Assembly: GCA_020833055.1 (NCBI GenBank)
Contig: JAJHQZ010000002.1
Coordinates: 1-64,000 of the forward strand
Source of the DNA: Candidatus Korarchaeum sp.
GTDB taxonomy: Archaea > Korarchaeota > Korarchaeia > Korarchaeales > Korarchaeaceae
Direction of reading: 5' to 3'
DNA: 64,000 bases
Shown here: one piece after another, positions 1 through 64,000 of the stretch
Position numbering within the stretch: position 1 is the first letter of the stretch
Layout of the letters: every line of letters begins with the position of its first letter
Notes under the pieces: model-generated
What the model was told of the DNA's origin: nothing
Databases searched by the model: none
The model's input: only the letters and a program-made list of their open reading frames with translations
Position numbers and translations under genes: made by a program

Positions 1-453
1 ACAGCGTAAAATAATATCTGGAAGATCGCATTGAAGGCCACGAGTCCTACAGCTAGCTCCCTATCCCCTTCAGCTAGTTCATTCCAGACTATCACCATCG
101 CGATGCACCTAGCGAGGCCGACGAGTATCACTCCCATCGTGAAAGCTGGGAGGTCGCTTAGGAGTGTTATTGCCAGAAGGAACATGACTATCGAAGATCC
201 AGTTCTGGGCTAAAGAAAAGGATAATAGCTTCAAATTTTTGAAAATTTTTCCCATCTCCTCTTACCTGACTTTAGCTAGCGGCGGGTACATCATCAAAAT
301 CAGCCCAGCGGCTATGGGAATGGGGGTCGTGCCCACGCTCATACCGGCCAGCATGATCGAAATCCCGGGGTAGCCCAGGGCGATGCCGAAGATAATAGCC
401 AGGAAGATCCAGATCGTGAGGTACTTCTCGATGAGGCCGAGCTTCCTCTCCAT
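1..453 (-). pseudogene. ACR3-type arsenite efflux permease, broken and running off the window edge
   Basis: An ACR3 family arsenite/H+ antiporter would be a ten-helix inner-membrane protein that exports As(III). The first 63 codons (453 down to 265) read as the normal N-terminus, with the family segment LILMMYPPLAKVR. The next codon is TAA at 262-264, where the family normally has Tyr. Reading on in the same frame gives [21 protein letters not shown], typical ACR3 sequence. Near position 185-195 the frame shifts, and the continuation appears in another frame as [21 protein letters not shown], also typical ACR3. The gene therefore has one nonsense codon and one frameshift within about 270 bases. 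The C-terminal half lies outside the window. Identification is strong; whether it is true decay or sequence error cannot be told here. Confidence 0.85.
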
Positions 454-471
454 GATATCACTAGCACGACT

Positions 472-485
472 GTAAAAATTTTTAC
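472..485. promoter_or_regulatory. 14-bp AT palindrome upstream of the broken ACR3 gene
   Basis: GTAAAAA followed directly by TTTTTAC forms a perfect palindrome 19-32 nt upstream of the ACR3 ATG on the minus strand. This is where an archaeal TATA box is expected. It may simply be the TATA element, or an operator overlapping it. Confidence 0.4.
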
Positions 486-552
486 TTAAAAGTCTTTCCT
501 GATGGGCCGAGATGTTTAATAAGCTCTGCAGCCCGTTCGAGGAGGTGATCGG

Positions 553-1449
553 ATGAGGATACTCCCCCTCAGCTCCGATTCTATGGGAGCGAGGAGCATG
601 GCTACTTTAGTGGAGACGAAGGACCTCAGGATAATGATAGATCCAGGCGTAGCCCTGGGGCCCAGTAGATACGGGCTGCCACCTCATCCCAAGGAGTGGG
701 AGAGGATGGAAGCCCACTGGAGGGAGATAGTGAGGCAAGCTCATAAAGCTGACCTACTGATCGTGACCCATTACCATTACGATCACCACAACCCCTGGGA
801 GGGGCTCGAGATATATGAGGGCAAGAGAGTACTCGTTAAGGACCCGAAGAGGAACATAAATCAGAGCCAGAGGGGGAGGGCCTCCTTCTTCCTCAAGCAG
901 ATTGAGGGAATAGCCAGCGTCGAGATAGCGGATGGGAGATCATTCAGGGAGGGAGATACTATCATAGAGTTCTCCGAGCCCGTGTTCCACGGTACCAACA
1001 GTAAGCTGGGCTACGTGATTGAGGTCTTCATAAGGGAGGGGGAAGATAGCTTCCTATTCACTAGCGACGTGGAGGGGCCATCTCTGGATGACCAAGCTCG
1101 ATTCGTATTGGAGAAGAAGCCGAAGGTAGTGATGGTGGATGGCCCCATGACTTACATGCTGGGCTACAGGTACTCGAGAGCTAGCTTGGATGCCTCAATA
1201 AGGAACCTCTCCTCAATCCTAGATGCCGTGGAAACCTTAGTCATAGATCATCACCTCCTTAGGGATTTGGAGTGGAGCAAGAGGATTGAGAGCGTGCTTA
1301 ATAAGGGGAGGGAGGTTAAGAAAAAGGTAATTACATCGAATGAGCTCGCTGACAAGCCACTAGAGATGCTTGAAGCTAAAAGAAAGGAGCTTTACGAACT
1401 ATATCCTGTCGATGAATCTGAGATGAGGGAATGGAAGTTCGAGGATTGA
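553..1449 (+). CDS. UPF0282 family metallo-beta-lactamase-fold hydrolase
   Basis: A 298-residue protein of the archaeal UPF0282 family, predicted metal-dependent hydrolases with a metallo-beta-lactamase fold; the substrate is unknown. The metal-binding motif HYHYDH is at residues 73-78 (HxHxDH), and further metal ligands are likely in the FHGTNSKLGY, TSDVEGP and IDHHLL segments. The length fits the family. The ATG at 553 is preceded by a clear ribosome site, GAGGAGGTGA, and a TATA-like GTTTAATAAG lies near 511-520. It is transcribed divergently from the broken ACR3 gene and ends 10 bases from the convergent agmatinase-like gene. The cell role is not established for the family, so only the fold is asserted. 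Confidence 0.85.
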   Translation: MRILPLSSDSMGARSMATLVETKDLRIMIDPGVALGPSRYGLPPHPKEWERMEAHWREIVRQAHKADLLIVTHYHYDHHNPWEGLEIYEGKRVLVKDPKRNINQSQRGRASFFLKQIEGIASVEIADGRSFREGDTIIEFSEPVFHGTNSKLGYVIEVFIREGEDSFLFTSDVEGPSLDDQARFVLEKKPKVVMVDGPMTYMLGYRYSRASLDASIRNLSSILDAVETLVIDHHLLRDLEWSKRIESVLNKGREVKKKVITSNELADKPLEMLEAKRKELYELYPVDESEMREWKFED

Positions 1450-1459
1450 TTTTCACGAT

Positions 1460-2278
1460 TCATAGCTCAGCGAACTTACCCAGCACCTCCCTTATGATCT
1501 TAGCTGCAGCGAAGCAAGTTATCCCAGAGTGATCGAATTCAGGATTTACCTCAACTATATCGAGGGCAACTAGGTCGAGATCGAGCTTCTTTATCGCCCT
1601 TATCAGCTCCCTCGTGCTCAAACCACCCGGCTCCGGGTTGCTGGATCCGGGGGCGAATGCGGGGTCTAGGACATCGATATCGAAGGATATGTAAGCCCTC
1701 TCCATGCGGGCATCGAAATCATCTACCTCATCGACTGAGAATATCCTTATCCCCCTCTCCTCAGCGAACTCCATCTGCTGCTTCGTCGCAGCCCTTATCC
1801 CTACCATCACTACATCCTCAACGTAGCCCTCCTCCAGGAGCCTCCTCACAGTGCATGCATGAGAATACCTGTTCCCATCGTAAATTTCATAACAATCCGG
1901 ATGAGCATCGAAGTATATAAGCCCGAATTTCTCACCAGAAGCTCTCTTCAATCCCCTGAATGTAGCGTAAGTTATTGAGTGGTCTCCCCCCAGGAAGAGG
2001 AACTTCTGGCCCCTGTAGATGCTGCCCAATCTCTCCTCAACAGATCTGACTATGTCCTCGAAGCTCTCACCCTCGATATCGCCCAGATCAAAGTAGCTCC
2101 AGGCCTCAGCTAAGTTCACCAGATCTTCGCTGAAGCTATTGTAAATTTCCTCGGATGTGGCTTCCCTTATGAATCCCGGAGCCTTAGAGGAGCCCCTCCT
2201 GTAAGAAGATGATCCATCCCACCTTATCCCGAGGACGCAGAGCTTAGGATCCTCAGATCTGGGGATGCCGAACAGCAT
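1460..2278 (-). CDS. speB: Agmatinase / ureohydrolase family protein
   Basis: A ureohydrolase-fold enzyme of 272 residues. The binuclear manganese ligands are visible: GGDHS (His100), DAHPD (Asp124, His126, Asp128) and SFDIDVLDP (Asp200, Asp202). It probably hydrolyses agmatine to putrescine and urea, because archaeal members are usually agmatinases supplying polyamines. Arginase or another guanidino-hydrolase activity cannot be excluded from sequence alone. It follows the nucleoside phosphorylase gene on the same strand after 29 bases. A T-rich stretch (TTTTTTATTTA on the minus strand) in that gap could be its own TATA box. Length and motifs are complete. Confidence 0.82.
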   Translation of the reverse strand: MLFGIPRSEDPKLCVLGIRWDGSSSYRRGSSKAPGFIREATSEEIYNSFSEDLVNLAEAWSYFDLGDIEGESFEDIVRSVEERLGSIYRGQKFLFLGGDHSITYATFRGLKRASGEKFGLIYFDAHPDCYEIYDGNRYSHACTVRRLLEEGYVEDVVMVGIRAATKQQMEFAEERGIRIFSVDEVDDFDARMERAYISFDIDVLDPAFAPGSSNPEPGGLSTRELIRAIKKLDLDLVALDIVEVNPEFDHSGITCFAAAKIIREVLGKFAEL

Positions 2279-2307
2279 GAGTTACTGAGATTTCAGTAAA
2301 TAAAAAA

Positions 2308-3054
2308 TCAGAGGGGGATCCTGACTAGAGCTCTCAGGACCCCTCTAGCGGCCTTCAGCTCCAGCTCCCTCCTCTCCTCCTTATCCTCTAGAAACTCGCC
2401 CGTGGCTAGATTATCGATCACTAGCAGAGCCGCTCCCGCCCTCATCCCCCTGAGCCTAGCTACCGTGAATATCGTGGCGCACTCCATCTCGACGGCTATC
2501 ATCCCCAGGGAGCTCCATAGAGGCAAGTTAGATTCCTCTGCATGGAAGGAATCGCTAGAAGCTACTAACCCCATTTTAACATTGAATCCCTCCTCTATCA
2601 AGGCTTTCTTAAGCTCCAGAGTCGCTTCCGGATCAGCGACAGCTGGATAGCATAAGTTGGGAGCGTACATGCCCACAGTACCCCCGGGGGAGTGAGAAGC
2701 CCCTAGAGCCACAACCACGTCCCCGACCTTGAGATCCTCCACTAGCCCTCCCGAGGTCCCGAGCCTCAGTATGAGCTTACCTCCGAGCATCCCCAATTCC
2801 TCGACCGCTATAGCTGCTGAAGGTCCACCTATACCGTGCGTAGCTACAGTAACTCTAGTGCCCTCGAAGAGGCCCGTGTAAGTATTGAAGCCCCTGTTAC
2901 TGTTAACTAGTTTAGAATCCTCGATAAGTTCCTCTGCTATCAAATCAGCTCTCTTAGGGTCTCCGACAGCTACTATACGTTCAGCAACATCCCCCGGTTT
3001 CGCTAGGATGTGATATGGCCTCTTAGCTAACTCGTGCTTGGAGATCTTGAGCAT
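2308..3054 (-). CDS. Nucleoside phosphorylase (PNP/UDP family)
   Basis: A 248-residue phosphorylase of the PNP/uridine phosphorylase (type I nucleoside phosphorylase) family. It cleaves ribonucleosides with phosphate to give free base and ribose-1-phosphate in nucleoside salvage. Visible motifs are GDPKRA at residues 31-36 (phosphate binding), RLGTSGG at 97-103 and the base/ribose-binding segment AVEMECATIF in the C-terminal third. Archaeal relatives act on inosine, guanosine, adenosine or methylthioadenosine; which one applies cannot be decided here. The start is ATG with no convincing ribosome site. A TATA-like GATTATAAG lies 20-28 nt upstream, which suggests a leaderless mRNA. Confidence 0.85.
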   Translation of the reverse strand: MLKISKHELAKRPYHILAKPGDVAERIVAVGDPKRADLIAEELIEDSKLVNSNRGFNTYTGLFEGTRVTVATHGIGGPSAAIAVEELGMLGGKLILRLGTSGGLVEDLKVGDVVVALGASHSPGGTVGMYAPNLCYPAVADPEATLELKKALIEEGFNVKMGLVASSDSFHAEESNLPLWSSLGMIAVEMECATIFTVARLRGMRAGAALLVIDNLATGEFLEDKEERRELELKAARGVLRALVRIPL

Positions 3055-3073
3055 ACATCAAGATAAGGGATCT

Positions 3074-3082
3074 GATTATAAG
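3074..3082 (-). promoter_or_regulatory. TATA-like box of the nucleoside phosphorylase gene
   Basis: GATTATAAG on the plus strand (CTTATAATC read on the minus strand) lies 20-28 nt before the ATG at 3054. That spacing puts the transcription start at or next to the start codon. Confidence 0.45.
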
Positions 3083-3163
3083 TCTTCTCTGATCGCCTAA
3101 TTAGCATTGGTCACTCGGTATAATGCGAGAAAAGTAAATAAGTGAGTGGAGCTGGGGATCCTT

Positions 3164-3589
3164 ATGGGCATAGAGGATTTCATGAGGAGTGATAACGTTG
3201 TAGCAGTCGTCGGAGTATCTAGGAACCCGGAGAAGTGGGGTTACAAGCTCTATAAGTTCTTCAAGGGGAAGTACAGGAAGGTATATCCCATAAACCCAGC
3301 TGTGGAGGAGATAGATGGGGATAAGGTTTATCCTAACTTGAGGAGCCTCCCCGAGGTGCCCGATGTCGTCGATATAGTGGTCCCGCCTAATGTAGCTAGG
3401 GAGATAGTGAAGGAAGCTATAGAAGTGGGAGTGAGGCGTATCTGGTTCCAACCCGGATCCGAGGATGAGGAAGCTATAAAGATGTGCGAGGAAGCTGGTA
3501 TCGAAACTGTCTGGGGAGCATGCCTCATGGAGAGCATTATCAAGGGGCCTCCGAAGATGGGCGCTTTCTTCTCCCCAAGTAGTGGCTGA
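3164..3589 (+). CDS. CoA-binding (Rossmann) domain protein
   Basis: A small stand-alone CoA-binding protein (CoA_binding_2 / YccU-like family), 141 residues from the ATG at 3164. An in-frame GTG at 3146 would add six residues; the ATG is preferred because MGIEDFM fits the usual short N-terminus. The dinucleotide/CoA fold is seen in VVAVVGVSRNPEKWGYKLYK, followed by VYPINPAVEEIDG, DIVVPPNVA and WFQPGSEDEEA. These proteins resemble the CoA-binding domain of succinyl-CoA synthetase alpha and bind CoA; no reaction is established. The 3' end overlaps the convergent DUF998 gene by 50 bases. Confidence 0.85.
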   Translation: MGIEDFMRSDNVVAVVGVSRNPEKWGYKLYKFFKGKYRKVYPINPAVEEIDGDKVYPNLRSLPEVPDVVDIVVPPNVAREIVKEAIEVGVRRIWFQPGSEDEEAIKMCEEAGIETVWGACLMESIIKGPPKMGAFFSPSSG

Positions 3590-4121
3590 TCGAGGAGAAC
3601 AGGGAGAGGGATAGCACCGATATACCGGAGGCCTCAGCTACAGCTGCTGATGGCCAACCTGAAGTGAGATCGATAGCTAGAGCTACTATCGGGGAGAGAG
3701 CGGAGGGAATCGATATCAATAGTCCCCTTATCCTATCTCCCTTCAGTGATATAGCGACTCCCAGAACTGAAAATCCGAAGAAGGATTGTAAGAAGAACCA
3801 TGTGGATACGAAATTGTGGGGCTCCGTGCCCCCTGGGAAGAGGCCTATTAAGGCTAGGAAGATGGATGCTGTAATCAGGAGCCCCGAGGAGAGGGCCTCG
3901 AGCTTGTGGGAGGAGGCCTCATAAATGCCTATGGAGTACAGCATGAGGAATATGGAAGAGAGGATGAGGCCCCCGTTGTAGAGCCACGGAAATCTAGCTT
4001 TCTCAACCCCGAAATCGCTGAAAGCATCCTTCCAGAAGTCGAACCATGGGTTGAGGGCCCAGCAGAGGGCTATGGTCATCAGGGCTATCGAGAGGGATAC
4101 TATGCCAGCTAGGATCTTCAT
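3540..4121 (-). CDS. DUF998 family integral membrane protein
   Basis: A 193-residue membrane protein with about six predicted hydrophobic helices. The N-terminal segment WALNPWFDFWKDAFSDFG, with an acidic/aromatic motif after the first helix, is characteristic of DUF998 proteins common in archaea. No function is known for the family. A TATA-like CTTTTAAGA (minus strand) lies about 20-29 nt upstream of the ATG. The tail RRKRPSSEAP is basic and likely cytosolic. The last 50 bases overlap the end of the convergent CoA-binding protein gene, so the two transcripts are antisense over that stretch. Confidence 0.75.
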   Translation of the reverse strand: MKILAGIVSLSIALMTIALCWALNPWFDFWKDAFSDFGVEKARFPWLYNGGLILSSIFLMLYSIGIYEASSHKLEALSSGLLITASIFLALIGLFPGGTEPHNFVSTWFFLQSFFGFSVLGVAISLKGDRIRGLLISIPSALSPIVALAIDLTSGWPSAAVAEASGISVLSLSLFSSISHYLGRRKRPSSEAP

Positions 4122-4153
4122 AGAGCATCATAGCGGTGGATCTTAAAAGGATG

Positions 4154-5068
4154 TCAGATCTCCATCGATGGATCCAGATTCACTTTAGATGCTGAGAAGT
4201 TGCTCTCGAGCTGTTCTAAGCTCTTAGCTCCGGGTATAGCTAAAACCCCCTCCTTCCTTATGACCCAAGCTATAGCCAATTGGGCTGGCGTCAGTCCCAT
4301 CTCCTCAGCCCTCTCCTTCAGCCTCTCTACCACATCCCAATCTATCTTACCGTAAGATAGGGCCAGGAATATCCTCCTCTTCAGATTTGAGGGGCCCCTC
4401 CCGGGCCCGTACTTCCCCGTTAAGAGCCCCTGGGCCAGGGGGCTGTATGCTATCACGCTCAACCCCTCCCTGAGGCAGTAAGGTATCACATCCATCTCAG
4501 CTCCCCTCTTGAGGAGATTGTACTCTACCTGGTTAGAGGCTATATCGACTTTGCTCAAGTAACTCCTGGCCCTCTCCAGTTGTTTGACGGAGAAGTTGCT
4601 CACTCCTATGCTACCTATCCTCCCCTCCTCCACCTCCCTCTCCAGGGCTCTCAGGGCCCCTTTGAGCGGGAATATCGGGCTGGGCCAGTGGATCTGGTAT
4701 AAGTCTATCCTGCTCACGCCCAGCCTCCTCATGCTCCCCCTGAGGGCTTTCACCACTTGATGAGGGGTCAGCCTCCAGGGGTAAGGGAACACTTTGGTGG
4801 CGAGCACTACCTCATCCCTATCCAGACCCTTCAGTGCCTTCCCTACTATCTCCTCGGATCTCCCATTCCCGTACATCTCCGCAGTATCTATGAAGTTTAT
4901 ACCGAGCTCAATAGCTCTTCTAATTATCTTTATCGCTCCATCCTCATCCAGCTCCTTCCCCCATCCCCAGTAACTAGATCCGAATTGCCAGGTCCCCAAG
5001 CCTATTTTAGATACCTTGATATTAGTCCTGCCCAATCTCTCGTACTTCAAGTTCCCCCCGGGCCCCAT
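4154..5068 (-). CDS. Aldo/keto reductase
   Basis: An aldo/keto reductase of 304 residues with a TIM-barrel fold, using NADPH or NADH to reduce aldehydes or ketones. The catalytic tetrad is present: Asp61 and Tyr66 in IDTAEMYG, Lys92 in LATKVF and His127 in YQIHWPS. The cofactor-binding region ALAIPGAKSLEQLESN is at the C-terminus. The substrate is unknown. The ATG start gives a short glycine-rich lead MGPGGN; a TTG seven codons in, just before KYERLG, is an alternative start that matches the usual family N-terminus. The gene is divergent from the M20 hydrolase gene with only 38 bases between them. Confidence 0.88.
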   Translation of the reverse strand: MGPGGNLKYERLGRTNIKVSKIGLGTWQFGSSYWGWGKELDEDGAIKIIRRAIELGINFIDTAEMYGNGRSEEIVGKALKGLDRDEVVLATKVFPYPWRLTPHQVVKALRGSMRRLGVSRIDLYQIHWPSPIFPLKGALRALEREVEEGRIGSIGVSNFSVKQLERARSYLSKVDIASNQVEYNLLKRGAEMDVIPYCLREGLSVIAYSPLAQGLLTGKYGPGRGPSNLKRRIFLALSYGKIDWDVVERLKERAEEMGLTPAQLAIAWVIRKEGVLAIPGAKSLEQLESNFSASKVNLDPSMEI

Positions 5069-5076
5069 CTCAAGAA

Positions 5077-5087
5077 CTTTTTAAAAA
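5077..5087 (+). promoter_or_regulatory. TATA-like box for the M20 hydrolase gene
   Basis: CTTTTTAAAA lies 20-30 nt before the ATG at 5107 and there is no ribosome site between them. This is the spacing of a leaderless archaeal promoter. Confidence 0.5.
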
Positions 5088-5106
5088 TTCCCTGAGTTAA
5101 GGGATT

Positions 5107-6189
5107 ATGAGTGTCATCAAGTTCCTCAGCGATTTGATTAGGGAACCCAGTCCCCCGGGTGAGGAGGGAGGGGTCGCATCTATCATCAAGGAGGAGATCT
5201 CGAGGCTCGGGGTCGATGAAGTGAGGATAGATCACGTTGGGAATGTGATAGCTAGAGTAGAGAGATCCGGGGATCTCCTCATCCTTTTGGATGCTCACAT
5301 GGATACGGCCCCGGCCGGGGATAGAGGAGCGTGGAGGAGGGACCCCTTCTCCGGGGAGGTAGTGAATGGCCACGTTTACGGGAGGGGCTCAGTGGATACG
5401 AAGGGCAGCTTAGCTGCGATGGTATACTCCATCCCCTTGCTCAGTGAGAGGGGTCCGGATCTCGTTTACGCTTTCGTGGTCCATGAGGAGGATCACGAGG
5501 GCTTCGGCGTCCGACATGTGATCAATTCAATGGAGAAGCCGGATCTCGTCATCCTGGGTGAGCCCACCTCTCTGAATATCGCTAGGGGGCACAGGGGGAG
5601 GGCGGAAGTGCTAGTAGAGTTTCGAGGAAGAGCAGCTCATTCCAGTATGCCCGAGTTAGGGGTTAACTGCCTTTATGAATTGTGCGAGTATTTGGAGGAG
5701 CTCAAGGGGATTGAGATGCCCTCCCACCCCCTGCTGGGATCTGCTTCAGTGAGCCCGGTGAGAGTAGATGTTAGCCCTGGCCTCATACCGATGATACCGG
5801 ATTATTGCGCTCTCCTACTCGATAGGAGGACTCTGCCTGGGGAGAGCAGAGAGTATGTAGAGGGTCAGCTCAGGGGTAGAGTAGTCAGGAGGGTCCTGAG
5901 GTGCTACACTGGGTATGAGGAGGAAGTTGAAGCGTGGTTCCCAGCTTGGATAAATGAAGGACCTCTAGTGAGCAGGCTGGCCTCGGAGCTAGGGGCTGAT
6001 ACCATGATCTGGAGGTTCGGGACAGATGGTTCTTATACGGCCGGCGAAGCTGGAATCGAGACTATAGGCTATGGGCCAGGGGATCAGGAAGCCGCTCACA
6101 GACCAGATGAGATGGTGAGGGTAGATGAAGTTGAGAGAGCCGCCAGGGGTTACGCTAAGATCGTCAATTCCTTCCCCCATGTATTTTAA
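5107..6189 (+). CDS. M20 family metallopeptidase / deacylase (YgeY/ArgE-like)
   Basis: A 360-residue M20 zinc hydrolase, closest in feel to the YgeY/acetylornithine deacetylase/LysK group, which removes acyl groups from amino acids or cleaves small peptides. Metal ligands and catalytic residues are visible: His64 and Asp66 in LDAHMDTA, Asp97 in GRGSVDTKG, Glu127/Glu128 in VHEEDHEG, and the late His in QEAAHRPDE. The dimerisation insert lies in the middle, around GRAAHSSMPE. It heads a run of three same-strand genes with short gaps (21 and 25 bases). The substrate cannot be fixed from sequence; no lysine or arginine biosynthesis genes are adjacent. Confidence 0.82.
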   Translation: MSVIKFLSDLIREPSPPGEEGGVASIIKEEISRLGVDEVRIDHVGNVIARVERSGDLLILLDAHMDTAPAGDRGAWRRDPFSGEVVNGHVYGRGSVDTKGSLAAMVYSIPLLSERGPDLVYAFVVHEEDHEGFGVRHVINSMEKPDLVILGEPTSLNIARGHRGRAEVLVEFRGRAAHSSMPELGVNCLYELCEYLEELKGIEMPSHPLLGSASVSPVRVDVSPGLIPMIPDYCALLLDRRTLPGESREYVEGQLRGRVVRRVLRCYTGYEEEVEAWFPAWINEGPLVSRLASELGADTMIWRFGTDGSYTAGEAGIETIGYGPGDQEAAHRPDEMVRVDEVERAARGYAKIVNSFPHVF

Positions 6190-6210
6190 ATCTCTCCAGG
6201 TATATGGAGT

Positions 6211-7836
6211 GTGCTCCTCAAGGAGCTCGCTGAACTCGCGATGAGGATAGCTTCCACATCATCTAGAAGGGATAAGGTCTCCCTTGTCTCAGATCTGATA
6301 AGGAGGAGCGATCCTGAGGAGGCTTATAAGGCCTTACTCATCCTAACAGGCAGGATCTTCCCTCCATCGGATCCCAGGGAGCTGAACGTATCCTGGGCTA
6401 CCTTGTGGAAGGTCGTCTCATCGCTCTCCGGAGCTGAGCCCACTGGAGTCGATGCCGGTGAGCTCGTCAAATCTATAGTTGAGCGGAGAGGCAAGAGGCA
6501 GACAGCGTTACTGGAGGAACCCCTGACCGTCGAGGAAGTCTATAAGATACTAGAAGCTATATCGGAGGCAGAAGGACCTGGATCTAAGGGGAGGAGAGAA
6601 GCACTGCTCAGTATACCATTCTCAAGGGCGGATCCATCCGAAGCCTGGCTCCTGGCTAATGCTATAGTCGGGGAGACGAGATTGGGGCTCAATGAGGGGC
6701 TCCTGATAGAATCCATAGCTCAGGCTTACGGCTTGAGGAAGGAGGATGTGGAGAGGGCTGTCATGGTACTGGGGGATCCTTATGAGATAGTAAGGAGGGG
6801 AGGGAAGCTGGAATTCGAGCCAGTTTTATTCAGGCCCCTTAAACCGATGCTAGCTCAATCATCGGATAGTTTAAGGAGCGCTATAGAGGAGCTGGGGAGG
6901 TGCGCCCTCGAGTACAAGCTGGACGGTGTCAGGGTTCAGGTGCATAAGAGAGGAGATGAGGTCAGGTTCTTCAGCAGGAGGATGAGCGATATAACGAAGA
7001 GCCTCCCAGATGTCTCGGATCAAGTTAGATACGGCGTCAGAGCTGGGGAAGCGATCCTAGAGGGCGAGCTAATAGCTGAGAGGGACGGGAGACCTCTGCC
7101 ATTCCAGATCTTAATTAGGAGGTTCAAGAGGAGGCAATTGGATCCCAGGTTGATTGAGGAGATACCCTTGAAGCTTTACATCTTCGATTTGATTCTCCTG
7201 GATGGCTCCAGTTACCTCAGGAAGCCCTATTTTGAGAGGAGGGAGAAGCTGGAGGGCTTGATCGAGGATCCAGTATCCTTAGTGAGGTCCTTGATAACAT
7301 CGGATCCCGATGAGGGCATGGACTTCATGGAGGAAGCTCTGAGGGAGGGACACGAAGGGGTGATCGCTAAGAAGCTGAACTCCCCTTACATACCTGGAGT
7401 CAGGGGGAGATACTGGCTGAAGGTGAAGGAGAAAAATTCCCTGGATCTGGTGATAGTCGCAGCTGAGAGAGGATATGGGAGGAGGCACCGTTGGTACAGC
7501 GATTACTATTTAGCTGCGAGGGATCCGGAGAGCGGCGAGTTCCTGATAGTTGGCAAGACATTCAAGGGGCTGACGGATGAGGAGTTCGAATGGATCACCC
7601 AGAGACTTGAGGAGCTATCGATAGGGAAGGAGGGGAAGCTCATTCGCGTGAGACCTAGTATAGTCGTGGAAGTGAGCTTCAATGAAATTCAGAGGAGCCC
7701 GAAGTATAAGAGCGGTTTCGCCCTTAGGTTCGCCCGTATAACTAGGATAAGGGATGATAAATCCCCTGAGGAGGCCGATACTATAGAGAGAGTTAGGGAG
7801 ATCTATGAGAAGCAGATCAGGAAGTTTCAACTTTAA
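6211..7836 (+). CDS. lig: ATP-dependent DNA ligase
   Basis: The archaeal replicative DNA ligase, 541 residues, joining Okazaki fragments and nicks. The order is an N-terminal DNA-binding domain (about residues 1-205), an adenylation domain with the nucleotidyl-lysine Lys236 in EYKLDGVR, motif III in LYIFDLILL, motif IV in EGVIAKKL, motif V in WLKVKE, and an OB-fold C-terminus ending in the PIP-like region. The length is normal for archaeal LigI. The GTG at 6211 is used with a weak GGAG upstream; an in-frame ATG at 6241 is a less likely alternative because it would remove part of the first helix. The cofactor is probably ATP; some archaeal ligases also use ADP or NAD. Confidence 0.93.
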   Translation: MLLKELAELAMRIASTSSRRDKVSLVSDLIRRSDPEEAYKALLILTGRIFPPSDPRELNVSWATLWKVVSSLSGAEPTGVDAGELVKSIVERRGKRQTALLEEPLTVEEVYKILEAISEAEGPGSKGRREALLSIPFSRADPSEAWLLANAIVGETRLGLNEGLLIESIAQAYGLRKEDVERAVMVLGDPYEIVRRGGKLEFEPVLFRPLKPMLAQSSDSLRSAIEELGRCALEYKLDGVRVQVHKRGDEVRFFSRRMSDITKSLPDVSDQVRYGVRAGEAILEGELIAERDGRPLPFQILIRRFKRRQLDPRLIEEIPLKLYIFDLILLDGSSYLRKPYFERREKLEGLIEDPVSLVRSLITSDPDEGMDFMEEALREGHEGVIAKKLNSPYIPGVRGRYWLKVKEKNSLDLVIVAAERGYGRRHRWYSDYYLAARDPESGEFLIVGKTFKGLTDEEFEWITQRLEELSIGKEGKLIRVRPSIVVEVSFNEIQRSPKYKSGFALRFARITRIRDDKSPEEADTIERVREIYEKQIRKFQL

Positions 7837-7842
7837 ATTTTT
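7832..7842 (+). promoter_or_regulatory. TATA-like box overlapping the ligase stop codon
   Basis: TTTAAATTTTTA overlaps the TAA of the ligase gene and lies 20-30 nt before the GTG at 7862. The transglutaminase-like gene therefore probably has its own leaderless promoter. Confidence 0.4.
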
Positions 7843-7861
7843 AGGATCGCTAAATTAGTGT

Positions 7862-9220
7862 GTGAGGGATAACGAGCTCTACTTCATGAGGCTGGAGCTA
7901 CCTGGGGAGCTCTCCGATCTGATAAAGAGGGGACTCCTATCAGAGGCCAGGGAGCTCCTAAGAGAGTTAATAAGGGGTGCTGAGGGAGATTACAGGAGGA
8001 GGCTCGAGTTCGAGCTAGATAGATTGAGGAGATGGGCTATACAGTATCCATATACGGAAATGGAAGCTTACGAAATTGCGAGCAAGAGGATAAGGGATCT
8101 CAGCCCGGGGGAATTTCGGGATCTCATATCATCGGGTTGCGTCGATCATATAATACTAGATGGTGACCTCAGGATCTACGAGAGGTTCCTCCCCAACATG
8201 ATGTGGCTCTGCCCCAGCCTGAAGGATAGATCGCTCGAGCGGGAGGATGAGAGGAGGATAAGGGAGAGGGAGGAGCTATCTAGAAGGGCTAGGGAGGTCA
8301 TGGAATCTAGGGCTTATCCCCTGATCTTCAGGTTCAGGGCCGAGCTCACTATAAGGGCTCTTCCGAGGGGGGAGAGGTTGAGGGTCTGGCTCCCGGTCCC
8401 GAGGGTGAGCGCGCTCCATCCGGAGGTTAGGGTGATCTCATACAGCAGGGAGCCCTACATCTCAGATGAGATGCACCCCCAGAGGACCGCTTACTTCGAG
8501 TTGACAAGCGGATCTGATGATAACGTCTGGATAGAATACGAAGCCGTTTGCGTTCCCCGGCGACCCATGGAGGAGATACCAGATGACCTGAGGGAGCTCG
8601 ATGGGGAGCCTGAAGCCAGGCACAGGGAGGAGAGGATCCCCCATATAACTTTCTCGGGGGACCTGAAGCGTCTGGTCTCCTCACTCACTGAGGGGCTGGA
8701 TGCGCTGGAGAGAGCCAGGAGGATATGGGATTGGGTTGTGGAGAACGTGAGGTATACTTATGTGCATGATTACGCCCTATTCGACAATATCAGTGAGTTC
8801 GCATTCACTAAGAGGAGGGGGGATTGCGGGGTCCAGGCCATACTCCTCATAACGATGCTCAGGCTGGCAGGTATCCCAGCTAGGTGGCAATCGGGTTGGT
8901 ACGCGAATCCAGTGGATTGGGGCATGCATGACTGGGCCCAGTTCTACTTGGAGCCCTTCGGCTGGGTCTACGCTGATCCGAGCTTCGGCCACCCGACAGA
9001 GGATTGGAGGAAGGATTTCTACTTCGGTGGGATAGAGGGGTTCAGGCTCTCCTTCAACTCGGAGATAAGTTACCCTTTCGATCCCCCTAAGGAGAGCTTC
9101 AGATCGGATCCAGTGGACAGTCAAGTGGGAGAGGCTGAGTGGGATGGCGGGAACATTTACTACGATATGATGGACAGCAAGCTGCACCTCCTGGAAGTTA
9201 GGAGGGCCGATATTAAGTAG
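7862..9220 (+). CDS. Transglutaminase-like (cysteine protease fold) protein
   Basis: A 452-residue protein whose C-terminal half is a transglutaminase-like core. The triad is clear: Cys322 in GDCGVQA, His356 in MHDWAQFY and Asp372 in YADPSFG. Proteins of this superfamily in archaea are usually peptidases or amidohydrolases rather than cross-linkers. The N-terminal 140 residues are charged and helical (many Arg/Glu), then a beta-rich domain (about 150-255, starting RFRAELTIRALPRGERLRV) precedes the core; that order occurs in other archaeal members. No signal peptide is seen, so it is likely cytosolic. The substrate is unknown. Confidence 0.8.
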   Translation: MRDNELYFMRLELPGELSDLIKRGLLSEARELLRELIRGAEGDYRRRLEFELDRLRRWAIQYPYTEMEAYEIASKRIRDLSPGEFRDLISSGCVDHIILDGDLRIYERFLPNMMWLCPSLKDRSLEREDERRIREREELSRRAREVMESRAYPLIFRFRAELTIRALPRGERLRVWLPVPRVSALHPEVRVISYSREPYISDEMHPQRTAYFELTSGSDDNVWIEYEAVCVPRRPMEEIPDDLRELDGEPEARHREERIPHITFSGDLKRLVSSLTEGLDALERARRIWDWVVENVRYTYVHDYALFDNISEFAFTKRRGDCGVQAILLITMLRLAGIPARWQSGWYANPVDWGMHDWAQFYLEPFGWVYADPSFGHPTEDWRKDFYFGGIEGFRLSFNSEISYPFDPPKESFRSDPVDSQVGEAEWDGGNIYYDMMDSKLHLLEVRRADIK

Positions 9221-9253
9221 TGAGAGATAAATTTATTAGATTTCCACTAGATC

Positions 9254-9274
9254 CTTCAGATATCCTATCTGAAG
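9254..9274. repeat. 9-bp inverted repeat between convergent genes
   Basis: CTTCAGATA and TATCTGAAG form perfect arms around a 3-base spacer. It lies 34 bases past the end of the transglutaminase-like gene and about 75 bases past the end of the convergent permease gene. It may act as a 3' hairpin for either transcript; a run of T does not follow directly. Confidence 0.45.
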
Positions 9275-9347
9275 CTATCGTTAATTGAGCTGATCCTTAT
9301 AATGGAGGAGTTATCTTACAATAGGACCATCATAAAGAAGAGAGAGA

Positions 9348-10124
9348 TTATATTCTGATCCCGAAGGGCGATAATATGAACTTGAGCGAGACGTAGAGGA
9401 AGACAAGTCCGAATAGTATTTTTATCACCCATGCGGGGACCCTAGCGACGAGCCTAGCCCCTATCTGAGCACCTACGGCCGTCCCTATCCCTAAGAGGAG
9501 GGCCGCTATCACATCCACGTAACCTTGGATGAGCTTGAAAGCTCCCGACACCAGGGCCATGGATATGAAGGATGCTAGGGATGTCCCTACAGCTATCTTA
9601 ACTGGTGAACCGAGGAGGTATATGAATGAGGGGACTAGGGCATAACCTCCCCCCAGACCAACTATTCCGGTGAGGATACCTATCAGGAAGCCCAAGATCC
9701 CCTTCTTCTTTGAGCTCCCAGGTATCTCCTTTCCATCCTTAGCCCCTATCGATCTCCTGAGCCCCTCGTAAACCATCCTAACAGCTACATATAGGAAAGC
9801 CAACCCCAGTATGAAGCTGAGGATTGAGATATTCCCAGCTAATAAGATGAATATTAGGCTCCCTATGAATGCTCCTATTGCTCCGGATATCGCCACGACC
9901 TTAGCTGTCCCGTAGTCAACGTTCCCGATCCTTATGTGGCCTATAGCTCCCGAGGTAGCGGTTATTATGACGGCAGTTATAGTCGTCCCTATCGCTATGG
10001 GCAGCTTATATCCGAAGAGGAAAACGAGGGCGGGAAGCATTATGACGCAACCCCCTGTACCTAGCAGTCCCCCTATTATCCCTCCTAATAGGCCTACGAT
10101 CAGCAGAACTAGTTCCTGCATCAT
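9348..10124 (-). CDS. TauE/SafE family permease
   Basis: A 258-residue integral membrane protein of the TauE/SafE (DUF81) family, with about eight helices in two related halves. The repeated family motifs are visible as GGIIGGLLGTGGCVIMLPAL near the N-terminus and GILTGIVGLGGGYALVPS in the second half. Family members export or import sulfite, sulfoacetate or other small organic anions. The substrate here is unknown, and no sulfonate genes are adjacent. The upstream region to 10398 is shared with the divergent ferredoxin gene and contains AT-rich TATA-like tracts and two symmetric elements. Confidence 0.85.
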   Translation of the reverse strand: MMQELVLLIVGLLGGIIGGLLGTGGCVIMLPALVFLFGYKLPIAIGTTITAVIITATSGAIGHIRIGNVDYGTAKVVAISGAIGAFIGSLIFILLAGNISILSFILGLAFLYVAVRMVYEGLRRSIGAKDGKEIPGSSKKKGILGFLIGILTGIVGLGGGYALVPSFIYLLGSPVKIAVGTSLASFISMALVSGAFKLIQGYVDVIAALLLGIGTAVGAQIGARLVARVPAWVIKILFGLVFLYVSLKFILSPFGIRI

Positions 10125-10171
10125 GACCCACCCTCAGAGCCGCGATAATGTAAAAATTAAAAATTTTTAAA

Positions 10172-10207
10172 GTTACAGATCGTAACACAGCGAGAGCTCC
10201 GGAGCTC
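10172..10207. promoter_or_regulatory. Two symmetric elements in the permease/ferredoxin divergent region
   Basis: GTTAC (10172-10176) and GTAAC (10182-10186) form a small inverted repeat just upstream of the AT-rich TTTTTAAA tract of the permease promoter. Eight bases further, GAGCTCCGGAGCTC (10194-10207) is a perfect 14-bp palindrome. Their positions suit operators for the permease gene; function is inferred only. The rest of the 10125-10398 gap has AT-rich promoter sequence and no gene that I can support. Confidence 0.3.
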
Positions 10208-10398
10208 CCCCTCAATTTTTGAGATATAGAGGCATATGATGTTAAAAATATAAGAAAATTAGGATCGAGATTAAGATTTTTAAACTTGATATCTCACGAA
10301 ATTCGTATGGTGCGATCCCGACCCCCGCGTGAACTCAAAGCTCAGCTCTCCCCTGATCGAACAAGACGATTAAATCCTCCAGTATCCCTTCAGAGCCC

Positions 10399-10911
10399 AT
10401 GAAAGCTACTGGGATGCCGGCTATAAGAGTCGATGCGAGTAGGTGCCCTGGATACAGGTATTGCGAGATGTGGTGCTCATACAAGCATGAGGGTGTCTTC
10501 AGCTCATCCCTCTCGAGAGTGACTGTGGTCAGGGATGTGAGGATCGGACTCGACTATCCAGTTATCTGCAGGTTCTGTGAGCCGGCTCCCTGCATAAAGG
10601 CCTGTCCAACGGGCTCCATCCGGAGGAATGATATAGGAGCTATAGTTATTTTCGAGGAAACTTGCTCGAGTTGCGGCAATTGTATTAATAGCTGTCCATA
10701 TAGGGCAATTAAGATTCACAAAACTAAGGGAGTCCCCATCGTCTGTGATCTCTGCGGTGGGGAGCCTGAATGCGTTAAAAGATGCCCTATGAACTCTCTG
10801 ACATTCCGAAGGTTTGAGGTCAGGGCGCTCGAAATAACTGACCCCGCTTACATCTACGCCCTGAGAGAATTCGCGGAGCAGGCTGGGAGGTGGGGTTTGG
10901 ATGTCGAGTAA
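10399..10911 (+). CDS. AOR-associated ferredoxin-like 4Fe-4S protein
   Basis: A 170-residue iron-sulfur protein of the HycB/AOR-accessory ferredoxin type with up to four clusters. Cysteine groups are CPGYRYCEMWCSYKH, CRFCEPAPCIKACP, CSSCGNCINSCP and CDLCGGEPECVKRCP. It likely carries electrons from a tungsten aldehyde oxidoreductase to a membrane or soluble acceptor. The gene overlaps the start of the AOR reading frame by 11 bases, the classic ferredoxin-AOR pairing. This partner AOR is broken, yet the ferredoxin frame is intact. It may serve the intact AOR at 35811-37613, which has no ferredoxin of its own next to it. The ATG start at 10399 could be replaced by the ATG at 10414. Confidence 0.85.
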   Translation: MKATGMPAIRVDASRCPGYRYCEMWCSYKHEGVFSSSLSRVTVVRDVRIGLDYPVICRFCEPAPCIKACPTGSIRRNDIGAIVIFEETCSSCGNCINSCPYRAIKIHKTKGVPIVCDLCGGEPECVKRCPMNSLTFRRFEVRALEITDPAYIYALREFAEQAGRWGLDVE

Positions 10912-12790
10912 GCTGTACGGATACGCTGGAAAGCTACTGAGGATAAATTTGACTGATGGAAGCGTCAAGGTGGAACCGCCGAGCAGGGAAGTGATAAGGG
11001 GCTTCATAGGGGGATGAACGTGAGGATGCTCTACAGCGAGGTGAGGGGAGCGGACCCCCTGAGCCCCATGAACAAGCTCTACATATCAACGGGTCCCCTG
11101 GCGGCACCGGCTTCCCCTTGGGTTCTAGACTCAACGTATCTGGGAAATCGCCTCAGACCGGGTTGATCGGAGATTCTAATGTGGGAGGGCATTTCTCCGC
11201 TGAGATGAAATACGCTGGCTACGATTCCATAATACTAGAGGGTAGGAGCGAGAGGCCCGTCTATATTTACACATCGGATGGCGAGGTGGAGCTCAGGGAT
11301 GCGAGCGGCATATGGGGGAGGAGGATCTCGGATGCTTACAGTGAGATACTCAGGGAGCTTGGGGATTGGAGAGCTCAAATAGCTCTAATTGGGCCAGCAG
11401 CTGAGAAACTAGTTAGATACTCTGGGATCTTCTTCAACCTCTATAGGCCAGCTGCCAGGACCGGGATGGGAGCTCTAATGGCATCTAAGAAAGTGAAAGC
11501 GATCGCTGTCAGGGGAGATGGTTATGTGGAAGTAGCTAGACCGGCGGAATTCGAGAGGGTAGTGGATGAGATAGAGGAGGAAACCTATGCCCATCCGCAG
11601 TTCTGGCCCAGGAGGATAATGGGAACTTCTAGGATATTAATGGCAGCGAATAGGCTCGGTATACTTCCGGGAAATCACTTCAAGGAGCCGGTTTTAGATT
11701 ACGCCTTCGAGGTGAGCGGGGAGTACCTCGCCCTTAAGTACAATGTTAAGAGTATGTCGTGCTTCTCCTGCATCGTCAACTGCAGCAGGTTCTTCTTAGT
11801 TAAGGATGGTGAGTACTCCGGCCTGATGGGAGAGGGCCCTGAGTACGAAGCTCTAGCTGGCATGACCGTGAGGATAGGGAATAGCGATTTGAACTCGGGA
11901 TTGAAGGCCATATCCTTATTGAACGACCTAGGTATGGATGCGATATCGACAAGCGAAGTAATATCCTGGGCTATGGAGCTATATGAGAGTGGTGCCCTTA
12001 AGAAGGAGGAGATCGGGCTCGAGCTGAACTGGGGAATATGGATTCAGTGATGAAGCTCATAGAGATGATAGCTGGGAGGGAGGGCTTCGGCGATATCTTA
12101 GCTGATGGTGTTGCTAAAGCTTCTGAGAGGCTTGGGAAGGGAAGGGAGATCGCTATGCATGTCGAAGGTCTCGAGATGATTCGAGTAGATCCTAGAGGAC
12201 TGAAGGGATATGGCTTGGGCTTCGCTGTAGCGAGCAGAGGGGCTGATCATCTGAGATCGGAGCCGTTCATAGAGTTGAGCGATGATCCCAAGATAGGCGA
12301 GGCTATGTTCGGGGAGGGGGAAGCCACTCTCAGGCTCGGGGTAAGGGGGAAGGGGAAATCAGTGGCTTACTATGAGAACATATGCGCTCTAGTCGATTCC
12401 CTAGAGGTATGCAAGAATTTGGCTGAGAACATGGACCTCTTAAATTATAAGAGAGTTGCTAAGCTGATGGGAGCCGTCACCGGCTTGGACTTCACGCCGG
12501 AGGAAGTCAGGGATATTGGGGAGAGGATAGTGAACTTGGAGAGGGCCTTCAATATAAGGGAGGGGGTGACTAGAGCTGATGATCGCTTGCCAAAGAGGTT
12601 CTTGGAGGAGAGGATAGCTAGAGGACCGTCAGCCGGGCATCTGATGGAGCTGGATAGGATGCTGGATGAGTACTACGAGGTCAGGGGATGGGATCGGGAG
12701 AGGGGGATCCTGAGCAGGGGGAAGTTGATGGAGCTCGGACTGGAGGATGTGATCCTCGATCTAGAGGCGAATGATATCAAAATACCTTAA
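10901..12790 (+). pseudogene. aor: Aldehyde:ferredoxin oxidoreductase, frameshifted in three places
   Basis: The frame starts at the ATG at 10901, preceded by GGGAGGTGGGG, and reads as a normal AOR N-terminus (YGYAGKLLRINLTDGSVKV) up to RGFIGG. It then hits TGA at 11015-11017. Family sequence resumes in another frame as MLYSEVRGADPLSPMNKLYI, shifts again near 11117-11123 into SRLNVSGKSPQTG, and shifts a third time in a G run near 12031-12034 between LELNWG and KLIEMIAGREGFG. Together the pieces cover about 625 residues, full AOR length, including the cluster cysteines in SCFSCIVNC and the late Cys in LEVCKN. Each break could be explained by loss of one base (or seven at the first). As written no functional enzyme can be made. 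Confidence 0.9.
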
Positions 12791-12818
12791 TTTCGGGCTC
12801 AAATCGATATTTAGACTT

Positions 12819-13421
12819 TCAATGCTCCGGCTCGAAGTAAGGATTAATTATATGGGGCTTCCCTCCCCCGTACCTCGATAGGAATTCCCTTATTTCCCCT
12901 ATATCCTCCTCCCTGAGCCAGGGGTACCTCACAGTCCTGAATATAGTGTACGGAAGCCCTGAAGCTATCTCAACTGCTTCCATGAAGCTCTCGAGATCGA
13001 ATTCCCTCCTTATAATCCTCTCATACATTTCCCTTCGGAGAGGAGGCGCTTTCACATCTAGAGCGAATCCATCGATATAATCGGCAATGATCTTCATTAC
13101 TTTCGGTAGAGATCCATTAGTGTCGACTCTAATTGGCAAATCTCCTCTCCTGATCCTCAATATCTTTATCAGTTCGAGCAAGCTATCTCCGTGTATTGTA
13201 GGCTCACCACCGCTTATGATCAGCATATCTATCAAGGAGTTCCCCTCAAGCTCCCAGAGGAGCTCTTCTAGTGGGACCTCCTCGAATTTCCCCTCAACTA
13301 GCTCCCTGTTGTGACATGCTATGCAGTTGTAGTTGCAGTAGGGCAGGAATATTACCAAGGATACCCTTCCAGGATGGTCTATAACGGATGTTGTGACAGA
13401 TGCTATCTTCGGGAGCATCAT
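12819..13421 (-). CDS. nrdG: Anaerobic ribonucleotide reductase activating protein (radical SAM)
   Basis: A 200-residue radical SAM enzyme that installs the glycyl radical on NrdD. The cluster motif is CNYNCIAC (Cys29, Cys33, Cys36; CxxxCxxC), followed by the SAM-binding GGEPTIHGD segment. Its ATG overlaps the stop codon of nrdD by four bases (ATGA), so the two are translationally coupled and meant to be made together. The length is that of the archaeal/clostridial NrdG type, with a slightly extended C-terminus. The context makes NrdG the clear choice over pyruvate formate-lyase activase. Confidence 0.93.
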   Translation of the reverse strand: MMLPKIASVTTSVIDHPGRVSLVIFLPYCNYNCIACHNRELVEGKFEEVPLEELLWELEGNSLIDMLIISGGEPTIHGDSLLELIKILRIRRGDLPIRVDTNGSLPKVMKIIADYIDGFALDVKAPPLRREMYERIIRREFDLESFMEAVEIASGLPYTIFRTVRYPWLREEDIGEIREFLSRYGGGKPHIINPYFEPEH

Positions 13422-15400
13422 AAGTCCCTCGTGAACGCTATTATTTCCTCCTCCCCGATAATACCCCTAGTGACCCAGTCGGCTCTCCTGGAGTCCTGCC
13501 ATATGTTCTCCTCACCATCATAGATCCCCCTGGAGGGATCCCTCCTCTTAACCCTCCTCGCTATCGGCCTGAAGTAACCGACGACCCTCGAGTATATCGT
13601 AGTATCATCGCTCCCGCACTTAGGGCACTCTAAATACTCCCCGATGAATTTCGCACCGCACTTATTACACCTAGTCAACGTTGGAGTTATTGTCATATAC
13701 TTAACCGGGTAGTTGTTGAAAATTTTTCTCACTAGCTCTTTCTTGGTATCAGAGCTAACCTTCTGTCCCAGGAAGATGTGAAGGACCGATCCACCTGTAG
13801 CGTAATTCTGGGTGTGAGCTGAGACATAGACTAGCTTCGAGATATCGCCCTCGCTGAATGGAGGCTGAAAGCCTGAGGTCAGGATGGGCCTCTCCCTCGA
13901 TCCAGATACATATATATCGGGCGCTTCCTTCCGGGCATCCACTATATCACTGAACATCCTCGTAACTCTGCCCTCCCTTAGGTTCTCAACGAACTCAAGA
14001 TCCTTCCTCGCTAGGTAGCCAGCGGCCGTCTCCATTGGGGCATATTCAAAGTTCCAGGCGACCCCATCTGCCTCTTGGAATTCCCTGAGCTTCTCAAGTA
14101 TGTGCTCAGATATTAGCTTCGCTAATCTCAAGCCCTCCTCACAAAGTATCCCCTTCTTCACACCGAAGTTCACTAAGCCCTCGTGTCCACCTCCCAAAGA
14201 TATGGTGTTGAAGTAGGTCCTGAGGGATTCATCCACGTAGTAGAAGAAGGTCGGATAGAGCTCCTTATTCCTCAATATGAAGTCCCTCTTCCTGTTGAGA
14301 GCATCTCTAGCCATCTCCAGCAATATATCGAGGTGATCGAGCAGGGAGCTCAAGTTACCCCTGTGCAAGTAGGCGAGCCTGTTGAAATTCAGCGTTATAA
14401 CTCCTATCGATCCGACGCCCGAGAGGTTCCCGAATATCGAACCCGTGTGAGGGACCCTAAGGAGTTCATTTAGATCCACTTGGAACCTGCAGCAGAAAGA
14501 TCTTTGGAGCTTAGGGTCCCTCACCTCCAAGTTACCCACCTTGCTCCTCCACTTATCATCTAGGAAGGGCTTCGGGATGTAGTTCTCGAAGTATATACCG
14601 CCGAAGCTATCCATCAAATCTAAGAGCCTCTCGAAGACTTCGGATTCCCAATCGAAGTCTTCAGTTATGTAGAGAGTTATGAGGGGGAAGGTCCAGGGCT
14701 TCCCCTCAGCATCACCCTCGGACATCACCTCTATGAGGGCGTTATTGACCTCATCGTAGTAAGATCTGGGTATATCTGAGAATCTCTTGGGCTCACTTAA
14801 GCTCATCCCTATCGTCACCGGTTCATCCATTAGAGCTGGAGCCGGACCACCTATCGTTATCGTTACGTTCGTGAAAGGGGAGTTCCCACTCCTGAAATCC
14901 AAGTTAACATTGTAAACGAAAGATTGGAAGGCATTCTTAATGTCTCCATATCTCAATTCCCTCCCCAGAATCTCCCTCTCGTACCAGACGTAGGCGGCTG
15001 CGACTGAAGTTAGGTCATTGAGGGCCACAGCCCCCGATACCTCTTGACTCATCTTGAGTATGAAGTTAGCCGCTTGATCTAGGAACGTCCTTAGATGGCG
15101 AGGGGGCCTAGACTTAACGCTGAATGGGTTTCTGGATTGAAGGCCGTGCCTCATTATATCAAGAGCTGAGAAACCAGCGCAGTAAGGGCTCAATTGAGCC
15201 ATCTGATGATGATACCACCACCCCTCCTCATGGAGGAGCCTCTGCTCCTCCGTGAGGACTTTGCTCAGGTAGAATTCCCTCTGGACATATCCAGAGAGGA
15301 TCCCGGCTAGGGAAGGGAGGGAATAAATTAAGTTTGCGTTATGCCTGCTGTTATCGTCTTTATTTAAGTATCCCTCGATCAGGGAGAGGAGCTCTAGCAT
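13418..15400 (-). CDS. nrdD: Anaerobic (class III) ribonucleoside-triphosphate reductase
   Basis: A 660-residue glycyl-radical enzyme that reduces ribonucleotides to deoxyribonucleotides without oxygen. The glycyl-radical segment RVVGYFRP has its Gly at residue 608. Just before it is a zinc site made by CNKCGAKF and CPKCGSDD. An N-terminal catalytic-region cysteine is in LSPYCAGFSALD. The protein starts directly at the family core (LIEGYLNKDDN) and lacks the roughly 90-residue ATP-cone domain many NrdD proteins carry, so allosteric activity control by ATP/dATP may be absent. The ATG at 15400 sits one base from a perfect 10-bp inverted repeat. A GGAGGAG sequence lies about 40 bases upstream of the ATG, too far to serve it directly. 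Confidence 0.93.
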   Translation of the reverse strand: MLELLSLIEGYLNKDDNSRHNANLIYSLPSLAGILSGYVQREFYLSKVLTEEQRLLHEEGWWYHHQMAQLSPYCAGFSALDIMRHGLQSRNPFSVKSRPPRHLRTFLDQAANFILKMSQEVSGAVALNDLTSVAAAYVWYEREILGRELRYGDIKNAFQSFVYNVNLDFRSGNSPFTNVTITIGGPAPALMDEPVTIGMSLSEPKRFSDIPRSYYDEVNNALIEVMSEGDAEGKPWTFPLITLYITEDFDWESEVFERLLDLMDSFGGIYFENYIPKPFLDDKWRSKVGNLEVRDPKLQRSFCCRFQVDLNELLRVPHTGSIFGNLSGVGSIGVITLNFNRLAYLHRGNLSSLLDHLDILLEMARDALNRKRDFILRNKELYPTFFYYVDESLRTYFNTISLGGGHEGLVNFGVKKGILCEEGLRLAKLISEHILEKLREFQEADGVAWNFEYAPMETAAGYLARKDLEFVENLREGRVTRMFSDIVDARKEAPDIYVSGSRERPILTSGFQPPFSEGDISKLVYVSAHTQNYATGGSVLHIFLGQKVSSDTKKELVRKIFNNYPVKYMTITPTLTRCNKCGAKFIGEYLECPKCGSDDTTIYSRVVGYFRPIARRVKRRDPSRGIYDGEENIWQDSRRADWVTRGIIGEEEIIAFTRDL

Positions 15401-15401
15401 A

Positions 15402-15424
15402 ATTGGATGGATTATCCATCCAAT
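15402..15424. promoter_or_regulatory. 10-bp inverted repeat abutting the nrdD start codon
   Basis: Arms ATTGGATGGA and TCCATCCAAT flank a 3-base spacer and end one base before the nrdD ATG (read on the minus strand). As DNA it could be a repressor operator; as RNA it would fold into a stable hairpin against the start codon. Function is inferred from position and perfect symmetry. Confidence 0.55.
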
Positions 15425-15543
15425 ATATCAAGTTATCTCCTCCGCATCAACTCCATTATGATATGAAGCCAACCCACTGGGAGGGACTCTGTAAAATTCC
15501 AGATACCTTAAACCTTTTAAATTAAAGCTTCCTGAATTTTCGG

Positions 15544-16182
15544 ATGACGCTCTCTCCCGAGGAGAAGAGGAAGTTCCTTGAGTCATTGAAGAAGGATGAG
15601 GAGTTCAGGTACGCTGTAGCGGGGATTCTTGGCTACAGTGAGATATTGGAGAGGATAACTTCCATTGAGGAGAGAATCGTCAATCTTGAGGAAAGATTTG
15701 CGAGACTCGAGGAGAGGTTTGCGAGGCTTGAGGAAAGGTTTTTAGAATTGGAGGAGAGAGTTGCGAGGCTTGAGGAGGAAATGATTTCCTTCAGACGTTT
15801 AATCGTGGTCATTGCTCATAGATTTGGAGTTATATCCGAAGAATCCTTCAGAGAGGGGATGAAGTATGTAGTTGAGGAGGTCCTCGGGGCTGCGAAGGTC
15901 TCGAAGTTGCTCTTGAGGGATGAGAGGGGCTTCGTCTATGGACATCCATCGACAGTGGATGTCGATGTCCTAGTGAGGGATGGGGAGCATGTGATCGTGG
16001 AGGTGAAGTCGAGAGTATCGAAGGGCGATGTGGCCGAGATCAGCAGGATAGGGAGCTTATATGAGGAGAAAGAGGGTGTGAAGCCCAGGCTCCTCATAGT
16101 AGGTGGATTCGTGGACAAAGGAGCTGCTGAACTAGCTAAGGAATTGGGAGTGGAAATAAGAGGAGTTATTGAGGATCTCTAG
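15544..16182 (+). CDS. Coiled-coil PD-(D/E)XK nuclease-like protein (DUF3782 type), copy 1
   Basis: A 212-residue protein with three parts. Residues 1-40 form a charged helical head (LSPEEKRKFLESL, FRYAVAG). Residues about 41-85 are a coiled coil of near-identical heptads LEERFAR. The C-terminal domain has a PD-(D/E)XK nuclease-like core, with the Asp in VDVDVLV and EVKSR as the E-x-K motif. This arrangement is the DUF3782-type family known from archaea and cyanobacteria; no activity has been shown that I know of. A TATA-like TTTTAAATTAAA lies about 25 nt before the ATG, suggesting a leaderless transcript. The next gene is a paralog, so this is a local duplication. Confidence 0.75.
   Translation: MTLSPEEKRKFLESLKKDEEFRYAVAGILGYSEILERITSIEERIVNLEERFARLEERFARLEERFLELEERVARLEEEMISFRRLIVVIAHRFGVISEESFREGMKYVVEEVLGAAKVSKLLLRDERGFVYGHPSTVDVDVLVRDGEHVIVEVKSRVSKGDVAEISRIGSLYEEKEGVKPRLLIVGGFVDKGAAELAKELGVEIRGVIEDL
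15667..15771 (+). repeat. Five 21-bp coiled-coil repeat units
   Basis: Five in-frame 21-base units starting at 15667, 15688, 15709, 15730 and 15751 each encode a heptad of the form EERxxxL. The units differ by a few bases. They can change in number by slippage or recombination without breaking the frame. Confidence 0.8.
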
Positions 16183-16320
16183 CTCTCGCTCGATCTCACA
16201 AACCCATACGATGGGAGCTTCTTCAAGTTAATGGACCGCACCGCGGATTCGCGAACATACTGGATGAGAGCTTTAACGCTGCAACCCATAATTTTTAAAT
16301 CACTCCTTCCATCTATCCCG

Positions 16321-16980
16321 ATGGCTCTATCCGCCGAAGAGAAGAGGAAGTTCCTGAGATCGCTGGACGAGGACATAGAGTTCAGATACGCTGTAGCTGG
16401 CTACCTTGGAATTTCCGAGATATTGAAGAGGCTCGATTCATTGGAGGAGAATATGTTAAAGCTTTGGGAGGAGGTAAGGTCCCTGAGAGAGGGGCAGAAT
16501 AAGCTTTGGGAGGAGGTAAAATCGCTCAGGGAGGGACAGAATAAACTGAGGGAGGAATTCGAAAAACTCAGCATGAGAGTAGAGGTCACCATGGGGAGCA
16601 TGGGGAGGAGATGGGGGGAGGATCTCGAGAGGATGGTGCTAGAGATATTCAAGGAGGCCCTGGAGAAGAGGGGGATTGAGCCCGGGAAAGTAGAGAAACT
16701 AAGATTCGTGGATAGGGATGGAAGCATAACGGGGATCAAGGGCAAGGTGGTGGATATAGATATCTCAGTGAAGGATGATAAGCTCTACTTAATTGAGGTG
16801 AAGTCAAGAGCTGAGCTAGATCATATAGATGCTCTTTATATGAAGGCGAGAGCTGCTGAGAAGTACTTGAATAGAAGTGCGGATAAGATAATCCTAGTTT
16901 CAGTCAACGTTGACAGAGAGGCTTACGATAGGGCTGAGGAACTGGGGATAGAGGTCATATGCGGGCACGTGATAGAGTAG
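16321..16980 (+). CDS. Coiled-coil PD-(D/E)XK nuclease-like protein (DUF3782 type), copy 2
   Basis: A 219-residue paralog of the preceding gene. The heads align closely: LSAEEKRKFLRSLDEDIEFR here against LSPEEKRKFLESLKKDEEFR. The ATG at 16321 is chosen over an upstream TTG (16231) because it matches the paralog start and has a TATA-like TTTTTAAAT about 27 nt before it. The coiled coil (about residues 44-83) is built from 14-residue repeats instead of the heptads of copy 1. The nuclease-like core has Asp in VVDIDISV and the E-x-K motif in IEVKSR. The two proteins may form mixed coiled-coil assemblies; function is unknown. Confidence 0.75.
   Translation: MALSAEEKRKFLRSLDEDIEFRYAVAGYLGISEILKRLDSLEENMLKLWEEVRSLREGQNKLWEEVKSLREGQNKLREEFEKLSMRVEVTMGSMGRRWGEDLERMVLEIFKEALEKRGIEPGKVEKLRFVDRDGSITGIKGKVVDIDISVKDDKLYLIEVKSRAELDHIDALYMKARAAEKYLNRSADKIILVSVNVDREAYDRAEELGIEVICGHVIE
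16459..16542 (+). repeat. Two tandem 42-bp units in the coiled coil of copy 2
   Basis: Two adjacent 42-base units (16459-16500 and 16501-16542) each encode KLWEEV(R/K)SLREGQN, followed by a partial third unit KLREEFEKL. The unit length is an exact multiple of three and of the heptad. Confidence 0.85.
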
Positions 16981-17522
16981 CCCAAAATTTGCAATTATCA
17001 GAAGCTTTAGATCTCTTTTAGGCCATTTAATTGCATGTTCCTGCCCTTAACGTGTGAGGGTCTCTCCGGGAGGGCTAAGAAATCTTGAGGTCTGTGATCA
17101 GGTTCTCTGATGAATCAATTTACTGAAATGTCAACTCAGCGAGGGATTTGAAGAGCGTTAGATCTCCGAGCTGGGCAGTACAATGCTCGCTACCGGGATT
17201 GAGGGGAAGTATTATATTCTCTCGACGCATGAGGTATCGTGGCGCTGGGAATCAGGATATTGAAGTACACTCAGCTTTCGCTGAAATTTGCAGCTAAACC
17301 TCAGGAAAGATTCAGAATGAGAATGAACTCAGACGAAACCTTTAGGCATTTTTCGAGCTTTGAGAGGGATCCCGATCTATTGAGGGAATTCCTCTGCTCC
17401 GCCCCCGGAGTCTCTACTGAGGAGTTGTATGAGGAGAGGAGACTTGATGAAAAAAGGAGCCATTGCGACTGCTGAAGTTGAGGAAGAGTAATGCTTGACT
17501 CAAGTTCGAGGAATTTATGATA
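16981..17522. other. 542-bp gap with one doubtful small reading frame
   Basis: No RNA gene or conserved protein is recognised. The only open frame worth noting is 17239-17475 on the plus strand (GTG start, 78 codons), containing LREFLCSAPGVSTEELYEER, which looks protein-like. It lacks a clear ribosome site, has an unusual Cys-rich end (HCDC), and its flanks in the other two frames also read briefly as charged peptide. It may be the remnant of a decayed gene. I do not call it a gene. Confidence 0.35.
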
Positions 17523-18059
17523 TTATTTCCCGTAGACCCCCTCCCACATCTCCTCGAACTCACTCTCATATTTACTAGCTATCTCAGGATCCCATATGAT
17601 TATTAAGTTCTCATCGTTCTTCTTATCAGCCGATTCAGTGTAATTGAAGCTACCCGTAGCCACTACCTTGCCATCCACTACAGCGAACTTATTGTGCATT
17701 AAGTAGGGATTCTTATCCAATTTTACCTCAATTCCCGCCGCTCTGAGCCTCCCATACTGGCTATAACTTGACACCTGCTCACTCTCAATTATCACTCTGA
17801 CGATTACTCCTCTCTCCTTAGCCCTTATCAGGGCATCCGCTATGCCCTCATGCGTGAATGAGTACATAGCGACGTCAACGCTCCTATTGGCTCTATCGAT
17901 TAGGGAGATCACAGCGTTACCGCATGAGTCCTCTGGGCAGAAGTAGACATCTATTTGAGGATTTATTTGAGGATTTTGAGGACAAACCCTCGGTTGATTT
18001 ACAATAACATAGGCTAGAGCTATCAAGAGTATAACGATCAGAGCCCCCGATACCCTCAT
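17523..18059 (-). CDS. Exported phospholipase D-like nuclease
   Basis: A 178-residue PLD-superfamily protein of the Nuc type with a single HKD motif, HNKFAVVDGKVVATGSFN (HxKxxxxD then GSxN). Single-motif members dimerise to form the active site and usually act as phosphodiesterases or endonucleases. The start is set at the ATG at 18059, because MRVSGALIVILLIALAYVIV is a signal peptide or membrane anchor. Upstream in-frame codons to 18185 overlap the divergent gene and look non-coding. The mature domain is thus probably outside the cell or tethered to the membrane. Two Cys (CPQN, CPEDSCG) could form a disulfide. Only about 30 bases separate it from the divergent radical SAM gene. Confidence 0.8.
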   Translation of the reverse strand: MRVSGALIVILLIALAYVIVNQPRVCPQNPQINPQIDVYFCPEDSCGNAVISLIDRANRSVDVAMYSFTHEGIADALIRAKERGVIVRVIIESEQVSSYSQYGRLRAAGIEVKLDKNPYLMHNKFAVVDGKVVATGSFNYTESADKKNDENLIIIWDPEIASKYESEFEEMWEGVYGK

Positions 18060-18089
18060 CTCCTTTTTATCCACTGGATCAATATAATC

Positions 18090-18914
18090 GTGTTGAGGGT
18101 GCTGAAGCCCTTCGATCCCTGGAGGAGTGAGCTCTGCACGTGCCCTAGGAAGTACTCCCTCCACCCCTACACCGGTTGCACGCACTCCTGCCTCTACTGC
18201 TACGCCACATCTTACGTAGGCAGGAGGATAAGCAAGCCGAAGCTTGACTTCATCAAGATGCTCAAGAAGGACATATATGAGGCCGATCCAAGGATCCCAG
18301 TCGAGCTATCGACTAGCAGCGACCCTTATACACCTGAGGAGGCTGTCATAGGGATAACTAGGGCCTCCCTGAAGCTGCTGAAATCCAGGGGCTTTAAGGT
18401 GTTGATAACGACTAAGGGTACCTCATTCAAATACGATCAGGATTTATTTGACGCTGTTATGGTCACTATAACTACTCTAGACGATGAAATCTCCTCTAAA
18501 TTAGAGCCCAATGCCCCATCCCCCTCGGAGAGGCTGGAAGCACTCTCCCAGGTGGAGAGGCGGAAGGGAGTGAGGATAGATCCGATAATACCAAAGATAA
18601 ATGATGATCTCGAGGATATAAGGGAGCTTCTTAGGGAGGCTAGGGATTGCGGTGCTGAGCATGTCGTCTTCTCGACTTACAAAGCCAAGCCGGACAACAT
18701 GAGGAGGATGCTGAACGCCTTCCCCGAGTTAGCTGAGCTCAATTTCACCGAGCGTATCGGCGGTTACAAGTACTTGGAGAGGGGCCTCAGGTACAAGTTG
18801 CTCAAGGGGGCTGTCGAGGAAGCATTGAAGCTGGGGATGACTGCTTCAGTCTGCAGGGAGGGATTCACAGATCTCATGAGGTCGAGTTCTTGTGACGGGA
18901 CCCATATGCTATGA
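18090..18914 (+). CDS. Radical SAM protein, SplB-like
   Basis: A 274-residue radical SAM enzyme of the spore photoproduct lyase-like (SplB/Rv2578c-type) group. The cluster motif CTHSCLYC is at Cys30, Cys34 and Cys37 and is preceded by YSLHPYTG, typical of this group. ELSTSSDPYTPEE and LITTKG are further conserved segments. Members outside spore formers have no established substrate; nucleic acid repair has been suggested. The GTG at 18090 is used because the N-terminus FDPWRSELC fits relatives. The 3' end overlaps the convergent carboxypeptidase gene by 6 bases. Confidence 0.85.
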   Translation: MLRVLKPFDPWRSELCTCPRKYSLHPYTGCTHSCLYCYATSYVGRRISKPKLDFIKMLKKDIYEADPRIPVELSTSSDPYTPEEAVIGITRASLKLLKSRGFKVLITTKGTSFKYDQDLFDAVMVTITTLDDEISSKLEPNAPSPSERLEALSQVERRKGVRIDPIIPKINDDLEDIRELLREARDCGAEHVVFSTYKAKPDNMRRMLNAFPELAELNFTERIGGYKYLERGLRYKLLKGAVEEALKLGMTASVCREGFTDLMRSSSCDGTHML

Positions 18915-20363
18915 GTACTTCTCATTCAGGTACCTCAGGAAGTACTCAGGATTTACGTACTCACCAGTCGTCCTCTTGAGCAGATCCTCTGGGCTGTAGA
19001 CAGAACCGTGCTTATGGATCCTCTCCCTCAGCACTTCCATCACCTCCTTAAACTTCCCCTCCTTAACTCTATCAGCTAGTTCCAGCTTGTAGTAGAGCTG
19101 AGCCGCTATCATGCTCCCTATAGCGTAAGTCGGGAAGTAGCCTATAGTCGCGTGAGCCCAGTGTATATCCTGCAAGACCCCCAAGCTATCGTTGGGCGGA
19201 GTTATCCCTATAAGCTCCTCCATCCTCTGGTTCCAAATCTCAGGAAGTTCCTCAACTTTCAGATCCCCCTCTATCATCCTCCTCTCTAACTCGAACCTCA
19301 GGCCTATGTGGAGAGGGTACTGGACTTCATCGGCCTCTACCCTTATCAGCTCCGGCTTGACCATAGTGAAGTAAGTGTATATATCCTCCTCATCGTACTT
19401 CCTGAGCTCGGGGATCGCCATGAGCATTGGATCGTAGAACCTCCTCACGAAAGCCCTCGATCTCCCGACGATGTTCTCCCAGAACCTAGATTGAGATTCG
19501 TGGAATCCTAAAGAAGCCCCTGATTGGACTGGAGTCGCCCTCAGCTCCTCGCTTATGTTCATCTCATAAGAAGCGTGGCCGAACTCGTGCACAGCCGCCA
19601 TTAGGGCTCTCCTGAAGTCCTTCCCCTCGTACCTAACGGTTATCCTGACATCGTAGAGGCCCATGTTAATCGTGAAGGGATGCGGGGATGTATCGAGCCT
19701 AGCCCTCGAAGTATCGAACCCTAAGTGGGAGAGGACGTGTTCTATGAGCCTCCTCATCATCCTCTCATCGTAACCTATCTCCTCTATCTCATGCCTCTCC
19801 GGGTACCTCTCCTTGAGCTTCTTGAATAGTGATGAGATATCCTTGAGGACCGAGAAAATCCTCTCGCACTTCTTGAGGGTCAATCCCTCCTCATATATAT
19901 CGAGTAATGCATCATAGGGATGGTCCTCGTAGCCCAAGTAATCCGCTTTCCTCCTCTGGAGCTCGACTATCTTCTCAAGGGTGGGTATGAATATCGAGAA
20001 GTCGGATTTGGCCCTCGCCTCCTTCCAATCCTGGAAGGCTTTCGCGACGGTCCTCTCCTCCTCTTCTATTAATTCCTTGGGTATCCTCGTGTAATACTTT
20101 ATCCACCTCTTCAGAACCCTTATTATCCCTTCCTCGATCTCATTCCGCGGCTTAGCGTTCTCGACTAGCCCTATGAACTCTGGATGAGTGTAGAGCCTCT
20201 GCACCTGAGTCTCCAGGTTCCCCCTGACCTCGCCCCTCTCCTCAGAGGCCAGAGGGGGCATGTAAGTCTCCATATCCCAGCTTAGCAGGGAGAGAGCGTA
20301 TCTCAAGGACCATATATCCCTGTACCTGATTAGTATCTCCTTGATATCTGCTGAGAACTCCAT
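18909..20363 (-). CDS. M32 family thermostable carboxypeptidase (Taq type)
   Basis: A 484-residue metallocarboxypeptidase of family M32. The zinc motif HEFGH (HExxH) is near residue 260 in AAVHEFGHASYE, with the third ligand Glu in the HESQSRFWEN segment. HIGLRFELE and the helical N-terminal domain match the family. It removes C-terminal amino acids from peptides in the cytosol and fits peptide use by this organism. The length is normal (about 500). The start ATG at 20363 gives MEFSADIKEIL, in line with relatives. It lies 22 bases downstream of the surface operon on the same strand but is functionally unrelated. Confidence 0.93.
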   Translation of the reverse strand: MEFSADIKEILIRYRDIWSLRYALSLLSWDMETYMPPLASEERGEVRGNLETQVQRLYTHPEFIGLVENAKPRNEIEEGIIRVLKRWIKYYTRIPKELIEEEERTVAKAFQDWKEARAKSDFSIFIPTLEKIVELQRRKADYLGYEDHPYDALLDIYEEGLTLKKCERIFSVLKDISSLFKKLKERYPERHEIEEIGYDERMMRRLIEHVLSHLGFDTSRARLDTSPHPFTINMGLYDVRITVRYEGKDFRRALMAAVHEFGHASYEMNISEELRATPVQSGASLGFHESQSRFWENIVGRSRAFVRRFYDPMLMAIPELRKYDEEDIYTYFTMVKPELIRVEADEVQYPLHIGLRFELERRMIEGDLKVEELPEIWNQRMEELIGITPPNDSLGVLQDIHWAHATIGYFPTYAIGSMIAAQLYYKLELADRVKEGKFKEVMEVLRERIHKHGSVYSPEDLLKRTTGEYVNPEYFLRYLNEKYS

Positions 20364-20384
20364 AAGTCGAGCGGAGAGTATAAA

Positions 20385-21134
20385 TTAAAATTCTATCGAG
20401 AGCTTCCCCTCCCTCCTCAACCTGTCTATCTCCTTCATCACTTCATTAGGCGTTACACCGAGCTCCCTCGAGAACTTCAGTAGATCTAGCTTAGTTTCAC
20501 CCGCTTTAAGGTAGCCAGATAGGATAGAGCCCTTCAACGCTTCCTGATCCACGACTTTCACCTTTATACGAGCTCCGGATGGGAGCTTGGGCATCATTAT
20601 TAAGTAATTCTCTATCGCTACAGCTACGGATATGACGGCCCCTATGAAGAGAGAAGTGGCCCTCAGGTCGGGCGGTATGTAGTACTGCAGGATGATCGTC
20701 ATCAGGTATGTGAAGAGGAATATCGCTGTCCCTATCAATATAGAGCTGAGGATAGCTGCTCTAACTCTCCTCCTCCCTATGATATCGAGCTGATCCATCA
20801 ATATCCTCCCGTAGATATCCTGTCCAGGTAAGCCTCCGAGGAAGATACGCCTCACTTCCTCCCTATCCCCTTTCATCAATATCCCCTCGAGTTTATCCTT
20901 ATCAATATCGACCCCTCTGGCCCTGAGGACAGTAGCTATAGCTGTCAAGCAACTATCGGCTTCCCCTCCCAAGGAATCCTTGAGAGCCCGGATGAACTCA
21001 CTGGGGTCATTGAGTAAGACTGAGGAGGGCTCGGCCCCCAGTCTCCTCATCAAGAGACCCCTTATCCTCTCATAACTCCCACTACCCAGGGATTCTAGGG
21101 CCAACCTCAATATATCCTCAACCATAAAACTCAC
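20385..21134 (-). CDS. Membrane protein with a winged-helix-like tail, last gene of the surface operon
   Basis: Not recognised as a known family. The 249-residue protein has a helical cytosolic N-terminal region (1-125), two strong transmembrane helices (about 129-151 and 160-178, AAILSSILIGTAIFLFTYLM being the first) and a C-terminal cytosolic region ending in LGVTPNEVMKEIDRLRREGK, which looks like a winged-helix or helix-turn-helix motif. Its start overlaps the stop of the 2547-residue surface protein by 4 bases, so it is cotranslated. It could be an assembly partner or a membrane-bound sensor for the surface complex; that is inference from position. Confidence 0.7.
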   Translation of the reverse strand: MSFMVEDILRLALESLGSGSYERIRGLLMRRLGAEPSSVLLNDPSEFIRALKDSLGGEADSCLTAIATVLRARGVDIDKDKLEGILMKGDREEVRRIFLGGLPGQDIYGRILMDQLDIIGRRRVRAAILSSILIGTAIFLFTYLMTIILQYYIPPDLRATSLFIGAVISVAVAIENYLIMMPKLPSGARIKVKVVDQEALKGSILSGYLKAGETKLDLLKFSRELGVTPNEVMKEIDRLRREGKLSIEF

Positions 21135-24100
21135 CTCCCATAGAGCATTTCCGAGAGGAGATCCGTATCCAGCCTGGATGCGAGGGATCTAGCCAGGAAT
21201 CTCTCTACTATCTCCGGATCGGGAGATAGAGAGAGGGCATTAGCTATCTCCTCGCTCGAGGATGGATATACGTTGAAATGTACTCTCTGAATCGCGTTGA
21301 ACAACTCAGTATCTGCCATGACTCTCAAGAGGGTTACGTCAGTCATAGCGAATCTGAACATACTGGAAGCCCTCGGAAGGAGGCCCCTAGTATATAAGGA
21401 GCTCAGTATATCGTAATCGACCACTACTTCACTCTCCCTCCTCCTGAGGAGGAAGATAGCGAGGATGAAGGGGAACCCGAGCGTCATCAGGAACGGGATC
21501 CCTGTCCTGAGCACTACTGGGCTTCCTAGAGATATATTCCCGATCTCAGTAGTAGTTTTGATTGGTGTAGTTTTGGTCGTCTCAGTCCTGACTGTTTCAG
21601 TCGCGACTTGCGTAGTAGTCATCTGAGTCGCAGTTGTCGGCGGTGCTGTGACCTCGGCCCCCCGGGGAGTCGTAGTGAGCGTCTTATTCGTAGTGAGCGT
21701 CTTAGTTGTTGGCATAGGGATTGTCGTGATCGCAGCCCCCCTCTCGCAGCACACCCTTTGAGAGAGGTGAGCGGTGGCTAAGTAATAACCTGAGGCTATC
21801 TCCTCGAGCGGGACCATCACTCCACTCACACTGGGCACTATCGTGAAGCTAGCGTTCGAATAATAGACGGGAACTCCGCTAACTGTCTCGCTGTAATAGG
21901 AGGACTCATATCCCTCTCCAGGCCTCAGAATTACATTGGGCGTCTCGCAAGCCAATATGGGTCCAGATTGCGACCTCATTATGCATATCCTAGTCAAGTT
22001 GTAGATGAGCTCCTTAGCCCCATTCCTGAACGATGCCCTGACCCTAACTGAGCTTCCATTCATCTCCTTCGTAACTTCGACGGATGCATCGCTCACCCCT
22101 CTCAACGCCCTCAACTTCCCCGAGAGAGATGTGCTAGGATAAGCGAACTCAACGGCTAGGGTATAGTTTCGACAACCGATATTACCTACTCTGAAGGTCC
22201 TGCTGACTCTTTCCCCTCTCTTCATGCTACCGATTCTCCAGATATCTCCGAAACCCCTTATCGTCACGTTATCTATATCATCCAACGCTGATACCTCTAT
22301 CGTAGTGCCGCAATTGAAGTCCGTCCCGCGTATCCTCAGCGGAACTCTGGCCTCGGATGGGGGCCCCTCGTACCTCCACCTCACGTAGCTCCCCGGAGGG
22401 AGCCATTGATAGGTTAACGGGGGGCTCAGAGGCGTGCTGGATGGAAGGGGATAATCCAAGTAGAATGTGTAGCCAGGGGCATCGATATCCAGTGCTAAAT
22501 TTGAGATAACATCGGGGGATGAGTTGTTAATCGTTAAGAATCCCCAGAGCCTGCTGACCGCATAGCTACCGTCTGGATTGAATGAGAGGGATGCGAACTC
22601 CCTTATCTCTACGCTCAAGCCCAGGGGATCTACGCCTACGTTGAAAGCATCGATCAAGTTGTAATCACCTGAGAAGGAGAGAGTCAGATAGACGTGCTTC
22701 GTCTCACCTGCATCTATCTGATCGAATGACCACCAGTAAACATCACCGCTAGAACCATAGGAATCATAATCCCCGCTCATAGAGGCTATATCCACGTTTT
22801 TCGGCTTTATCCAGTAAGCTATGATATTGTACTGCTTCAATCCGTGAGCTGTTACATTTAGGACAGCGGAGCTCCCGGATACTCTTATGGAAGCGGATAC
22901 GTTCCTCCTGCATACGACGTGGAAATCCGGGCCGAACTCGGATGTCCCATTCAGAGTGGCTGTGGCTGTTATCAGGGAACCGCAGTCAACTTGAGGGGCA
23001 GCCAAGGCTCCCTCGAACCTCCCATCGCTACCGGCGGAGAGCCTCCCGAGCCATATCCAGCCCTCACCGTACTTATCTGGGAGAGTCCCGCCTAAGGAGA
23101 GATCGTTTCCTGTCAGATTATCTCCTTTCGTCGAGTTCCTGACTAAGTAGATGTCCACGATGGAGTTCGCGAAAGTTGAGCTTGGGCCCGTTCCAATATA
23201 CCCACTCAGCTGAAGGGTGCTGCCGTAAAGGATAGCTGAGGTTATGACGGGATAATCCATCCCCTTGTTCGGCTGATTCGCTGATAGAGCTCCATCGTTG
23301 AGTGATACATCATCCCCATTCGGGTTGCCGGATATATCGAGGTCTATCCCTACCCTCGAGTTATTGAATATGCTGTTCCTCGTTATATTAGCTACGGAAG
23401 TTCCCTGAACGATTACCCCTATCTGATTCCCGTAGATCACGTTCTTCTCTATTAAAGCCTTAGTGTAGCTCGAGAGGACGCTGATACCCCACCTCGAATT
23501 ATTCACTATCGTATTGTTCAGCACTAGATTCAATCCGGAGCTCTGCTCCGGGACCCAGACGATCAACTCTACACCCGCTCCTCCATCTATCGTTGATGTG
23601 TTGCCATCATTCCTATTCCTCTCAATGAAATTGTGGATGACTTTATTACCGTTAGTCTGGAGGCTTATCCCATCCCCGATGTTATAGCCAGCTCCGCACT
23701 CCCTCACCCAGTTATCCTCTATCGTGGCATTGGCTATGTTCCCGCTGTTAACGACAATTCCGTAAAGACCCGAGATCACTATATTATGCCTTATGAAAGC
23801 TGATAAATTGCTGGAGATTGTTGAAGTCGAGTATTTGCCCACGCTTATCCCGAAGATCACCTTTAGGGAGTTCGATCCATTCGCGTATGCTCCTATGAAG
23901 TTATCCCTTATCGTATATCTGTTATTGCTCCCCCTGACGATTATAGCGTAAGGCGCGTTGTATATACTGAAGCCCTCTATCTGAGCTCTACTAGCGCTCG
24001 CATTGAATACCTCGTAGCCATTGCCATCCACCTCTATCCTAGGGGTCTCGAAGTCTGGGATCCTGTGGTTATCGAGGCCAACGTACTTACCTTCCACGAA

Positions 24101-27100
24101 TCCGTGAGCTCCTGATTGAGTCTTAGCCGTTAGGTTGACATCATCAGTCATCTGAGGAAGATTCGAGGAGAGCTTTATCCTCCATACGTCTATAAGGGAT
24201 GAGCCCAAGCTCTCCTGCAAATAATTGGGATCGCTCTTAGGTATGAGGAAGTAGCTCTTCTGCATCCCCGCTACGGCATTCGAGTTCATTATGAACTGTC
24301 TTAAGCAGCCTTGGCATGTCCTAATCCCTGGATCATCATCAGCATCCCTAGTGTTCACTATCACCTCATAGCTGAACCCGAAGTCGAGGCTCTCCCCCAT
24401 GTAATTGCTGGTAGCTATCGTAGTTATGTGCTCGCACCTATCTGGGATACGCCAGAGGGCTAAAGTATCTATGTAGTAAGTGGCATCCCCCTGAACTAAC
24501 ACTCTGTCGAAGCTATTGTAATTTGTATCAGTTCCACTCACCTGGGCAAGCAGGTTGCCATCTGTATCATAAAGCCTGAATATTATCGTGTTGTTAGTTA
24601 AGAGTATGAGCTTCCAGAAGTACCAACTCCCATCGGGAGGATTGTAATTATATGTAGATATCGCGGTCGCAGCTCCATTTGTCCTGCGGACTATCTGAAT
24701 TCTATTATTCCTGTGATCGATGATGAAACCGTAGCCATTGTAATTGCTATCGACTAGGCTGACGCTGACCCTACTCCTCACCCCTATCGGTGTGGGCCTG
24801 AAAGCATAGCCTTGGAGGATGTAGCCCCTCCCTATAGTAGCCCCTATGAGCTTGTATCCACCGTTTGGCTCGTTATTCGCATTCCTGACGAGGCTGTAGC
24901 TACCGTTGTAGAACTCAGCATTTGATTGAGCGACACTGCCTAAACGGTAATTGACCCATTCCTGCCAGACCTCGAAGTCATCCCTGAAAATCAAGCTGAG
25001 GCAGGAGTCACTTACTGTGGGATCCAGCCCTCCATATTTTGCTTTGCCAACGTAAGCGCTACCATTCCACTCGACCTGATATGTCTGCTCGGCCCAGGTC
25101 TCATCTATAGAGTGGCCCGAATTGAGCTCGGCTGTCAGGTTCTTCGAGTTAACGACCACGAAGTATCTGCCGTCTCGGATTGAGAAAGTGTAGGAGCCAT
25201 CGCTACCCGTCTTGCCCCAAGTGAATAAGGTATCATCGAGCGGGTTGAAGACATTATCTCCATTATCCTTAAAGGCATACACAAGAACATTACTCATAGG
25301 CCTATCCTCGCTGCCATAAGTAGCTAGAGGCTCCCTGTCCTCGAAAACTGTTCCTTTTACTGGCCCGAAATAGAAATATGTTTCATCTACATTGAAGAAG
25401 TCCGTGTAGTTGACTTCGAGAGGCCTCCCGGGTATGTGTATTAGCCCGGAGTAGCCTGGGTAGATTGAGGTAGAGGAATCGTTAGCTAGTACTATTACTC
25501 TCCACTTCCCGAATGGTGAGCCTTGCGAGAGCGTGTAAGCGTTAGCGTTAGTGTATATCCCATCGTTAGGAACAGCATCCCCATTCGTCCCATCATCGTA
25601 GAGTTGAGCTGTGGCCACTAGAGCACCTAGTGGATTGTATATCCTCGCTATTACGCTCGAGGGCTTCGCATCCACCTTAGCCTCCACTCTGACTGGACCA
25701 TAGAGGAGGGTACCCTTCGGGGAGGTGACATTCAGGCCGAAGCCCTCGACCATGTTGGAAGCTAGGGAGGATGTTAAATTCACGGGAGCCCACGTCAAGT
25801 TATCTATATAGGCCCAAGTCTTATAGAGATCATCAGTAAATGTGTGAACGAGGAAGTAAGCTCTCACTGTCTGACCGGCGTAAGGCGAGAGATCTAATGA
25901 AGCTGAGAGCCAGCCTGAGTCTGCAAATGGCCCATAATTATCCCCTGGATTTGGATTGTAGTTGTCCACTATAGTAGTGAGAGTACCCCCAGCAGTATCC
26001 CTGAGCTCGGCCCTGAAGTAATCGTAGTTTGCCGAGTCCCATGACTCAACTCTATACCAGAAGTAGAGCGTACCTCCATCAGCTGGCACGGTGAACTCGT
26101 AATAAGCCCAAGTATCCTCCCCAGTATCAGTATAATCCTCGCTCCCGCTCGGTGTCCTATAGCCTAGAACGAGGGAGTAGCCACCGAAAACTGGATTCCC
26201 ATCGTCTGTAATGTAGTTTGGAGTTCCGTATGGGTCGTAAACTGTGTAAGGGCCTGGGGGGCTCGCTTGTATTATCGATGATATAGTAGAGGGGTTCTTA
26301 CCGTAGGTCCAGTAATTGAGCGTACCCGAATCCAGGCCTGCATTCAGAGTATTCAGATATGGTTTTGCCCCGTTCTCAGTTATATCGAAGTATATGTAGA
26401 ATGTGGAGGGGCTCCCCAGATCTTTATGCAGGATGAACTTCACTCTTCCAATTCCGCTACCGAGCGGCACGAATTCCTGCTTAGGAACTAAGTTCCCCTG
26501 ATCATCCACCACCCTGACTGAGTTGGGATCGAATGTCCCGGTGACGTTGAGAAGCGATAATAGTTTATTGAAGTCCACATCCAACCATATCGTGTGATCC
26601 TTTCTGAGTGTGGGGAGCTGCAGGGGGACCCTGTAGTGCCAATCGTACCCCCTAGCTACGCCATCTGGATCCCACCAGGGCGGGACCCCATATAAAATGT
26701 AGTAATATCTGCTCGGGTCATCGTAGAATACCAGCTCGTTCCCCTTCTGGTACCACGCATCTATTACCCTCGTCCCATTCTCATCCTCTGCCAGAACTTC
26801 CTTCACTAAAGCCCCCTTGGGAAGCTCAACTGATACCCTAACCCACCCGCTTTTCTCCCCCAGTTCCACCAATATCTTTCCATCTGCTATCAATCTGCTC
26901 CTAACTTTTATCTCCTCAGCTTCTCCTACTTCCTCCTCCATCACGAATAGCCCGTTTTTGAGCTGGAACATCCCCTTTAAATTCTCGAAACTTTCCACCC
27001 TGTAGAATTTTACCTTCCATTTCTTCCCAGATCCCTTGGCTGAGATTTCTTTCACTATCTTCGGCTCCTTATACAGCTTAACCTCCTTTCTCATCTCCTT

Positions 27101-28774
27101 CTCAATGCTCTTATTGGCTTCTGAGCTCTTTGGGCGCAGTATCATATTGAAAAGTCCATTTGCAGTACCATCGGGATCATTAGGAGATCCATCCTCCAAT
27201 AGAAATTCCTGAACACCATCTGAAAATCTCGTCCTCAGGTGAAGTTGTTTCCCATCCTCACTGAATGCCTCCAGCTCCTCGGATCCATGGACTCTGAGTA
27301 TCGCCGTGAAATTGGTATGGGATCTGACGCTGACGTATATTCCGCTCTCAACCTTAGCGGCTTTTACGCATGAACCATTAGCCTCAAGCCTCAGGCCATC
27401 TAGGGAAGTCGAGGAGCAGTTTTTACTCAACCTCATCTCAGCATTCCCGCACTTCAATATGACTTCCTCAGAATCAGGAAGGTATATCCTGAAGCTACCG
27501 TTCATCACTCTGGATTCTCCGCTCAAGTTCGAGGGCAGAGCGAGGTAGCTGACCGAATTCGGCGCTATGGAGTAATAGCTGACCCTGCCCTCCACATAGT
27601 CACCGGTGAAGCTAGCATCTATCGAGTAGCTGTCCACGTAAAAGTTCCTCGAGGCTCCATTCAGTTCTACCGAATACTCACCTATCTCAACGTCCCCGAC
27701 CAGGGGATACTCATATATCCCCGGGGGGACTTCGGAATCTAGCAGAACCCTCCTGGTCGGGGACCTTATTATCAGGTTCCCTCCGGATGAGCATACCCTC
27801 AGCGTATCCCCCGGGAAGTAAACGTCCCTATCTGTAGATACACCCTTTATCTCGAAGGAGGATCTGAGGCCCCTCTCATCGTTTATAGTCACCTCAGCAG
27901 GTCCTCCGAGCTCTATGCTCCCATTGAATTGTGATGTAAAGTTCCAGAAGCAAGATTCCACAGTTATATTCCCCCTTATTGGCTCCCCGCTCAAGGCATC
28001 CTTAGCCCTTAGGCTCCCATTGGAGTAATCTATCTCTATACTCGTTACCACGAACTCCCTCTCGAGCGTTATATTGCCCATCTCCACTATCAAGCTGTAG
28101 TTACCGAGGGCTATGGGCTGAGGCAGTTTGAACCTCGAGGACCAGTGAGTGGAATTGACCCTCTCGAGATCCGGGATTATTGATGAGTTCAGGGGAGTTA
28201 TTATCTTCAGATAGGGCTTCTCATCTCCCCTTATAGTGATCTCGACATCATCTTGAGGCAGTAAGTATTCCCTCATATATATCTCAGGCAGATGTATATT
28301 TTTGGAAGCTCTAAGGCCCGAGAAATTCGCCTCTATATAGTAATCCCCTGGATCCGCTTTAAATGGAGATTTGTAAGGCTCACCGTTAACGGTTATCGAG
28401 GCATTGACCGGTCCGAGGAGCTCGGTCTTAGCTACCACTTCTATAACGTTGGGCTCCGGAGAGAGGACTTCTATATAGAGCTCGTCAAGCGTGAAGTTAG
28501 CTTCCGCTTCAAATCCATCGCATGAGTTCACTATCCTGTAGACGCCCGGCTTCAGGCCCGAAGTATTGACCTTGAGCTCTAAGTAATCTGAGCTCCCTTT
28601 GAAGAGCTGTACGCTCAAATTCTCCCCTAGGAGCTTAACATCGCAAGCTCGGAAGATCCTAACATTCAGGATATCCCCAGGGCTCAAGAGTCCCCTATCC
28701 AGTTGTATCTGGGGTATCGCATCTATTAAGAGGATTGGGATGAGAGAGATGAATAAAATTAGCGGGACCCGCAA
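21131..28774 (-). CDS. Giant 2547-residue membrane-anchored surface protein
   Basis: An exported protein with signal peptide LILFISLIPILLIDAIPQ. Residues about 30-690 are Ig-like beta sandwiches. A DUF2341-type domain starts near 698 (WWDPDGVARGYDWHYRVPL), with a MAM-like jelly roll near 810-995, a Cna-B/SdrD-like domain near 1135-1225 and a LamG-like domain near 1260-1445. A NosD-like parallel beta-helix (about 1560-1810) is followed by a module ending TATATLNGTSEFGP. The C-terminus has a Thr-rich stalk (about 2350-2410), one membrane helix (about 2420-2442) and a 105-residue cytosolic tail beginning VVVDYDIL. The start is TTG directly after the TAA of the upstream gene, whose last codons AGGAGGAGG may provide the ribosome site. 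A role in the cell envelope or adhesion is inferred. Confidence 0.85.
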   Translation of the reverse strand: MRVPLILFISLIPILLIDAIPQIQLDRGLLSPGDILNVRIFRACDVKLLGENLSVQLFKGSSDYLELKVNTSGLKPGVYRIVNSCDGFEAEANFTLDELYIEVLSPEPNVIEVVAKTELLGPVNASITVNGEPYKSPFKADPGDYYIEANFSGLRASKNIHLPEIYMREYLLPQDDVEITIRGDEKPYLKIITPLNSSIIPDLERVNSTHWSSRFKLPQPIALGNYSLIVEMGNITLEREFVVTSIEIDYSNGSLRAKDALSGEPIRGNITVESCFWNFTSQFNGSIELGGPAEVTINDERGLRSSFEIKGVSTDRDVYFPGDTLRVCSSGGNLIIRSPTRRVLLDSEVPPGIYEYPLVGDVEIGEYSVELNGASRNFYVDSYSIDASFTGDYVEGRVSYYSIAPNSVSYLALPSNLSGESRVMNGSFRIYLPDSEEVILKCGNAEMRLSKNCSSTSLDGLRLEANGSCVKAAKVESGIYVSVRSHTNFTAILRVHGSEELEAFSEDGKQLHLRTRFSDGVQEFLLEDGSPNDPDGTANGLFNMILRPKSSEANKSIEKEMRKEVKLYKEPKIVKEISAKGSGKKWKVKFYRVESFENLKGMFQLKNGLFVMEEEVGEAEEIKVRSRLIADGKILVELGEKSGWVRVSVELPKGALVKEVLAEDENGTRVIDAWYQKGNELVFYDDPSRYYYILYGVPPWWDPDGVARGYDWHYRVPLQLPTLRKDHTIWLDVDFNKLLSLLNVTGTFDPNSVRVVDDQGNLVPKQEFVPLGSGIGRVKFILHKDLGSPSTFYIYFDITENGAKPYLNTLNAGLDSGTLNYWTYGKNPSTISSIIQASPPGPYTVYDPYGTPNYITDDGNPVFGGYSLVLGYRTPSGSEDYTDTGEDTWAYYEFTVPADGGTLYFWYRVESWDSANYDYFRAELRDTAGGTLTTIVDNYNPNPGDNYGPFADSGWLSASLDLSPYAGQTVRAYFLVHTFTDDLYKTWAYIDNLTWAPVNLTSSLASNMVEGFGLNVTSPKGTLLYGPVRVEAKVDAKPSSVIARIYNPLGALVATAQLYDDGTNGDAVPNDGIYTNANAYTLSQGSPFGKWRVIVLANDSSTSIYPGYSGLIHIPGRPLEVNYTDFFNVDETYFYFGPVKGTVFEDREPLATYGSEDRPMSNVLVYAFKDNGDNVFNPLDDTLFTWGKTGSDGSYTFSIRDGRYFVVVNSKNLTAELNSGHSIDETWAEQTYQVEWNGSAYVGKAKYGGLDPTVSDSCLSLIFRDDFEVWQEWVNYRLGSVAQSNAEFYNGSYSLVRNANNEPNGGYKLIGATIGRGYILQGYAFRPTPIGVRSRVSVSLVDSNYNGYGFIIDHRNNRIQIVRRTNGAATAISTYNYNPPDGSWYFWKLILLTNNTIIFRLYDTDGNLLAQVSGTDTNYNSFDRVLVQGDATYYIDTLALWRIPDRCEHITTIATSNYMGESLDFGFSYEVIVNTRDADDDPGIRTCQGCLRQFIMNSNAVAGMQKSYFLIPKSDPNYLQESLGSSLIDVWRIKLSSNLPQMTDDVNLTAKTQSGAHGFVEGKYVGLDNHRIPDFETPRIEVDGNGYEVFNASASRAQIEGFSIYNAPYAIIVRGSNNRYTIRDNFIGAYANGSNSLKVIFGISVGKYSTSTISSNLSAFIRHNIVISGLYGIVVNSGNIANATIEDNWVRECGAGYNIGDGISLQTNGNKVIHNFIERNRNDGNTSTIDGGAGVELIVWVPEQSSGLNLVLNNTIVNNSRWGISVLSSYTKALIEKNVIYGNQIGVIVQGTSVANITRNSIFNNSRVGIDLDISGNPNGDDVSLNDGALSANQPNKGMDYPVITSAILYGSTLQLSGYIGTGPSSTFANSIVDIYLVRNSTKGDNLTGNDLSLGGTLPDKYGEGWIWLGRLSAGSDGRFEGALAAPQVDCGSLITATATLNGTSEFGPDFHVVCRRNVSASIRVSGSSAVLNVTAHGLKQYNIIAYWIKPKNVDIASMSGDYDSYGSSGDVYWWSFDQIDAGETKHVYLTLSFSGDYNLIDAFNVGVDPLGLSVEIREFASLSFNPDGSYAVSRLWGFLTINNSSPDVISNLALDIDAPGYTFYLDYPLPSSTPLSPPLTYQWLPPGSYVRWRYEGPPSEARVPLRIRGTDFNCGTTIEVSALDDIDNVTIRGFGDIWRIGSMKRGERVSRTFRVGNIGCRNYTLAVEFAYPSTSLSGKLRALRGVSDASVEVTKEMNGSSVRVRASFRNGAKELIYNLTRICIMRSQSGPILACETPNVILRPGEGYESSYYSETVSGVPVYYSNASFTIVPSVSGVMVPLEEIASGYYLATAHLSQRVCCERGAAITTIPMPTTKTLTTNKTLTTTPRGAEVTAPPTTATQMTTTQVATETVRTETTKTTPIKTTTEIGNISLGSPVVLRTGIPFLMTLGFPFILAIFLLRRRESEVVVDYDILSSLYTRGLLPRASSMFRFAMTDVTLLRVMADTELFNAIQRVHFNVYPSSSEEIANALSLSPDPEIVERFLARSLASRLDTDLLSEMLYGR

Positions 28775-29401
28775 TTACCTCCTCCTCATTAGGACTACAG
28801 CTACTATAGAAGCGGCTATTATTATCAGCCAGACTAAGGGGTACCATCTGACCCCTATGTTCGGGAGCGGGAGCGCTGAGACCTCTCCCTCTATATCTAT
28901 AGCTTCTCCCGGCTTCAGGGGCCTTCCCTCTCCCTTCAGGTAAACTATGTTCATCCCATTCGGGGGTATCACCCTGAGATCAACTTCCTCAACTTCGTAT
29001 GAGAAGGGCCCTATCCTCGCTTGGAACTCATCGAATATTATGCCTTTGCTCAGGAAATCCGATACCGTTACGTTGACTCTCACATTTATGGCCTTCCCTG
29101 GCTCTATTACCTCCCAAATCGAGTATCTTAAGTTGCTCCCGTTGACAATCACCTCAGTCTTCTTGCCATTGATTGAAGCTGATGCCTTCAATATCCTGCC
29201 GCTGTTGAACTCTAGGTAACCGTAGCCAGGCACCACTGGGACCCAGGCCCTGTTCTCTATCTCATAACTCAAGCTCATAGTGGCAGATCCGTCATCTCTC
29301 AAGGCTATTACCACCTCAGCTCTCTTGTAGATCAGCGGATCCTGAGCTGATAAGGGGAGCACTGAGAATAAAAGAAAGAGGATTATGGGGAGCGCTCTCA
29401 T
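28775..29401 (-). CDS. Membrane-anchored surface protein, second gene of the surface operon
   Basis: A 208-residue exported protein: signal peptide ALPIILFLLFSVLPLSAQ, a beta-rich extracellular domain (about 20-175), one C-terminal transmembrane helix (WYPLVWLIIIAASIVAVVLM) and a short basic cytosolic end RRR. No named family is recognised; the fold looks like a single immunoglobulin-like or transglutaminase-associated beta domain. The start overlaps the preceding gene by 4 bases, and its stop directly abuts the TTG of the giant protein gene. The tight coupling suggests it is a stoichiometric partner of the two flanking surface proteins, perhaps as a membrane base. Confidence 0.75.
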   Translation of the reverse strand: MRALPIILFLLFSVLPLSAQDPLIYKRAEVVIALRDDGSATMSLSYEIENRAWVPVVPGYGYLEFNSGRILKASASINGKKTEVIVNGSNLRYSIWEVIEPGKAINVRVNVTVSDFLSKGIIFDEFQARIGPFSYEVEEVDLRVIPPNGMNIVYLKGEGRPLKPGEAIDIEGEVSALPLPNIGVRWYPLVWLIIIAASIVAVVLMRRR

Positions 29402-31467
29402 CTCTTCCTCCTCGCTAAGACTCCGGCTATTGAAACTATTAAAGCTATCGCTAGTAAGAGGGGCTCCAGTGTCGAAGCCCCGAAGCCTATCTTGCTGTTC
29501 GGGGAGGATATCGCTATAGCATCCAATGTATTCCTCGGATCGACTCCGACTATGAACAAGTTCGTGGCGTTATAGACTCCAGACCCGCAGACCCTGTACT
29601 TCACGAATATGGGGTTGTAGACGTCCATATTGAGGTTCTCATAACTCCCCTTAGCTGAGACCACGACCCATCCGCCGCCGCTCGTCAAGTTATCATCAAC
29701 GTAAGCTACAGTGAAATCCGTAGCGCTGGGACCACTGCCCAAGGTGAAGCTGCTCCCCTCAGCGTAAGTAATGCCACCTATGTTAACGTTACTCCCATCC
29801 ACGGGATACACTGATAACGTTACCGTGCTCCCATCCACTAGCTTGAAATCTATGCTCTTAGCGTTACCTGAGCCAGTCCCCTTGAAGTAAGCTGCGAAAC
29901 CGTTCTGAGGGGCTGGAACTGGGTACGCTTTCCAGACGTAACCCCTGGAGTAGCCAGAGGGACTCGTTATCAAGCTGTAGTCTGGAGGGCTGCTTGGATC
30001 AGCGTCTACAGCTAGCATGCTGTGAGGCGTGAATATCATATTACCCTCGGTTCCAGCTGGATCCGGGCTGAAGCCATTCGGGACGACATCGTAGAACTCC
30101 AGATAGGGGGTCTCCCACTGACCCAAGTTCTCGAGAGATATTCCGAGGACGTAGCAGCTTGGAGATTCTGAGACGACCTCCTTCTTAGCTTTGACTAAGT
30201 AGCCCCTGACGGCCCATATCTCCTCGTAAACTCTATATTTGAGATCGCCGTTAGGCCAGACCGATGTGAAGTTGTTGTAGTTCCACCAGCCATTCAGCTG
30301 ATCGTTAGTTATCCTGAACTTGGCCAGGGCCCATATCTTGGGGATCCCGTTGTAAGTGAATGAGAATGGCCCGTAAGTGTAACTACCTCCGGGACTTAGC
30401 TGCGTTATGTTGAATACTTGCTGACTATTGAATGAGCCGGATATAGCTGGGCTCGGAGTGTTGCCTTCTGTAGCCCATACTGTAGTATTGAATAGATCAT
30501 ATTTGAATTTAGCGCTAGTATCGTAGAATACGAGCGTCTCCTTCCATTGGTTAGGATTCGTTGTATCCTGCTCCTTCTTTGCCTCAACGCTAGCATCTCC
30601 CACAGCGAATACCTTACCTATCGTGAGGCCCGTGAATGTCCTCTCAGCCTTCAAATAGATATAGACCGTACCTAGCGTTATCTTCTGAGTTTCCCCGCCG
30701 ACTTCACTCAAAGCAGGCGTTCCCGTTATGGAGAAAGTGGAGTTCCCATGTCCTCCAGCTGCTAGGGTGAACCAACCGTCCGGCCAGCTGCCGTCGTTTG
30801 TCCAGTAGAGCTCCTTGGAGTCGCTGGAGTAGCTTATGCCCCCCACGTTCGTCGATGGAGTTCCCGAAAATGCCGGGTTATTTGGGATGTTACTCCAGCC
30901 CTCAACTCCATTATCGGCTGGCAGGACCTTCCTGACCTTGACATCCACATCGAAAGCAAAGTTGTTAGTTATGTTCAGCTTCACATTCACAGTCGAGCTC
31001 ACGCCATCCACTATCTTGAGCGGGTCGTACCTCTCCTCCACTAGTATCGGAGCGCATCCACTCCCGGTATAGGTGTACTTCAGCGTCACATTATCCCCGC
31101 TCCTGAGCTGGGTTATGTGCCAGAATTCATTAGCTCCTGAATTATCAGCCTGAACGTAGCTCGGAGGACTGCCTCTACTCACATTGGCATAGCCAGGTTT
31201 ATAATGAAGCGATATCGTTAGTCCGCTCGGCTTGTTTATCGGAATCCAGATATCTGAGACGGTCTCCCCAGTATTGTTATTCTTAACTATTATGTAGCCC
31301 GTGACGTTCCAGGGGCCGCACAAATAACCGAAGCCCTCCGTAGATATAGTTGCATTGACGTACTCATTCACGATTATTGGTAGAGGGGTCTCCGCTGCTC
31401 TGAGATCCGGAGCCTGTAGGGTGAGTAGGACCAGCAGGAGCATGGCTACCGACAACTTTTCAATCAT
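29398..31467 (-). CDS. Surface (S-layer-like) protein, first gene of the surface operon
   Basis: A 689-residue exported protein with signal peptide KLSVAMLLLVLLTLQAPDLRA, a long Asn/Thr/Ser/Gly-rich extracellular region and a C-terminal membrane helix (LEPLLLAIALIVSIAGVLA) ending ARRKR. Many Asn-x-Ser/Thr sequons (for example NNNTG, NVT, NIT) suggest N-glycosylation. Repeated beta domains resemble DUF11-like and S-layer folds, but no specific family is claimed. The start is ATG with a strong ribosome site GGGAGGT and a TATA-like box 37-48 nt upstream. It is first in the operon and would be the most expressed, which fits a major surface component. Confidence 0.8.
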   Translation of the reverse strand: MIEKLSVAMLLLVLLTLQAPDLRAAETPLPIIVNEYVNATISTEGFGYLCGPWNVTGYIIVKNNNTGETVSDIWIPINKPSGLTISLHYKPGYANVSRGSPPSYVQADNSGANEFWHITQLRSGDNVTLKYTYTGSGCAPILVEERYDPLKIVDGVSSTVNVKLNITNNFAFDVDVKVRKVLPADNGVEGWSNIPNNPAFSGTPSTNVGGISYSSDSKELYWTNDGSWPDGWFTLAAGGHGNSTFSITGTPALSEVGGETQKITLGTVYIYLKAERTFTGLTIGKVFAVGDASVEAKKEQDTTNPNQWKETLVFYDTSAKFKYDLFNTTVWATEGNTPSPAISGSFNSQQVFNITQLSPGGSYTYGPFSFTYNGIPKIWALAKFRITNDQLNGWWNYNNFTSVWPNGDLKYRVYEEIWAVRGYLVKAKKEVVSESPSCYVLGISLENLGQWETPYLEFYDVVPNGFSPDPAGTEGNMIFTPHSMLAVDADPSSPPDYSLITSPSGYSRGYVWKAYPVPAPQNGFAAYFKGTGSGNAKSIDFKLVDGSTVTLSVYPVDGSNVNIGGITYAEGSSFTLGSGPSATDFTVAYVDDNLTSGGGWVVVSAKGSYENLNMDVYNPIFVKYRVCGSGVYNATNLFIVGVDPRNTLDAIAISSPNSKIGFGASTLEPLLLAIALIVSIAGVLARRKR

Positions 31468-31503
31468 GACGACCTCCCGCGGATCTTTTGCTGACTATGC
31501 TCT

Positions 31504-31515
31504 CTAAAATTTAAA
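31504..31515 (-). promoter_or_regulatory. TATA-like box of the surface operon
   Basis: TTTAAATTTTAG on the minus strand lies 37-48 nt before the ATG at 31467. Between it and the ATG is the ribosome site GGGAGGT. This gives a short 5' leader of roughly 10-20 nt. Confidence 0.5.
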
Positions 31516-31559
31516 CTTGACGGTTAACTTTCAGTTATCTAGACGTCAACTTGCTAACT

Positions 31560-31599
31560 AGTAGTGTTCTCTTTATAGATTTGTGAGATCAACACTACT
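31560..31599. repeat. 9-bp inverted repeat with 22-bp spacer in the surface-operon upstream region
   Basis: AGTAGTGTT (31560-31568) and AACACTACT (31591-31599) are perfect reverse complements. They lie 45-95 bases upstream of the TATA-like box of the surface operon, a position suited to activator or repressor binding. Confidence 0.5.
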
Positions 31600-31648
31600 G
31601 TTTTTAGTTCTTGAAATATTTTCAACAAAGTGGTGTAATACGCGTTCT

Positions 31649-31659
31649 CCCCCCCCCCC
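31649..31659. repeat. Tract of 11 consecutive C bases
   Basis: Eleven C in a row (G on the transcribed strand) in an otherwise AT-rich 293-bp gap, about 180 bases upstream of the surface-operon ATG. Long homopolymer tracts are prone to slippage and can cause promoter phase variation. Confidence 0.8.
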
Positions 31660-31750
31660 AACTGAGTAAAAAATTCCCAATTTCTCGATCTTATCGAATC
31701 GACAACATAATTAAAAAATAGTTGAGAGATTTGGATTTTACCTTCCTACC

Positions 31751-31756
31751 AAAAAA
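31751..31756 (-). terminator. T-run terminator of the HTH/KaiC operon
   Basis: Six T on the minus strand begin five bases after the stop codon of the HTH gene, and a second T run lies about 40 bases further on. Archaeal intrinsic termination needs only such U-rich stretches. Confidence 0.4.
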
Positions 31757-31760
31757 TGCT

Positions 31761-32222
31761 TTATATTCCTAACAATTTTCTCATATCATCTACGATCTTT
31801 TGCAGATCGTCCAGCTTACTCCTCAGTTCGCTCAGCTTCGCTTCGTAATCCTTCAATCTCTCCTCGAGCTCCTTCTGAGGCCCCAATGTTGGAATTGGTA
31901 TCTCTAGGCTGCCCTTACTCTTTATCTCCTCATAAGTCTCCTTAACAAGTTTACCCGCTTCAGTCTTCCCAGCTAGATGGTTTCTCACAGTCGCCTCAGT
32001 CCTTCCCAGCTCCTCAGCTATCTTGGAAGCTGAATATCCCGCTCTATCCCTCGCTAAAGCACCCGCTGCGATCAGGAGGGAATCAAGCCAAGTCAACCTG
32101 TCCTCGGAGCTCCTCACTTTCTCAAGCACATCGGGTCTCAGGAGCGTGCCCAGGAGTAGGGCCAGCTCCAGCTTCCTCACATCCTCCTTACCCACGGGTT
32201 TCAGGGGCACCTCCTCACTCAT
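31761..32222 (-). CDS. HTH and coiled-coil protein paired with a KaiC-like ATPase
   Basis: A 153-residue protein. The middle has a helix-turn-helix of the ECF/sigma-like type, [20 protein letters not shown] (about residues 62-81). The C-terminus (about 112-151) is a long coiled coil, [20 protein letters not shown] and onward. Its start overlaps the KaiC-like gene by 8 bases, so the two are cotranslated. Similar small HTH partners of single-domain KaiC proteins occur in other archaea, where they are thought to act in signalling or transcription control. No specific target is visible. The T runs following the stop suggest the operon ends here. Confidence 0.7.
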
Positions 32223-32967
32223 ACCTCACCACACTCCCCTTAACTACCTTATCCGAATAGACCCTTATACCTTCATCAGTTATCTCGAATGGGTGCCTCC
32301 TCATATCGTGCTTAGTACCCCTCATCTTCCACACTATCATGCTCCTAACGAGCTCCCCATCGACCTCATCCAAGTCGAGCCTTATTATCCCATCGCTAGC
32401 GTGCTCCACCCCGGGCCCTCCGAAGCCCCTCTCAGTCACGCTGACTTGTGAGACCATGAGAGCTGTGACTCCAAGTCCTGAGAGAACTCTCTTCAGCTGC
32501 ATCAACACGTTCCTAGCGCTCACGGGTCTCGTGAGGTAGAGAGTTGAGACAGAATCTATAGCGGCCCTCTGAGCCTTAGTATCCCTCAAAGCCTCCCTCA
32601 GCACGTCCATGAATTCCCCTATATCGTCTATGCTCCTCACAACATATCTCTCCCTCTTAGCGGCTTCCCCTATTCCCCCAGTGAAAGCATCGACTATTGC
32701 GAAGCTACCTTCCTCCTCATACTTCCTCACATCCCACCCGAAGGAAGCCATCTCCCTCCTCACTTGCACTGGATGTTCCTCTAAAGTGACCAGGACGCCT
32801 GGCTCTCCCAATGCTAGGCCCTGATAGAGGAACTGCTGGCTGAATATAGTCTTCCCAGTCCCTGGCCCCCCGGATAAGAGTACTATGTTCCTCTTAGGGA
32901 TGCCACCGTTCACTAACTCATCGAAACCTGGTATGCCGCTTTTCACCCTCTCTACTATCATGTCCAC
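32215..32967 (-). CDS. KaiC-like RecA-superfamily ATPase
   Basis: A single-domain KaiC family ATPase of 250 residues. Walker A is GGPGTGKT at residues 33-40, Walker B is in [11 protein letters not shown], and catalytic-type glutamates are in LVTLEEHP. Archaeal single-domain KaiC proteins bind and hydrolyse ATP, form hexamers and take part in regulatory protein networks, not in a circadian clock. The GTG at 32967 is the longest start; the ATG two codons downstream, preceded by GGGGTGG, may be the real one. It is cotranscribed with the HTH protein that follows. Confidence 0.88.
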
Positions 32968-33027
32968 CCCAGTAATACCCCTCCTCGGAGATAAAAAATT
33001 TTAGGTGGAGGGAGGCTCGGCTTCAAG

Positions 33028-34362
33028 TTAATCCGTATAATATTCCCTAGATGCGCATCTCACGCCCCCGCCCCCCGCCTCTACCTGCGGTATTTTGACC
33101 CTTATCACATCCAGCCCCCACTCCCTCTCCAGGTAATCGCTAGCCTCCTCATTGTAGGCATCGACCACTAACTTACCCCTCCCTATGTTGAGGGCATTAA
33201 CTAAGGTTATCTCACTGCCCTTAGCCGGTATCTCATCTACCTCGACGCCTAATTCATTGAAAACACTTCCAGCATCGACAAAATCTATATTTTCACCGAA
33301 TTTGAGGAATGAGTAGAAGCCCATCCTCCCGGGGCTTAGGAAAACGCAGGGGCCAGCGTTCATCATCACCACATCCAAGTGGACAGCCCCGGTCCTCCAA
33401 TCCCTCATGTAACCCGGAAGCGGGACCCCGTATATATCTAGATCCACTCCTTTCAGGGAGAAATATTCCTTTATGAGCTCAATTGCGGCCCTGTTGCTCC
33501 CCCTTACCCCTATGCCCGTGAAGAGGGCCACTCTATCCTTCCCCCTCACTACTATGAAGTTCCCCCCTTCCGCTCTAGCCCTCACGATGCGCTTCCCATC
33601 CGACCAGAACCTGGGCCTGAAAGCTGGCTTTAGCCCTATTTTCGAGAAGAAATCTGCAGCGGCATCCTCCTCTCCTCTCCTATGCTCCAGTGTCATGTTC
33701 ATTATCACCGGGGAGTTTGACCAAGCGACGCTGGGGTCCCTGGGATACCCCAGTTTAGGAAGCTCCTTCCTCAATTTGACCTTCACAGCATTGTAGCCGA
33801 TTTCCCTCATTTCCTCGACTGAATCTCCACCATAGAAGATTACATTGATTCCCTCATTCTTTAGAGCATCTGCTATCGCTTTAAGATCCTCCACCCATCC
33901 TTCGAAACTCGGAGCCTCGCTACCATCGTAAGCTCTAGGCTTCCAGACGTAATCAGTCCATCTACCAATTACAGCCTCAAGGTGCTCTTTTTCAGGTAAA
34001 GCGAGAGCTATGTGAGACTTCTGACTGTCCTCCGATCTTATCTCCTCCTTCCTCCTCATCCTGCTGATCAGATCCTCGGCCCCCTCCTTCAGGGAATCGG
34101 GATCCTCCGCTCGGAGCAAGCATGAGATCAGATCTACCCCTATGAAAAGATCGGGTCTCGTCTTAAGATCCTTCAACTCTATGAACTCGATCTCAGGCTG
34201 AGGAGGTATTCCGGATGGATGAAATGCTCCCGTATAACTTATCCTCCTCAGAGGAGGCTCCCTGACCTCCTTGAGGGCTAGAGATAGGGCCTCGTCCTCC
34301 GAACTCAGCACTCCCTCGAGGGCTTCCAGTATCAAAACGACCCCCCTTATGACGGGGCTCAA
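33028..34362 (-). CDS. Arginine deiminase / amidinotransferase-fold protein
   Basis: A 444-residue member of the guanidino-group modifying enzyme superfamily. Signature elements are GYPRDPSVAW, EGGNF (guanidine-binding Glu), HLDVV (catalytic His-Asp) and the C-terminal nucleophile Cys436 in GGGGVRCAS. This matches arginine deiminase or dimethylarginine hydrolase-like enzymes, which convert arginine to citrulline and ammonia. The N-terminal 200 residues (with KARPDLF-like and SHIALALPEKEHL segments) are not typical of simple deiminases and might be a separate domain. The TTG start lies two bases after the glycosyltransferase-like stop, so the two form an operon. The substrate is not certain. 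Confidence 0.75.
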   Translation of the reverse strand: MSPVIRGVVLILEALEGVLSSEDEALSLALKEVREPPLRRISYTGAFHPSGIPPQPEIEFIELKDLKTRPDLFIGVDLISCLLRAEDPDSLKEGAEDLISRMRRKEEIRSEDSQKSHIALALPEKEHLEAVIGRWTDYVWKPRAYDGSEAPSFEGWVEDLKAIADALKNEGINVIFYGGDSVEEMREIGYNAVKVKLRKELPKLGYPRDPSVAWSNSPVIMNMTLEHRRGEEDAAADFFSKIGLKPAFRPRFWSDGKRIVRARAEGGNFIVVRGKDRVALFTGIGVRGSNRAAIELIKEYFSLKGVDLDIYGVPLPGYMRDWRTGAVHLDVVMMNAGPCVFLSPGRMGFYSFLKFGENIDFVDAGSVFNELGVEVDEIPAKGSEITLVNALNIGRGKLVVDAYNEEASDYLEREWGLDVIRVKIPQVEAGGGGVRCASREYYTD

Positions 34363-34364
34363 AT

Positions 34365-35633
34365 TTAAAAAGGCTGAAGTACTACCCTCCTCACGTTCAA
34401 AGCCCCGAGTTTCTCGAGCTCCAGGAAGCCCCTTATCGCCTTCTCAGCGAAGTAACCGCTTCTGAGCCAGTCGAAGAACCACTGCTCTAAGTACCTCACA
34501 TCCCCCTGCTCCATCCCATATCCCCCCTTGATTAAGAACCTCAAGTTCGAGACTTCATGAGAGCCCACGGGCTCCGAGGCTATTATCGGTATACCCAGAG
34601 CTGCATAGAACGATAGCTCGGATGGTTTCGTCCATAGGATATCGCTCTTCCTGAGGGCTGAGTTAAATTCCCTTATATAGCTCTCGGGGTCCTCGCTGAA
34701 TATCAAGCCCACTCTATCCCTCAGCCCGAGCCTATCCATCCAGTGTAGGTAGTAATCCCTGAGCTTACTCCTCACACCGACTGATATCAGGAGCTTGAGC
34801 TCCCCCTTAGCTAAAATATCCCTCAGCTTCCTCATCAGAGCCACTCCCAGCCTAGCTTGGACTCCAGCTCCCCCCACTGAGAACATTATCGTTAGGGGAT
34901 GATCAGAGCTACTGGGCATCCCTCCGAGCTTCTCCTTCAACAATGAGGAATATTTATCGATGAATATACCGTTGGGATCGAGATTTACTAGCCTCTTCGA
35001 GAAATCCCCCTTCAAGATGATCATATCCTCCCCTATGAGCTCTAGGGGGAGGGGGAAGCCCGTCACGTGTATCTCTCTCCTCACACCGTAGTCTCTAAGC
35101 CTCTCAGCTACCCTGGATGTCGGAGCTAAGTACTTGATCCTCGATGCCTTCGGCCTCAGGGGCGCCCACGTCCTAGCTATATCGGCATCACAGACGAGAC
35201 AGTAAATGTCGCCAGGGTAATCGTAGTGCTCGGCCATGAAGGCGGGGATGAAGTAAGTGGATATAAGCGGCAGGGGCTCTCTTGAAAGCCTCTTTATGAG
35301 ATCCCTCCCGAATCCGACTTTAAGCAACCCGTATATTATTAGGAGGGCTAAATTGGGCCTCGATAGATCCCTCCTCGGGTAAAAGCTCGGTACCCTCTGG
35401 AAGTAATCGAAGGTGAGGAAGGAGAGCTTCCCTATAATGGGAAGCTCAATGGATCTCGTGATCCCGGAATAACCGGATGAGAGTATGCTCCAGATGATCT
35501 TATCCTTCTTCGGGATCCCCTCATAACTATCGGCCCTTATCAGCTCCGAGAAATCCCTGAGAGGGTAAGCTGCCCTGAAGTGACCGTAGCCCATCATTGA
35601 GTACACGGCGTAGCTCATTCCACCCCGATTCAT
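34365..35633 (-). CDS. GT-B-like glycosyltransferase-type protein
   Basis: A 422-residue protein with features of a GT-B fold. The N-terminal MMGYGHFRAA resembles the glycine-rich GxGHxRA loop of MurG and diacylglycerol glucosyltransferases. The second domain has IMFSVGGAGVQARLG and the nucleotide-sugar binding type segment LWTKPSELSFYAALGIPIIA (position near 340-360). It may transfer a sugar to a lipid or protein of the envelope; donor and acceptor are unknown. The family is not recognised with certainty and it could be an epimerase-like GT-B protein. It is upstream of, and coupled to, the arginine deiminase-like gene. Confidence 0.6.
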   Translation of the reverse strand: MNRGGMSYAVYSMMGYGHFRAAYPLRDFSELIRADSYEGIPKKDKIIWSILSSGYSGITRSIELPIIGKLSFLTFDYFQRVPSFYPRRDLSRPNLALLIIYGLLKVGFGRDLIKRLSREPLPLISTYFIPAFMAEHYDYPGDIYCLVCDADIARTWAPLRPKASRIKYLAPTSRVAERLRDYGVRREIHVTGFPLPLELIGEDMIILKGDFSKRLVNLDPNGIFIDKYSSLLKEKLGGMPSSSDHPLTIMFSVGGAGVQARLGVALMRKLRDILAKGELKLLISVGVRSKLRDYYLHWMDRLGLRDRVGLIFSEDPESYIREFNSALRKSDILWTKPSELSFYAALGIPIIASEPVGSHEVSNLRFLIKGGYGMEQGDVRYLEQWFFDWLRSGYFAEKAIRGFLELEKLGALNVRRVVLQPF

Positions 35634-35710
35634 ATTAGTAAATATAAAATGCTCAGCCCTCCAAATAATAGCTTAGCTAGCTCCACGTAACTCTCCCGAT
35701 GACATCTATA

Positions 35711-35724
35711 TGGAAAATTTTCCA
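35711..35724. promoter_or_regulatory. 14-bp palindrome upstream of the intact AOR gene
   Basis: TGGAAAATTTTCCA is a perfect palindrome 87-100 bases before the AOR ATG and about 45 bases upstream of its TATA-like ATTTATCA (35768-35775). It may be an operator for the AOR gene or part of the divergent glycosyltransferase promoter. Confidence 0.4.
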
Positions 35725-35810
35725 GTCAGCTATCGTCTTTTTGAAGTGCTTCCAGTGGAAACGAAACATTTATCAATTTCTCCCAACTAAGAACCGCACC
35801 GGGTGGTAGC

Positions 35811-37613
35811 ATGGTCTCGGTATATGCTGAAAAGATTTTACGGATAAACTTGAGGGAGAAGAGCATAAAAACTGAGGCCCCGAGGAGGGACTGGTTAGCC
35901 CTGTACCTCGGGGGCAGGGGGCTGGGGATAAGGTACGTTTACGAGGAGGTCCCTCCTGGAGCTAATGCCCTGGGCCCTGAGAATAAAGTAGTCATAGCGA
36001 CTGGCCCACTGACAGGCACTATAGCCCCTCTCAGCGGGAGGTTCACTGTCGTCTCCAAGTCCCCGAAGACCGGGACGATAAACGACAATTACGTGGGAGG
36101 TTCCTTCGGCCCCGAGCTCAAGTATGCCGGTTACGATGCTGTGATAATAGAGGATGTGGCTGAGAAGCCCGTGTACATATACATAAGCGATGGGAATGTC
36201 GAGATAAGGGATGCCAGTCACCTCTGGGGGATGAAGGTAAGGGAAGCTATGGAGGAGCTCAGGAAGGAGAATGGTAACGTGAGGACAATGGTAATAGGGC
36301 CAGCTGGGGAGAAGCTGAGCTTGATCTCCTCAGTCCATGTTGATGAATACTTCGTAGCTGCTAGAGGAGGGATAGGGGCTGTCTTCGGATCCAAGAAGTT
36401 GAAGGGCATAGTTGTAAGGGCGGAGGAGAGGAAGATCGAGCTTCCGAACCCAGGAAGGTTCAGAGAGACTATATCGAGGTTGATGAAGGAGAGCGTGCTC
36501 ACAGAAGCCAACATCTGGGCTAAAACAGATGGCACCCCTATAATAGTTGATCTGAGCAATAATGTAGGGGCCCTCCCTCACTTAAACTTTAGAGAGGGAT
36601 ATTATGAGTACGCGAAGTTCATAAACACTGATGTGGTCAAGCAGAAGTTCCACAGCAGGTTCGCATGTCACTCCTGCCCGTTGGCTTGCAAGAGGAAGAT
36701 AAACACGAGGAGAGGCGTCATAAAGGCCCCTGAGTATGAGACAATAGGGATGATGGGATCCAATTTAGCCCTTAAGGACATGGATGACTTAGCTTACGCT
36801 GCTGAAGTCGCTGACAATCTGGGCTTAGATACCATAAGCCTGGGGAACTTGCTCGCCTTCATCCTGGAGCTCAAGGAGAGGGGGATAATATCGAAGGAGG
36901 AGATAGGATTTGATGTCGATTGGGGGGATGCGGACGGCATAGTGAAGCTGATCGAGATGATAGGATACAGGAAGGGATTCGGGGACCTAGTAGCTGATGG
37001 AGTGATGAGAGCTGCTGAGAGGATAGGCAGGGGCAGCGAGAGATATGCGATGCACATAAAGGGGTCAGAGATACCAGCATACGATCCGAGGGGGAGCTGG
37101 GGCATGGCATTAGCTTACGCTACTTCAGATAGGGGGGCCTGCCACCTCAGGGCCTGGACTATAGCGAGCGAGGCCTTCGGTAACATGCCCCCGCACACTT
37201 ACGAGGGGAAAGCGAAGCTCACGAAGGACTTGCAGGACCTCAACAGCGTGAAATGGAGCCTCATAATATGCGATTTCTGGGCTCTTGGCTTCCAGGAGAT
37301 AGCTGATCTCTTATCAGCAGCTATGGATAAGGAATTCACAGTACCCCAGGTCCAGGAGATAGGCGAGAGGATATGGAACCTCGCAAGGATGTTCAACTTG
37401 AGGGAGGGCTTCACTAGGAAGCACGACTATCCCCCGGATAGGTTCTTCGATGAGCCCCACACGAAAGGGCCAACTGCAGGCATCAAGCTCGATAGGGAGG
37501 GTTATGAGAAGGCCCTAGATGAATATTACGAGCTCAGGGGATGGGACAGAGAGGGAAGGCCGAAGAGAGAGACTCTGGAGAGACTAGGCCTCTCCAAAGA
37601 TCTCAAAATCTGA
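35811..37613 (+). CDS. aor: Aldehyde:ferredoxin oxidoreductase (tungsten, AOR family), intact
   Basis: A complete 600-residue AOR family enzyme. It oxidises aldehydes to acids with ferredoxin as acceptor, using a tungstopterin and one 4Fe-4S cluster. The N-terminal segment YLGGRGLGIRYVYEEV, the pterin-binding TGPLTGTIAPLSGRF and KSPKTG, the cluster cysteines CHSCPLAC and the late cysteine ICDFWAL are all present. A TATA-like box and a good ribosome site GGGTGGT (35801-35807) precede the ATG. No ferredoxin gene is adjacent; the ferredoxin at 10399-10911 could be its partner. It differs clearly from the broken copy, so they are distinct subfamilies, not a recent duplication. The aldehyde substrate is unknown. 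Confidence 0.93.
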   Translation: MVSVYAEKILRINLREKSIKTEAPRRDWLALYLGGRGLGIRYVYEEVPPGANALGPENKVVIATGPLTGTIAPLSGRFTVVSKSPKTGTINDNYVGGSFGPELKYAGYDAVIIEDVAEKPVYIYISDGNVEIRDASHLWGMKVREAMEELRKENGNVRTMVIGPAGEKLSLISSVHVDEYFVAARGGIGAVFGSKKLKGIVVRAEERKIELPNPGRFRETISRLMKESVLTEANIWAKTDGTPIIVDLSNNVGALPHLNFREGYYEYAKFINTDVVKQKFHSRFACHSCPLACKRKINTRRGVIKAPEYETIGMMGSNLALKDMDDLAYAAEVADNLGLDTISLGNLLAFILELKERGIISKEEIGFDVDWGDADGIVKLIEMIGYRKGFGDLVADGVMRAAERIGRGSERYAMHIKGSEIPAYDPRGSWGMALAYATSDRGACHLRAWTIASEAFGNMPPHTYEGKAKLTKDLQDLNSVKWSLIICDFWALGFQEIADLLSAAMDKEFTVPQVQEIGERIWNLARMFNLREGFTRKHDYPPDRFFDEPHTKGPTAGIKLDREGYEKALDEYYELRGWDREGRPKRETLERLGLSKDLKI

Positions 37614-38009
37614 ACTCTTTTTTTAGAAGTTATTATGCCATGAAAGTCCATGCTTTGGAGATTTCTAGCTAGGGAGATCTCCACATTTCCTTCCAATTTT
37701 TGAGTTTCTATGTTGTACATTGCTTAAATTCGTGAGGAGAGGCATTAGGGAATCTCCATACATTCAAATCTTTATTAAACTTCTCGGAAAGGTAAAATGG
37801 GATCTCATTTATGTAGATCGGAGAATCGATTATAAGTATAGGATCCGGGAAAAACATAATATTATCATTTATCGAATAAAAATCATTATAACATTACCGA
37901 TCATTATATACCAATGTGAATATGATATCTTCGGATATGAAATAAAATAAAAATAATAAATCCGGATATAGATGTAATTTTTATATTCGAGCACTCATTC
38001 AGGGACTAG
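37614..38009. other. 396-bp AT-rich intergenic region
   Basis: The stretch has a T run just after the AOR stop (TTTTTTTA, a likely terminator) and becomes strongly AT-rich toward the next gene, with TATA-like TTTTTATATT near 37978. A 76-codon TTG frame at 37720-37950 is rich in Ile, Lys and Tyr with no family features, and I reject it as a gene. No RNA gene is seen. Confidence 0.5.
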
Positions 38010-39224
38010 GTGGTCCCTTTGGTCAAGATAGTCGTGCTTGGCGCTGGAGTAGTCGCCCCAGCTATCGTATACGATCTAGCGGATGATGAAGTGAGTCCTC
38101 ATGTCGATGAGATAGTCGTCGCTGACATAAGTGAGGAGAAAGCTAAGAGAGCTGTGGAGGGGGCTAAGAGATTCACTAAGAGGAAGAAACTAGATTACGC
38201 GAGGGTTGATGTTAGGAATGTGGATGAGACAGCCGAGCTTCTGAGAGGAGCTGATGTAGTTGTCAACGGGATAATATACTATTACATACCTCAGGTGATG
38301 GAGGCAGCACTCAAAGCAGGAGTCCACTACACGGACCTTGGCTCTGAGGTACCTATCTTGAAGAAGCAGTTCGAGTTCGATGAAGCTTATAGGAGGGCCG
38401 GTTTGCTAGCGATACCCGGGATGGGGGGATGCCCGGGGATGATAAATGTAGCCGCTAGGTACGGGGTAGAGCAACTGGATGAAGTTGAGAGAGTGCTTCT
38501 GAGGGAGGGATGGGTGGATTTCAATGATTACGACTCCCTCGGTATACCCCTCCCCGTCCCCTACTCGCTAGATTGCATATTGGATGAGTACATGCACCCA
38601 GTTGAGGTCTGGGAGGACGGCAGGATAAAGCTAGTAGATCCCGTCAGGCCCGAGGATAGGGAAGTAATCCACTTCCCTCCCCCCGTAGGCACTCAGGAGC
38701 TCTACTACATAGAGCACCCCGAGGTCTGGACGATAGGGGAGACTTTCAAGCATAAGGGCCTCAGATATGTCGACTACAAACTCTCATACCCCAGGGAGCT
38801 CTACATGAAGTATAAGTTATTGACGGATCTGGGGCTCACTAACGATAAGCCGGTAAGAGTGGGGGACGTCGAGATAGTACCGAGGGACTTGCTCAAGATG
38901 CTGGTCAACGAGACCTTCAAGGGGAAGGAGATACCGCCTAACGATTACGATATAATGAGAGTTATAGTCGAGGGGAAGAAGGACGGGAGGAGGGAGAGGA
39001 TCACGATAGACATACACACCGAGTGGAATAGGAAGTGGGGCTTGACAGCACAAGCAGTGACTGTAGGGACTCCTACATCGATCACCGCACAATGGATGGC
39101 TAAGGGATTGATAAAGGAGAGGGGCGTGAAGAACCCTGAGGAAGTAATAGATCCTGTGCCCTTCTTCGAGGAGCTGAAGAAGAGAGGGATAAGGATACAC
39201 GTGCAGAGGGAGTTCCTAATCTAA
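38010..39224 (+). CDS. Saccharopine dehydrogenase-like NAD(P)-dependent oxidoreductase
   Basis: A 404-residue protein of the saccharopine dehydrogenase/LysW-like reductase superfamily. The N-terminal Rossmann motif is VVLGAGVVAPAIVYDLA, followed by DVVVNGIIYYYIPQVMEAAL and the conserved AIPGMGGCPGMINVAARYG. The C-terminal catalytic domain contains typical HIDIHTEW-like segments. Family members act in lysine metabolism or carry out related amino-acid reductions. No lysine genes are next to it, so the substrate is left open. The GTG at 38010 is the longest start; a TTG nine bases later is also possible. A TATA-like sequence lies about 25-35 nt upstream. Confidence 0.82.
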   Translation: MVPLVKIVVLGAGVVAPAIVYDLADDEVSPHVDEIVVADISEEKAKRAVEGAKRFTKRKKLDYARVDVRNVDETAELLRGADVVVNGIIYYYIPQVMEAALKAGVHYTDLGSEVPILKKQFEFDEAYRRAGLLAIPGMGGCPGMINVAARYGVEQLDEVERVLLREGWVDFNDYDSLGIPLPVPYSLDCILDEYMHPVEVWEDGRIKLVDPVRPEDREVIHFPPPVGTQELYYIEHPEVWTIGETFKHKGLRYVDYKLSYPRELYMKYKLLTDLGLTNDKPVRVGDVEIVPRDLLKMLVNETFKGKEIPPNDYDIMRVIVEGKKDGRRERITIDIHTEWNRKWGLTAQAVTVGTPTSITAQWMAKGLIKERGVKNPEEVIDPVPFFEELKKRGIRIHVQREFLI

Positions 39225-39246
39225 TTTTAATTTTTCAGTAAAAAAA

Positions 39247-40050
39247 TCAAAATCTCGCGATGAACTCGCAGTACTCATCCCCAGCAGCTTTACATCTCGT
39301 CTCTCTAACCTCAACAGGAGATCTGAGTATCCTGGTCAGGGCCCCAGTGATAACCCCCTTCGTGAAGTAGCATGATGGCTCGTTCGACTTCGGGCTTGCT
39401 TCCGCCTCTAAATTCTCCTCGATCTTGATCCTCAAGGAGTTCTCACCTATCTCTAGGCTCGATCTACCCCATCCCGAGGCGGCTAGCATACCGGACATGA
39501 CATAACGTATCACATCCATCGGTTCCTCGATCCCAGCTCTCCTCGCTATATCTACGTAATTTTCCGCGAATCCCTTCCCCATCTCATACCCTATCCTGTA
39601 TATTATCGCGTGATAAGCTTCGGAGCCCAGTATAGCTGTTAGATCTGATGTGAGCGTCTTCCAAGCCTCCTCAGTCAGGGTGAAGATCCTGTCATCGTAA
39701 CGCATCAGCGGGAAGTTCAGCGTATCTATGAGGAGGCCATTCTTCTCAGATACCTGGTATAATATTCTTCCAATTCCATCTATAGATGAAAATCTATCTC
39801 TAATATCGCTTACTATGGATTCAGGTTTCCCGGATATATTAACGACTAAGTAGATCGCTCCCCTCCCCCCCTCAACGTAGGCAGATATGTTATGTAGATT
39901 CAATCCCAGATCCCTCAAGACATCTGTTAAGTCCCTGATAATCCCCATCCTATCTCTAGTCACTTCTATCAAAAAAGCTGCGAGCCTATCTCCCGGCGAT
40001 ATAGTCACTCTAGTGAGAGGGACCCTGAAGCCCGCTGATCCTTCCCTCAT
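39247..40050 (-). CDS. ACT-V4R domain regulatory protein, copy B
   Basis: A 267-residue two-domain protein. Residues about 20-95 are an ACT domain, a small-molecule sensing fold (FLIEVTRDRMGIIRDLTDVL). Residues about 120-267 are a V4R (4-vinyl reductase) domain, with IGYEMGKGFAENY and the C-terminal CKAAGDEYCEF. V4R domains bind hydrophobic small molecules, and the ACT domain usually binds amino acids, so the protein is probably a ligand sensor. No DNA-binding domain is visible, so how it signals is unknown. It is a paralog of the upstream gene at 40089-40904, 38 bases away on the same strand. Confidence 0.8.
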   Translation of the reverse strand: MREGSAGFRVPLTRVTISPGDRLAAFLIEVTRDRMGIIRDLTDVLRDLGLNLHNISAYVEGGRGAIYLVVNISGKPESIVSDIRDRFSSIDGIGRILYQVSEKNGLLIDTLNFPLMRYDDRIFTLTEEAWKTLTSDLTAILGSEAYHAIIYRIGYEMGKGFAENYVDIARRAGIEEPMDVIRYVMSGMLAASGWGRSSLEIGENSLRIKIEENLEAEASPKSNEPSCYFTKGVITGALTRILRSPVEVRETRCKAAGDEYCEFIARF

Positions 40051-40088
40051 GAATATCCTCTACTTCCGCTACCTGAATATTTTAAACT

Positions 40089-40904
40089 TCATCCTCGGGG
40101 GATCTCTATCTTAAACTCGCAGTACTCATCCCCCTTAGCCTTGCATTTGACTTCCTCTATCGAGATAGGCCTATTGAAGATGCTCTCTAGGCCCCCTTTC
40201 CACATGCCCTTCGTCATATAGCATGATGGTTCCTTCGATTCCCTATCGACCGCCTCGAAGTTCTCCCTTATCCTGAGTGAGAAAACCCCTCCGGCTTCCT
40301 CTAGTGAAGCTATGCCGTAACCCGAGGATGCATAGAGGGGGACTGAGATATGCCGAAGTATCTCGAAGGGATCCTTAATGCCCACTCTCTCAGCTATTTT
40401 GAGATGACCCTCCGCGAATCCCTTCCCCATCTCATACCCTATCCTGAAGAGTATCGCCCCCGAGGCCGAGCTCCCTAGGATCTTAGATAATTCCTCTGAG
40501 AGGGAAGTTATAGCTCTAGTATTTAGGGCCACTAACCTCACAGTTCCCCTTAAGAAGGGGAAGAGACGGTAAGGTATCAGAAGCCCTTCTATATGAGATT
40601 CCTCATATTCAACAGATCCTATCCCTTCTATCGATCCCAAATGCCCCTTCAACTCCTCTATATTCACACAATCGGGCCTCTTAGCCACTATTATTATGAG
40701 GCCCTTCCCCTCCTCTACATGAGCTAAGTTATGGACGATATTCATCCCCCTAGATGAGAACTCCTCCGCGACTTCAGCGAGTATCCCGGGTCTATCGCGT
40801 AGTATCTCGAGATAGAATATGGAAAGCTTCTTCCCCGGAGATATCGTGAGGATAGGTATCTCTATGGGGAAATACCGGCCTCCCGAGAACTCGTGCATAC
40901 TCAT
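40089..40904 (-). CDS. ACT-V4R domain regulatory protein, copy A
   Basis: A 271-residue paralog of the following gene, with the same order of domains: ACT (about 25-100, YLEILRDRPGILAEVAEEFS) and V4R (about 125-270, with IGYEMGKGFAEGH and CKAKGDEYCEF). Both copies keep the Cys residues of the C-terminal V4R motif, possibly a metal site. Sequence identity between copies is moderate, so the duplication is old and the two may sense different ligands. The two genes are separated by 38 bases and are likely cotranscribed. The ACT domain follows a leader containing PILTISPGKKLS. Function is inferred from domains only. Confidence 0.8.
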   Translation of the reverse strand: MSMHEFSGGRYFPIEIPILTISPGKKLSIFYLEILRDRPGILAEVAEEFSSRGMNIVHNLAHVEEGKGLIIIVAKRPDCVNIEELKGHLGSIEGIGSVEYEESHIEGLLIPYRLFPFLRGTVRLVALNTRAITSLSEELSKILGSSASGAILFRIGYEMGKGFAEGHLKIAERVGIKDPFEILRHISVPLYASSGYGIASLEEAGGVFSLRIRENFEAVDRESKEPSCYMTKGMWKGGLESIFNRPISIEEVKCKAKGDEYCEFKIEIPRG

Positions 40905-40958
40905 GCTCTCTGTTAAGGGAGAACTCTCACTTAAAAATTTTGATAGTAGTTGAGCAAG

Positions 40959-41171
40959 TCAGTCTACACGCTCTATGAGGACCGGCCCCGGGAAGATCCC
41001 CATGGACCAGAGCCTCTGGATGAGGAGGAACTTATCTGAGTCGTTATCTATCACCCTCTCACCAAGTATCGCGACGTACTTTCCACTGAATGAGCCCCTT
41101 ATCCTCTCCTTATTATTAATGAACCACAATCTGGCCCTCCTATACTCCAGGAGATCCCTCTCAACGCTCAT
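40959..41171 (-). CDS. Small DUF5678-type protein
   Basis: A 70-residue protein matching the DUF5678 pattern: a helix, then GKYVAILGERVIDN, a helix with SDKFLLIQRLWSMG, and the final strand PGPVLIERVD. Such small proteins are common in archaea and some bacteria, often near surface or peptidase genes; no function is known. It lies 54 bases upstream of the ACT-V4R pair on the same strand. The GTG/ATG choice does not matter much here: the ATG at 41171 gives the usual N-terminus. Confidence 0.7.
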   Translation of the reverse strand: MSVERDLLEYRRARLWFINNKERIRGSFSGKYVAILGERVIDNDSDKFLLIQRLWSMGIFPGPVLIERVD

Positions 41172-41341
41172 CGATCCTTAGACTCGAGGAGTTAAGATAA
41201 GGATGAAGTATGAGATGTATTACCCGATTATTACGGAACTGCTAGCCCCTAGTGAGGCTAAGCTATGCCGAAATGACACGAACTTCTCCGATTAGATATT
41301 TTAAGGATGTTATTTTTGAGGTCACGCGACCCCGAGCAGTA

Positions 41342-43237
41342 TTAATGCGATTTCCTCCCCACTATGAATCCCAGGAGTACACCGAGTATTAAGGCCGCAA
41401 TTAGGTAGGTCTCCTGAATCCCGCTCTCCTCCTTCACTGTCTGCGTTACAGTCACCCTCTCTACTGTTGAAGTGGTCTCCATGGGGCTCTTAGTCTCTAC
41501 CTGCTCCCCAGATACTTGAGAGAGGAGGGAGATTACGTGAGCGTGAGCGGAGGCCAGCTCGTAATAAGCTATCGACTCCAAGATGTTCCCCTCCATGGAG
41601 GATGCCATCTCCGAATAGCTTAGGGCTAAGACTGGGATTATCCCCTTAGACATTAGTGCATTTATCGATGAGTAGCATGAGCTCTTAACGGCTTCCTCAA
41701 CAGCATTAGGATCGCTAGTGAACCACTCATGTATCGAGATTATGCCATATGCTAGAGCTGTAGTAGAGAGGCCTATGCTCCCATAGTAATCCCCTGAGGA
41801 GAAAGCTGTGTTAGCATCATTCAAGTTCGAGTAAGCTTCTTTTAAATAGCTTGAGCTAGCTCCTATTTCCTCTATCAAGCTCTCCGAATATGATATGACG
41901 CTCTCGGCTTCATATAAGATCGCAGAAGCCACTTCCTTCACCCTTCTCTCATCCACTTGCATCCTCTGGCTCAGCCCCATCATATCCATCCAATTAGAGG
42001 CTGAATCGGCCCTCCAGTAAGCGTAAGTCAAATAGTGTATTGCTCCCCATTCCATTGAATCGAGATAGCTTCCCTTGGAGGCTAGATCTGCTGCCCTCTT
42101 GAGGGCATTCTTCGCATCATAATACCTAGCCTTAGAAGCTATTATCGCCTCAACCCCGCTCAGGTCCTGAGGCTTCGTCGAATTGAGCCTCTCACCGACT
42201 TCCTTCAGCTTCGAGTCCGCTCTCCTCATGAGCTCGTTCACAGCTTCCTCGCCCCTCAGAGCGTAATTCAAGAGGGATCTAGCGTAATCAGCCTCAACTA
42301 CAGATCGAAAAGCGTAACTAGCTGCTGTGTATAAGTTCCCCTTCGCCATCTCATCCCTAGCGGAAGATGAGTAGTTCTCGGAGTCCGATAAAATGCTGTT
42401 TATAACTCTCTTGCTCAAAGCCCCTAGCTTCCCGATCTCAGATCTGACGCTCCCCCTTATGGCCTCTGATTGATTCAGGTAATTCCTCACCCACTTACTC
42501 AGGAGCTCCTTGACCTCTCTAGGTATCTCAGGCCTCTCCGATGGCGGCCTCTCTATCCTCAGACCCAGCATGTAGTTCAGGGCATCCTCTATCGTGCTTA
42601 CCTCGACTACCTTCACCCCTAGCTTAGCCCCGAGCTCGCTTATATTGACCTTCCTCTTCTCGACAGTCGTCAATATGAGGGGACCTATCCTGACTTGCTT
42701 AGGCACTGTCTCCTCCACTATCTCCTGACCCGCTGGTACCAAGAACATCTTAGCCCCAGCTCTCGCTGCCGCCTCCAGTTTCTGAGGTATCCCTCCCACG
42801 GGGCCTATTATCCCATCCAAGTTTATCATCCCAGTTATTATGATATCCTGTCTGACCTGCTTCCCCAGGATGGCTGCTACCGTAGCTACTGTCATAGCGG
42901 CCCCTGCGCTAGGGCCTCCCACCACAGTGCTCCCAGATTCCAATCTGTAGTAGAAGTTCATTGATCTCGGGTCTATCCCCAGTAAGTAGCTAGCCACTAA
43001 GGCAGCTGTCCTAGCTGCGCCCTGCGTATCTATCTGCGTGAGGGGCTCCGCTGAGAAGTAAACTATTCCCTCTCCCTTCTCGACTTCCACTGTCAGGTTC
43101 CCCAATGTCCCTGAGAGTATCCCATCGGGCGTCTGATAGACAGCCGGTACCCTCAAGAACGCCCTGCTCCTCTCAGCTGTAGATGGGATTAGGGGAATTA
43201 GCATCAATATGAGGAGCATTGCAAAGATCTTACGCAT
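41342..43237 (-). CDS. Membrane-anchored Lon-like (S16-fold) serine protease
   Basis: A 631-residue archaeal protease related to the catalytic domain of Lon (COG1750 type). The N-terminus is a signal peptide (ILMLIPLIPSTA). The Ser-Lys dyad is Ser110 in GGPSAGAAM and Lys153 in GGIPQKLEAA; the 43-residue spacing equals that in Lon. The rest (about 240-580) is helical with coiled-coil character, and the C-terminus has a membrane helix (TYLIAALILGVLLGFIVG) after a Thr-rich segment. There is no AAA+ domain, so it is ATP-independent, and it should face outside the cell. It likely degrades or processes envelope proteins. It is transcribed divergently from the CBS gene. Confidence 0.85.
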   Translation of the reverse strand: MRKIFAMLLILMLIPLIPSTAERSRAFLRVPAVYQTPDGILSGTLGNLTVEVEKGEGIVYFSAEPLTQIDTQGAARTAALVASYLLGIDPRSMNFYYRLESGSTVVGGPSAGAAMTVATVAAILGKQVRQDIIITGMINLDGIIGPVGGIPQKLEAAARAGAKMFLVPAGQEIVEETVPKQVRIGPLILTTVEKRKVNISELGAKLGVKVVEVSTIEDALNYMLGLRIERPPSERPEIPREVKELLSKWVRNYLNQSEAIRGSVRSEIGKLGALSKRVINSILSDSENYSSSARDEMAKGNLYTAASYAFRSVVEADYARSLLNYALRGEEAVNELMRRADSKLKEVGERLNSTKPQDLSGVEAIIASKARYYDAKNALKRAADLASKGSYLDSMEWGAIHYLTYAYWRADSASNWMDMMGLSQRMQVDERRVKEVASAILYEAESVISYSESLIEEIGASSSYLKEAYSNLNDANTAFSSGDYYGSIGLSTTALAYGIISIHEWFTSDPNAVEEAVKSSCYSSINALMSKGIIPVLALSYSEMASSMEGNILESIAYYELASAHAHVISLLSQVSGEQVETKSPMETTSTVERVTVTQTVKEESGIQETYLIAALILGVLLGFIVGRKSH

Positions 43238-43370
43238 GATGATCGCCGGAGCTAAGTCCTGATCCGCTTAATAACCCTTTCATGGCACCCGCAGAAAACT
43301 TTCTAAAATATATTAAGCATTTAACTTAAGTAATAGATACATTTATTTGAGAGTGGGAGGTAGCTGACTT

Positions 43371-43805
43371 ATGGCTTGGAAGCCGAAGAGGAAGGCCTCC
43401 CTCAGTCTGGAGGATTTCATGGTAAGGAATCCGATTTCCCTCCCTGAAAATGCTTCAGTAGATGATGCCTTCAAGGTGATGTGGGAGAACAGGATAGGGA
43501 GCGTTCTCATCGTTGATAGCGATGGTAAGCTCAAGGGGATAGTTACTCAGAGGGATCTGCTTTATGCAGGATGCAGGGGACTCATAGGAAAGAATGTGAG
43601 CGTTAAGGAGATAATGAGTGAGAATCCTATAACTGCGAAACCATCTGATTCCCTTCAGGAAGCTGTAAGGAGAATGAGGGTCAATGATGTCTCCCATTTA
43701 CCGGTAGTAGATGATCAGGGAAGGCCAATAGGCATATTCTCGATGAGAGATGTCATAGATATATTCATGCTCCTAGTGGGGACTCTATTCTCCGAGATGA
43801 GTTGA
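43371..43805 (+). CDS. Two-CBS-domain protein
   Basis: A 144-residue protein made of a tandem CBS pair (Bateman module). The repeats are about residues 16-75 (MVRNPISLPENASVDDAFKV, with GSVLIVDSDGKLKGIVTQRD) and 80-138 (IMSENPITAKPSDSLQEAV, with HLPVVDDQGRPIGIFSMRD). Such modules bind adenine nucleotides and regulate partner proteins. No partner enzyme is adjacent. A ribosome site GGGAGGT lies 12 bases before the ATG. The stop region overlaps the convergent GT2 gene by 21 bases. Confidence 0.9.
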   Translation: MAWKPKRKASLSLEDFMVRNPISLPENASVDDAFKVMWENRIGSVLIVDSDGKLKGIVTQRDLLYAGCRGLIGKNVSVKEIMSENPITAKPSDSLQEAVRRMRVNDVSHLPVVDDQGRPIGIFSMRDVIDIFMLLVGTLFSEMS

Positions 43806-44867
43806 GTAATCCCTCCCCTTCCAACTCACCTTCCTCCCGAATGAAGCAGCTAGGAGGGAGAGAGCTATCAGCGAGAGAGCTATGGGGGATAATATCATGG
43901 ATTCTGGCCTAAACTTCACCTCTATGAAGCTCAAACTCGCATATGAGAATACGCTGACTAAGTAGAATATCGCTAACTCCACTCTTATCAGTCCGAGATA
44001 AGCGAGTAATGGTGAGGCGTATATCGTGACCGCTGTGTAGCTCAGGGCTAGGAATATCAAGATTGATATCAATTTACTCGGCATAGCAGCGGACCCTATC
44101 CTCTTGATAGTCTCATACCCTTCCCTCCAGCTCCTTATCCAGCTGCTCTCCACTACTCTACCCATGAAGAAAGATATCCTAAGCCCCTTAGCCACAGCTA
44201 ACCTAGCGAGATCAGCGTCCTCAACTAAGCTGCTCCTCACAGCTTCATGGGTCCCGATCGACTCATAGGACTCCCTCCTCCAGATGCTGAAAGCTCCCAT
44301 AAGCCATGCCCTTCCGGGGCTCATCTTCCAATACGGGAAGAGCAACCTCACTAGGGATGTCAGGGCCACTTCGATAGCTCCGCAAGCGAGACTCCCGCAA
44401 CTTATCCTCGGGACTTGGGAGAGAGCATCGAACCTCTCCGTTAAGGAGATGGCTGCCTTCGGGTCTCTCATCACTACAGTATCAGCATCCAAGAACGCGA
44501 TTATGTCCCCTGAGGAATGAAGATAGCCTTGATAACATGCCCAGGACTTGCCAGACCAACCTTCCGGCTTCTCAATCAATCTTATCAACTTGCACTTCTC
44601 ATCTAACTTGGATAGGGCTTCAGCCTCTGTAGAATCCTCACTGCAATCATCCACTACTATCAGCTCATCACAATCCCTCAGCCAAGGGAGTAGAGAGGAT
44701 ATGCATTTCCCTATCTTCCCCTCCTCGTTCCTAGCCGGGATTATGTAAGATATCGATGCCCTGACATCTCCCCCCGGTCTGGGGAGCCTGAGGAAGCCTA
44801 TTATGGACTTAATGAAGTTTACAATCGCGTAAGATCCTATTAACGCTATGCTCAATTGGAGAAACAT
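43785..44867 (-). CDS. Membrane GT2 family glycosyltransferase
   Basis: A 360-residue glycosyltransferase of family 2. It has an N-terminal anchor helix (LSIALIGSYAIVNFI), the nucleotide-sugar domain (YIIPARNEEGKI at about 43-54, ELIVVDDCSED and the DxD motif FLDADTVV), the acceptor-side ED motif in LVEDADLARLA, and three or four C-terminal membrane helices. It resembles CrtQ- and dolichol-linked types that modify lipids in the membrane. It may take part in surface glycan or glycolipid synthesis; the sugar is unknown. The start at 44867 is divergent from the DhnA-type aldolase gene. Confidence 0.85.
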   Translation of the reverse strand: MFLQLSIALIGSYAIVNFIKSIIGFLRLPRPGGDVRASISYIIPARNEEGKIGKCISSLLPWLRDCDELIVVDDCSEDSTEAEALSKLDEKCKLIRLIEKPEGWSGKSWACYQGYLHSSGDIIAFLDADTVVMRDPKAAISLTERFDALSQVPRISCGSLACGAIEVALTSLVRLLFPYWKMSPGRAWLMGAFSIWRRESYESIGTHEAVRSSLVEDADLARLAVAKGLRISFFMGRVVESSWIRSWREGYETIKRIGSAAMPSKLISILIFLALSYTAVTIYASPLLAYLGLIRVELAIFYLVSVFSYASLSFIEVKFRPESMILSPIALSLIALSLLAASFGRKVSWKGRDYSTHLGE

Positions 44868-44958
44868 AGAATTTGATAGCCATCCATTATTTAAGTTTTA
44901 TAGCTGTCCAACGGGTATCGCACACATAGGATTAATCTCCTCAGCCTCTAGCTCGCGT

Positions 44959-45765
44959 ATGCTGGGGAAGGAGGTAAGGCTCTCAAGGATAATGAGGGGC
45001 GATAGGATATTATGCATACCCATGGATCACGGTGTGACGGACGGCCCGATAAAGGGGCTAACGGATATCAATTGGATCGTTAACGAAGTAGCTAAGGGGG
45101 GAGCCACTTGCGTCGTCCTCCATAAGGGGATGATAAAGGCCCTGAGGAACGCTAAGATCCCCTTCCTCATGCACATGTCAGCTAGCACATCCCTCGGGCC
45201 CGAGCCAAACAGGAAGGTGAGAGTGGCCAGCGTAGTTGAGGCAGTCAGGTTAGGGGCAGATGGCGTGAGCGTCCACGTAAACATAGGAGGGGAGAGGAGC
45301 GAGCCTGAGATGTTGGAGAAGCTCGGATCTGTCGCTTCTGAGGCTGATGAATTCGGCATGCCCCTTCTAGCTATGATGTACGCTAGAGGGCCTAACATCA
45401 AGGATAAGTTCGATCCCAAGGTTATCTCGCATGTAGCTAGAGTTGGGGCTGAGTTGGGAGCTGATATAGTCAAAGTTCCTTACACGGGGGATCCGGAGAG
45501 CTTCAAGGAGGTGACTAGGTGTGTGAGCGTCCCAGTGATAATAGCCGGGGGCCCCAAGATGGACAGCGAGAGAGAAGTCCTTGAGATGGTTGAGGGAGCT
45601 ATGAGAGGGGGAGCAGCTGGTGTATCCATAGGGAGGAACGTCTTCCAGTATGAGAGACCGGCTAGCATGGTTAGGGCTATAGCTTCGATAATCTTCGATG
45701 GTCTGAGCGCGGAGGAGGCGATGGATGTACTTGAAGATAGTGGCGACCCTGAGCGATCCCGATGA
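44959..45765 (+). CDS. DhnA-type class I aldolase; likely 2-amino-3,7-dideoxy-hept-6-ulosonate synthase
   Basis: A 268-residue class I aldolase of the DhnA/FbaB family. The segments CIPMDHGVTDGPIKGL, the Schiff-base Lys region ADIVKVPYTGD and the phosphate-binding GGAAGVSIGRNVFQ match the archaeal ADH synthase (MJ0400 type). That enzyme makes the precursor of dehydroquinate in archaea lacking the usual DAHP route. The overlap with aroD supports this role; a fructose-bisphosphate aldolase role is the alternative. The ATG at 44959 is chosen over an upstream TTG at 44848, which would overlap the divergent GT2 start and add 37 unlike residues. Confidence 0.8.
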   Translation: MLGKEVRLSRIMRGDRILCIPMDHGVTDGPIKGLTDINWIVNEVAKGGATCVVLHKGMIKALRNAKIPFLMHMSASTSLGPEPNRKVRVASVVEAVRLGADGVSVHVNIGGERSEPEMLEKLGSVASEADEFGMPLLAMMYARGPNIKDKFDPKVISHVARVGAELGADIVKVPYTGDPESFKEVTRCVSVPVIIAGGPKMDSEREVLEMVEGAMRGGAAGVSIGRNVFQYERPASMVRAIASIIFDGLSAEEAMDVLEDSGDPERSR

Positions 45766-46357
45766 TCTGAGGGAGAATATAGAGAGGGCATTTAAGATGG
45801 GAGCTGACTTAGTCGAGCTCAGAGTGGATCTAATTTGGGAAGAGCTTCCATCCGCGGATTCCTTGAACAGCTTGATACGAGGGTTCAACGATAGGATAAT
45901 AATTACCTATAGGAGCAGAGCTCACGGTGGTGAAGGGGATCCTCAAGATGCGGAGTGGCTGAGATCCGTATCGAAGATATGTGGGTACGTGGATGTCGAA
46001 TATGAGAACTCCAGAATCGGGATAGAGAATGCTATACTCTCTTGGCACGATCCAAGAGGTACTCCCAGTTACGAGGAGCTCCTCTCTATATGCGAGGAGT
46101 TGCTCTCCTTAGGGAATATAGCCAAGGTAGTGACTTACGCGAGAGATGAGAGGGAAGCTTATAGAGTACTCTCCCTCTACAAACTCGGGTATAGGGGGAG
46201 GCTAGTCGCTTTCTCGATGGGGGAGAGGGGTTCATTCAGTAGGAGGCTCTCTGCTGCTCTGGGATCCCCCCTCATATATTCTTACTTGGGCAGAGCGGCT
46301 GCGGAGGGGCAGATCAGTTTAGATGAAGCGATCCTCCTCAAGGAATTACTCTCTTGA
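45725..46357 (+). CDS. aroD: 3-dehydroquinate dehydratase, type I
   Basis: A 210-residue type I dehydroquinase, third step of the shikimate pathway. Active-site features are ELRVDL (Glu31, Arg33), TYR (residues 61-63), SWHD with His108 and the Schiff-base Lys134 in IAKVVT. Its start lies inside the upstream aldolase gene: the overlap is 41 bases, in a different frame, and is required because MYLKIVATLS forms the first barrel strand. The two enzymes are therefore translationally coupled and act in the same pathway. The 3' end overlaps the convergent unknown gene at 46338 by 20 bases. Confidence 0.92.
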   Translation: MYLKIVATLSDPDDLRENIERAFKMGADLVELRVDLIWEELPSADSLNSLIRGFNDRIIITYRSRAHGGEGDPQDAEWLRSVSKICGYVDVEYENSRIGIENAILSWHDPRGTPSYEELLSICEELLSLGNIAKVVTYARDEREAYRVLSLYKLGYRGRLVAFSMGERGSFSRRLSAALGSPLIYSYLGRAAAEGQISLDEAILLKELLS

Positions 46358-46940
46358 GGAGATAAGGAATATCCTTTATCCTCTCATAAGTCCTCGCTGG
46401 ATTGACTTTCCTCAACCTCTTTAGAGCTTTTATTAGGGCTTCATCCACTATATCTGATCTGAGCATCACTCTCTCTATAGCTTCATCGAATTCCTCAGGC
46501 ACGTAGGAAGCGAGCCAGGCCCAGCTCATCAAGTAACTATACCTATCGAGGGAATCTAAGATTCCAGGATCCCAGATAGCTACTATAGGGTAGACGAACC
46601 TGGAAAGGAGCTCCTTTCCCCCGCACCTCTCCAGATCCCTAGCTATCTCATAAGCCCTCCTAGGGAATGACATAGCTATCCTACCTAAAGCCACGGCTAA
46701 TATGAGCCTCCCCTCTGATAGCTCGCACCAGCACTTCACGAGTTGGAAGTCATCCGGATTCATGATCCTACCTATCCTGTCCCCCAACATCGCTGAGAAG
46801 TAATTTGGGATACTCATCTTCGTCGGAGTCCTGCAATCAGCTGTCTCCTCTCTCAGGACCTCTGAGAAAGATGAGCACCCCCTCCTGAGGGCTTCCAATA
46901 ACTTCGGCGCTATTTCATCTGGATCGGGGCACTTAATCAT
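46338..46940 (-). CDS. Unknown helical protein in the uppS operon
   Basis: Not recognised. The 200-residue protein is predicted to be nearly all helix, with repeated pairs of helices that look HEAT- or TPR-like (for example ILAVALGRIAMSFPRRAYEI and EALIKALKRLRKVNPARTYE). It has five Cys in its first half and no signal peptide or membrane helix. It starts inside the stop of the upstream unknown gene (4-base ATGA overlap) and is third in the operon headed by the cis-prenyltransferase. A scaffold or regulatory role in lipid-linked glycan synthesis is a guess from position only. Confidence 0.6.
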   Translation of the reverse strand: MIKCPDPDEIAPKLLEALRRGCSSFSEVLREETADCRTPTKMSIPNYFSAMLGDRIGRIMNPDDFQLVKCWCELSEGRLILAVALGRIAMSFPRRAYEIARDLERCGGKELLSRFVYPIVAIWDPGILDSLDRYSYLMSWAWLASYVPEEFDEAIERVMLRSDIVDEALIKALKRLRKVNPARTYERIKDIPYLLKRVIP

Positions 46941-47785
46941 AATCCCACCCTCCTCATTATCTCCCTCTTCACGCTCTTAGCTTCCCTCAGGAGGTTCTCT
47001 ATCTGCCAGCTATCGAAGATAGGATGTTCCAGGAGGAATAGTATGGACTCCAGGAGGGAATTCAAGTATCTAATGCTCCCAGAGATCCTCTCCTCAGATA
47101 GAATTAAGTTAGTGCTGGGAGGGTATTCGGGGATTAGCTTTCTCAATGTCTCGAGATCTATCATGCACCCCACTTCCCTGACTGAACCTCTCCTGAGGGC
47201 TCCCTTATCGTAACCGTAAGCATAGAGCTCCCCCGATGCTCTGTGGCCCAAGAGGAGGAATGGGATGAATATGGCATCGATGCCCTCTGAAGAGGCTTCC
47301 TCCTCCATCTCCCTCAGATCCTCTATTGATAGGAACCCCGTGACCAAGAGGACCCTCAACCTCCCTCCCCTTCTGCCCAATTCCTCCTTTACTTCGTGCA
47401 AGATCCCGGGCCTCAAGTCGGGGAAGATAGATATCAGAGCTATATCCCCCGATCCCTTTGGATCTCTCGGATAGGGGATTATCCTCTCCCCTATCTCACC
47501 GTATACCACTGGCCTCCCGAACCTCTCCAATGAGAACCTCGAGATGACAGAGCTAATCCCCGGATCCCTCAGGAGCTCTATTAGGGGTTCCCCGCAGATA
47601 TGGGGGAAAGATGCATATTTTATTAAGGATGGTAGCTCCAAAATGTATACATTGTGTGGTATTTTTGCTTTGAGGAGTCTGCAGCTTCTATTATCTACAC
47701 TGGGTATATTTATTTGAGACGTCTCGATTATCTCTATACCGAACTCCTCGATTAACTCATCTAGATCATAGAGCCTAGGATCCAA
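46937..47785 (-). CDS. Unknown protein, second gene of the uppS operon
   Basis: Not recognised. In 282 residues it shows an alternating beta/alpha central region, with DIALISIFPDLRPGILHEV, LRVLLVTGFLSIEDL and GIDAIFIPFLLLGH spaced like Rossmann or nucleotide-binding units, and a helical C-terminus (about 225-282). No catalytic motif is clear. The start overlaps the uppS stop by 11 bases and its stop overlaps the next gene by 4. The tight coupling to a prenyltransferase suggests a linked job in isoprenoid or lipid-carrier metabolism, but that is inference. Confidence 0.6.
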   Translation of the reverse strand: MDPRLYDLDELIEEFGIEIIETSQINIPSVDNRSCRLLKAKIPHNVYILELPSLIKYASFPHICGEPLIELLRDPGISSVISRFSLERFGRPVVYGEIGERIIPYPRDPKGSGDIALISIFPDLRPGILHEVKEELGRRGGRLRVLLVTGFLSIEDLREMEEEASSEGIDAIFIPFLLLGHRASGELYAYGYDKGALRRGSVREVGCMIDLETLRKLIPEYPPSTNLILSEERISGSIRYLNSLLESILFLLEHPIFDSWQIENLLREAKSVKREIMRRVGL

Positions 47786-48563
47786 ACCTCCTCTTCCTCC
47801 TCTGATAATCCCTTATAGCCCTCAGCAGATCCACTTTCCTCAGCTCTGGCAAGTAGACCTCGCAGAAGTACAACTCTGAGTAAGCCGATTGCCAGAGCAG
47901 GAAGTTGCTGAGCCTCTCCTCCCCCGATGTCCTTATTATTAGATCTGGGTCCGGTAGATCTGGAGCATATAGGTGCATCCTTATAACATCATCATCTATC
48001 TCATCTGGATCCAAAACACCCTCTCTCACTTTCCTCGCTATCTTCCTCACAGCATCAACTATCTCAGCCCTTCCCCCATAAGCTACCGCTAAGTTCAGTG
48101 TCTTACTCGATCCCGATGTAGAAGCTTCTATCTCCTCAGCCATCCTCCTTATCCCCTCTGGTAGCATATCCTTCCTCCCGACTATCCTGAATGAGACCCC
48201 TCTCTCCTTGAGAGTGCTTATATTCTCCTTGAGCTCGAGCAGTTTCTCCTCCATAGCTCTGAAGACAGCTTCCACTTGATCCCTGGGCCTCCTGAAGTTC
48301 TCAGTTGAGAAAGCGAATAAAGTCACATGCTCAATCCCTAGATCGAGCAACCATTCAAGGAGCTCTCTAGTCTTATTCGCCCCGATCCTATATCCTTCGA
48401 GCCAGCTCAAGTTCCTCTTAATAGCGAACCTCCTGTTCCCATCTAGTATTAGAGCGACATGCTTCGGGATAGGTCCCTCCCTAACTACAGATTCTAAGTA
48501 CCTCAAGTAGAAGGGCATCCCTAAGAATCTAGCTACCCTATAGATCGCGTTTAGTAGCCCCAA
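47775..48563 (-). CDS. uppS: Cis-prenyltransferase (polyprenyl diphosphate synthase)
   Basis: A 262-residue Z-type isoprenyl diphosphate synthase. It extends an allylic diphosphate with isopentenyl units to make the dolichyl-type carrier used for lipid-linked sugars. The catalytic Asp41 is in LILDGNRRFA, with substrate-binding motifs LFAFSTENFRRP and the C-terminal RTSGEERLSNFLLW plus SAYSEL. The product chain length is unknown. The ATG at 48563 gives a 30-residue N-terminus before the first strand, as in archaeal relatives. It heads a three-gene operon with two unrecognised proteins. Confidence 0.93.
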   Translation of the reverse strand: MGLLNAIYRVARFLGMPFYLRYLESVVREGPIPKHVALILDGNRRFAIKRNLSWLEGYRIGANKTRELLEWLLDLGIEHVTLFAFSTENFRRPRDQVEAVFRAMEEKLLELKENISTLKERGVSFRIVGRKDMLPEGIRRMAEEIEASTSGSSKTLNLAVAYGGRAEIVDAVRKIARKVREGVLDPDEIDDDVIRMHLYAPDLPDPDLIIRTSGEERLSNFLLWQSAYSELYFCEVYLPELRKVDLLRAIRDYQRRKRRFGS

Positions 48564-49011
48564 TCCATCTCCCCTTCCCCATTTATATCAGTCACTTTAT
48601 CAAGCATTTAGTTATAAGGACTCCAGGGTATTCTAGGGGCTCTGGGGAGGGCCTTTAGTCTAAGAGATCGACTCCTATCGATAGAATAGGGATTTCATAA
48701 GAGTTAGTTCAGTGCTCGATAGCTCTCGATCACAGATCTTACAGACCCTAGGCTACTCTAGGGAGAGCACATGAGCTGGGGCCCGTCCATAGGGATTCAT
48801 GCTCCCTCATCCACTGATCCTGGGAGCCAGGGATATCTCATCCGGCTTCCCTAAGAATGAGCAGCAGATTCGCCCTAAAATACTTCATTGGTCATCATAA
48901 CTCTCTAAAATCCTATCCGGCCTTCGTATGTTCGAGCTACCGATATATTCAGATGTCAAGAGTTCGCGGTAATCGTTTATAACTTGATCCCCTCCTCTAC
49001 TCGGGGAACCC
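48564..49011. other. 448-bp gap upstream of uppS and the Lrp regulator
   Basis: This is the divergent space between uppS (minus) and an Lrp family gene (plus). A TATA-like GTTTATAAC at about 48975-48983 lies 29-37 nt before the Lrp ATG at 49012. I find no open frame of worth, RNA gene or convincing repeat in the remainder. Confidence 0.5.
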
Positions 49012-49419
49012 ATGGATGAGATGGACAGGAAGATCTTAAGCATATTAGTGAAGAACTCTAGAACTCCTTTCACAGAGATAGCTGAGCAACTCGGAGTCAG
49101 TGAAGCGACTGTAAGGAAGAGAGTAGATAAGCTCGTCAGCAGCGGCGTGATAAAGAAGTTCACAATTGAGTTAGGGGAGGACGCGATGCGAGCGATCGTG
49201 ATGATTAAGGTGAGACCCGGCTATAACATCCCGAAGGTAGCGAAGGAGATAGCTAGCATAGAGGAAGTGATGAGGGCTTATGAAGTCACTGGGGAGTATG
49301 ACATAGTAGCTGAGGTAGCTAGCCCGGATACAGCTTCCTTGAATAGGACGATAGAGAGGATAAGGAGCAATGAGGGAGTCGGCGGGACCCTGAGCATGAT
49401 AGTCCTCGCTATATGGTGA
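49012..49419 (+). CDS. Lrp/AsnC family transcription regulator
   Basis: A 135-residue Lrp/AsnC protein. The N-terminal winged helix (about 1-50) includes FTEIAEQLGVSEATVRKRV, and the C-terminal RAM/ligand-binding domain (about 63-135) includes MIKVRPGYNIPKVAKEIA and the glycine turn VTGEYDIVAEV. Such regulators sense amino acids and control amino-acid metabolism genes in archaea. The target is not shown by the sequence, though the ACT-V4R and peptide-use genes nearby would be plausible. It is followed after 54 bases by an unrelated frame. Confidence 0.9.
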   Translation: MDEMDRKILSILVKNSRTPFTEIAEQLGVSEATVRKRVDKLVSSGVIKKFTIELGEDAMRAIVMIKVRPGYNIPKVAKEIASIEEVMRAYEVTGEYDIVAEVASPDTASLNRTIERIRSNEGVGGTLSMIVLAIW

Positions 49420-49473
49420 GCTTGAGGCGAGCTCACTGAAATATTTAAAATGTCCCCTCCCCCCTACCGCTGA

Positions 49474-50031
49474 ATGATGATGGAAGAAATGCTGTTCATC
49501 TTCAATTCATTTGAGGGAGCTGCTATAATAATTCATAGAGGCCTCATTGCAATAAAAAGCCCTAATATATCTGGAAAAAGCAAAATACTTGATGCAACTG
49601 CTCTTTTGATGGGATGGAGGGCTGAGGAGCTCAGGGCATCCGGGCTGGAGCATCTAGTCAAGAGGGGAGCCCCTTGGGCTAAAGGAAGCTTGAAGATAGT
49701 GAACTCGGGGGAGAGGATCGAGATCCGGAGGAGGGTAAAGCCGGATGGAAAGATCCCTCACAGAGTGAACGATAGGTCCTTGCCAGTCGATAAGGCCATC
49801 GGTATCCTCCGCTCCTCGGGCTCAGCTGAGAGGTACGCTCTCGTGAGCAGGGAGGAAGTAGAGAGCTCTATAGAGAGGATAAATTCTGAGAGAGAGGAGA
49901 TATTAAGAGATACCTTGAGGAAACTCTCAGATGCCTTCAACAGCTGGATATCCTTATTATTCTGTTGGGAGTGGGGAGCCCCCGCTCCCGGGACAAGATC
50001 CTCGTCCTCAGTCGAGTCGGGGGTGAGATGA
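49474..50031 (+). CDS. SMC/RecN-like N-terminal fragment with degenerate P-loop
   Basis: A 185-residue protein that resembles the N-terminal ATP-binding half of SMC-type proteins. IAIKSPNISGKSKILDATAL (residues 25-44) matches the SMC pattern GPNGSGKSNILDA with the first Gly changed to Ser29 and the second to Ile32. Later segments, RIEIRRRVKPDGKIPHRVND and LVSREEVESSIERINSEREE, follow the order seen in SMC heads up to the coiled-coil root. There is no hinge and no C-terminal Walker B half. The end (EWGAPAPGTRSSSS) looks atypical, and the first 40 codons are more AT-rich than the neighbours. It ends directly before the TTG of pyrD. It may be a real stand-alone domain or a remnant. Confidence 0.55.
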   Translation: MMMEEMLFIFNSFEGAAIIIHRGLIAIKSPNISGKSKILDATALLMGWRAEELRASGLEHLVKRGAPWAKGSLKIVNSGERIEIRRRVKPDGKIPHRVNDRSLPVDKAIGILRSSGSAERYALVSREEVESSIERINSEREEILRDTLRKLSDAFNSWISLLFCWEWGAPAPGTRSSSSVESGVR

Positions 50032-50931
50032 TTGAGCCTGGAGACAGAAGTAGCAGGGATAAAACTTAGAAATCCGCTCATTTTAGCTTCCGGTGTACTG
50101 GGGATGACCCCTTCCCTCCTCAAGAGAGTCGAGAGAGCTGGGGCCGGAGCTGTAACTACTAAGACTATACTCCCGAGACCCAGCAGGGGTTATGAGAATC
50201 CAGTAGTTGTCGAGCTCCCATTCGGGATGCTCAACGCGATGGGCTTACCCAACCCCGGTATAGATGAATTCGAGAGGGAGTTCAGGGAGGCGAGGAGCTA
50301 TATAGAGATACCTGTCATAGGGAGCGCTGGCGGTAATACGCCTGAGGATGTAGCTTACGTAGCTGGGAGGCTCCAGGATTGCGGGGTCGATGCCGTGGAG
50401 TTGAACGCATCGTGCCCTCACGTGAGGGGGCACGGTATCGAGATAGGGTCCACACCAGAGCTCATGAGGGAGCTAGTCTCCGAAGTCAGGAGGAACGTTA
50501 AGATACCTATAATCGTGAAACTCTCCCCTATGGTCCCGGATATAGTTAGCTTAGGGAGGAGCGCTTTCGAGTCAGGAGCTGACGCTCTAAACGCGATAAA
50601 CACTATTAGGGCTATGTACATAGATGTCGAAGCTATGACTCCCGTCCTCTCAAATAAGTTCGGTGGGCTCAGCGGTCCAGCTATAAGGCCCATAGCTGTT
50701 AGATGCGTCTACGAGCTAGCTGGGATATGCGATGTTATAGGGACCGGTGGCGTCGAGACTTGGAGGGATGCCGTGGAGATGATGCTAGCGGGAGCTAGAG
50801 CAGTCGGTATAGGGACGGCTATCTACAGGAGGGGCCTAGGGGTATTCGAGGAGATAAACAGGGGTTTGGAATCCTACTTAATGAGGAAAGGGTTGAGCTT
50901 GAGGGAGATAATAGGTAGAGCGAGGAGTTGA
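50032..50931 (+). CDS. pyrD: Dihydroorotate dehydrogenase, class 1
   Basis: A 299-residue class 1 dihydroorotate dehydrogenase, an FMN TIM barrel that oxidises dihydroorotate to orotate in pyrimidine synthesis. Visible are NPLILASGVLG at the N-terminus, MLNAMGLPNPG, ELNASCPHVRGHG with the catalytic-base region (Cys in NASCPH, as in class 1B), IPIIVKLSP and the FMN phosphate-binding GTGGVETWRDA and AGARAVGIGTA. The partner electron-transfer subunit PyrK is not adjacent. The start is TTG, immediately after the TGA of the SMC-like gene. Upstream MIEPG frames do not fit. Confidence 0.92.
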   Translation: MSLETEVAGIKLRNPLILASGVLGMTPSLLKRVERAGAGAVTTKTILPRPSRGYENPVVVELPFGMLNAMGLPNPGIDEFEREFREARSYIEIPVIGSAGGNTPEDVAYVAGRLQDCGVDAVELNASCPHVRGHGIEIGSTPELMRELVSEVRRNVKIPIIVKLSPMVPDIVSLGRSAFESGADALNAINTIRAMYIDVEAMTPVLSNKFGGLSGPAIRPIAVRCVYELAGICDVIGTGGVETWRDAVEMMLAGARAVGIGTAIYRRGLGVFEEINRGLESYLMRKGLSLREIIGRARS

Positions 50932-51060
50932 TTTCCCCACTCAAATAGTTCGAGGATCCCGGAGAACTCGCTCGATCCCCTCTCACTGGGAGGGGACCCT
51001 CATTTAGGCCCTGGGCAGCAGGTGTCATTTAATTCTAACTCATGATAGCACATCCGGAGG

Positions 51061-53247
51061 GTGGAATTGGATCCCAAGCTTATAGTAGAGGAAGCCATAA
51101 ATACAGGGGAGAGGAGGTTAATCGTAATATCTGGAAATGATTCCCTAGAGATAGCATCTGAAATCGCTAAGATCTGGTTATCTAAGAGGGAAGGTCGTCT
51201 CCTGATAGCTACTCATATGGGGATAAATTCAGATAGGATCTCAGTGGATGAGGGCGATGTCACATCTATAGACTTCGATCAGACTGAGGAAGTGCTCGGG
51301 GGCACTTGGGATCTCCTAATAGCTGATATATCGCATCAATTCAGAGCTAACGATATAGGCAGGCTGATAGAGGTAGTTAGGGGAGGAGGCCTCGCGATCC
51401 TCACGGTACCACCCCTAGAGGAGTGGATCAACTCCATGACGGAGTTCCAGAGGAGGTTCATGGTCCCTCCATTCGAATCCAGGGGGGTGAGGCAGCTCTT
51501 CAAGTCCAGGTTCCTCAGTTCCATAGGGAAGAGGGGGACCTTCCTCCTCGGTGAGGAAGTCAGGGGGGAGCTTTGCGGAAGGGTCTCGAAGGAGAGAGCC
51601 CCTATCGAGAGGACAGGAGACCCTCTCTTCGATCTATGCGCGACCAGGGATCAGCAGAGGGTCTTGAGATCTATTCTAGATGCATTCAAGGAGAGGAAGA
51701 GGGCCTTCATATTGACCGCGAATAGGGGGAGGGGGAAGTCCGCTGTAATAGGGATAGCCCTATCCCTGATAATGAATAGGAGCAGGGTTAAGAACGCTGT
51801 AGTGACATCTCCGAGTATCGAGGGGGTTCAGACGATCTTCAACTTCCTGATGAGGGGGCTAGATGCCCAGGGGGTGAGTTATGAGCCCCTGGTAAGGGAG
51901 GGCAGGATAATAGCCCTCAGGTTCAAGGGTAAGGACGTCTTCTATCTCACACCTGAGAGCGCTTCAGAAGTCGAAGTGAACCTGAAGGTAGTCGATGAAG
52001 CTGCCTCGATACCCGTGACAACTCTATTCAAATTCTTGAGCGGGGGATTCACTATATTCTCATCGACGATACATGGATACGAGGGCGCTGGGAGAGGCTT
52101 CTCCCTGAGGTTCCTGGGGAGGTTGAGGAAGTCCGGGATACCTCACGCTGAGGAGAGGATGGATGAGCCTATAAGGTATCCCCCTGAGGATCCTGTCGAG
52201 AGGTGGCTCTATGACTTCCTCCTGCTGGATGCGGAACCCGGAGAACCTCCAAAGAATCTAGAGGCTACTTACAGGGAGATATCCTTAGATAGCATAAGCG
52301 AGGAATACCTGAGGAAGTTCTACGGTATTTACATATTAGCTCATTATAGGAATAGGCCTAATGATCTCGCTACCCTCCTAGATGCTCCCCATCACTTCGC
52401 TAGGTCTTTAGAAGCTGATGGAGAGCCCATAGTGAGCATCCACTTAGCTGAGGAAGGGGGGCTCCCGAACTCCCTCCTGGAAGAAATAGCTAGGGGGATG
52501 AGGGACCTTCCGGGGCATATGATAGCTAGCAGGATCGTCTTACACTATTCATTCAAGAGCTTCGGGAAGCTGAGGGGTTGGAGGATAGTCAGGATAGCTA
52601 CGCATCCTGAGCTGCAGGGGATGGGCTTCGGGACGAGGGCTCTCGCTGAAGTAGAGAGGGAAGCTAGAGGGAAAGGCTTAGATTGGTTAGGAGCTGGCTT
52701 CGGTGCGACAGAGGAGTTGCTCAGGTTCTGGGTGAGATCTGGTTATCATCCAGTGCACATAAGCCCATCTAGGAACCCTGTGACTGGGGAGTACAGCGTC
52801 CTAGTGCTCAAGCCATTGAGCGAGGAAGCATCTAGGATGACTGAGGAAGTCTTAAGAGAGTTCAAGAGGAGATTGTTAGCTAGTTTACATGATGTTTACT
52901 TCTCCCTGAACCCGATGGTAGCTAGATTGCTCCTCAAGAGTAAGTTAGATGGGGGGAGGGCTAAGTTGAGCAATTCCCAGAGGAGCAGACTCTCGGGATA
53001 CGTGAAGGGGAGCTACGTCTATGAGTTAGCTTCTGATGCGATACACGAGATCGTCAGGAGTTACTTCTGGCAGGGGAGGGATTGCCTAACCCCAAGGGAG
53101 GAAGCGATATTAATTGCGAAGGTCCTCCAGGGGAAGCCCTGGGAGACCTTGAAGAGCAGGTTCGGGGTGAAGGAACCTTACGAGCTACTGAGGGAGATAG
53201 TCTCGAATTTACTTAATTGCTTGGATGGCCTTCGCGATGAGGCTTAA
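51061..53247 (+). CDS. tmcA: tRNA(Met) cytidine acetyltransferase TmcA
   Basis: A 728-residue TmcA/Kre33/NAT10 family enzyme that makes N4-acetylcytidine in tRNA, and in archaea also in rRNA, using acetyl-CoA and ATP. Residues about 1-195 form the DUF1726 domain. A helicase-like module has Walker A in LTANRGRGKSA (about 221-231) and Walker B in LKVVDEAASIP, followed by a GNAT domain (about 450-600) with IATHPELQGMGFGTRAL. A tRNA-binding C-terminal domain completes the protein. N4-acetylcytidine is abundant in thermophilic archaea. The GTG start follows a 129-base gap; the 3' end overlaps the convergent methyltransferase by 39 bases. Confidence 0.92.
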   Translation: MELDPKLIVEEAINTGERRLIVISGNDSLEIASEIAKIWLSKREGRLLIATHMGINSDRISVDEGDVTSIDFDQTEEVLGGTWDLLIADISHQFRANDIGRLIEVVRGGGLAILTVPPLEEWINSMTEFQRRFMVPPFESRGVRQLFKSRFLSSIGKRGTFLLGEEVRGELCGRVSKERAPIERTGDPLFDLCATRDQQRVLRSILDAFKERKRAFILTANRGRGKSAVIGIALSLIMNRSRVKNAVVTSPSIEGVQTIFNFLMRGLDAQGVSYEPLVREGRIIALRFKGKDVFYLTPESASEVEVNLKVVDEAASIPVTTLFKFLSGGFTIFSSTIHGYEGAGRGFSLRFLGRLRKSGIPHAEERMDEPIRYPPEDPVERWLYDFLLLDAEPGEPPKNLEATYREISLDSISEEYLRKFYGIYILAHYRNRPNDLATLLDAPHHFARSLEADGEPIVSIHLAEEGGLPNSLLEEIARGMRDLPGHMIASRIVLHYSFKSFGKLRGWRIVRIATHPELQGMGFGTRALAEVEREARGKGLDWLGAGFGATEELLRFWVRSGYHPVHISPSRNPVTGEYSVLVLKPLSEEASRMTEEVLREFKRRLLASLHDVYFSLNPMVARLLLKSKLDGGRAKLSNSQRSRLSGYVKGSYVYELASDAIHEIVRSYFWQGRDCLTPREEAILIAKVLQGKPWETLKSRFGVKEPYELLREIVSNLLNCLDGLRDEA

Positions 53248-54030
53248 GTAAGGGCAGGGAGGTGAGAACTTCTCCTTCTTCCTTATATCACCGTATATAG
53301 AGTCCACACCCCATCCCGCTCTCTTGAGTATCTCAGCCAGCTCAGTGGATGTGTATATCCTCATCTCAGTATTCACCTCGAGTTCCTTCATCAAGTTACC
53401 CTCACCATCGTCCCTCAATATGATCCACTTCGATAGGAGCCTCGACCAGAGGGGATCGAACCTCATATCCTCCATCAAGACCAAGGAACCGTACCTCTGG
53501 AAGACCCTCCCGCAGCTCCAACTCGGCGTCTCCCTGTGGAAGGTATTCGCTATTATGAGGATGGATCCCTCCCTCACTAGTGACCTGAGCTTCCTGAGTA
53601 TCTCCTCATCTGTCATGGAGTCGTAATAGCCGAGGGATGTCGATACTATTATTATGGCATCGAATATCTCCCCCTTAAGCTTGCTATCTATCTCCCTAGC
53701 ATCTGAAACCATGAACTTAGCTTTATCAGATACTCTGTACTTCTCAGCTTTCTGCCTAGCGTCCTGTATGAATGGGAGGGATATATCGAAGCCCAGAACA
53801 TCATATCCCTCCATCGCGAGAGGTATTGCCACTCTACCATTCCCGCAAAATGCCTCCAATACTCTCCCCGACTCTAAACCATTTTCCCTAAGTATCTCAG
53901 CTATAGATCTAGCTATCTGCTCCCCCTCGGACCAACTGCTATTCATTATCTCCAGGTAGAGGTCCGCCCTATCTATGAACACCCTTTGTATCCAGCTCAG
54001 TCCATTCACCCCGGATCTATGAATTTCCAT
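53209..54030 (-). CDS. Class I SAM-dependent methyltransferase
   Basis: A 273-residue methyltransferase with the seven-strand Rossmann fold. Motif I is VLEAFCGNGRVAIPLAMEG, motif II FDISLPFIQDAR, followed by FMVSDAREIDSKL and motif IV IFDAIIIVSTSLGYYD. The substrate is unknown; the helical N-terminus and context (next to TmcA) give no firm clue. The ATG at 54030 adds a leader MEIHRSGVNGLSW; a GTG at residue 8 is an alternative. The last 39 bases overlap tmcA on the other strand, so transcripts are antisense there. Confidence 0.82.
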   Translation of the reverse strand: MEIHRSGVNGLSWIQRVFIDRADLYLEIMNSSWSEGEQIARSIAEILRENGLESGRVLEAFCGNGRVAIPLAMEGYDVLGFDISLPFIQDARQKAEKYRVSDKAKFMVSDAREIDSKLKGEIFDAIIIVSTSLGYYDSMTDEEILRKLRSLVREGSILIIANTFHRETPSWSCGRVFQRYGSLVLMEDMRFDPLWSRLLSKWIILRDDGEGNLMKELEVNTEMRIYTSTELAEILKRAGWGVDSIYGDIRKKEKFSPPCPYLSLIAKAIQAIK

Positions 54031-54129
54031 TAATAAGAATTAATAAGAATTTTCGCTACAATCGAAGCGGGGGACCCGGGCCACCCGGTCATTAGGTAAA
54101 ATTATTAATCTCCTGATGGGGGGAGGCTT

Positions 54130-55728
54130 ATGCGGTTCTCGAAGGTAGTAGATGCCGAGGAAGCCCTCTCCAAGATAAGGGATGGTTCAGTCATAGCGAT
54201 CTCGGGATTCAACATAGCGACGACTCCAGAGTACTTGATAGTCAAGTTATGGGAGCTCTATGAGAGGACAGGTCATCCTAAGGATCTCTTCATACTAACG
54301 GACACTCTACCGGCGGTGCCCGATAGGGGGCTCGATCTCATAGGGAAGAAGATGCATGAGACTGGGGATAGGGAGTTCGTGAGGGGTATGCTCTTGACTT
54401 ACCTCGGATGGGCCCCTTGGCTCCAGAGACTGACGGCTGAGAATGTTATAGAGATGTACACTTGGCCCATAGGCACTGCTAGTTGCTGGTTCAGGGAAGT
54501 AGCATCCGGGAGGCCAGGTGTGATCACTAGAGTCGGGTTGAGAACTTCCCTAGACCCTAGGGACGATGGCTGCTATCTCAACGATCTAGCTAGGGAGAGG
54601 AGGACTTGTAGTAACAGTCTGATAGAGATAGATGGGAGGGAGTACTTGCTCTATAGAGCGCCTAAGCCCGAAGTAGCTTTGATAAGGGCCACTACTTCAG
54701 ATGAGCTCGGGAACCTCTCTATGGAGAGAGAAGGTATATTCGGCACTGTCCTAGCTATTTCTCAAGCCGCTAAATCTTGCGGAGGTATTGTCATAGCTCA
54801 AGTTGAAAGGTTAGCGAAATTCGGATCTATTAAGCCTAAGGAAGTCCATGTACCAGCTCCTCTCGTGGATCACGTAGTAGTGGCTCCCGAGGAATATCAT
54901 TGGCAGACTTGCTCCTTCCGTTACGATCCTAGGATAAGCGGTGAGATAGTGCCACCTAGAGCTTCTCACACTCCCCTTGAGCTCAGTGAGAGGAAGGTCA
55001 TAGCTAGGAGAGTAGCTCTTGAGCTCTTCTACTTAGCTAAGAAGTTGGATAGGCCCCTATTCGTCAACTTCGGGATAGGGATACCCGCCCTCACGCCCTC
55101 AGTAATAGAGGAGGAGGGGCTCTCAGAGATACTACTGACCAGTATAGAAGCCGGGCCGCTGGGGGGAGTGGCGTTAACTGAAGCTGACTTCGGGGTCTCT
55201 ATAGGGCCTTTCGCTATAATGCAGATGCCGGATATGTTCGCGAATTATGAGGGCGGCATAATAGATGCTTCCTCACTTGGCTTCATGGAAGTAGACGCTG
55301 ATGGCAACGTCAACCCTTCATTCATCCCGGGCAGGATAACAGGTCCCGGTGGCTTTCCCGTGATAGTAACTGGCTCCCCAAGGCTTTACTTCGCCGGTGG
55401 ATTCACTGCGGGCAAGAGGAAGTTCAAGATAGGGAATGGGGAGCTCAGAATCGAACAAGATGGGGATGTGAGGAAGTTCGTTAGGAGAGTATACAAAGTG
55501 GCTTTCAACGGGAAGTTAGCTTTAGAGGAGGGGAAGGAGGTCTTATACATAACTGAGAGAGCTGTGTTTAGGCTGAGCGAGAGGGGATTGTCGCTAGAGG
55601 AGATAGCGCCTGGCGTGGATCTGGATAAGGATATCTTAAACAAGATGGACTTCCAGCCCCAGATGGGGAAGCTCGAGGAGATGGATAGGAGGATATTCAG
55701 GGAGGGAAAAATGAACATAGAGTTATGA
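54130..55728 (+). CDS. Class I CoA transferase (fused alpha-beta, acetate/propionate type)
   Basis: A 532-residue CoA transferase with the two subunit-like halves fused. The N-terminal half starts KVVDAEEALSKIRDGSVIAI and has a glycine-rich segment. The C-terminal half carries the active-site Glu340 in SIEAGPLGG, followed by the GGIIDASSLGFMEVDADGNV region. Such enzymes move CoA between acyl donors and acetate, propionate or 3-ketoacids. In a peptide-fermenting anaerobe this could help recover acyl-CoA or release acids. The strong ribosome site GGGGAGG precedes the ATG. The 3' end overlaps the convergent surface-protein gene by 6 bases. Confidence 0.88.
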   Translation: MRFSKVVDAEEALSKIRDGSVIAISGFNIATTPEYLIVKLWELYERTGHPKDLFILTDTLPAVPDRGLDLIGKKMHETGDREFVRGMLLTYLGWAPWLQRLTAENVIEMYTWPIGTASCWFREVASGRPGVITRVGLRTSLDPRDDGCYLNDLARERRTCSNSLIEIDGREYLLYRAPKPEVALIRATTSDELGNLSMEREGIFGTVLAISQAAKSCGGIVIAQVERLAKFGSIKPKEVHVPAPLVDHVVVAPEEYHWQTCSFRYDPRISGEIVPPRASHTPLELSERKVIARRVALELFYLAKKLDRPLFVNFGIGIPALTPSVIEEEGLSEILLTSIEAGPLGGVALTEADFGVSIGPFAIMQMPDMFANYEGGIIDASSLGFMEVDADGNVNPSFIPGRITGPGGFPVIVTGSPRLYFAGGFTAGKRKFKIGNGELRIEQDGDVRKFVRRVYKVAFNGKLALEEGKEVLYITERAVFRLSERGLSLEEIAPGVDLDKDILNKMDFQPQMGKLEEMDRRIFREGKMNIEL

Positions 55729-58700
55729 TGGGATATTCATCTCTAATGACAGAGGCTTACCTTCCTTAACGAATTTCACCTTCAATCCCTTCTCCTTTAA
55801 CTTCTTGAATGCCTCCTCGTCACCTAGGTAAGCGAAAGTCCCCCTCCTCTGTGCGAGGCTCACCACTGCCGCTACTTCATCATCGAAACCCTCTATCGAT
55901 ACATCGCTCAATACCCTCTCCACTTTCAGGGATCTCCCTATTAGATATTTCTCCAGGGCCCTCATCAATCTCTGATCCTTGCTCACCTTGTTGAAGGTCT
56001 CCTGAGGTACGTAGATATCGTACCTCCTCACTAAGTCCTCTATCATCCCCCTCTCCACAGCCCTCCTCAGGGAGTTGTAATCCATCACTATAGCCTCCCT
56101 CCCCCTCCTCTTGTAAGCTAGCACTATAGGTATAGCCAGTAGAGGGAGCAGGAATATCCATATTGGGATCTGAGGGAGCTTTATCTCAAGAGATGGACCC
56201 ATTACCATCTGTTTAGCCTCAAACTTTATTGTAACACTCTTCTGTTTCCCGAAATCTGGTAAGAAGACGTTCACCTCACCTGAATTCACATCATCGCTAC
56301 TAGGCTCGACGTTGAAAGTTATCACAGCCTTTCCTCCCTTTGATATGCTTATCAACCAGCTCAAGCTGCTCTCCTTCACATCGGTCTTAGCGGGCATATC
56401 AGCGAGCTTAGCGCTATTGGGCACGTACTTGAGGGAGTTCAAGTTAGCGACTATCCTCACTGATTTCGCTCCCGTCGGGCTAGTGAGAGTTATCGTTACT
56501 GTCCCCACCCTACCGGAGGAGGAGCCAGATACATCCAGCTCCACGACCTCAGGGACTTGCTGAGGTTGAGGTTGGGGAGCTGCCACTTCCTTGGGCTTAA
56601 CAGATATGATTACGCTATCGCTAGCAGTAGCAGCAGTCGCCACTACATTGAAGCTCCCGGCTGTCGCTATCAGTTTCGCTAGGAAGCTTATCTCCAAGCT
56701 GCTCTTCCGATCCAGCTTGCTTATCTTCCACTTGAGCACATTCATATCGTTCTTCGGTTCCACTTTGACTCCACCGAGCTTCGAGCTCCCGCTCACGTAA
56801 TCCAGCCCTGGGGTGAGGTCTACCTGGACCTCGAGCCCCTCATAAGCCCCCTCCCCTATATTGCTCACGTTGACTAAGAAGGCTATATTGCTCCCCGTCT
56901 CCGCTTTAGTTGGGGATGCGGATATATCGACTGTTATTAGAGCTAAAGCGTTTCCAGAGGTCACGGGCTGGACCCCGGAGCTGGATCCGGAGCTCCCTGA
57001 TTGATAGCTCTCTAGCTTAACCCCCTGAGATCCTAGGGAGACGAGGACTATGGGTATCCCGTTGAAGACATAATCGTTGGAGCTCGGCTTACTCGGAGTG
57101 GCAGGTGGAGTTGAAGTGGGAGGAGGTATGTAGCCGCAGGATGGTGATCCTCCGGAGCCTCCTGAACCCCCGGAACCTCCTGAATGTCCTCCTGAACCTC
57201 CCGATGGGGGATTCGTAACTATTACTGATGCCGATGCTGAGAGCGTCCCATTAACGTAGACCCTGTTATCCTTCCTCCCCTCGCTCAATGCCCTGAGCTT
57301 GTATGAAGCTACTAATGAGCTCCTCGGGGCTAAAGTAACGTTGAACTTTATCTCTCCTCCGGATATATCGAGATCCAAGCTGACGTTAGAGGAGAAGCTC
57401 CCACTCACATAGCTCATACCTGTGGGTATAGTATCCCTCACCGATATGAATGCGGGTAGGTCTCCCGAGTTCCCTATCCTCAGCTCATAGCTGACCTCAT
57501 CACCCACCCTCACGCTAGTTGGGGAGGCGATCTTACTCACCTTTATTACGGGGGGAGATATCACGCTAACATCAGCCGAGCTGTTCCCTGAGCCGTCTTC
57601 CGAACTGAAGAAAGCTACATTCTCGAGGTGAGATCCTGGGGGAGCGGTTATGCTTACATTAAATTCTAGGAACATTATACTCCCTGCAGGTACATTGAGG
57701 ATCCAGCTCAACTCGCTCCCATTGACCCTAGGCTCCAAAGAGCTACCGTTCAACTTAGCTGTCCCGCTTATGTAACTCATGCCATCGGGGAGTGGGTCTA
57801 TTATCGATACGTTGTAGGCCGTCCCGTTTCCCCTGTTCGCGATTATTAAGGTGACCTTGGCTGAGGAGCCTGGAGTGACTATGGATGGCTCTATCAACTT
57901 CTCCACGCTTATGTTCGTTGATAGGGATGGTGCGAATATATTTGGCCCGAACTCAGAGGTACCATGAGGCATCAACGTCGCTGTTGATGTTATGTTCATT
58001 CCCTTGCCTCTCAAATCATCAGGAAGATCTATCCATCCCAGGAACTCCCCGTTCAAAGCCCTGAGGCTCCCCAGATACCTTAAGCCCTCCCCGTATCCGC
58101 TCTCATGATTCGTGGATAGGTATATCTCTACCTCAGATCCGCTGAAAGCTGGGCTCCCGGATCCACTTCCCTCGGAATTTATGTAGCCCCTCACCAGCAA
58201 TCTGTCCCCGTATACAGCTGCCCATGTCAACACAGGATAATCCATGAAATCGTTCGGGCCCTCAGTCAACTTTCCATCGTTTCTAGTGACATAATCCCCT
58301 CCTAGATCTATCCCCAGCAGGGTGTTGTTGTAGCAAGAGAGCTTAGTGAAAACGTTGCCGATGGAGGAGTTCCCCTCCACGACTATACCGCTGTATATGT
58401 TATCGTGGATCCTCGTCCCATTTAGCAGATTCCCACTGGACTCTGAGATGAGGACTCCGAACCTATTATGACTTGACTCTCCAATCAGCTTATTTTCCCC
58501 TCCGTTCTGTATCCATATACCGTAGATACTGCCTTCAGTTGAGCCGTCTATAGAGTTCCCCCTGCTCTGGTATATGTAAACTCCGGAGAAGGTGTTATTG
58601 ACTAAGGATGCCCTAACAGAGTTATTGGAGCTGTATATTATCGCTACTCCATAAACGTTATCCTTAGCGCTCACGTTCTCAAGCTTATTGTTATCGGATC

Positions 58701-59511
58701 CCTGGTAAATGTAGAAACCGTAGCTATCGACGCCCAGCGCAGTATTGTTATCAGCTCTCGAGTTCAATATAATGTTCCCAGTGGATCTCTGTAAGTATAC
58801 ACCGTACCATCCGTTCCTCTCAGCCTCTATACCGCTGAGATTGTTATTATTTGAGTACTTGAGGAGTAAGCCTCCCTCAGAGTTCCCCTCTATCCTAGCA
58901 TCCATTAACCTGGAGTCAGAGCTCAGGAGGGAGAGGAAGCCTATCCTATTCCCCCTCAGTCTCAGATCCGAGAAGGAGCATGCCACACTGCTCTCAAAGT
59001 TCACTCCAGCATTAATGTTGTTCTCCGAGATCAGATCGCTCACATTTATGCTTGAGCTCGATACTATGTTGATCCCGAAGTAGTTTCCAGTCGCTATTAT
59101 GTTCCTGAGGGAGCTCTCGCTCGTGTAATAGACGTATATACCGCTCTGCTGAGATCCTATCGCGCCCCTGACAGTTAAATTGCTTATCATTACATTCCTA
59201 GTATTGCTCACTTCTATTACATGCTTAGTCGTATTGTAAGCTTCTAATACGACTGAAGAGGGATCACTCACTCCGGAGATGCTTAAGCTCTTCGTCACCC
59301 TCACGTTATCTCTGTAGGTCCCGGGGCATATCTTCACGACATCCCCTGGGTTCGCGCTCGAGATAGCTGAGCTCAAGCTCGTGAAGTAAGCATCACCGGA
59401 AGTGCACGGGCTACCTGTATGAACTACTATCGTCCTGGATGGAGCTGAGAGAATTGAGTTAGCTTGTAAGAGTATTAGTACCATGAGCAGGGAAAGATAC
59501 GCTCTCCTCAT
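55723..59511 (-). CDS. 1262-residue surface protein with beta-helix, DUF11 domains, anchor and PIN-like cytosolic tail
   Basis: An exported protein: signal peptide AYLSLLMVLILLQANSILSA, NosD-like beta-helix (about 30-440, with many N-x-S/T sites), the same beta-helix-associated module as in the giant protein (ends TSEFGP), and three DUF11-type domains (about 535-640, 650-760, 855-950). A Gly/Ser-rich linker with GGSGGHSGGSGG (about 767-800) lies between the second and third. The C-terminus has a membrane helix (about 1115-1135) and then a 124-residue cytosolic domain that reads like a PIN fold: Asp1144 in VMDYNSL, Glu1171, Asp1210/Asp1211 before a helix and Asp1231 in YLGDEEAF. If real, that would link a surface protein to a nuclease-like domain inside the cell. 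Confidence 0.8.
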   Translation of the reverse strand: MRRAYLSLLMVLILLQANSILSAPSRTIVVHTGSPCTSGDAYFTSLSSAISSANPGDVVKICPGTYRDNVRVTKSLSISGVSDPSSVVLEAYNTTKHVIEVSNTRNVMISNLTVRGAIGSQQSGIYVYYTSESSLRNIIATGNYFGINIVSSSSINVSDLISENNINAGVNFESSVACSFSDLRLRGNRIGFLSLLSSDSRLMDARIEGNSEGGLLLKYSNNNNLSGIEAERNGWYGVYLQRSTGNIILNSRADNNTALGVDSYGFYIYQGSDNNKLENVSAKDNVYGVAIIYSSNNSVRASLVNNTFSGVYIYQSRGNSIDGSTEGSIYGIWIQNGGENKLIGESSHNRFGVLISESSGNLLNGTRIHDNIYSGIVVEGNSSIGNVFTKLSCYNNTLLGIDLGGDYVTRNDGKLTEGPNDFMDYPVLTWAAVYGDRLLVRGYINSEGSGSGSPAFSGSEVEIYLSTNHESGYGEGLRYLGSLRALNGEFLGWIDLPDDLRGKGMNITSTATLMPHGTSEFGPNIFAPSLSTNISVEKLIEPSIVTPGSSAKVTLIIANRGNGTAYNVSIIDPLPDGMSYISGTAKLNGSSLEPRVNGSELSWILNVPAGSIMFLEFNVSITAPPGSHLENVAFFSSEDGSGNSSADVSVISPPVIKVSKIASPTSVRVGDEVSYELRIGNSGDLPAFISVRDTIPTGMSYVSGSFSSNVSLDLDISGGEIKFNVTLAPRSSLVASYKLRALSEGRKDNRVYVNGTLSASASVIVTNPPSGGSGGHSGGSGGSGGSGGSPSCGYIPPPTSTPPATPSKPSSNDYVFNGIPIVLVSLGSQGVKLESYQSGSSGSSSGVQPVTSGNALALITVDISASPTKAETGSNIAFLVNVSNIGEGAYEGLEVQVDLTPGLDYVSGSSKLGGVKVEPKNDMNVLKWKISKLDRKSSLEISFLAKLIATAGSFNVVATAATASDSVIISVKPKEVAAPQPQPQQVPEVVELDVSGSSSGRVGTVTITLTSPTGAKSVRIVANLNSLKYVPNSAKLADMPAKTDVKESSLSWLISISKGGKAVITFNVEPSSDDVNSGEVNVFLPDFGKQKSVTIKFEAKQMVMGPSLEIKLPQIPIWIFLLPLLAIPIVLAYKRRGREAIVMDYNSLRRAVERGMIEDLVRRYDIYVPQETFNKVSKDQRLMRALEKYLIGRSLKVERVLSDVSIEGFDDEVAAVVSLAQRRGTFAYLGDEEAFKKLKEKGLKVKFVKEGKPLSLEMNIPS

Positions 59512-59608
59512 GCTTCACCGCGATTGAGAGAGGGGAGGACATAAATCCTGAGGGGCCGGTTTGTAATGCGCTTATATTCTAGTAATAGCATCGAAGTAAG
59601 ACAGCGGA

Positions 59609-61741
59609 ATGACCACGCTAATACTGACTGAGAAGCCCAACGTAGCTAAGAGGATAGCCTCGATACTATCTGGGGGAGCGAAGGCCAAGAGGGAGGGGAA
59701 AGTATACTATTATGAGTTCGAAATGGGCGGTGAGAGGTACTACGTAGCACCAGCCGCTGGCCACCTTCTCGAGCTGGATTATCCCCCAGGTAAGTGGGAG
59801 TATCCGTCTATAGTCCCGCCTGAGAGGTTAGTGCTCAAGGAGATAAAGGGGAAGAGGGAGTACTTGAAAATACTGGAGAAATTGGGGAAATTGTCGAATA
59901 GGATAATAGTAGCGACTGATCTGGATAGTGAGGGCAGCTCTATCGCTCTTGAGATAATTAAGGCCCTGAATTGGGAGGGGAAGGAGATACTGAGGATGGA
60001 GTTCTCCTCATTGACTGAGGAGGAGATAAGGAGCTCCTTCAGGGACCTCAAACCCTTCGATTATCCCAGGGCCTACGCCGGTTGGGTGAGGAGGGTCATA
60101 GACCTGGAGTGGGGGGCGAACGTATCCAGGGGGCTCACTCTGAGCACTAGGAGGAAGGGATGGGTGAGAGTCCTGAGCTCGGGAAGGGTCCAGGGACCCA
60201 CTCTGTCTATGATAGTGAAGAGAGAGCGGGAGATAAGGGAATTCGTCCCCAAGAAGTACTACACTGTTATAGTGAAGGTCGATAAAGGCTTCTCACTGGA
60301 GTTAGCTCCTCCTGAGGGGGAGGAGAGGATATGGAGCCATGATTATGCTAGGAGAGCTGCCGAAGCTGTGAAAGATACTCTAATCGCTAGAGTGAAGTCG
60401 GATGAGAGGAAGCTGAGCCCCCCTCCCCCTTTCGACGGGACCTCGCTCCAAGTGGAGGTTAGCGCGATAACAGGACTGACCCCCAGGCAGATAGCCGATA
60501 GGACGAGCGGGATAGCCCAAAAGCTATATGAGGCTGGGTTGATAAGCTACATAGGGACGGAGAGTCAGAAGTATCCAAAGAGCTGGAAGAAGAAGGATTT
60601 CGTCGATATGGTCAAGCTCATAGCGAGTTATTCTCCCCTGAAGGAGGAAGCCGAATCCGTCCTCGGGGACATGAGGGAAGTTGCTGTTGAAGGTAAGAAG
60701 GATGATCCAGCTCATCCAACGATACACGTAGTCGGAGTGCCTGAGGGAAGGCTCGAGGGGAAATATAGGGAAGTGTATGAGATAATAGCCAGGAGGAACC
60801 TCGCTACTTTAGCTCAGGACGCTCTAATCAAGAGGATCAGAGTGGAGTCTAATGTGAATGGCTTCATCTTCAGGGCCAGCGGTCTCTCCGTATTGAGGGA
60901 GGGATGGCTGAGGGTCTATCCTTACGCTAGGGTGGAGGAGTTCCCGGAGGTTGAGGACGGTGAGGAGCTGAGGGTCGTTGAAGTCGAGATAGAGGAAAGG
61001 GAAACCCAACCACCGAAGAGGTACTCCCACATATCCCTGATAAAGGAGATGGAGAGACTGGGGCTGGGGACTAAGAACACGAGAGTGCAGATAATCGATA
61101 TACTGAAGAGCAGGGGCTACTTGGAGGAGGGGAGCTTCAAGCCCACTAGACTAGGTGAGGCTATAGTCGAGGTCTTGGAGAGCTTCGTCCCGGCTTTAAC
61201 GAATCCAGAGCTCACAGCGAAGCTGGAGAGGGGGATGAATGAAATAGAGTTGGGGAAGCTGGATCCAAGCAATTTCCTCAAGGAATCTCTAGATGAGTTG
61301 AGCGTTATTATGGATGAGTTCAAGAGGAACGAGTTGGAGATATCTGAGAGGCTCTATGAGGGGCTAAGGGAGTATAGGAGCGGGAGCTTGGGGAAGTGCC
61401 CTGAGTGCGGGGGAGATTTGAATATGAGGGAGAGCAGTTACGGATACTTCATAGTCTGTTCAAATTATCCTGAGAAATGCGATATAAAATTTAATTTATT
61501 TAAAAATGAGAGGTTTGAAGGGAAATTCTGTGAATGCGGATTGCCGCTAGTGAGCGGGAGGGTCAATATTAAAAGCAACAGGGGGAGGAGGTACATCAGG
61601 TGCGTAGCTAACTGCGATAGGACCCCTCTGAGGTGTGCGAAATGCGGAGGCCCGATGGTCGCGAGACAGGGGAAGTTCGGGGTGTACCTGAAGTGCGGGA
61701 ATTGCGGCTCGACGAACTTCTTCAGGATAAGGAAGCATTGA
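59609..61741 (+). CDS. topA: DNA topoisomerase I, type IA
   Basis: A 710-residue type IA topoisomerase that relaxes negative supercoils by a 5'-phosphotyrosine strand passage. The TOPRIM acidic triad region is ATDLDSEGSS, and SSGRVQGPTL is the conserved domain-III segment. The catalytic Tyr314 is in LISYIGTESQKYP. The C-terminus has Cys4 zinc ribbons: CPECGGDLNM with CSNYPEKC, CECGLPL with CVANC, and CAKCGGPM with CGNCG. Oddly, Gly316 stands where most enzymes have the Arg of YxRT. The length fits archaeal TopA/TopIII. The HAD phosphatase gene begins inside its last codons. Confidence 0.92.
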   Translation: MTTLILTEKPNVAKRIASILSGGAKAKREGKVYYYEFEMGGERYYVAPAAGHLLELDYPPGKWEYPSIVPPERLVLKEIKGKREYLKILEKLGKLSNRIIVATDLDSEGSSIALEIIKALNWEGKEILRMEFSSLTEEEIRSSFRDLKPFDYPRAYAGWVRRVIDLEWGANVSRGLTLSTRRKGWVRVLSSGRVQGPTLSMIVKREREIREFVPKKYYTVIVKVDKGFSLELAPPEGEERIWSHDYARRAAEAVKDTLIARVKSDERKLSPPPPFDGTSLQVEVSAITGLTPRQIADRTSGIAQKLYEAGLISYIGTESQKYPKSWKKKDFVDMVKLIASYSPLKEEAESVLGDMREVAVEGKKDDPAHPTIHVVGVPEGRLEGKYREVYEIIARRNLATLAQDALIKRIRVESNVNGFIFRASGLSVLREGWLRVYPYARVEEFPEVEDGEELRVVEVEIEERETQPPKRYSHISLIKEMERLGLGTKNTRVQIIDILKSRGYLEEGSFKPTRLGEAIVEVLESFVPALTNPELTAKLERGMNEIELGKLDPSNFLKESLDELSVIMDEFKRNELEISERLYEGLREYRSGSLGKCPECGGDLNMRESSYGYFIVCSNYPEKCDIKFNLFKNERFEGKFCECGLPLVSGRVNIKSNRGRRYIRCVANCDRTPLRCAKCGGPMVARQGKFGVYLKCGNCGSTNFFRIRKH

Positions 61742-62295
61742 TAACGGATCTAGATGGGACGCTAGTTGATCTCGGGATAAATTGGGATTCATTGAGGGAG
61801 AGAGTGAGGACTGAGATGGGATGGGATCATCCTCTGAAGCCCCTGGGCCCCAGTATACCGAAGGCAGCTAGGAATAAGGATGAGGAGATCAGGGCATTCA
61901 AGATAGTTGAAGAGGAGGAGATAGTTGCATCTAGCAGGGCAGATTACAATCCGAAGTTGATAAAGATCTTCGAAAAAATTAAGGGGATGGGTTTGAAGGT
62001 AGCTTTAGTGACTTTACAAGCGAGGAAACCCGCTTTGATAGCGCTCGAGAGACTCGGTATCTTGGAGTTCTTCGATGTGATAGTAACGAGGGAGTCCTCC
62101 TTGGATAGGAAGGAGCAGCTCATGATAGCTCTAGATGAGCTCGGGGTCGATCCCAGTAGGTGCATCTTCTTCGGCGATACCCCTTGGGACTTGGATGCTG
62201 GCAGGGAGCTGGGGATCAAAACAGTCTGCGTTGGAAGGAGAATCGATGGATGTGATTATTTCATCCAGAAATTTGAGGATCTAGCTGTTCACTAA
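61702..62295 (+). CDS. HAD superfamily hydrolase (phosphatase)
   Basis: A HAD-fold phosphatase of about 197 residues. Motif I is ITDLDGTLVDL (DxDxT nucleophile), the motif II region is VALVTLQARKP, with the motif III Lys in LDRKEQL, and motif IV is IFFGDTPWDLDAG. It resembles phosphoglycolate phosphatase or pyrophosphatase-like members; the substrate is unknown. The start is uncertain: a TTG at 61702 is taken, with a TTG at 61738 as an alternative; both are inside or at the end of topA. Coding overlap with topA suggests cotranslation. The 3' end overlaps the convergent winged-helix gene by 15 bases. Confidence 0.8.
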   Translation: MRLDELLQDKEALITDLDGTLVDLGINWDSLRERVRTEMGWDHPLKPLGPSIPKAARNKDEEIRAFKIVEEEEIVASSRADYNPKLIKIFEKIKGMGLKVALVTLQARKPALIALERLGILEFFDVIVTRESSLDRKEQLMIALDELGVDPSRCIFFGDTPWDLDAGRELGIKTVCVGRRIDGCDYFIQKFEDLAVH

Positions 62296-62529
62296 AAGCT
62301 CTGGTCTCTCCTTCTCTATCCTTTCGAGGAGCTTCTTCGCTCTCTCAGTCGCGTATACACGCATACCTCCTCCGCTGTAAGATACCTTAACGAGTCCCTC
62401 GCTCTCTAAGAACTTTATCACTTTCAATCTATACTCTCTCTTCGAGACTAGCTTGCTCGCAGTGACTCCTTTCTCCCCCTTACTCACTAACTCCTTCAAT
62501 ATCCTTATGTGGGATTTCAGCAGTGTCAT
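62281..62529 (-). CDS. Small winged-helix DNA-binding protein
   Basis: An 82-residue protein that is nearly all a winged helix: ILKELVSKGEKGVTASKLVS, the recognition-helix region REYRLKVIKFLESEGLVKVS, and a glycine-rich wing SYSGGGMRVYA. Such single-domain proteins are often transcription regulators or chromatin-associated factors in archaea. No ligand domain is present. The ATG at 62529 follows an AT-rich region with no ribosome site, so the transcript may be leaderless. Target genes are unknown. Confidence 0.75.
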   Translation of the reverse strand: MTLLKSHIRILKELVSKGEKGVTASKLVSKREYRLKVIKFLESEGLVKVSYSGGGMRVYATERAKKLLERIEKERPELLVNS

Positions 62530-62705
62530 ACTTCCACCTCCACATTCACTTAACGGGCATAATTAATAAATATTCACGTTATGTCACCGGCATATAATTA
62601 CTTCATATACACTAAATAGCTGTATAATAATAATTAAAAGGACACTTTCCTATATCTAAATTCAGGACTTCCCTATTAAGAGGATGTAAAGAGCTCGTGG
62701 GCGGA

Positions 62706-63152
62706 CTACTCATTATCGCTAGCTCTCGTATATTCCTTAACGTAACTCAGGAAGAGTCTTATTAACTTCCTCAATTCATCAACTTCCCTCTTCTTATCGA
62801 TAATCTCCTTACCAATCCGCATCACTTGATCTAATAGTAGCTTCAGACCTTCTTGAGAGGGAGCCGCGACTAGGACCTTCTCCGTCCTCGTAGATTCTAC
62901 TCTCCTCAGGAAATGATCTATCTGCTGAATTAACTGTCCAGAAATATCTCTGTTCTGGTTCAGGGATCTCAAGCTAATCTTATATGCATTTAAAGCCCTC
63001 CTCTCCCTCTCCAGTGGATCGTACTTTATCTCTATCTTAACGATACTCCCTAGCGATGATACCTTAGTATGAGCATCTAAGCCCATATCGTTCAAGGCCT
63101 TTATGATAGAATCCAGGGTGATCCCCTCACTACTCCTTGATCTCATCCTCAT
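62706..63152 (-). CDS. Unknown helical protein coupled to a zinc ribbon
   Basis: Not recognised. The 148-residue protein has a short alpha/beta N-terminus (SSEGITLDSIIKALNDMG, KVSSLGSIVKIEIKYD) and two long helices that look like a coiled coil (about 47-92 and 98-148). It has no signal or membrane segment. The first 23 bases overlap the end of the zinc-ribbon gene at 63130-63303, so the two are translationally coupled and are likely partners. A role in transcription or translation is a reasonable guess from the zinc-ribbon partner, with no further evidence. Its ATG is the first of several close starts. Confidence 0.6.
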   Translation of the reverse strand: MRMRSRSSEGITLDSIIKALNDMGLDAHTKVSSLGSIVKIEIKYDPLERERRALNAYKISLRSLNQNRDISGQLIQQIDHFLRRVESTRTEKVLVAAPSQEGLKLLLDQVMRIGKEIIDKKREVDELRKLIRLFLSYVKEYTRASDNE

Positions 63153-63303
63153 CTACCTCAACTTCACCCACTATAGGCCCTCTATACCCGCAGTCCGGGC
63201 ATGTGTATTCATCGGGCAGCAGCCACCCCGAGAAGGGGGATGACTTCCTTATATTTAAGCTACCGCAGACGGGACATACGATGAGCTTCACTTTCTTCCC
63301 CAT
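63130..63303 (-). CDS. 57-residue zinc-ribbon protein
   Basis: A small gene on the minus strand, ATG at 63301-63303 and stop TAG at 63130-63132, 57 residues. It has two CxxC knuckles, CPVCG (Cys10, Cys13) and CPDCG (Cys35, Cys38), forming a zinc ribbon, then an acidic end (EVEVDEDEIKE). The spacing resembles the N-terminal zinc ribbons of transcription and ribosome factors. The coding pattern, the four Cys and the 23-base overlap with the following gene make it a real gene although it is below the usual length cutoff. The role is unknown. Confidence 0.8.
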   Translation of the reverse strand: MGKKVKLIVCPVCGSLNIRKSSPFSGWLLPDEYTCPDCGYRGPIVGEVEVDEDEIKE

Positions 63304-63676
63304 ACATACCGCTCTACACTATATGTGCTAGTTATCTACATTGCTACGTTAGAATTTTTATAACGATAGGCAAAATTTTGAAAGATTTTTTAGATAGTAA
63401 CACGTTCATGTCTTTACATACAGTTCTATTCAATCTCACGTTAATTAATTTGATATTTGCTCAGTAACTCAGGGGATCGCTCGATCATCCCTAGGATCGT
63501 TACACGATGAGATCCCTCTCCCAGAGAACTTTTGCCAGTACCCTCCCCTATCTCATGTACAGAGGATTTTGAGCAGGGAATGGACGCATGATACTCTGAG
63601 GGAGCTTCAGCGCAAGCTCTATCACTCTCCCTAAATTTTTTAATTGGCCTCAACTACCCCGGGTGTAGGTGGACGA
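63304..63676. other. 373-bp gap before leuS
   Basis: The part nearest the zinc-ribbon gene is AT-rich, and TATA-like sequence suits its promoter. A TATA-like AAATTTTTTAATT lies about 35 nt upstream of leuS. A 70-codon minus-strand frame at 63441-63653 has no family features and is rejected. A small inverted repeat (GAGCTT, AAGCTC) is present near 63600. No RNA gene is seen. Confidence 0.45.
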
Positions 63677-64000
63677 ATGTCAGCGGAAGAGCTCGTCGAG
63701 AGGATGAGAAGCATCGAGAGGAAATGGCAGGAGAGATGGGAGAAATCAAAGATATTTGAAGCAGATCCCGATGGAAATATCAAGAAATTTTACTTAACTG
63801 TGGCTTATCCCTATCCGAACAGCCCCCAGCACATAGGACACGGTAGGACTTACGGCCTCACGGACGCTTACGCTAGGTTCAAGAGGATGCAGGGATACAA
63901 TGTGCTCTTCCCCATGGCCTTCCATTACACCGGCACACCGATACTGGCTATGGCTAAGAGGTTGAAGGAGGGAGATCCGGAAATAATAGACTCTTTCCTC
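63677..64000 (+). CDS. leuS: Leucyl-tRNA synthetase, N-terminal part (runs off window)
   Basis: The first 108 codons of an archaeal-type LeuRS, a class I enzyme that charges tRNA(Leu). The segment [17 protein letters not shown] holds the HIGH signature at residues 52-55, followed by [20 protein letters not shown], which is typical of archaeal and eukaryotic LeuRS (and differs from IleRS and ValRS). The ATG at 63677 is preceded by TAGGTGG. The frame is open to the window end; the editing domain and KMSKS lie outside. There is nothing unusual in the visible part. Confidence 0.93.

Follow-up and report, generated by a model that had tools for sequence, protein, structure and literature searches.

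The surface protein gene and its orthologs

The window, that is the whole stretch of 64,000 nucleotides analysed here, harbors on its minus strand a gene (55723-59511) for a surface protein of 1262 aa, in which a signal peptide, a beta-helix, DUF11 repeats, a membrane helix and a PIN-like tail are read as one open reading frame. The N-terminal hydrophobic signal occupies residues 1-24 (59440-59511, minus strand; hydropathy peak at 3-24), and a right-handed beta-helix region at about residues 91-325 (58537-59241, minus strand) was recognized in the Pfam scan by PF13229 (4.5e-22) and PF05048 (1.6e-20) together with PF12708. DUF11-type repeats are located at about residues 534-964 (56620-57912, minus strand), where PF01345 matched in three stretches (1.1e-24) and TIGR01451 was also found. 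Hydropathy places a single membrane helix at residues ~1112-1133 (56113-56178, minus strand), which is succeeded by KRRGR, consistent with the positive-inside rule, and residues 1135-1262 (55726-56109, minus strand) constitute the cytosolic tail, which is assigned below to a degenerate PIN domain. The order of signal peptide, beta-helix, DUF11 domains and one membrane helix had been proposed in the initial annotation of this DNA and is confirmed by hydropathy and Pfam. All 23 N-glycosylation sequons precede the membrane helix and none lies in the tail, a distribution which agrees with an outside-in layout of the protein.

The gene is flanked by a convergent CoA-transferase gene, which is retained beside nearly all orthologs, and by a divergent topoisomerase gene, and an antitoxin-like small gene of the kind found in VapBC pairs is absent from the adjoining positions. 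Twelve further genomes of the genus contain orthologs of 1258-1320 aa, with a second, shorter-framed copy in one of them, and the set used for the tail comprises 14 sequences from 13 of the 16 genomes of the genus.

Fold and catalytic site of the tail

Pfam and NCBIfam scans of the C-terminal tail (~120 residues) returned no match, the DUF3368 PIN family (PF11848) at its Pfam cut-off included, and Pfam scans of all members of the tail family gave no PIN match except one at E 0.093. A phmmer search of the tail against the PDB was weak and mixed, the PIN structure 1o4w (E 0.084) appearing alongside unrelated matches. The AlphaFold2 model built on the 14-ortholog alignment (pLDDT 86, pTM 0.81), from a method whose training included PIN structures, displays the element order beta-alpha-alpha-beta-alpha-alpha-beta-alpha-beta-alpha-beta, which is the PIN order and agrees with the secondary structure proposed initially. 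Comparison of the model with the PDB by Foldseek revealed PIN domains as nearly all of the best 50 matches listed, led by the archaeal SSO1118 (2mdt; E 5.9e-4, TM 0.70/0.74), with VapC, PAE2754, Nob1 and Utp23 (4mj7) among the further PIN matches.

A profile built from 19 tails of the phylum (A4) was searched against 394 genomes, and its weak matches outside the phylum include small stand-alone PIN proteins of unrelated archaea; all eight of the small proteins checked exceed the cut-off of a Pfam PIN-clan family (PIN, PIN_6 or DUF3368). Against the PDB, the tail profile matched Nob1 (2lcq, E 0.004). The hhalign scores between the tail profile and PIN sets were 36-45, compared with shuffled-column means of about 12, where the control for the larger PIN set contained one or two outliers of 200 (score ~133) and the other two controls contained 0 of 200. 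The predicted PIN fold of the tail, which places it in the PIN domain-like superfamily, is well supported because AlphaFold2, Foldseek, the independent sequence-only profile and hhalign point to it alike. The initial reading of the tail as a PIN fold is thus borne out, by the top structural matches of the model, by the retrieval of PIN proteins with a sequence profile, and by profile-profile scores beyond those of the shuffled controls. Weak profile matches to MUT7-C-like small proteins were not counted as evidence, since MUT7-C is reported to have no significant structural similarity to PIN (PMC11347159).

A catalytic PIN ribonuclease is characterized by an acidic tetrad (Asp, Glu, Asp, Asp), which the tail does not carry. 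In the ortholog alignment, D1144 (56080-56082, minus strand), the canonical site 1, is invariant. Profile alignment puts the catalytic VxxE Glu of PIN domains in the column of K1175 (55987-55989, minus strand), which is Lys in all 14 orthologs, and not in that of E1171, which stands one helical turn ahead of the catalytic position and is replaced by Q or K in two of the 14. Site 3 falls on V1213 (V/I/L), right after a partly conserved acidic cluster at 1210-1212, where a register uncertainty of one to three residues is possible, and this cluster beside site 3 may provide a weak or unusual metal site. D1231 (55819-55821, minus strand), the canonical site 4, varies among D, N, E and R. The conservation ranks of E1171 and D1231 across the orthologs are 49 and 104 of 128, respectively; D1144, Y1145, T1172, K1175 and D1179 are invariant, and D1144, T1172 and D1179 remain so across the wider tail family of the phylum.

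The initial annotation had considered all four acids of a PIN site to be filled, and had suggested that the tail may be active or a sensor derived from a nuclease. The residues that it named, D1144, E1171, D1210, D1211 and D1231, are all present at their positions; the filled site is contradicted by K1175 in the Glu column, V1213 at site 3 and the variable D1231. Among the acidic positions compared in the 14 orthologs, the variation of E1171 and D1231 counts against the proposal and the invariance of D1144 does not. The active-nuclease reading is unsupported because only one of the four catalytic positions is intact and constant, the other three being lost or variable, and the sensor alternative comes close to the reading favoured by the evidence. 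Meanwhile, the dN/dS of the tail is ~0.16 and 0.30 in two pairs, which indicates purifying selection, and its conservation is approximately equal to that of the ectodomain. Loss of the site together with purifying selection characterizes the tail as neither decaying nor active; judged by its sequence, it is a catalytically degenerate PIN domain, a conserved pseudo-nuclease.

The tail family, its gene cassette and a second phylum

Related tails, collected with A4 from the 394 genomes, terminate 17 other surface proteins of the phylum, most of which are giant (up to ~3300 aa), while some are short as open frames, in at least one case through truncation by a contig end (G022). One of the 17 is encoded in the window, where the gene for a giant surface protein of 2547 aa lies at 21131-28774 on the minus strand. 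By BLAST, this giant is paralogous to the 1262-aa protein in the beta-helix region (residues 1739-1970 against 332-551, 35%, 1.5e-20) and in the tail (residues 2426-2497 against 1119-1188, E 0.002 in the direct comparison), and the giant tail was matched at 3.9e-25 in the own-genome profile search with a profile (A3) that included this very tail. The shortened PIN-like tail of the giant (21134-21445, minus strand) was modelled by AlphaFold2 with pLDDT 92 and pTM 0.84, without the last strands of the PIN domain, and its top four Foldseek matches are all PIN. The strand VVVDYDIL, whose similarity to the first strand of the 1262-aa tail had been pointed out initially, is indeed present, and the two tails are homologous according to the same BLAST match. 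In G021, the tail of a 1808-aa frame (L049) is longer and by eye resembles a DUF3368-type PIN domain, and the next gene is a different two-TM gene with no clear winged helix.

The giant gene is part of a four-gene cassette on the minus strand (20385-31467). The cassette begins with a 689-aa surface protein (29398-31467), which is followed by a 208-aa secreted or TM-anchored protein (28775-29401), the giant itself, and a two-TM membrane protein (20385-21134) that ends in a winged-helix-like domain and whose gene overlaps the stop of the giant gene by 4 nt. The winged-helix call is weak for the window copy (GntR, E 0.1); HTH_24 is above the cut-off in one relative, and MarR_2/GntR match at ~1e-4 in another. 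A profile of this membrane winged-helix (wHTH) protein gave 15 strong matches in the phylum, and each of the 15 shares its strand with a PIN-tail gene and lies immediately 3' of it. Viewed from the tail family, 15 of the 17 genes are succeeded by the two-TM winged-helix gene, those of G021 and G016:C4 being without this partner. The four-gene order is kept in a distant family of the phylum (G026) and in genomes with unrelated flanks, and the small second gene was undetected in the cassette of G018. For the 1262-aa gene, no linked partner was found: none of the 14 orthologs adjoins a wHTH gene. G003, G008 and G014 are among the genomes that contain this gene and no wHTH match, so a signal there, if any, would require a different partner. 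Near the giant cassette, a Phospholipase-D-family protein with an N-terminal anchor is encoded at 17523-18185 on the minus strand.

In a second archaeal phylum (29 genomes), surface proteins were also found in which a single membrane helix is followed by a basic stop and a PIN-like tail, and profile comparison linked their tails to the present tails and to PIN proteins. Their ectodomains differ, consisting of Cys-rich repeats, CarboxypepD-reg and Big domains, and the PIN sites of their tails are mostly degenerate as well. One surface protein of this phylum (L093/L104, G401:C234) carries two tandem PIN-like tails, both of which keep Glu at site 2 and may for this reason be nearer to an active ancestor. 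PLD-like genes come after PIN-tail genes at two loci of the second phylum (L083, L101).

Proposed role of the tail and related systems

In our judgement, the tail of this membrane-anchored surface protein is probably a module for docking or signalling in the cytosol, made from a dead PIN domain, and not an RNase. The metal-binding site was lost in the lineage, with Lys in place of the catalytic Glu, a hydrophobic site 3 and a drifting site 4, while D1144, T1172, K1175 and D1179 were retained around the former pocket, and the tail would hold a partner, a protein or possibly a nucleic acid, at the membrane below the surface structure. In the giant paralogs, the gene order suggests that the tails contact the co-encoded membrane winged-helix protein, through which a signal might pass from the outside to DNA, and the stand-alone 1262-aa protein may use its tail likewise with an unlinked partner. 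If the winged-helix protein is the partner of the giants, the cassette would be an outside-to-DNA signalling device. A wider proposal, which we hold tentatively and regard as rather doubtful on balance, is that such signalling would be new to description, with the pseudo-PIN tail of the giants controlling the co-encoded membrane winged-helix regulator, the 1262-aa protein representing the tail family in stand-alone form, and the second phylum sharing the same design of surface region, TM and pseudo-PIN tail. The initial annotation had envisaged a link from surface events to RNA; the link found here is instead the membrane winged-helix, and so probably DNA-binding, partner of the giant paralogs.

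A tail without any signal, which acts solely as a structural anchor that blocks pull-through or spaces the surface stalks through a PIN-PIN dimer, is unlikely. It would suit a tail conserved to about the same extent as the ectodomain, the occurrence of the same kind of tail under different ectodomains, and a 1262-aa gene with no linked partner; several genomes hold this gene with no wHTH match, so its tail might have a structural role. However, the phylum-wide retention of the pocket residues D1144, T1172 and D1179 exceeds what a simple anchor requires, and the giant paralogs are nearly always paired with the membrane wHTH protein.

Two further explanations would direct the tail toward RNA. 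That it is a membrane-tethered, RNA-binding dead PIN domain which positions transcripts or ribosomes beneath the surface layer we consider improbable: basic residues slightly outnumber acidic ones in the tail (27 K/R against 21 D/E), and yeast Utp23, a degenerate PIN protein, functions with the snR30 snoRNP (PMC5416842), whereas the partner found for the paralogs has a wHTH, a fold that typically binds DNA. An active PIN ribonuclease tethered to the membrane, which would cleave RNA upon surface events, is highly improbable. The PIN fold, the invariant D1144, the acidic cluster 1210-1212 near site 3 and the D1231 present in the source species would be compatible with such an enzyme, but Lys stands at the catalytic Glu position in 14 of 14 orthologs, site 3 aligns with V/I/L, site 4 is N, E or R in most orthologs, and the gene has no antitoxin-like neighbour.

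Bacterial YacL-type PIN-TRAM proteins are membrane-tethered PIN proteins with multiple TM segments and a TRAM domain, and they have no giant extracellular region. The tethering of a PIN domain to the membrane is common to them and the 1262-aa protein, which differs in its large surface region and one TM. With VapC, DUF3368 and SSO1118-like PIN proteins, the tail shares the predicted fold, the element order, the first-strand Asp and similarity at the profile level; unlike them, it has Lys for the catalytic Glu, has lost or variable sites 3 and 4, is fused behind the membrane helix of a surface protein, and is encoded without an antitoxin neighbour. Utp23 (4mj7) resembles the tail in possessing a PIN fold whose catalytic site is lost and in being used for interactions, yet it is a soluble ribosome-assembly factor of the nucleolus that lacks any membrane or surface part.

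No description of surface-TM-PIN proteins was found in the literature searched, whose scope did not include the main PIN classification paper. The PIN superfamily is known; what appears to be new is its use as the tail of a surface protein whose gene is linked to one for a membrane winged-helix protein. It is poorly known how archaea report from the surface to the interior, and giant surface proteins of uncultured phyla are usually annotated merely as repeats. The pairing of a membrane winged-helix protein with a conserved pseudo-enzyme tail offers a concrete, testable handle, and the tails show that two archaeal phyla have put a nuclease fold to new use at the end of membrane surface proteins.

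The haloarchaeal regulator TbsP carries its own DNA-binding domain. Its TbsP_N domain (PF19138) was considered as the true family of the tails and is retained as a lead, only two of 19 tails matching and both under the cut-off; the best score was 21.3 bits against a cut-off of 27.1 (E 3.1e-4), with part of the domain covered. A TbsP_N search of 61 genomes gave one weak match of 19.4 bits, which is itself a tail. The weak, partial matches come from one tail group, represented by L047 of G004, and may reflect a shared sensor domain or chance.
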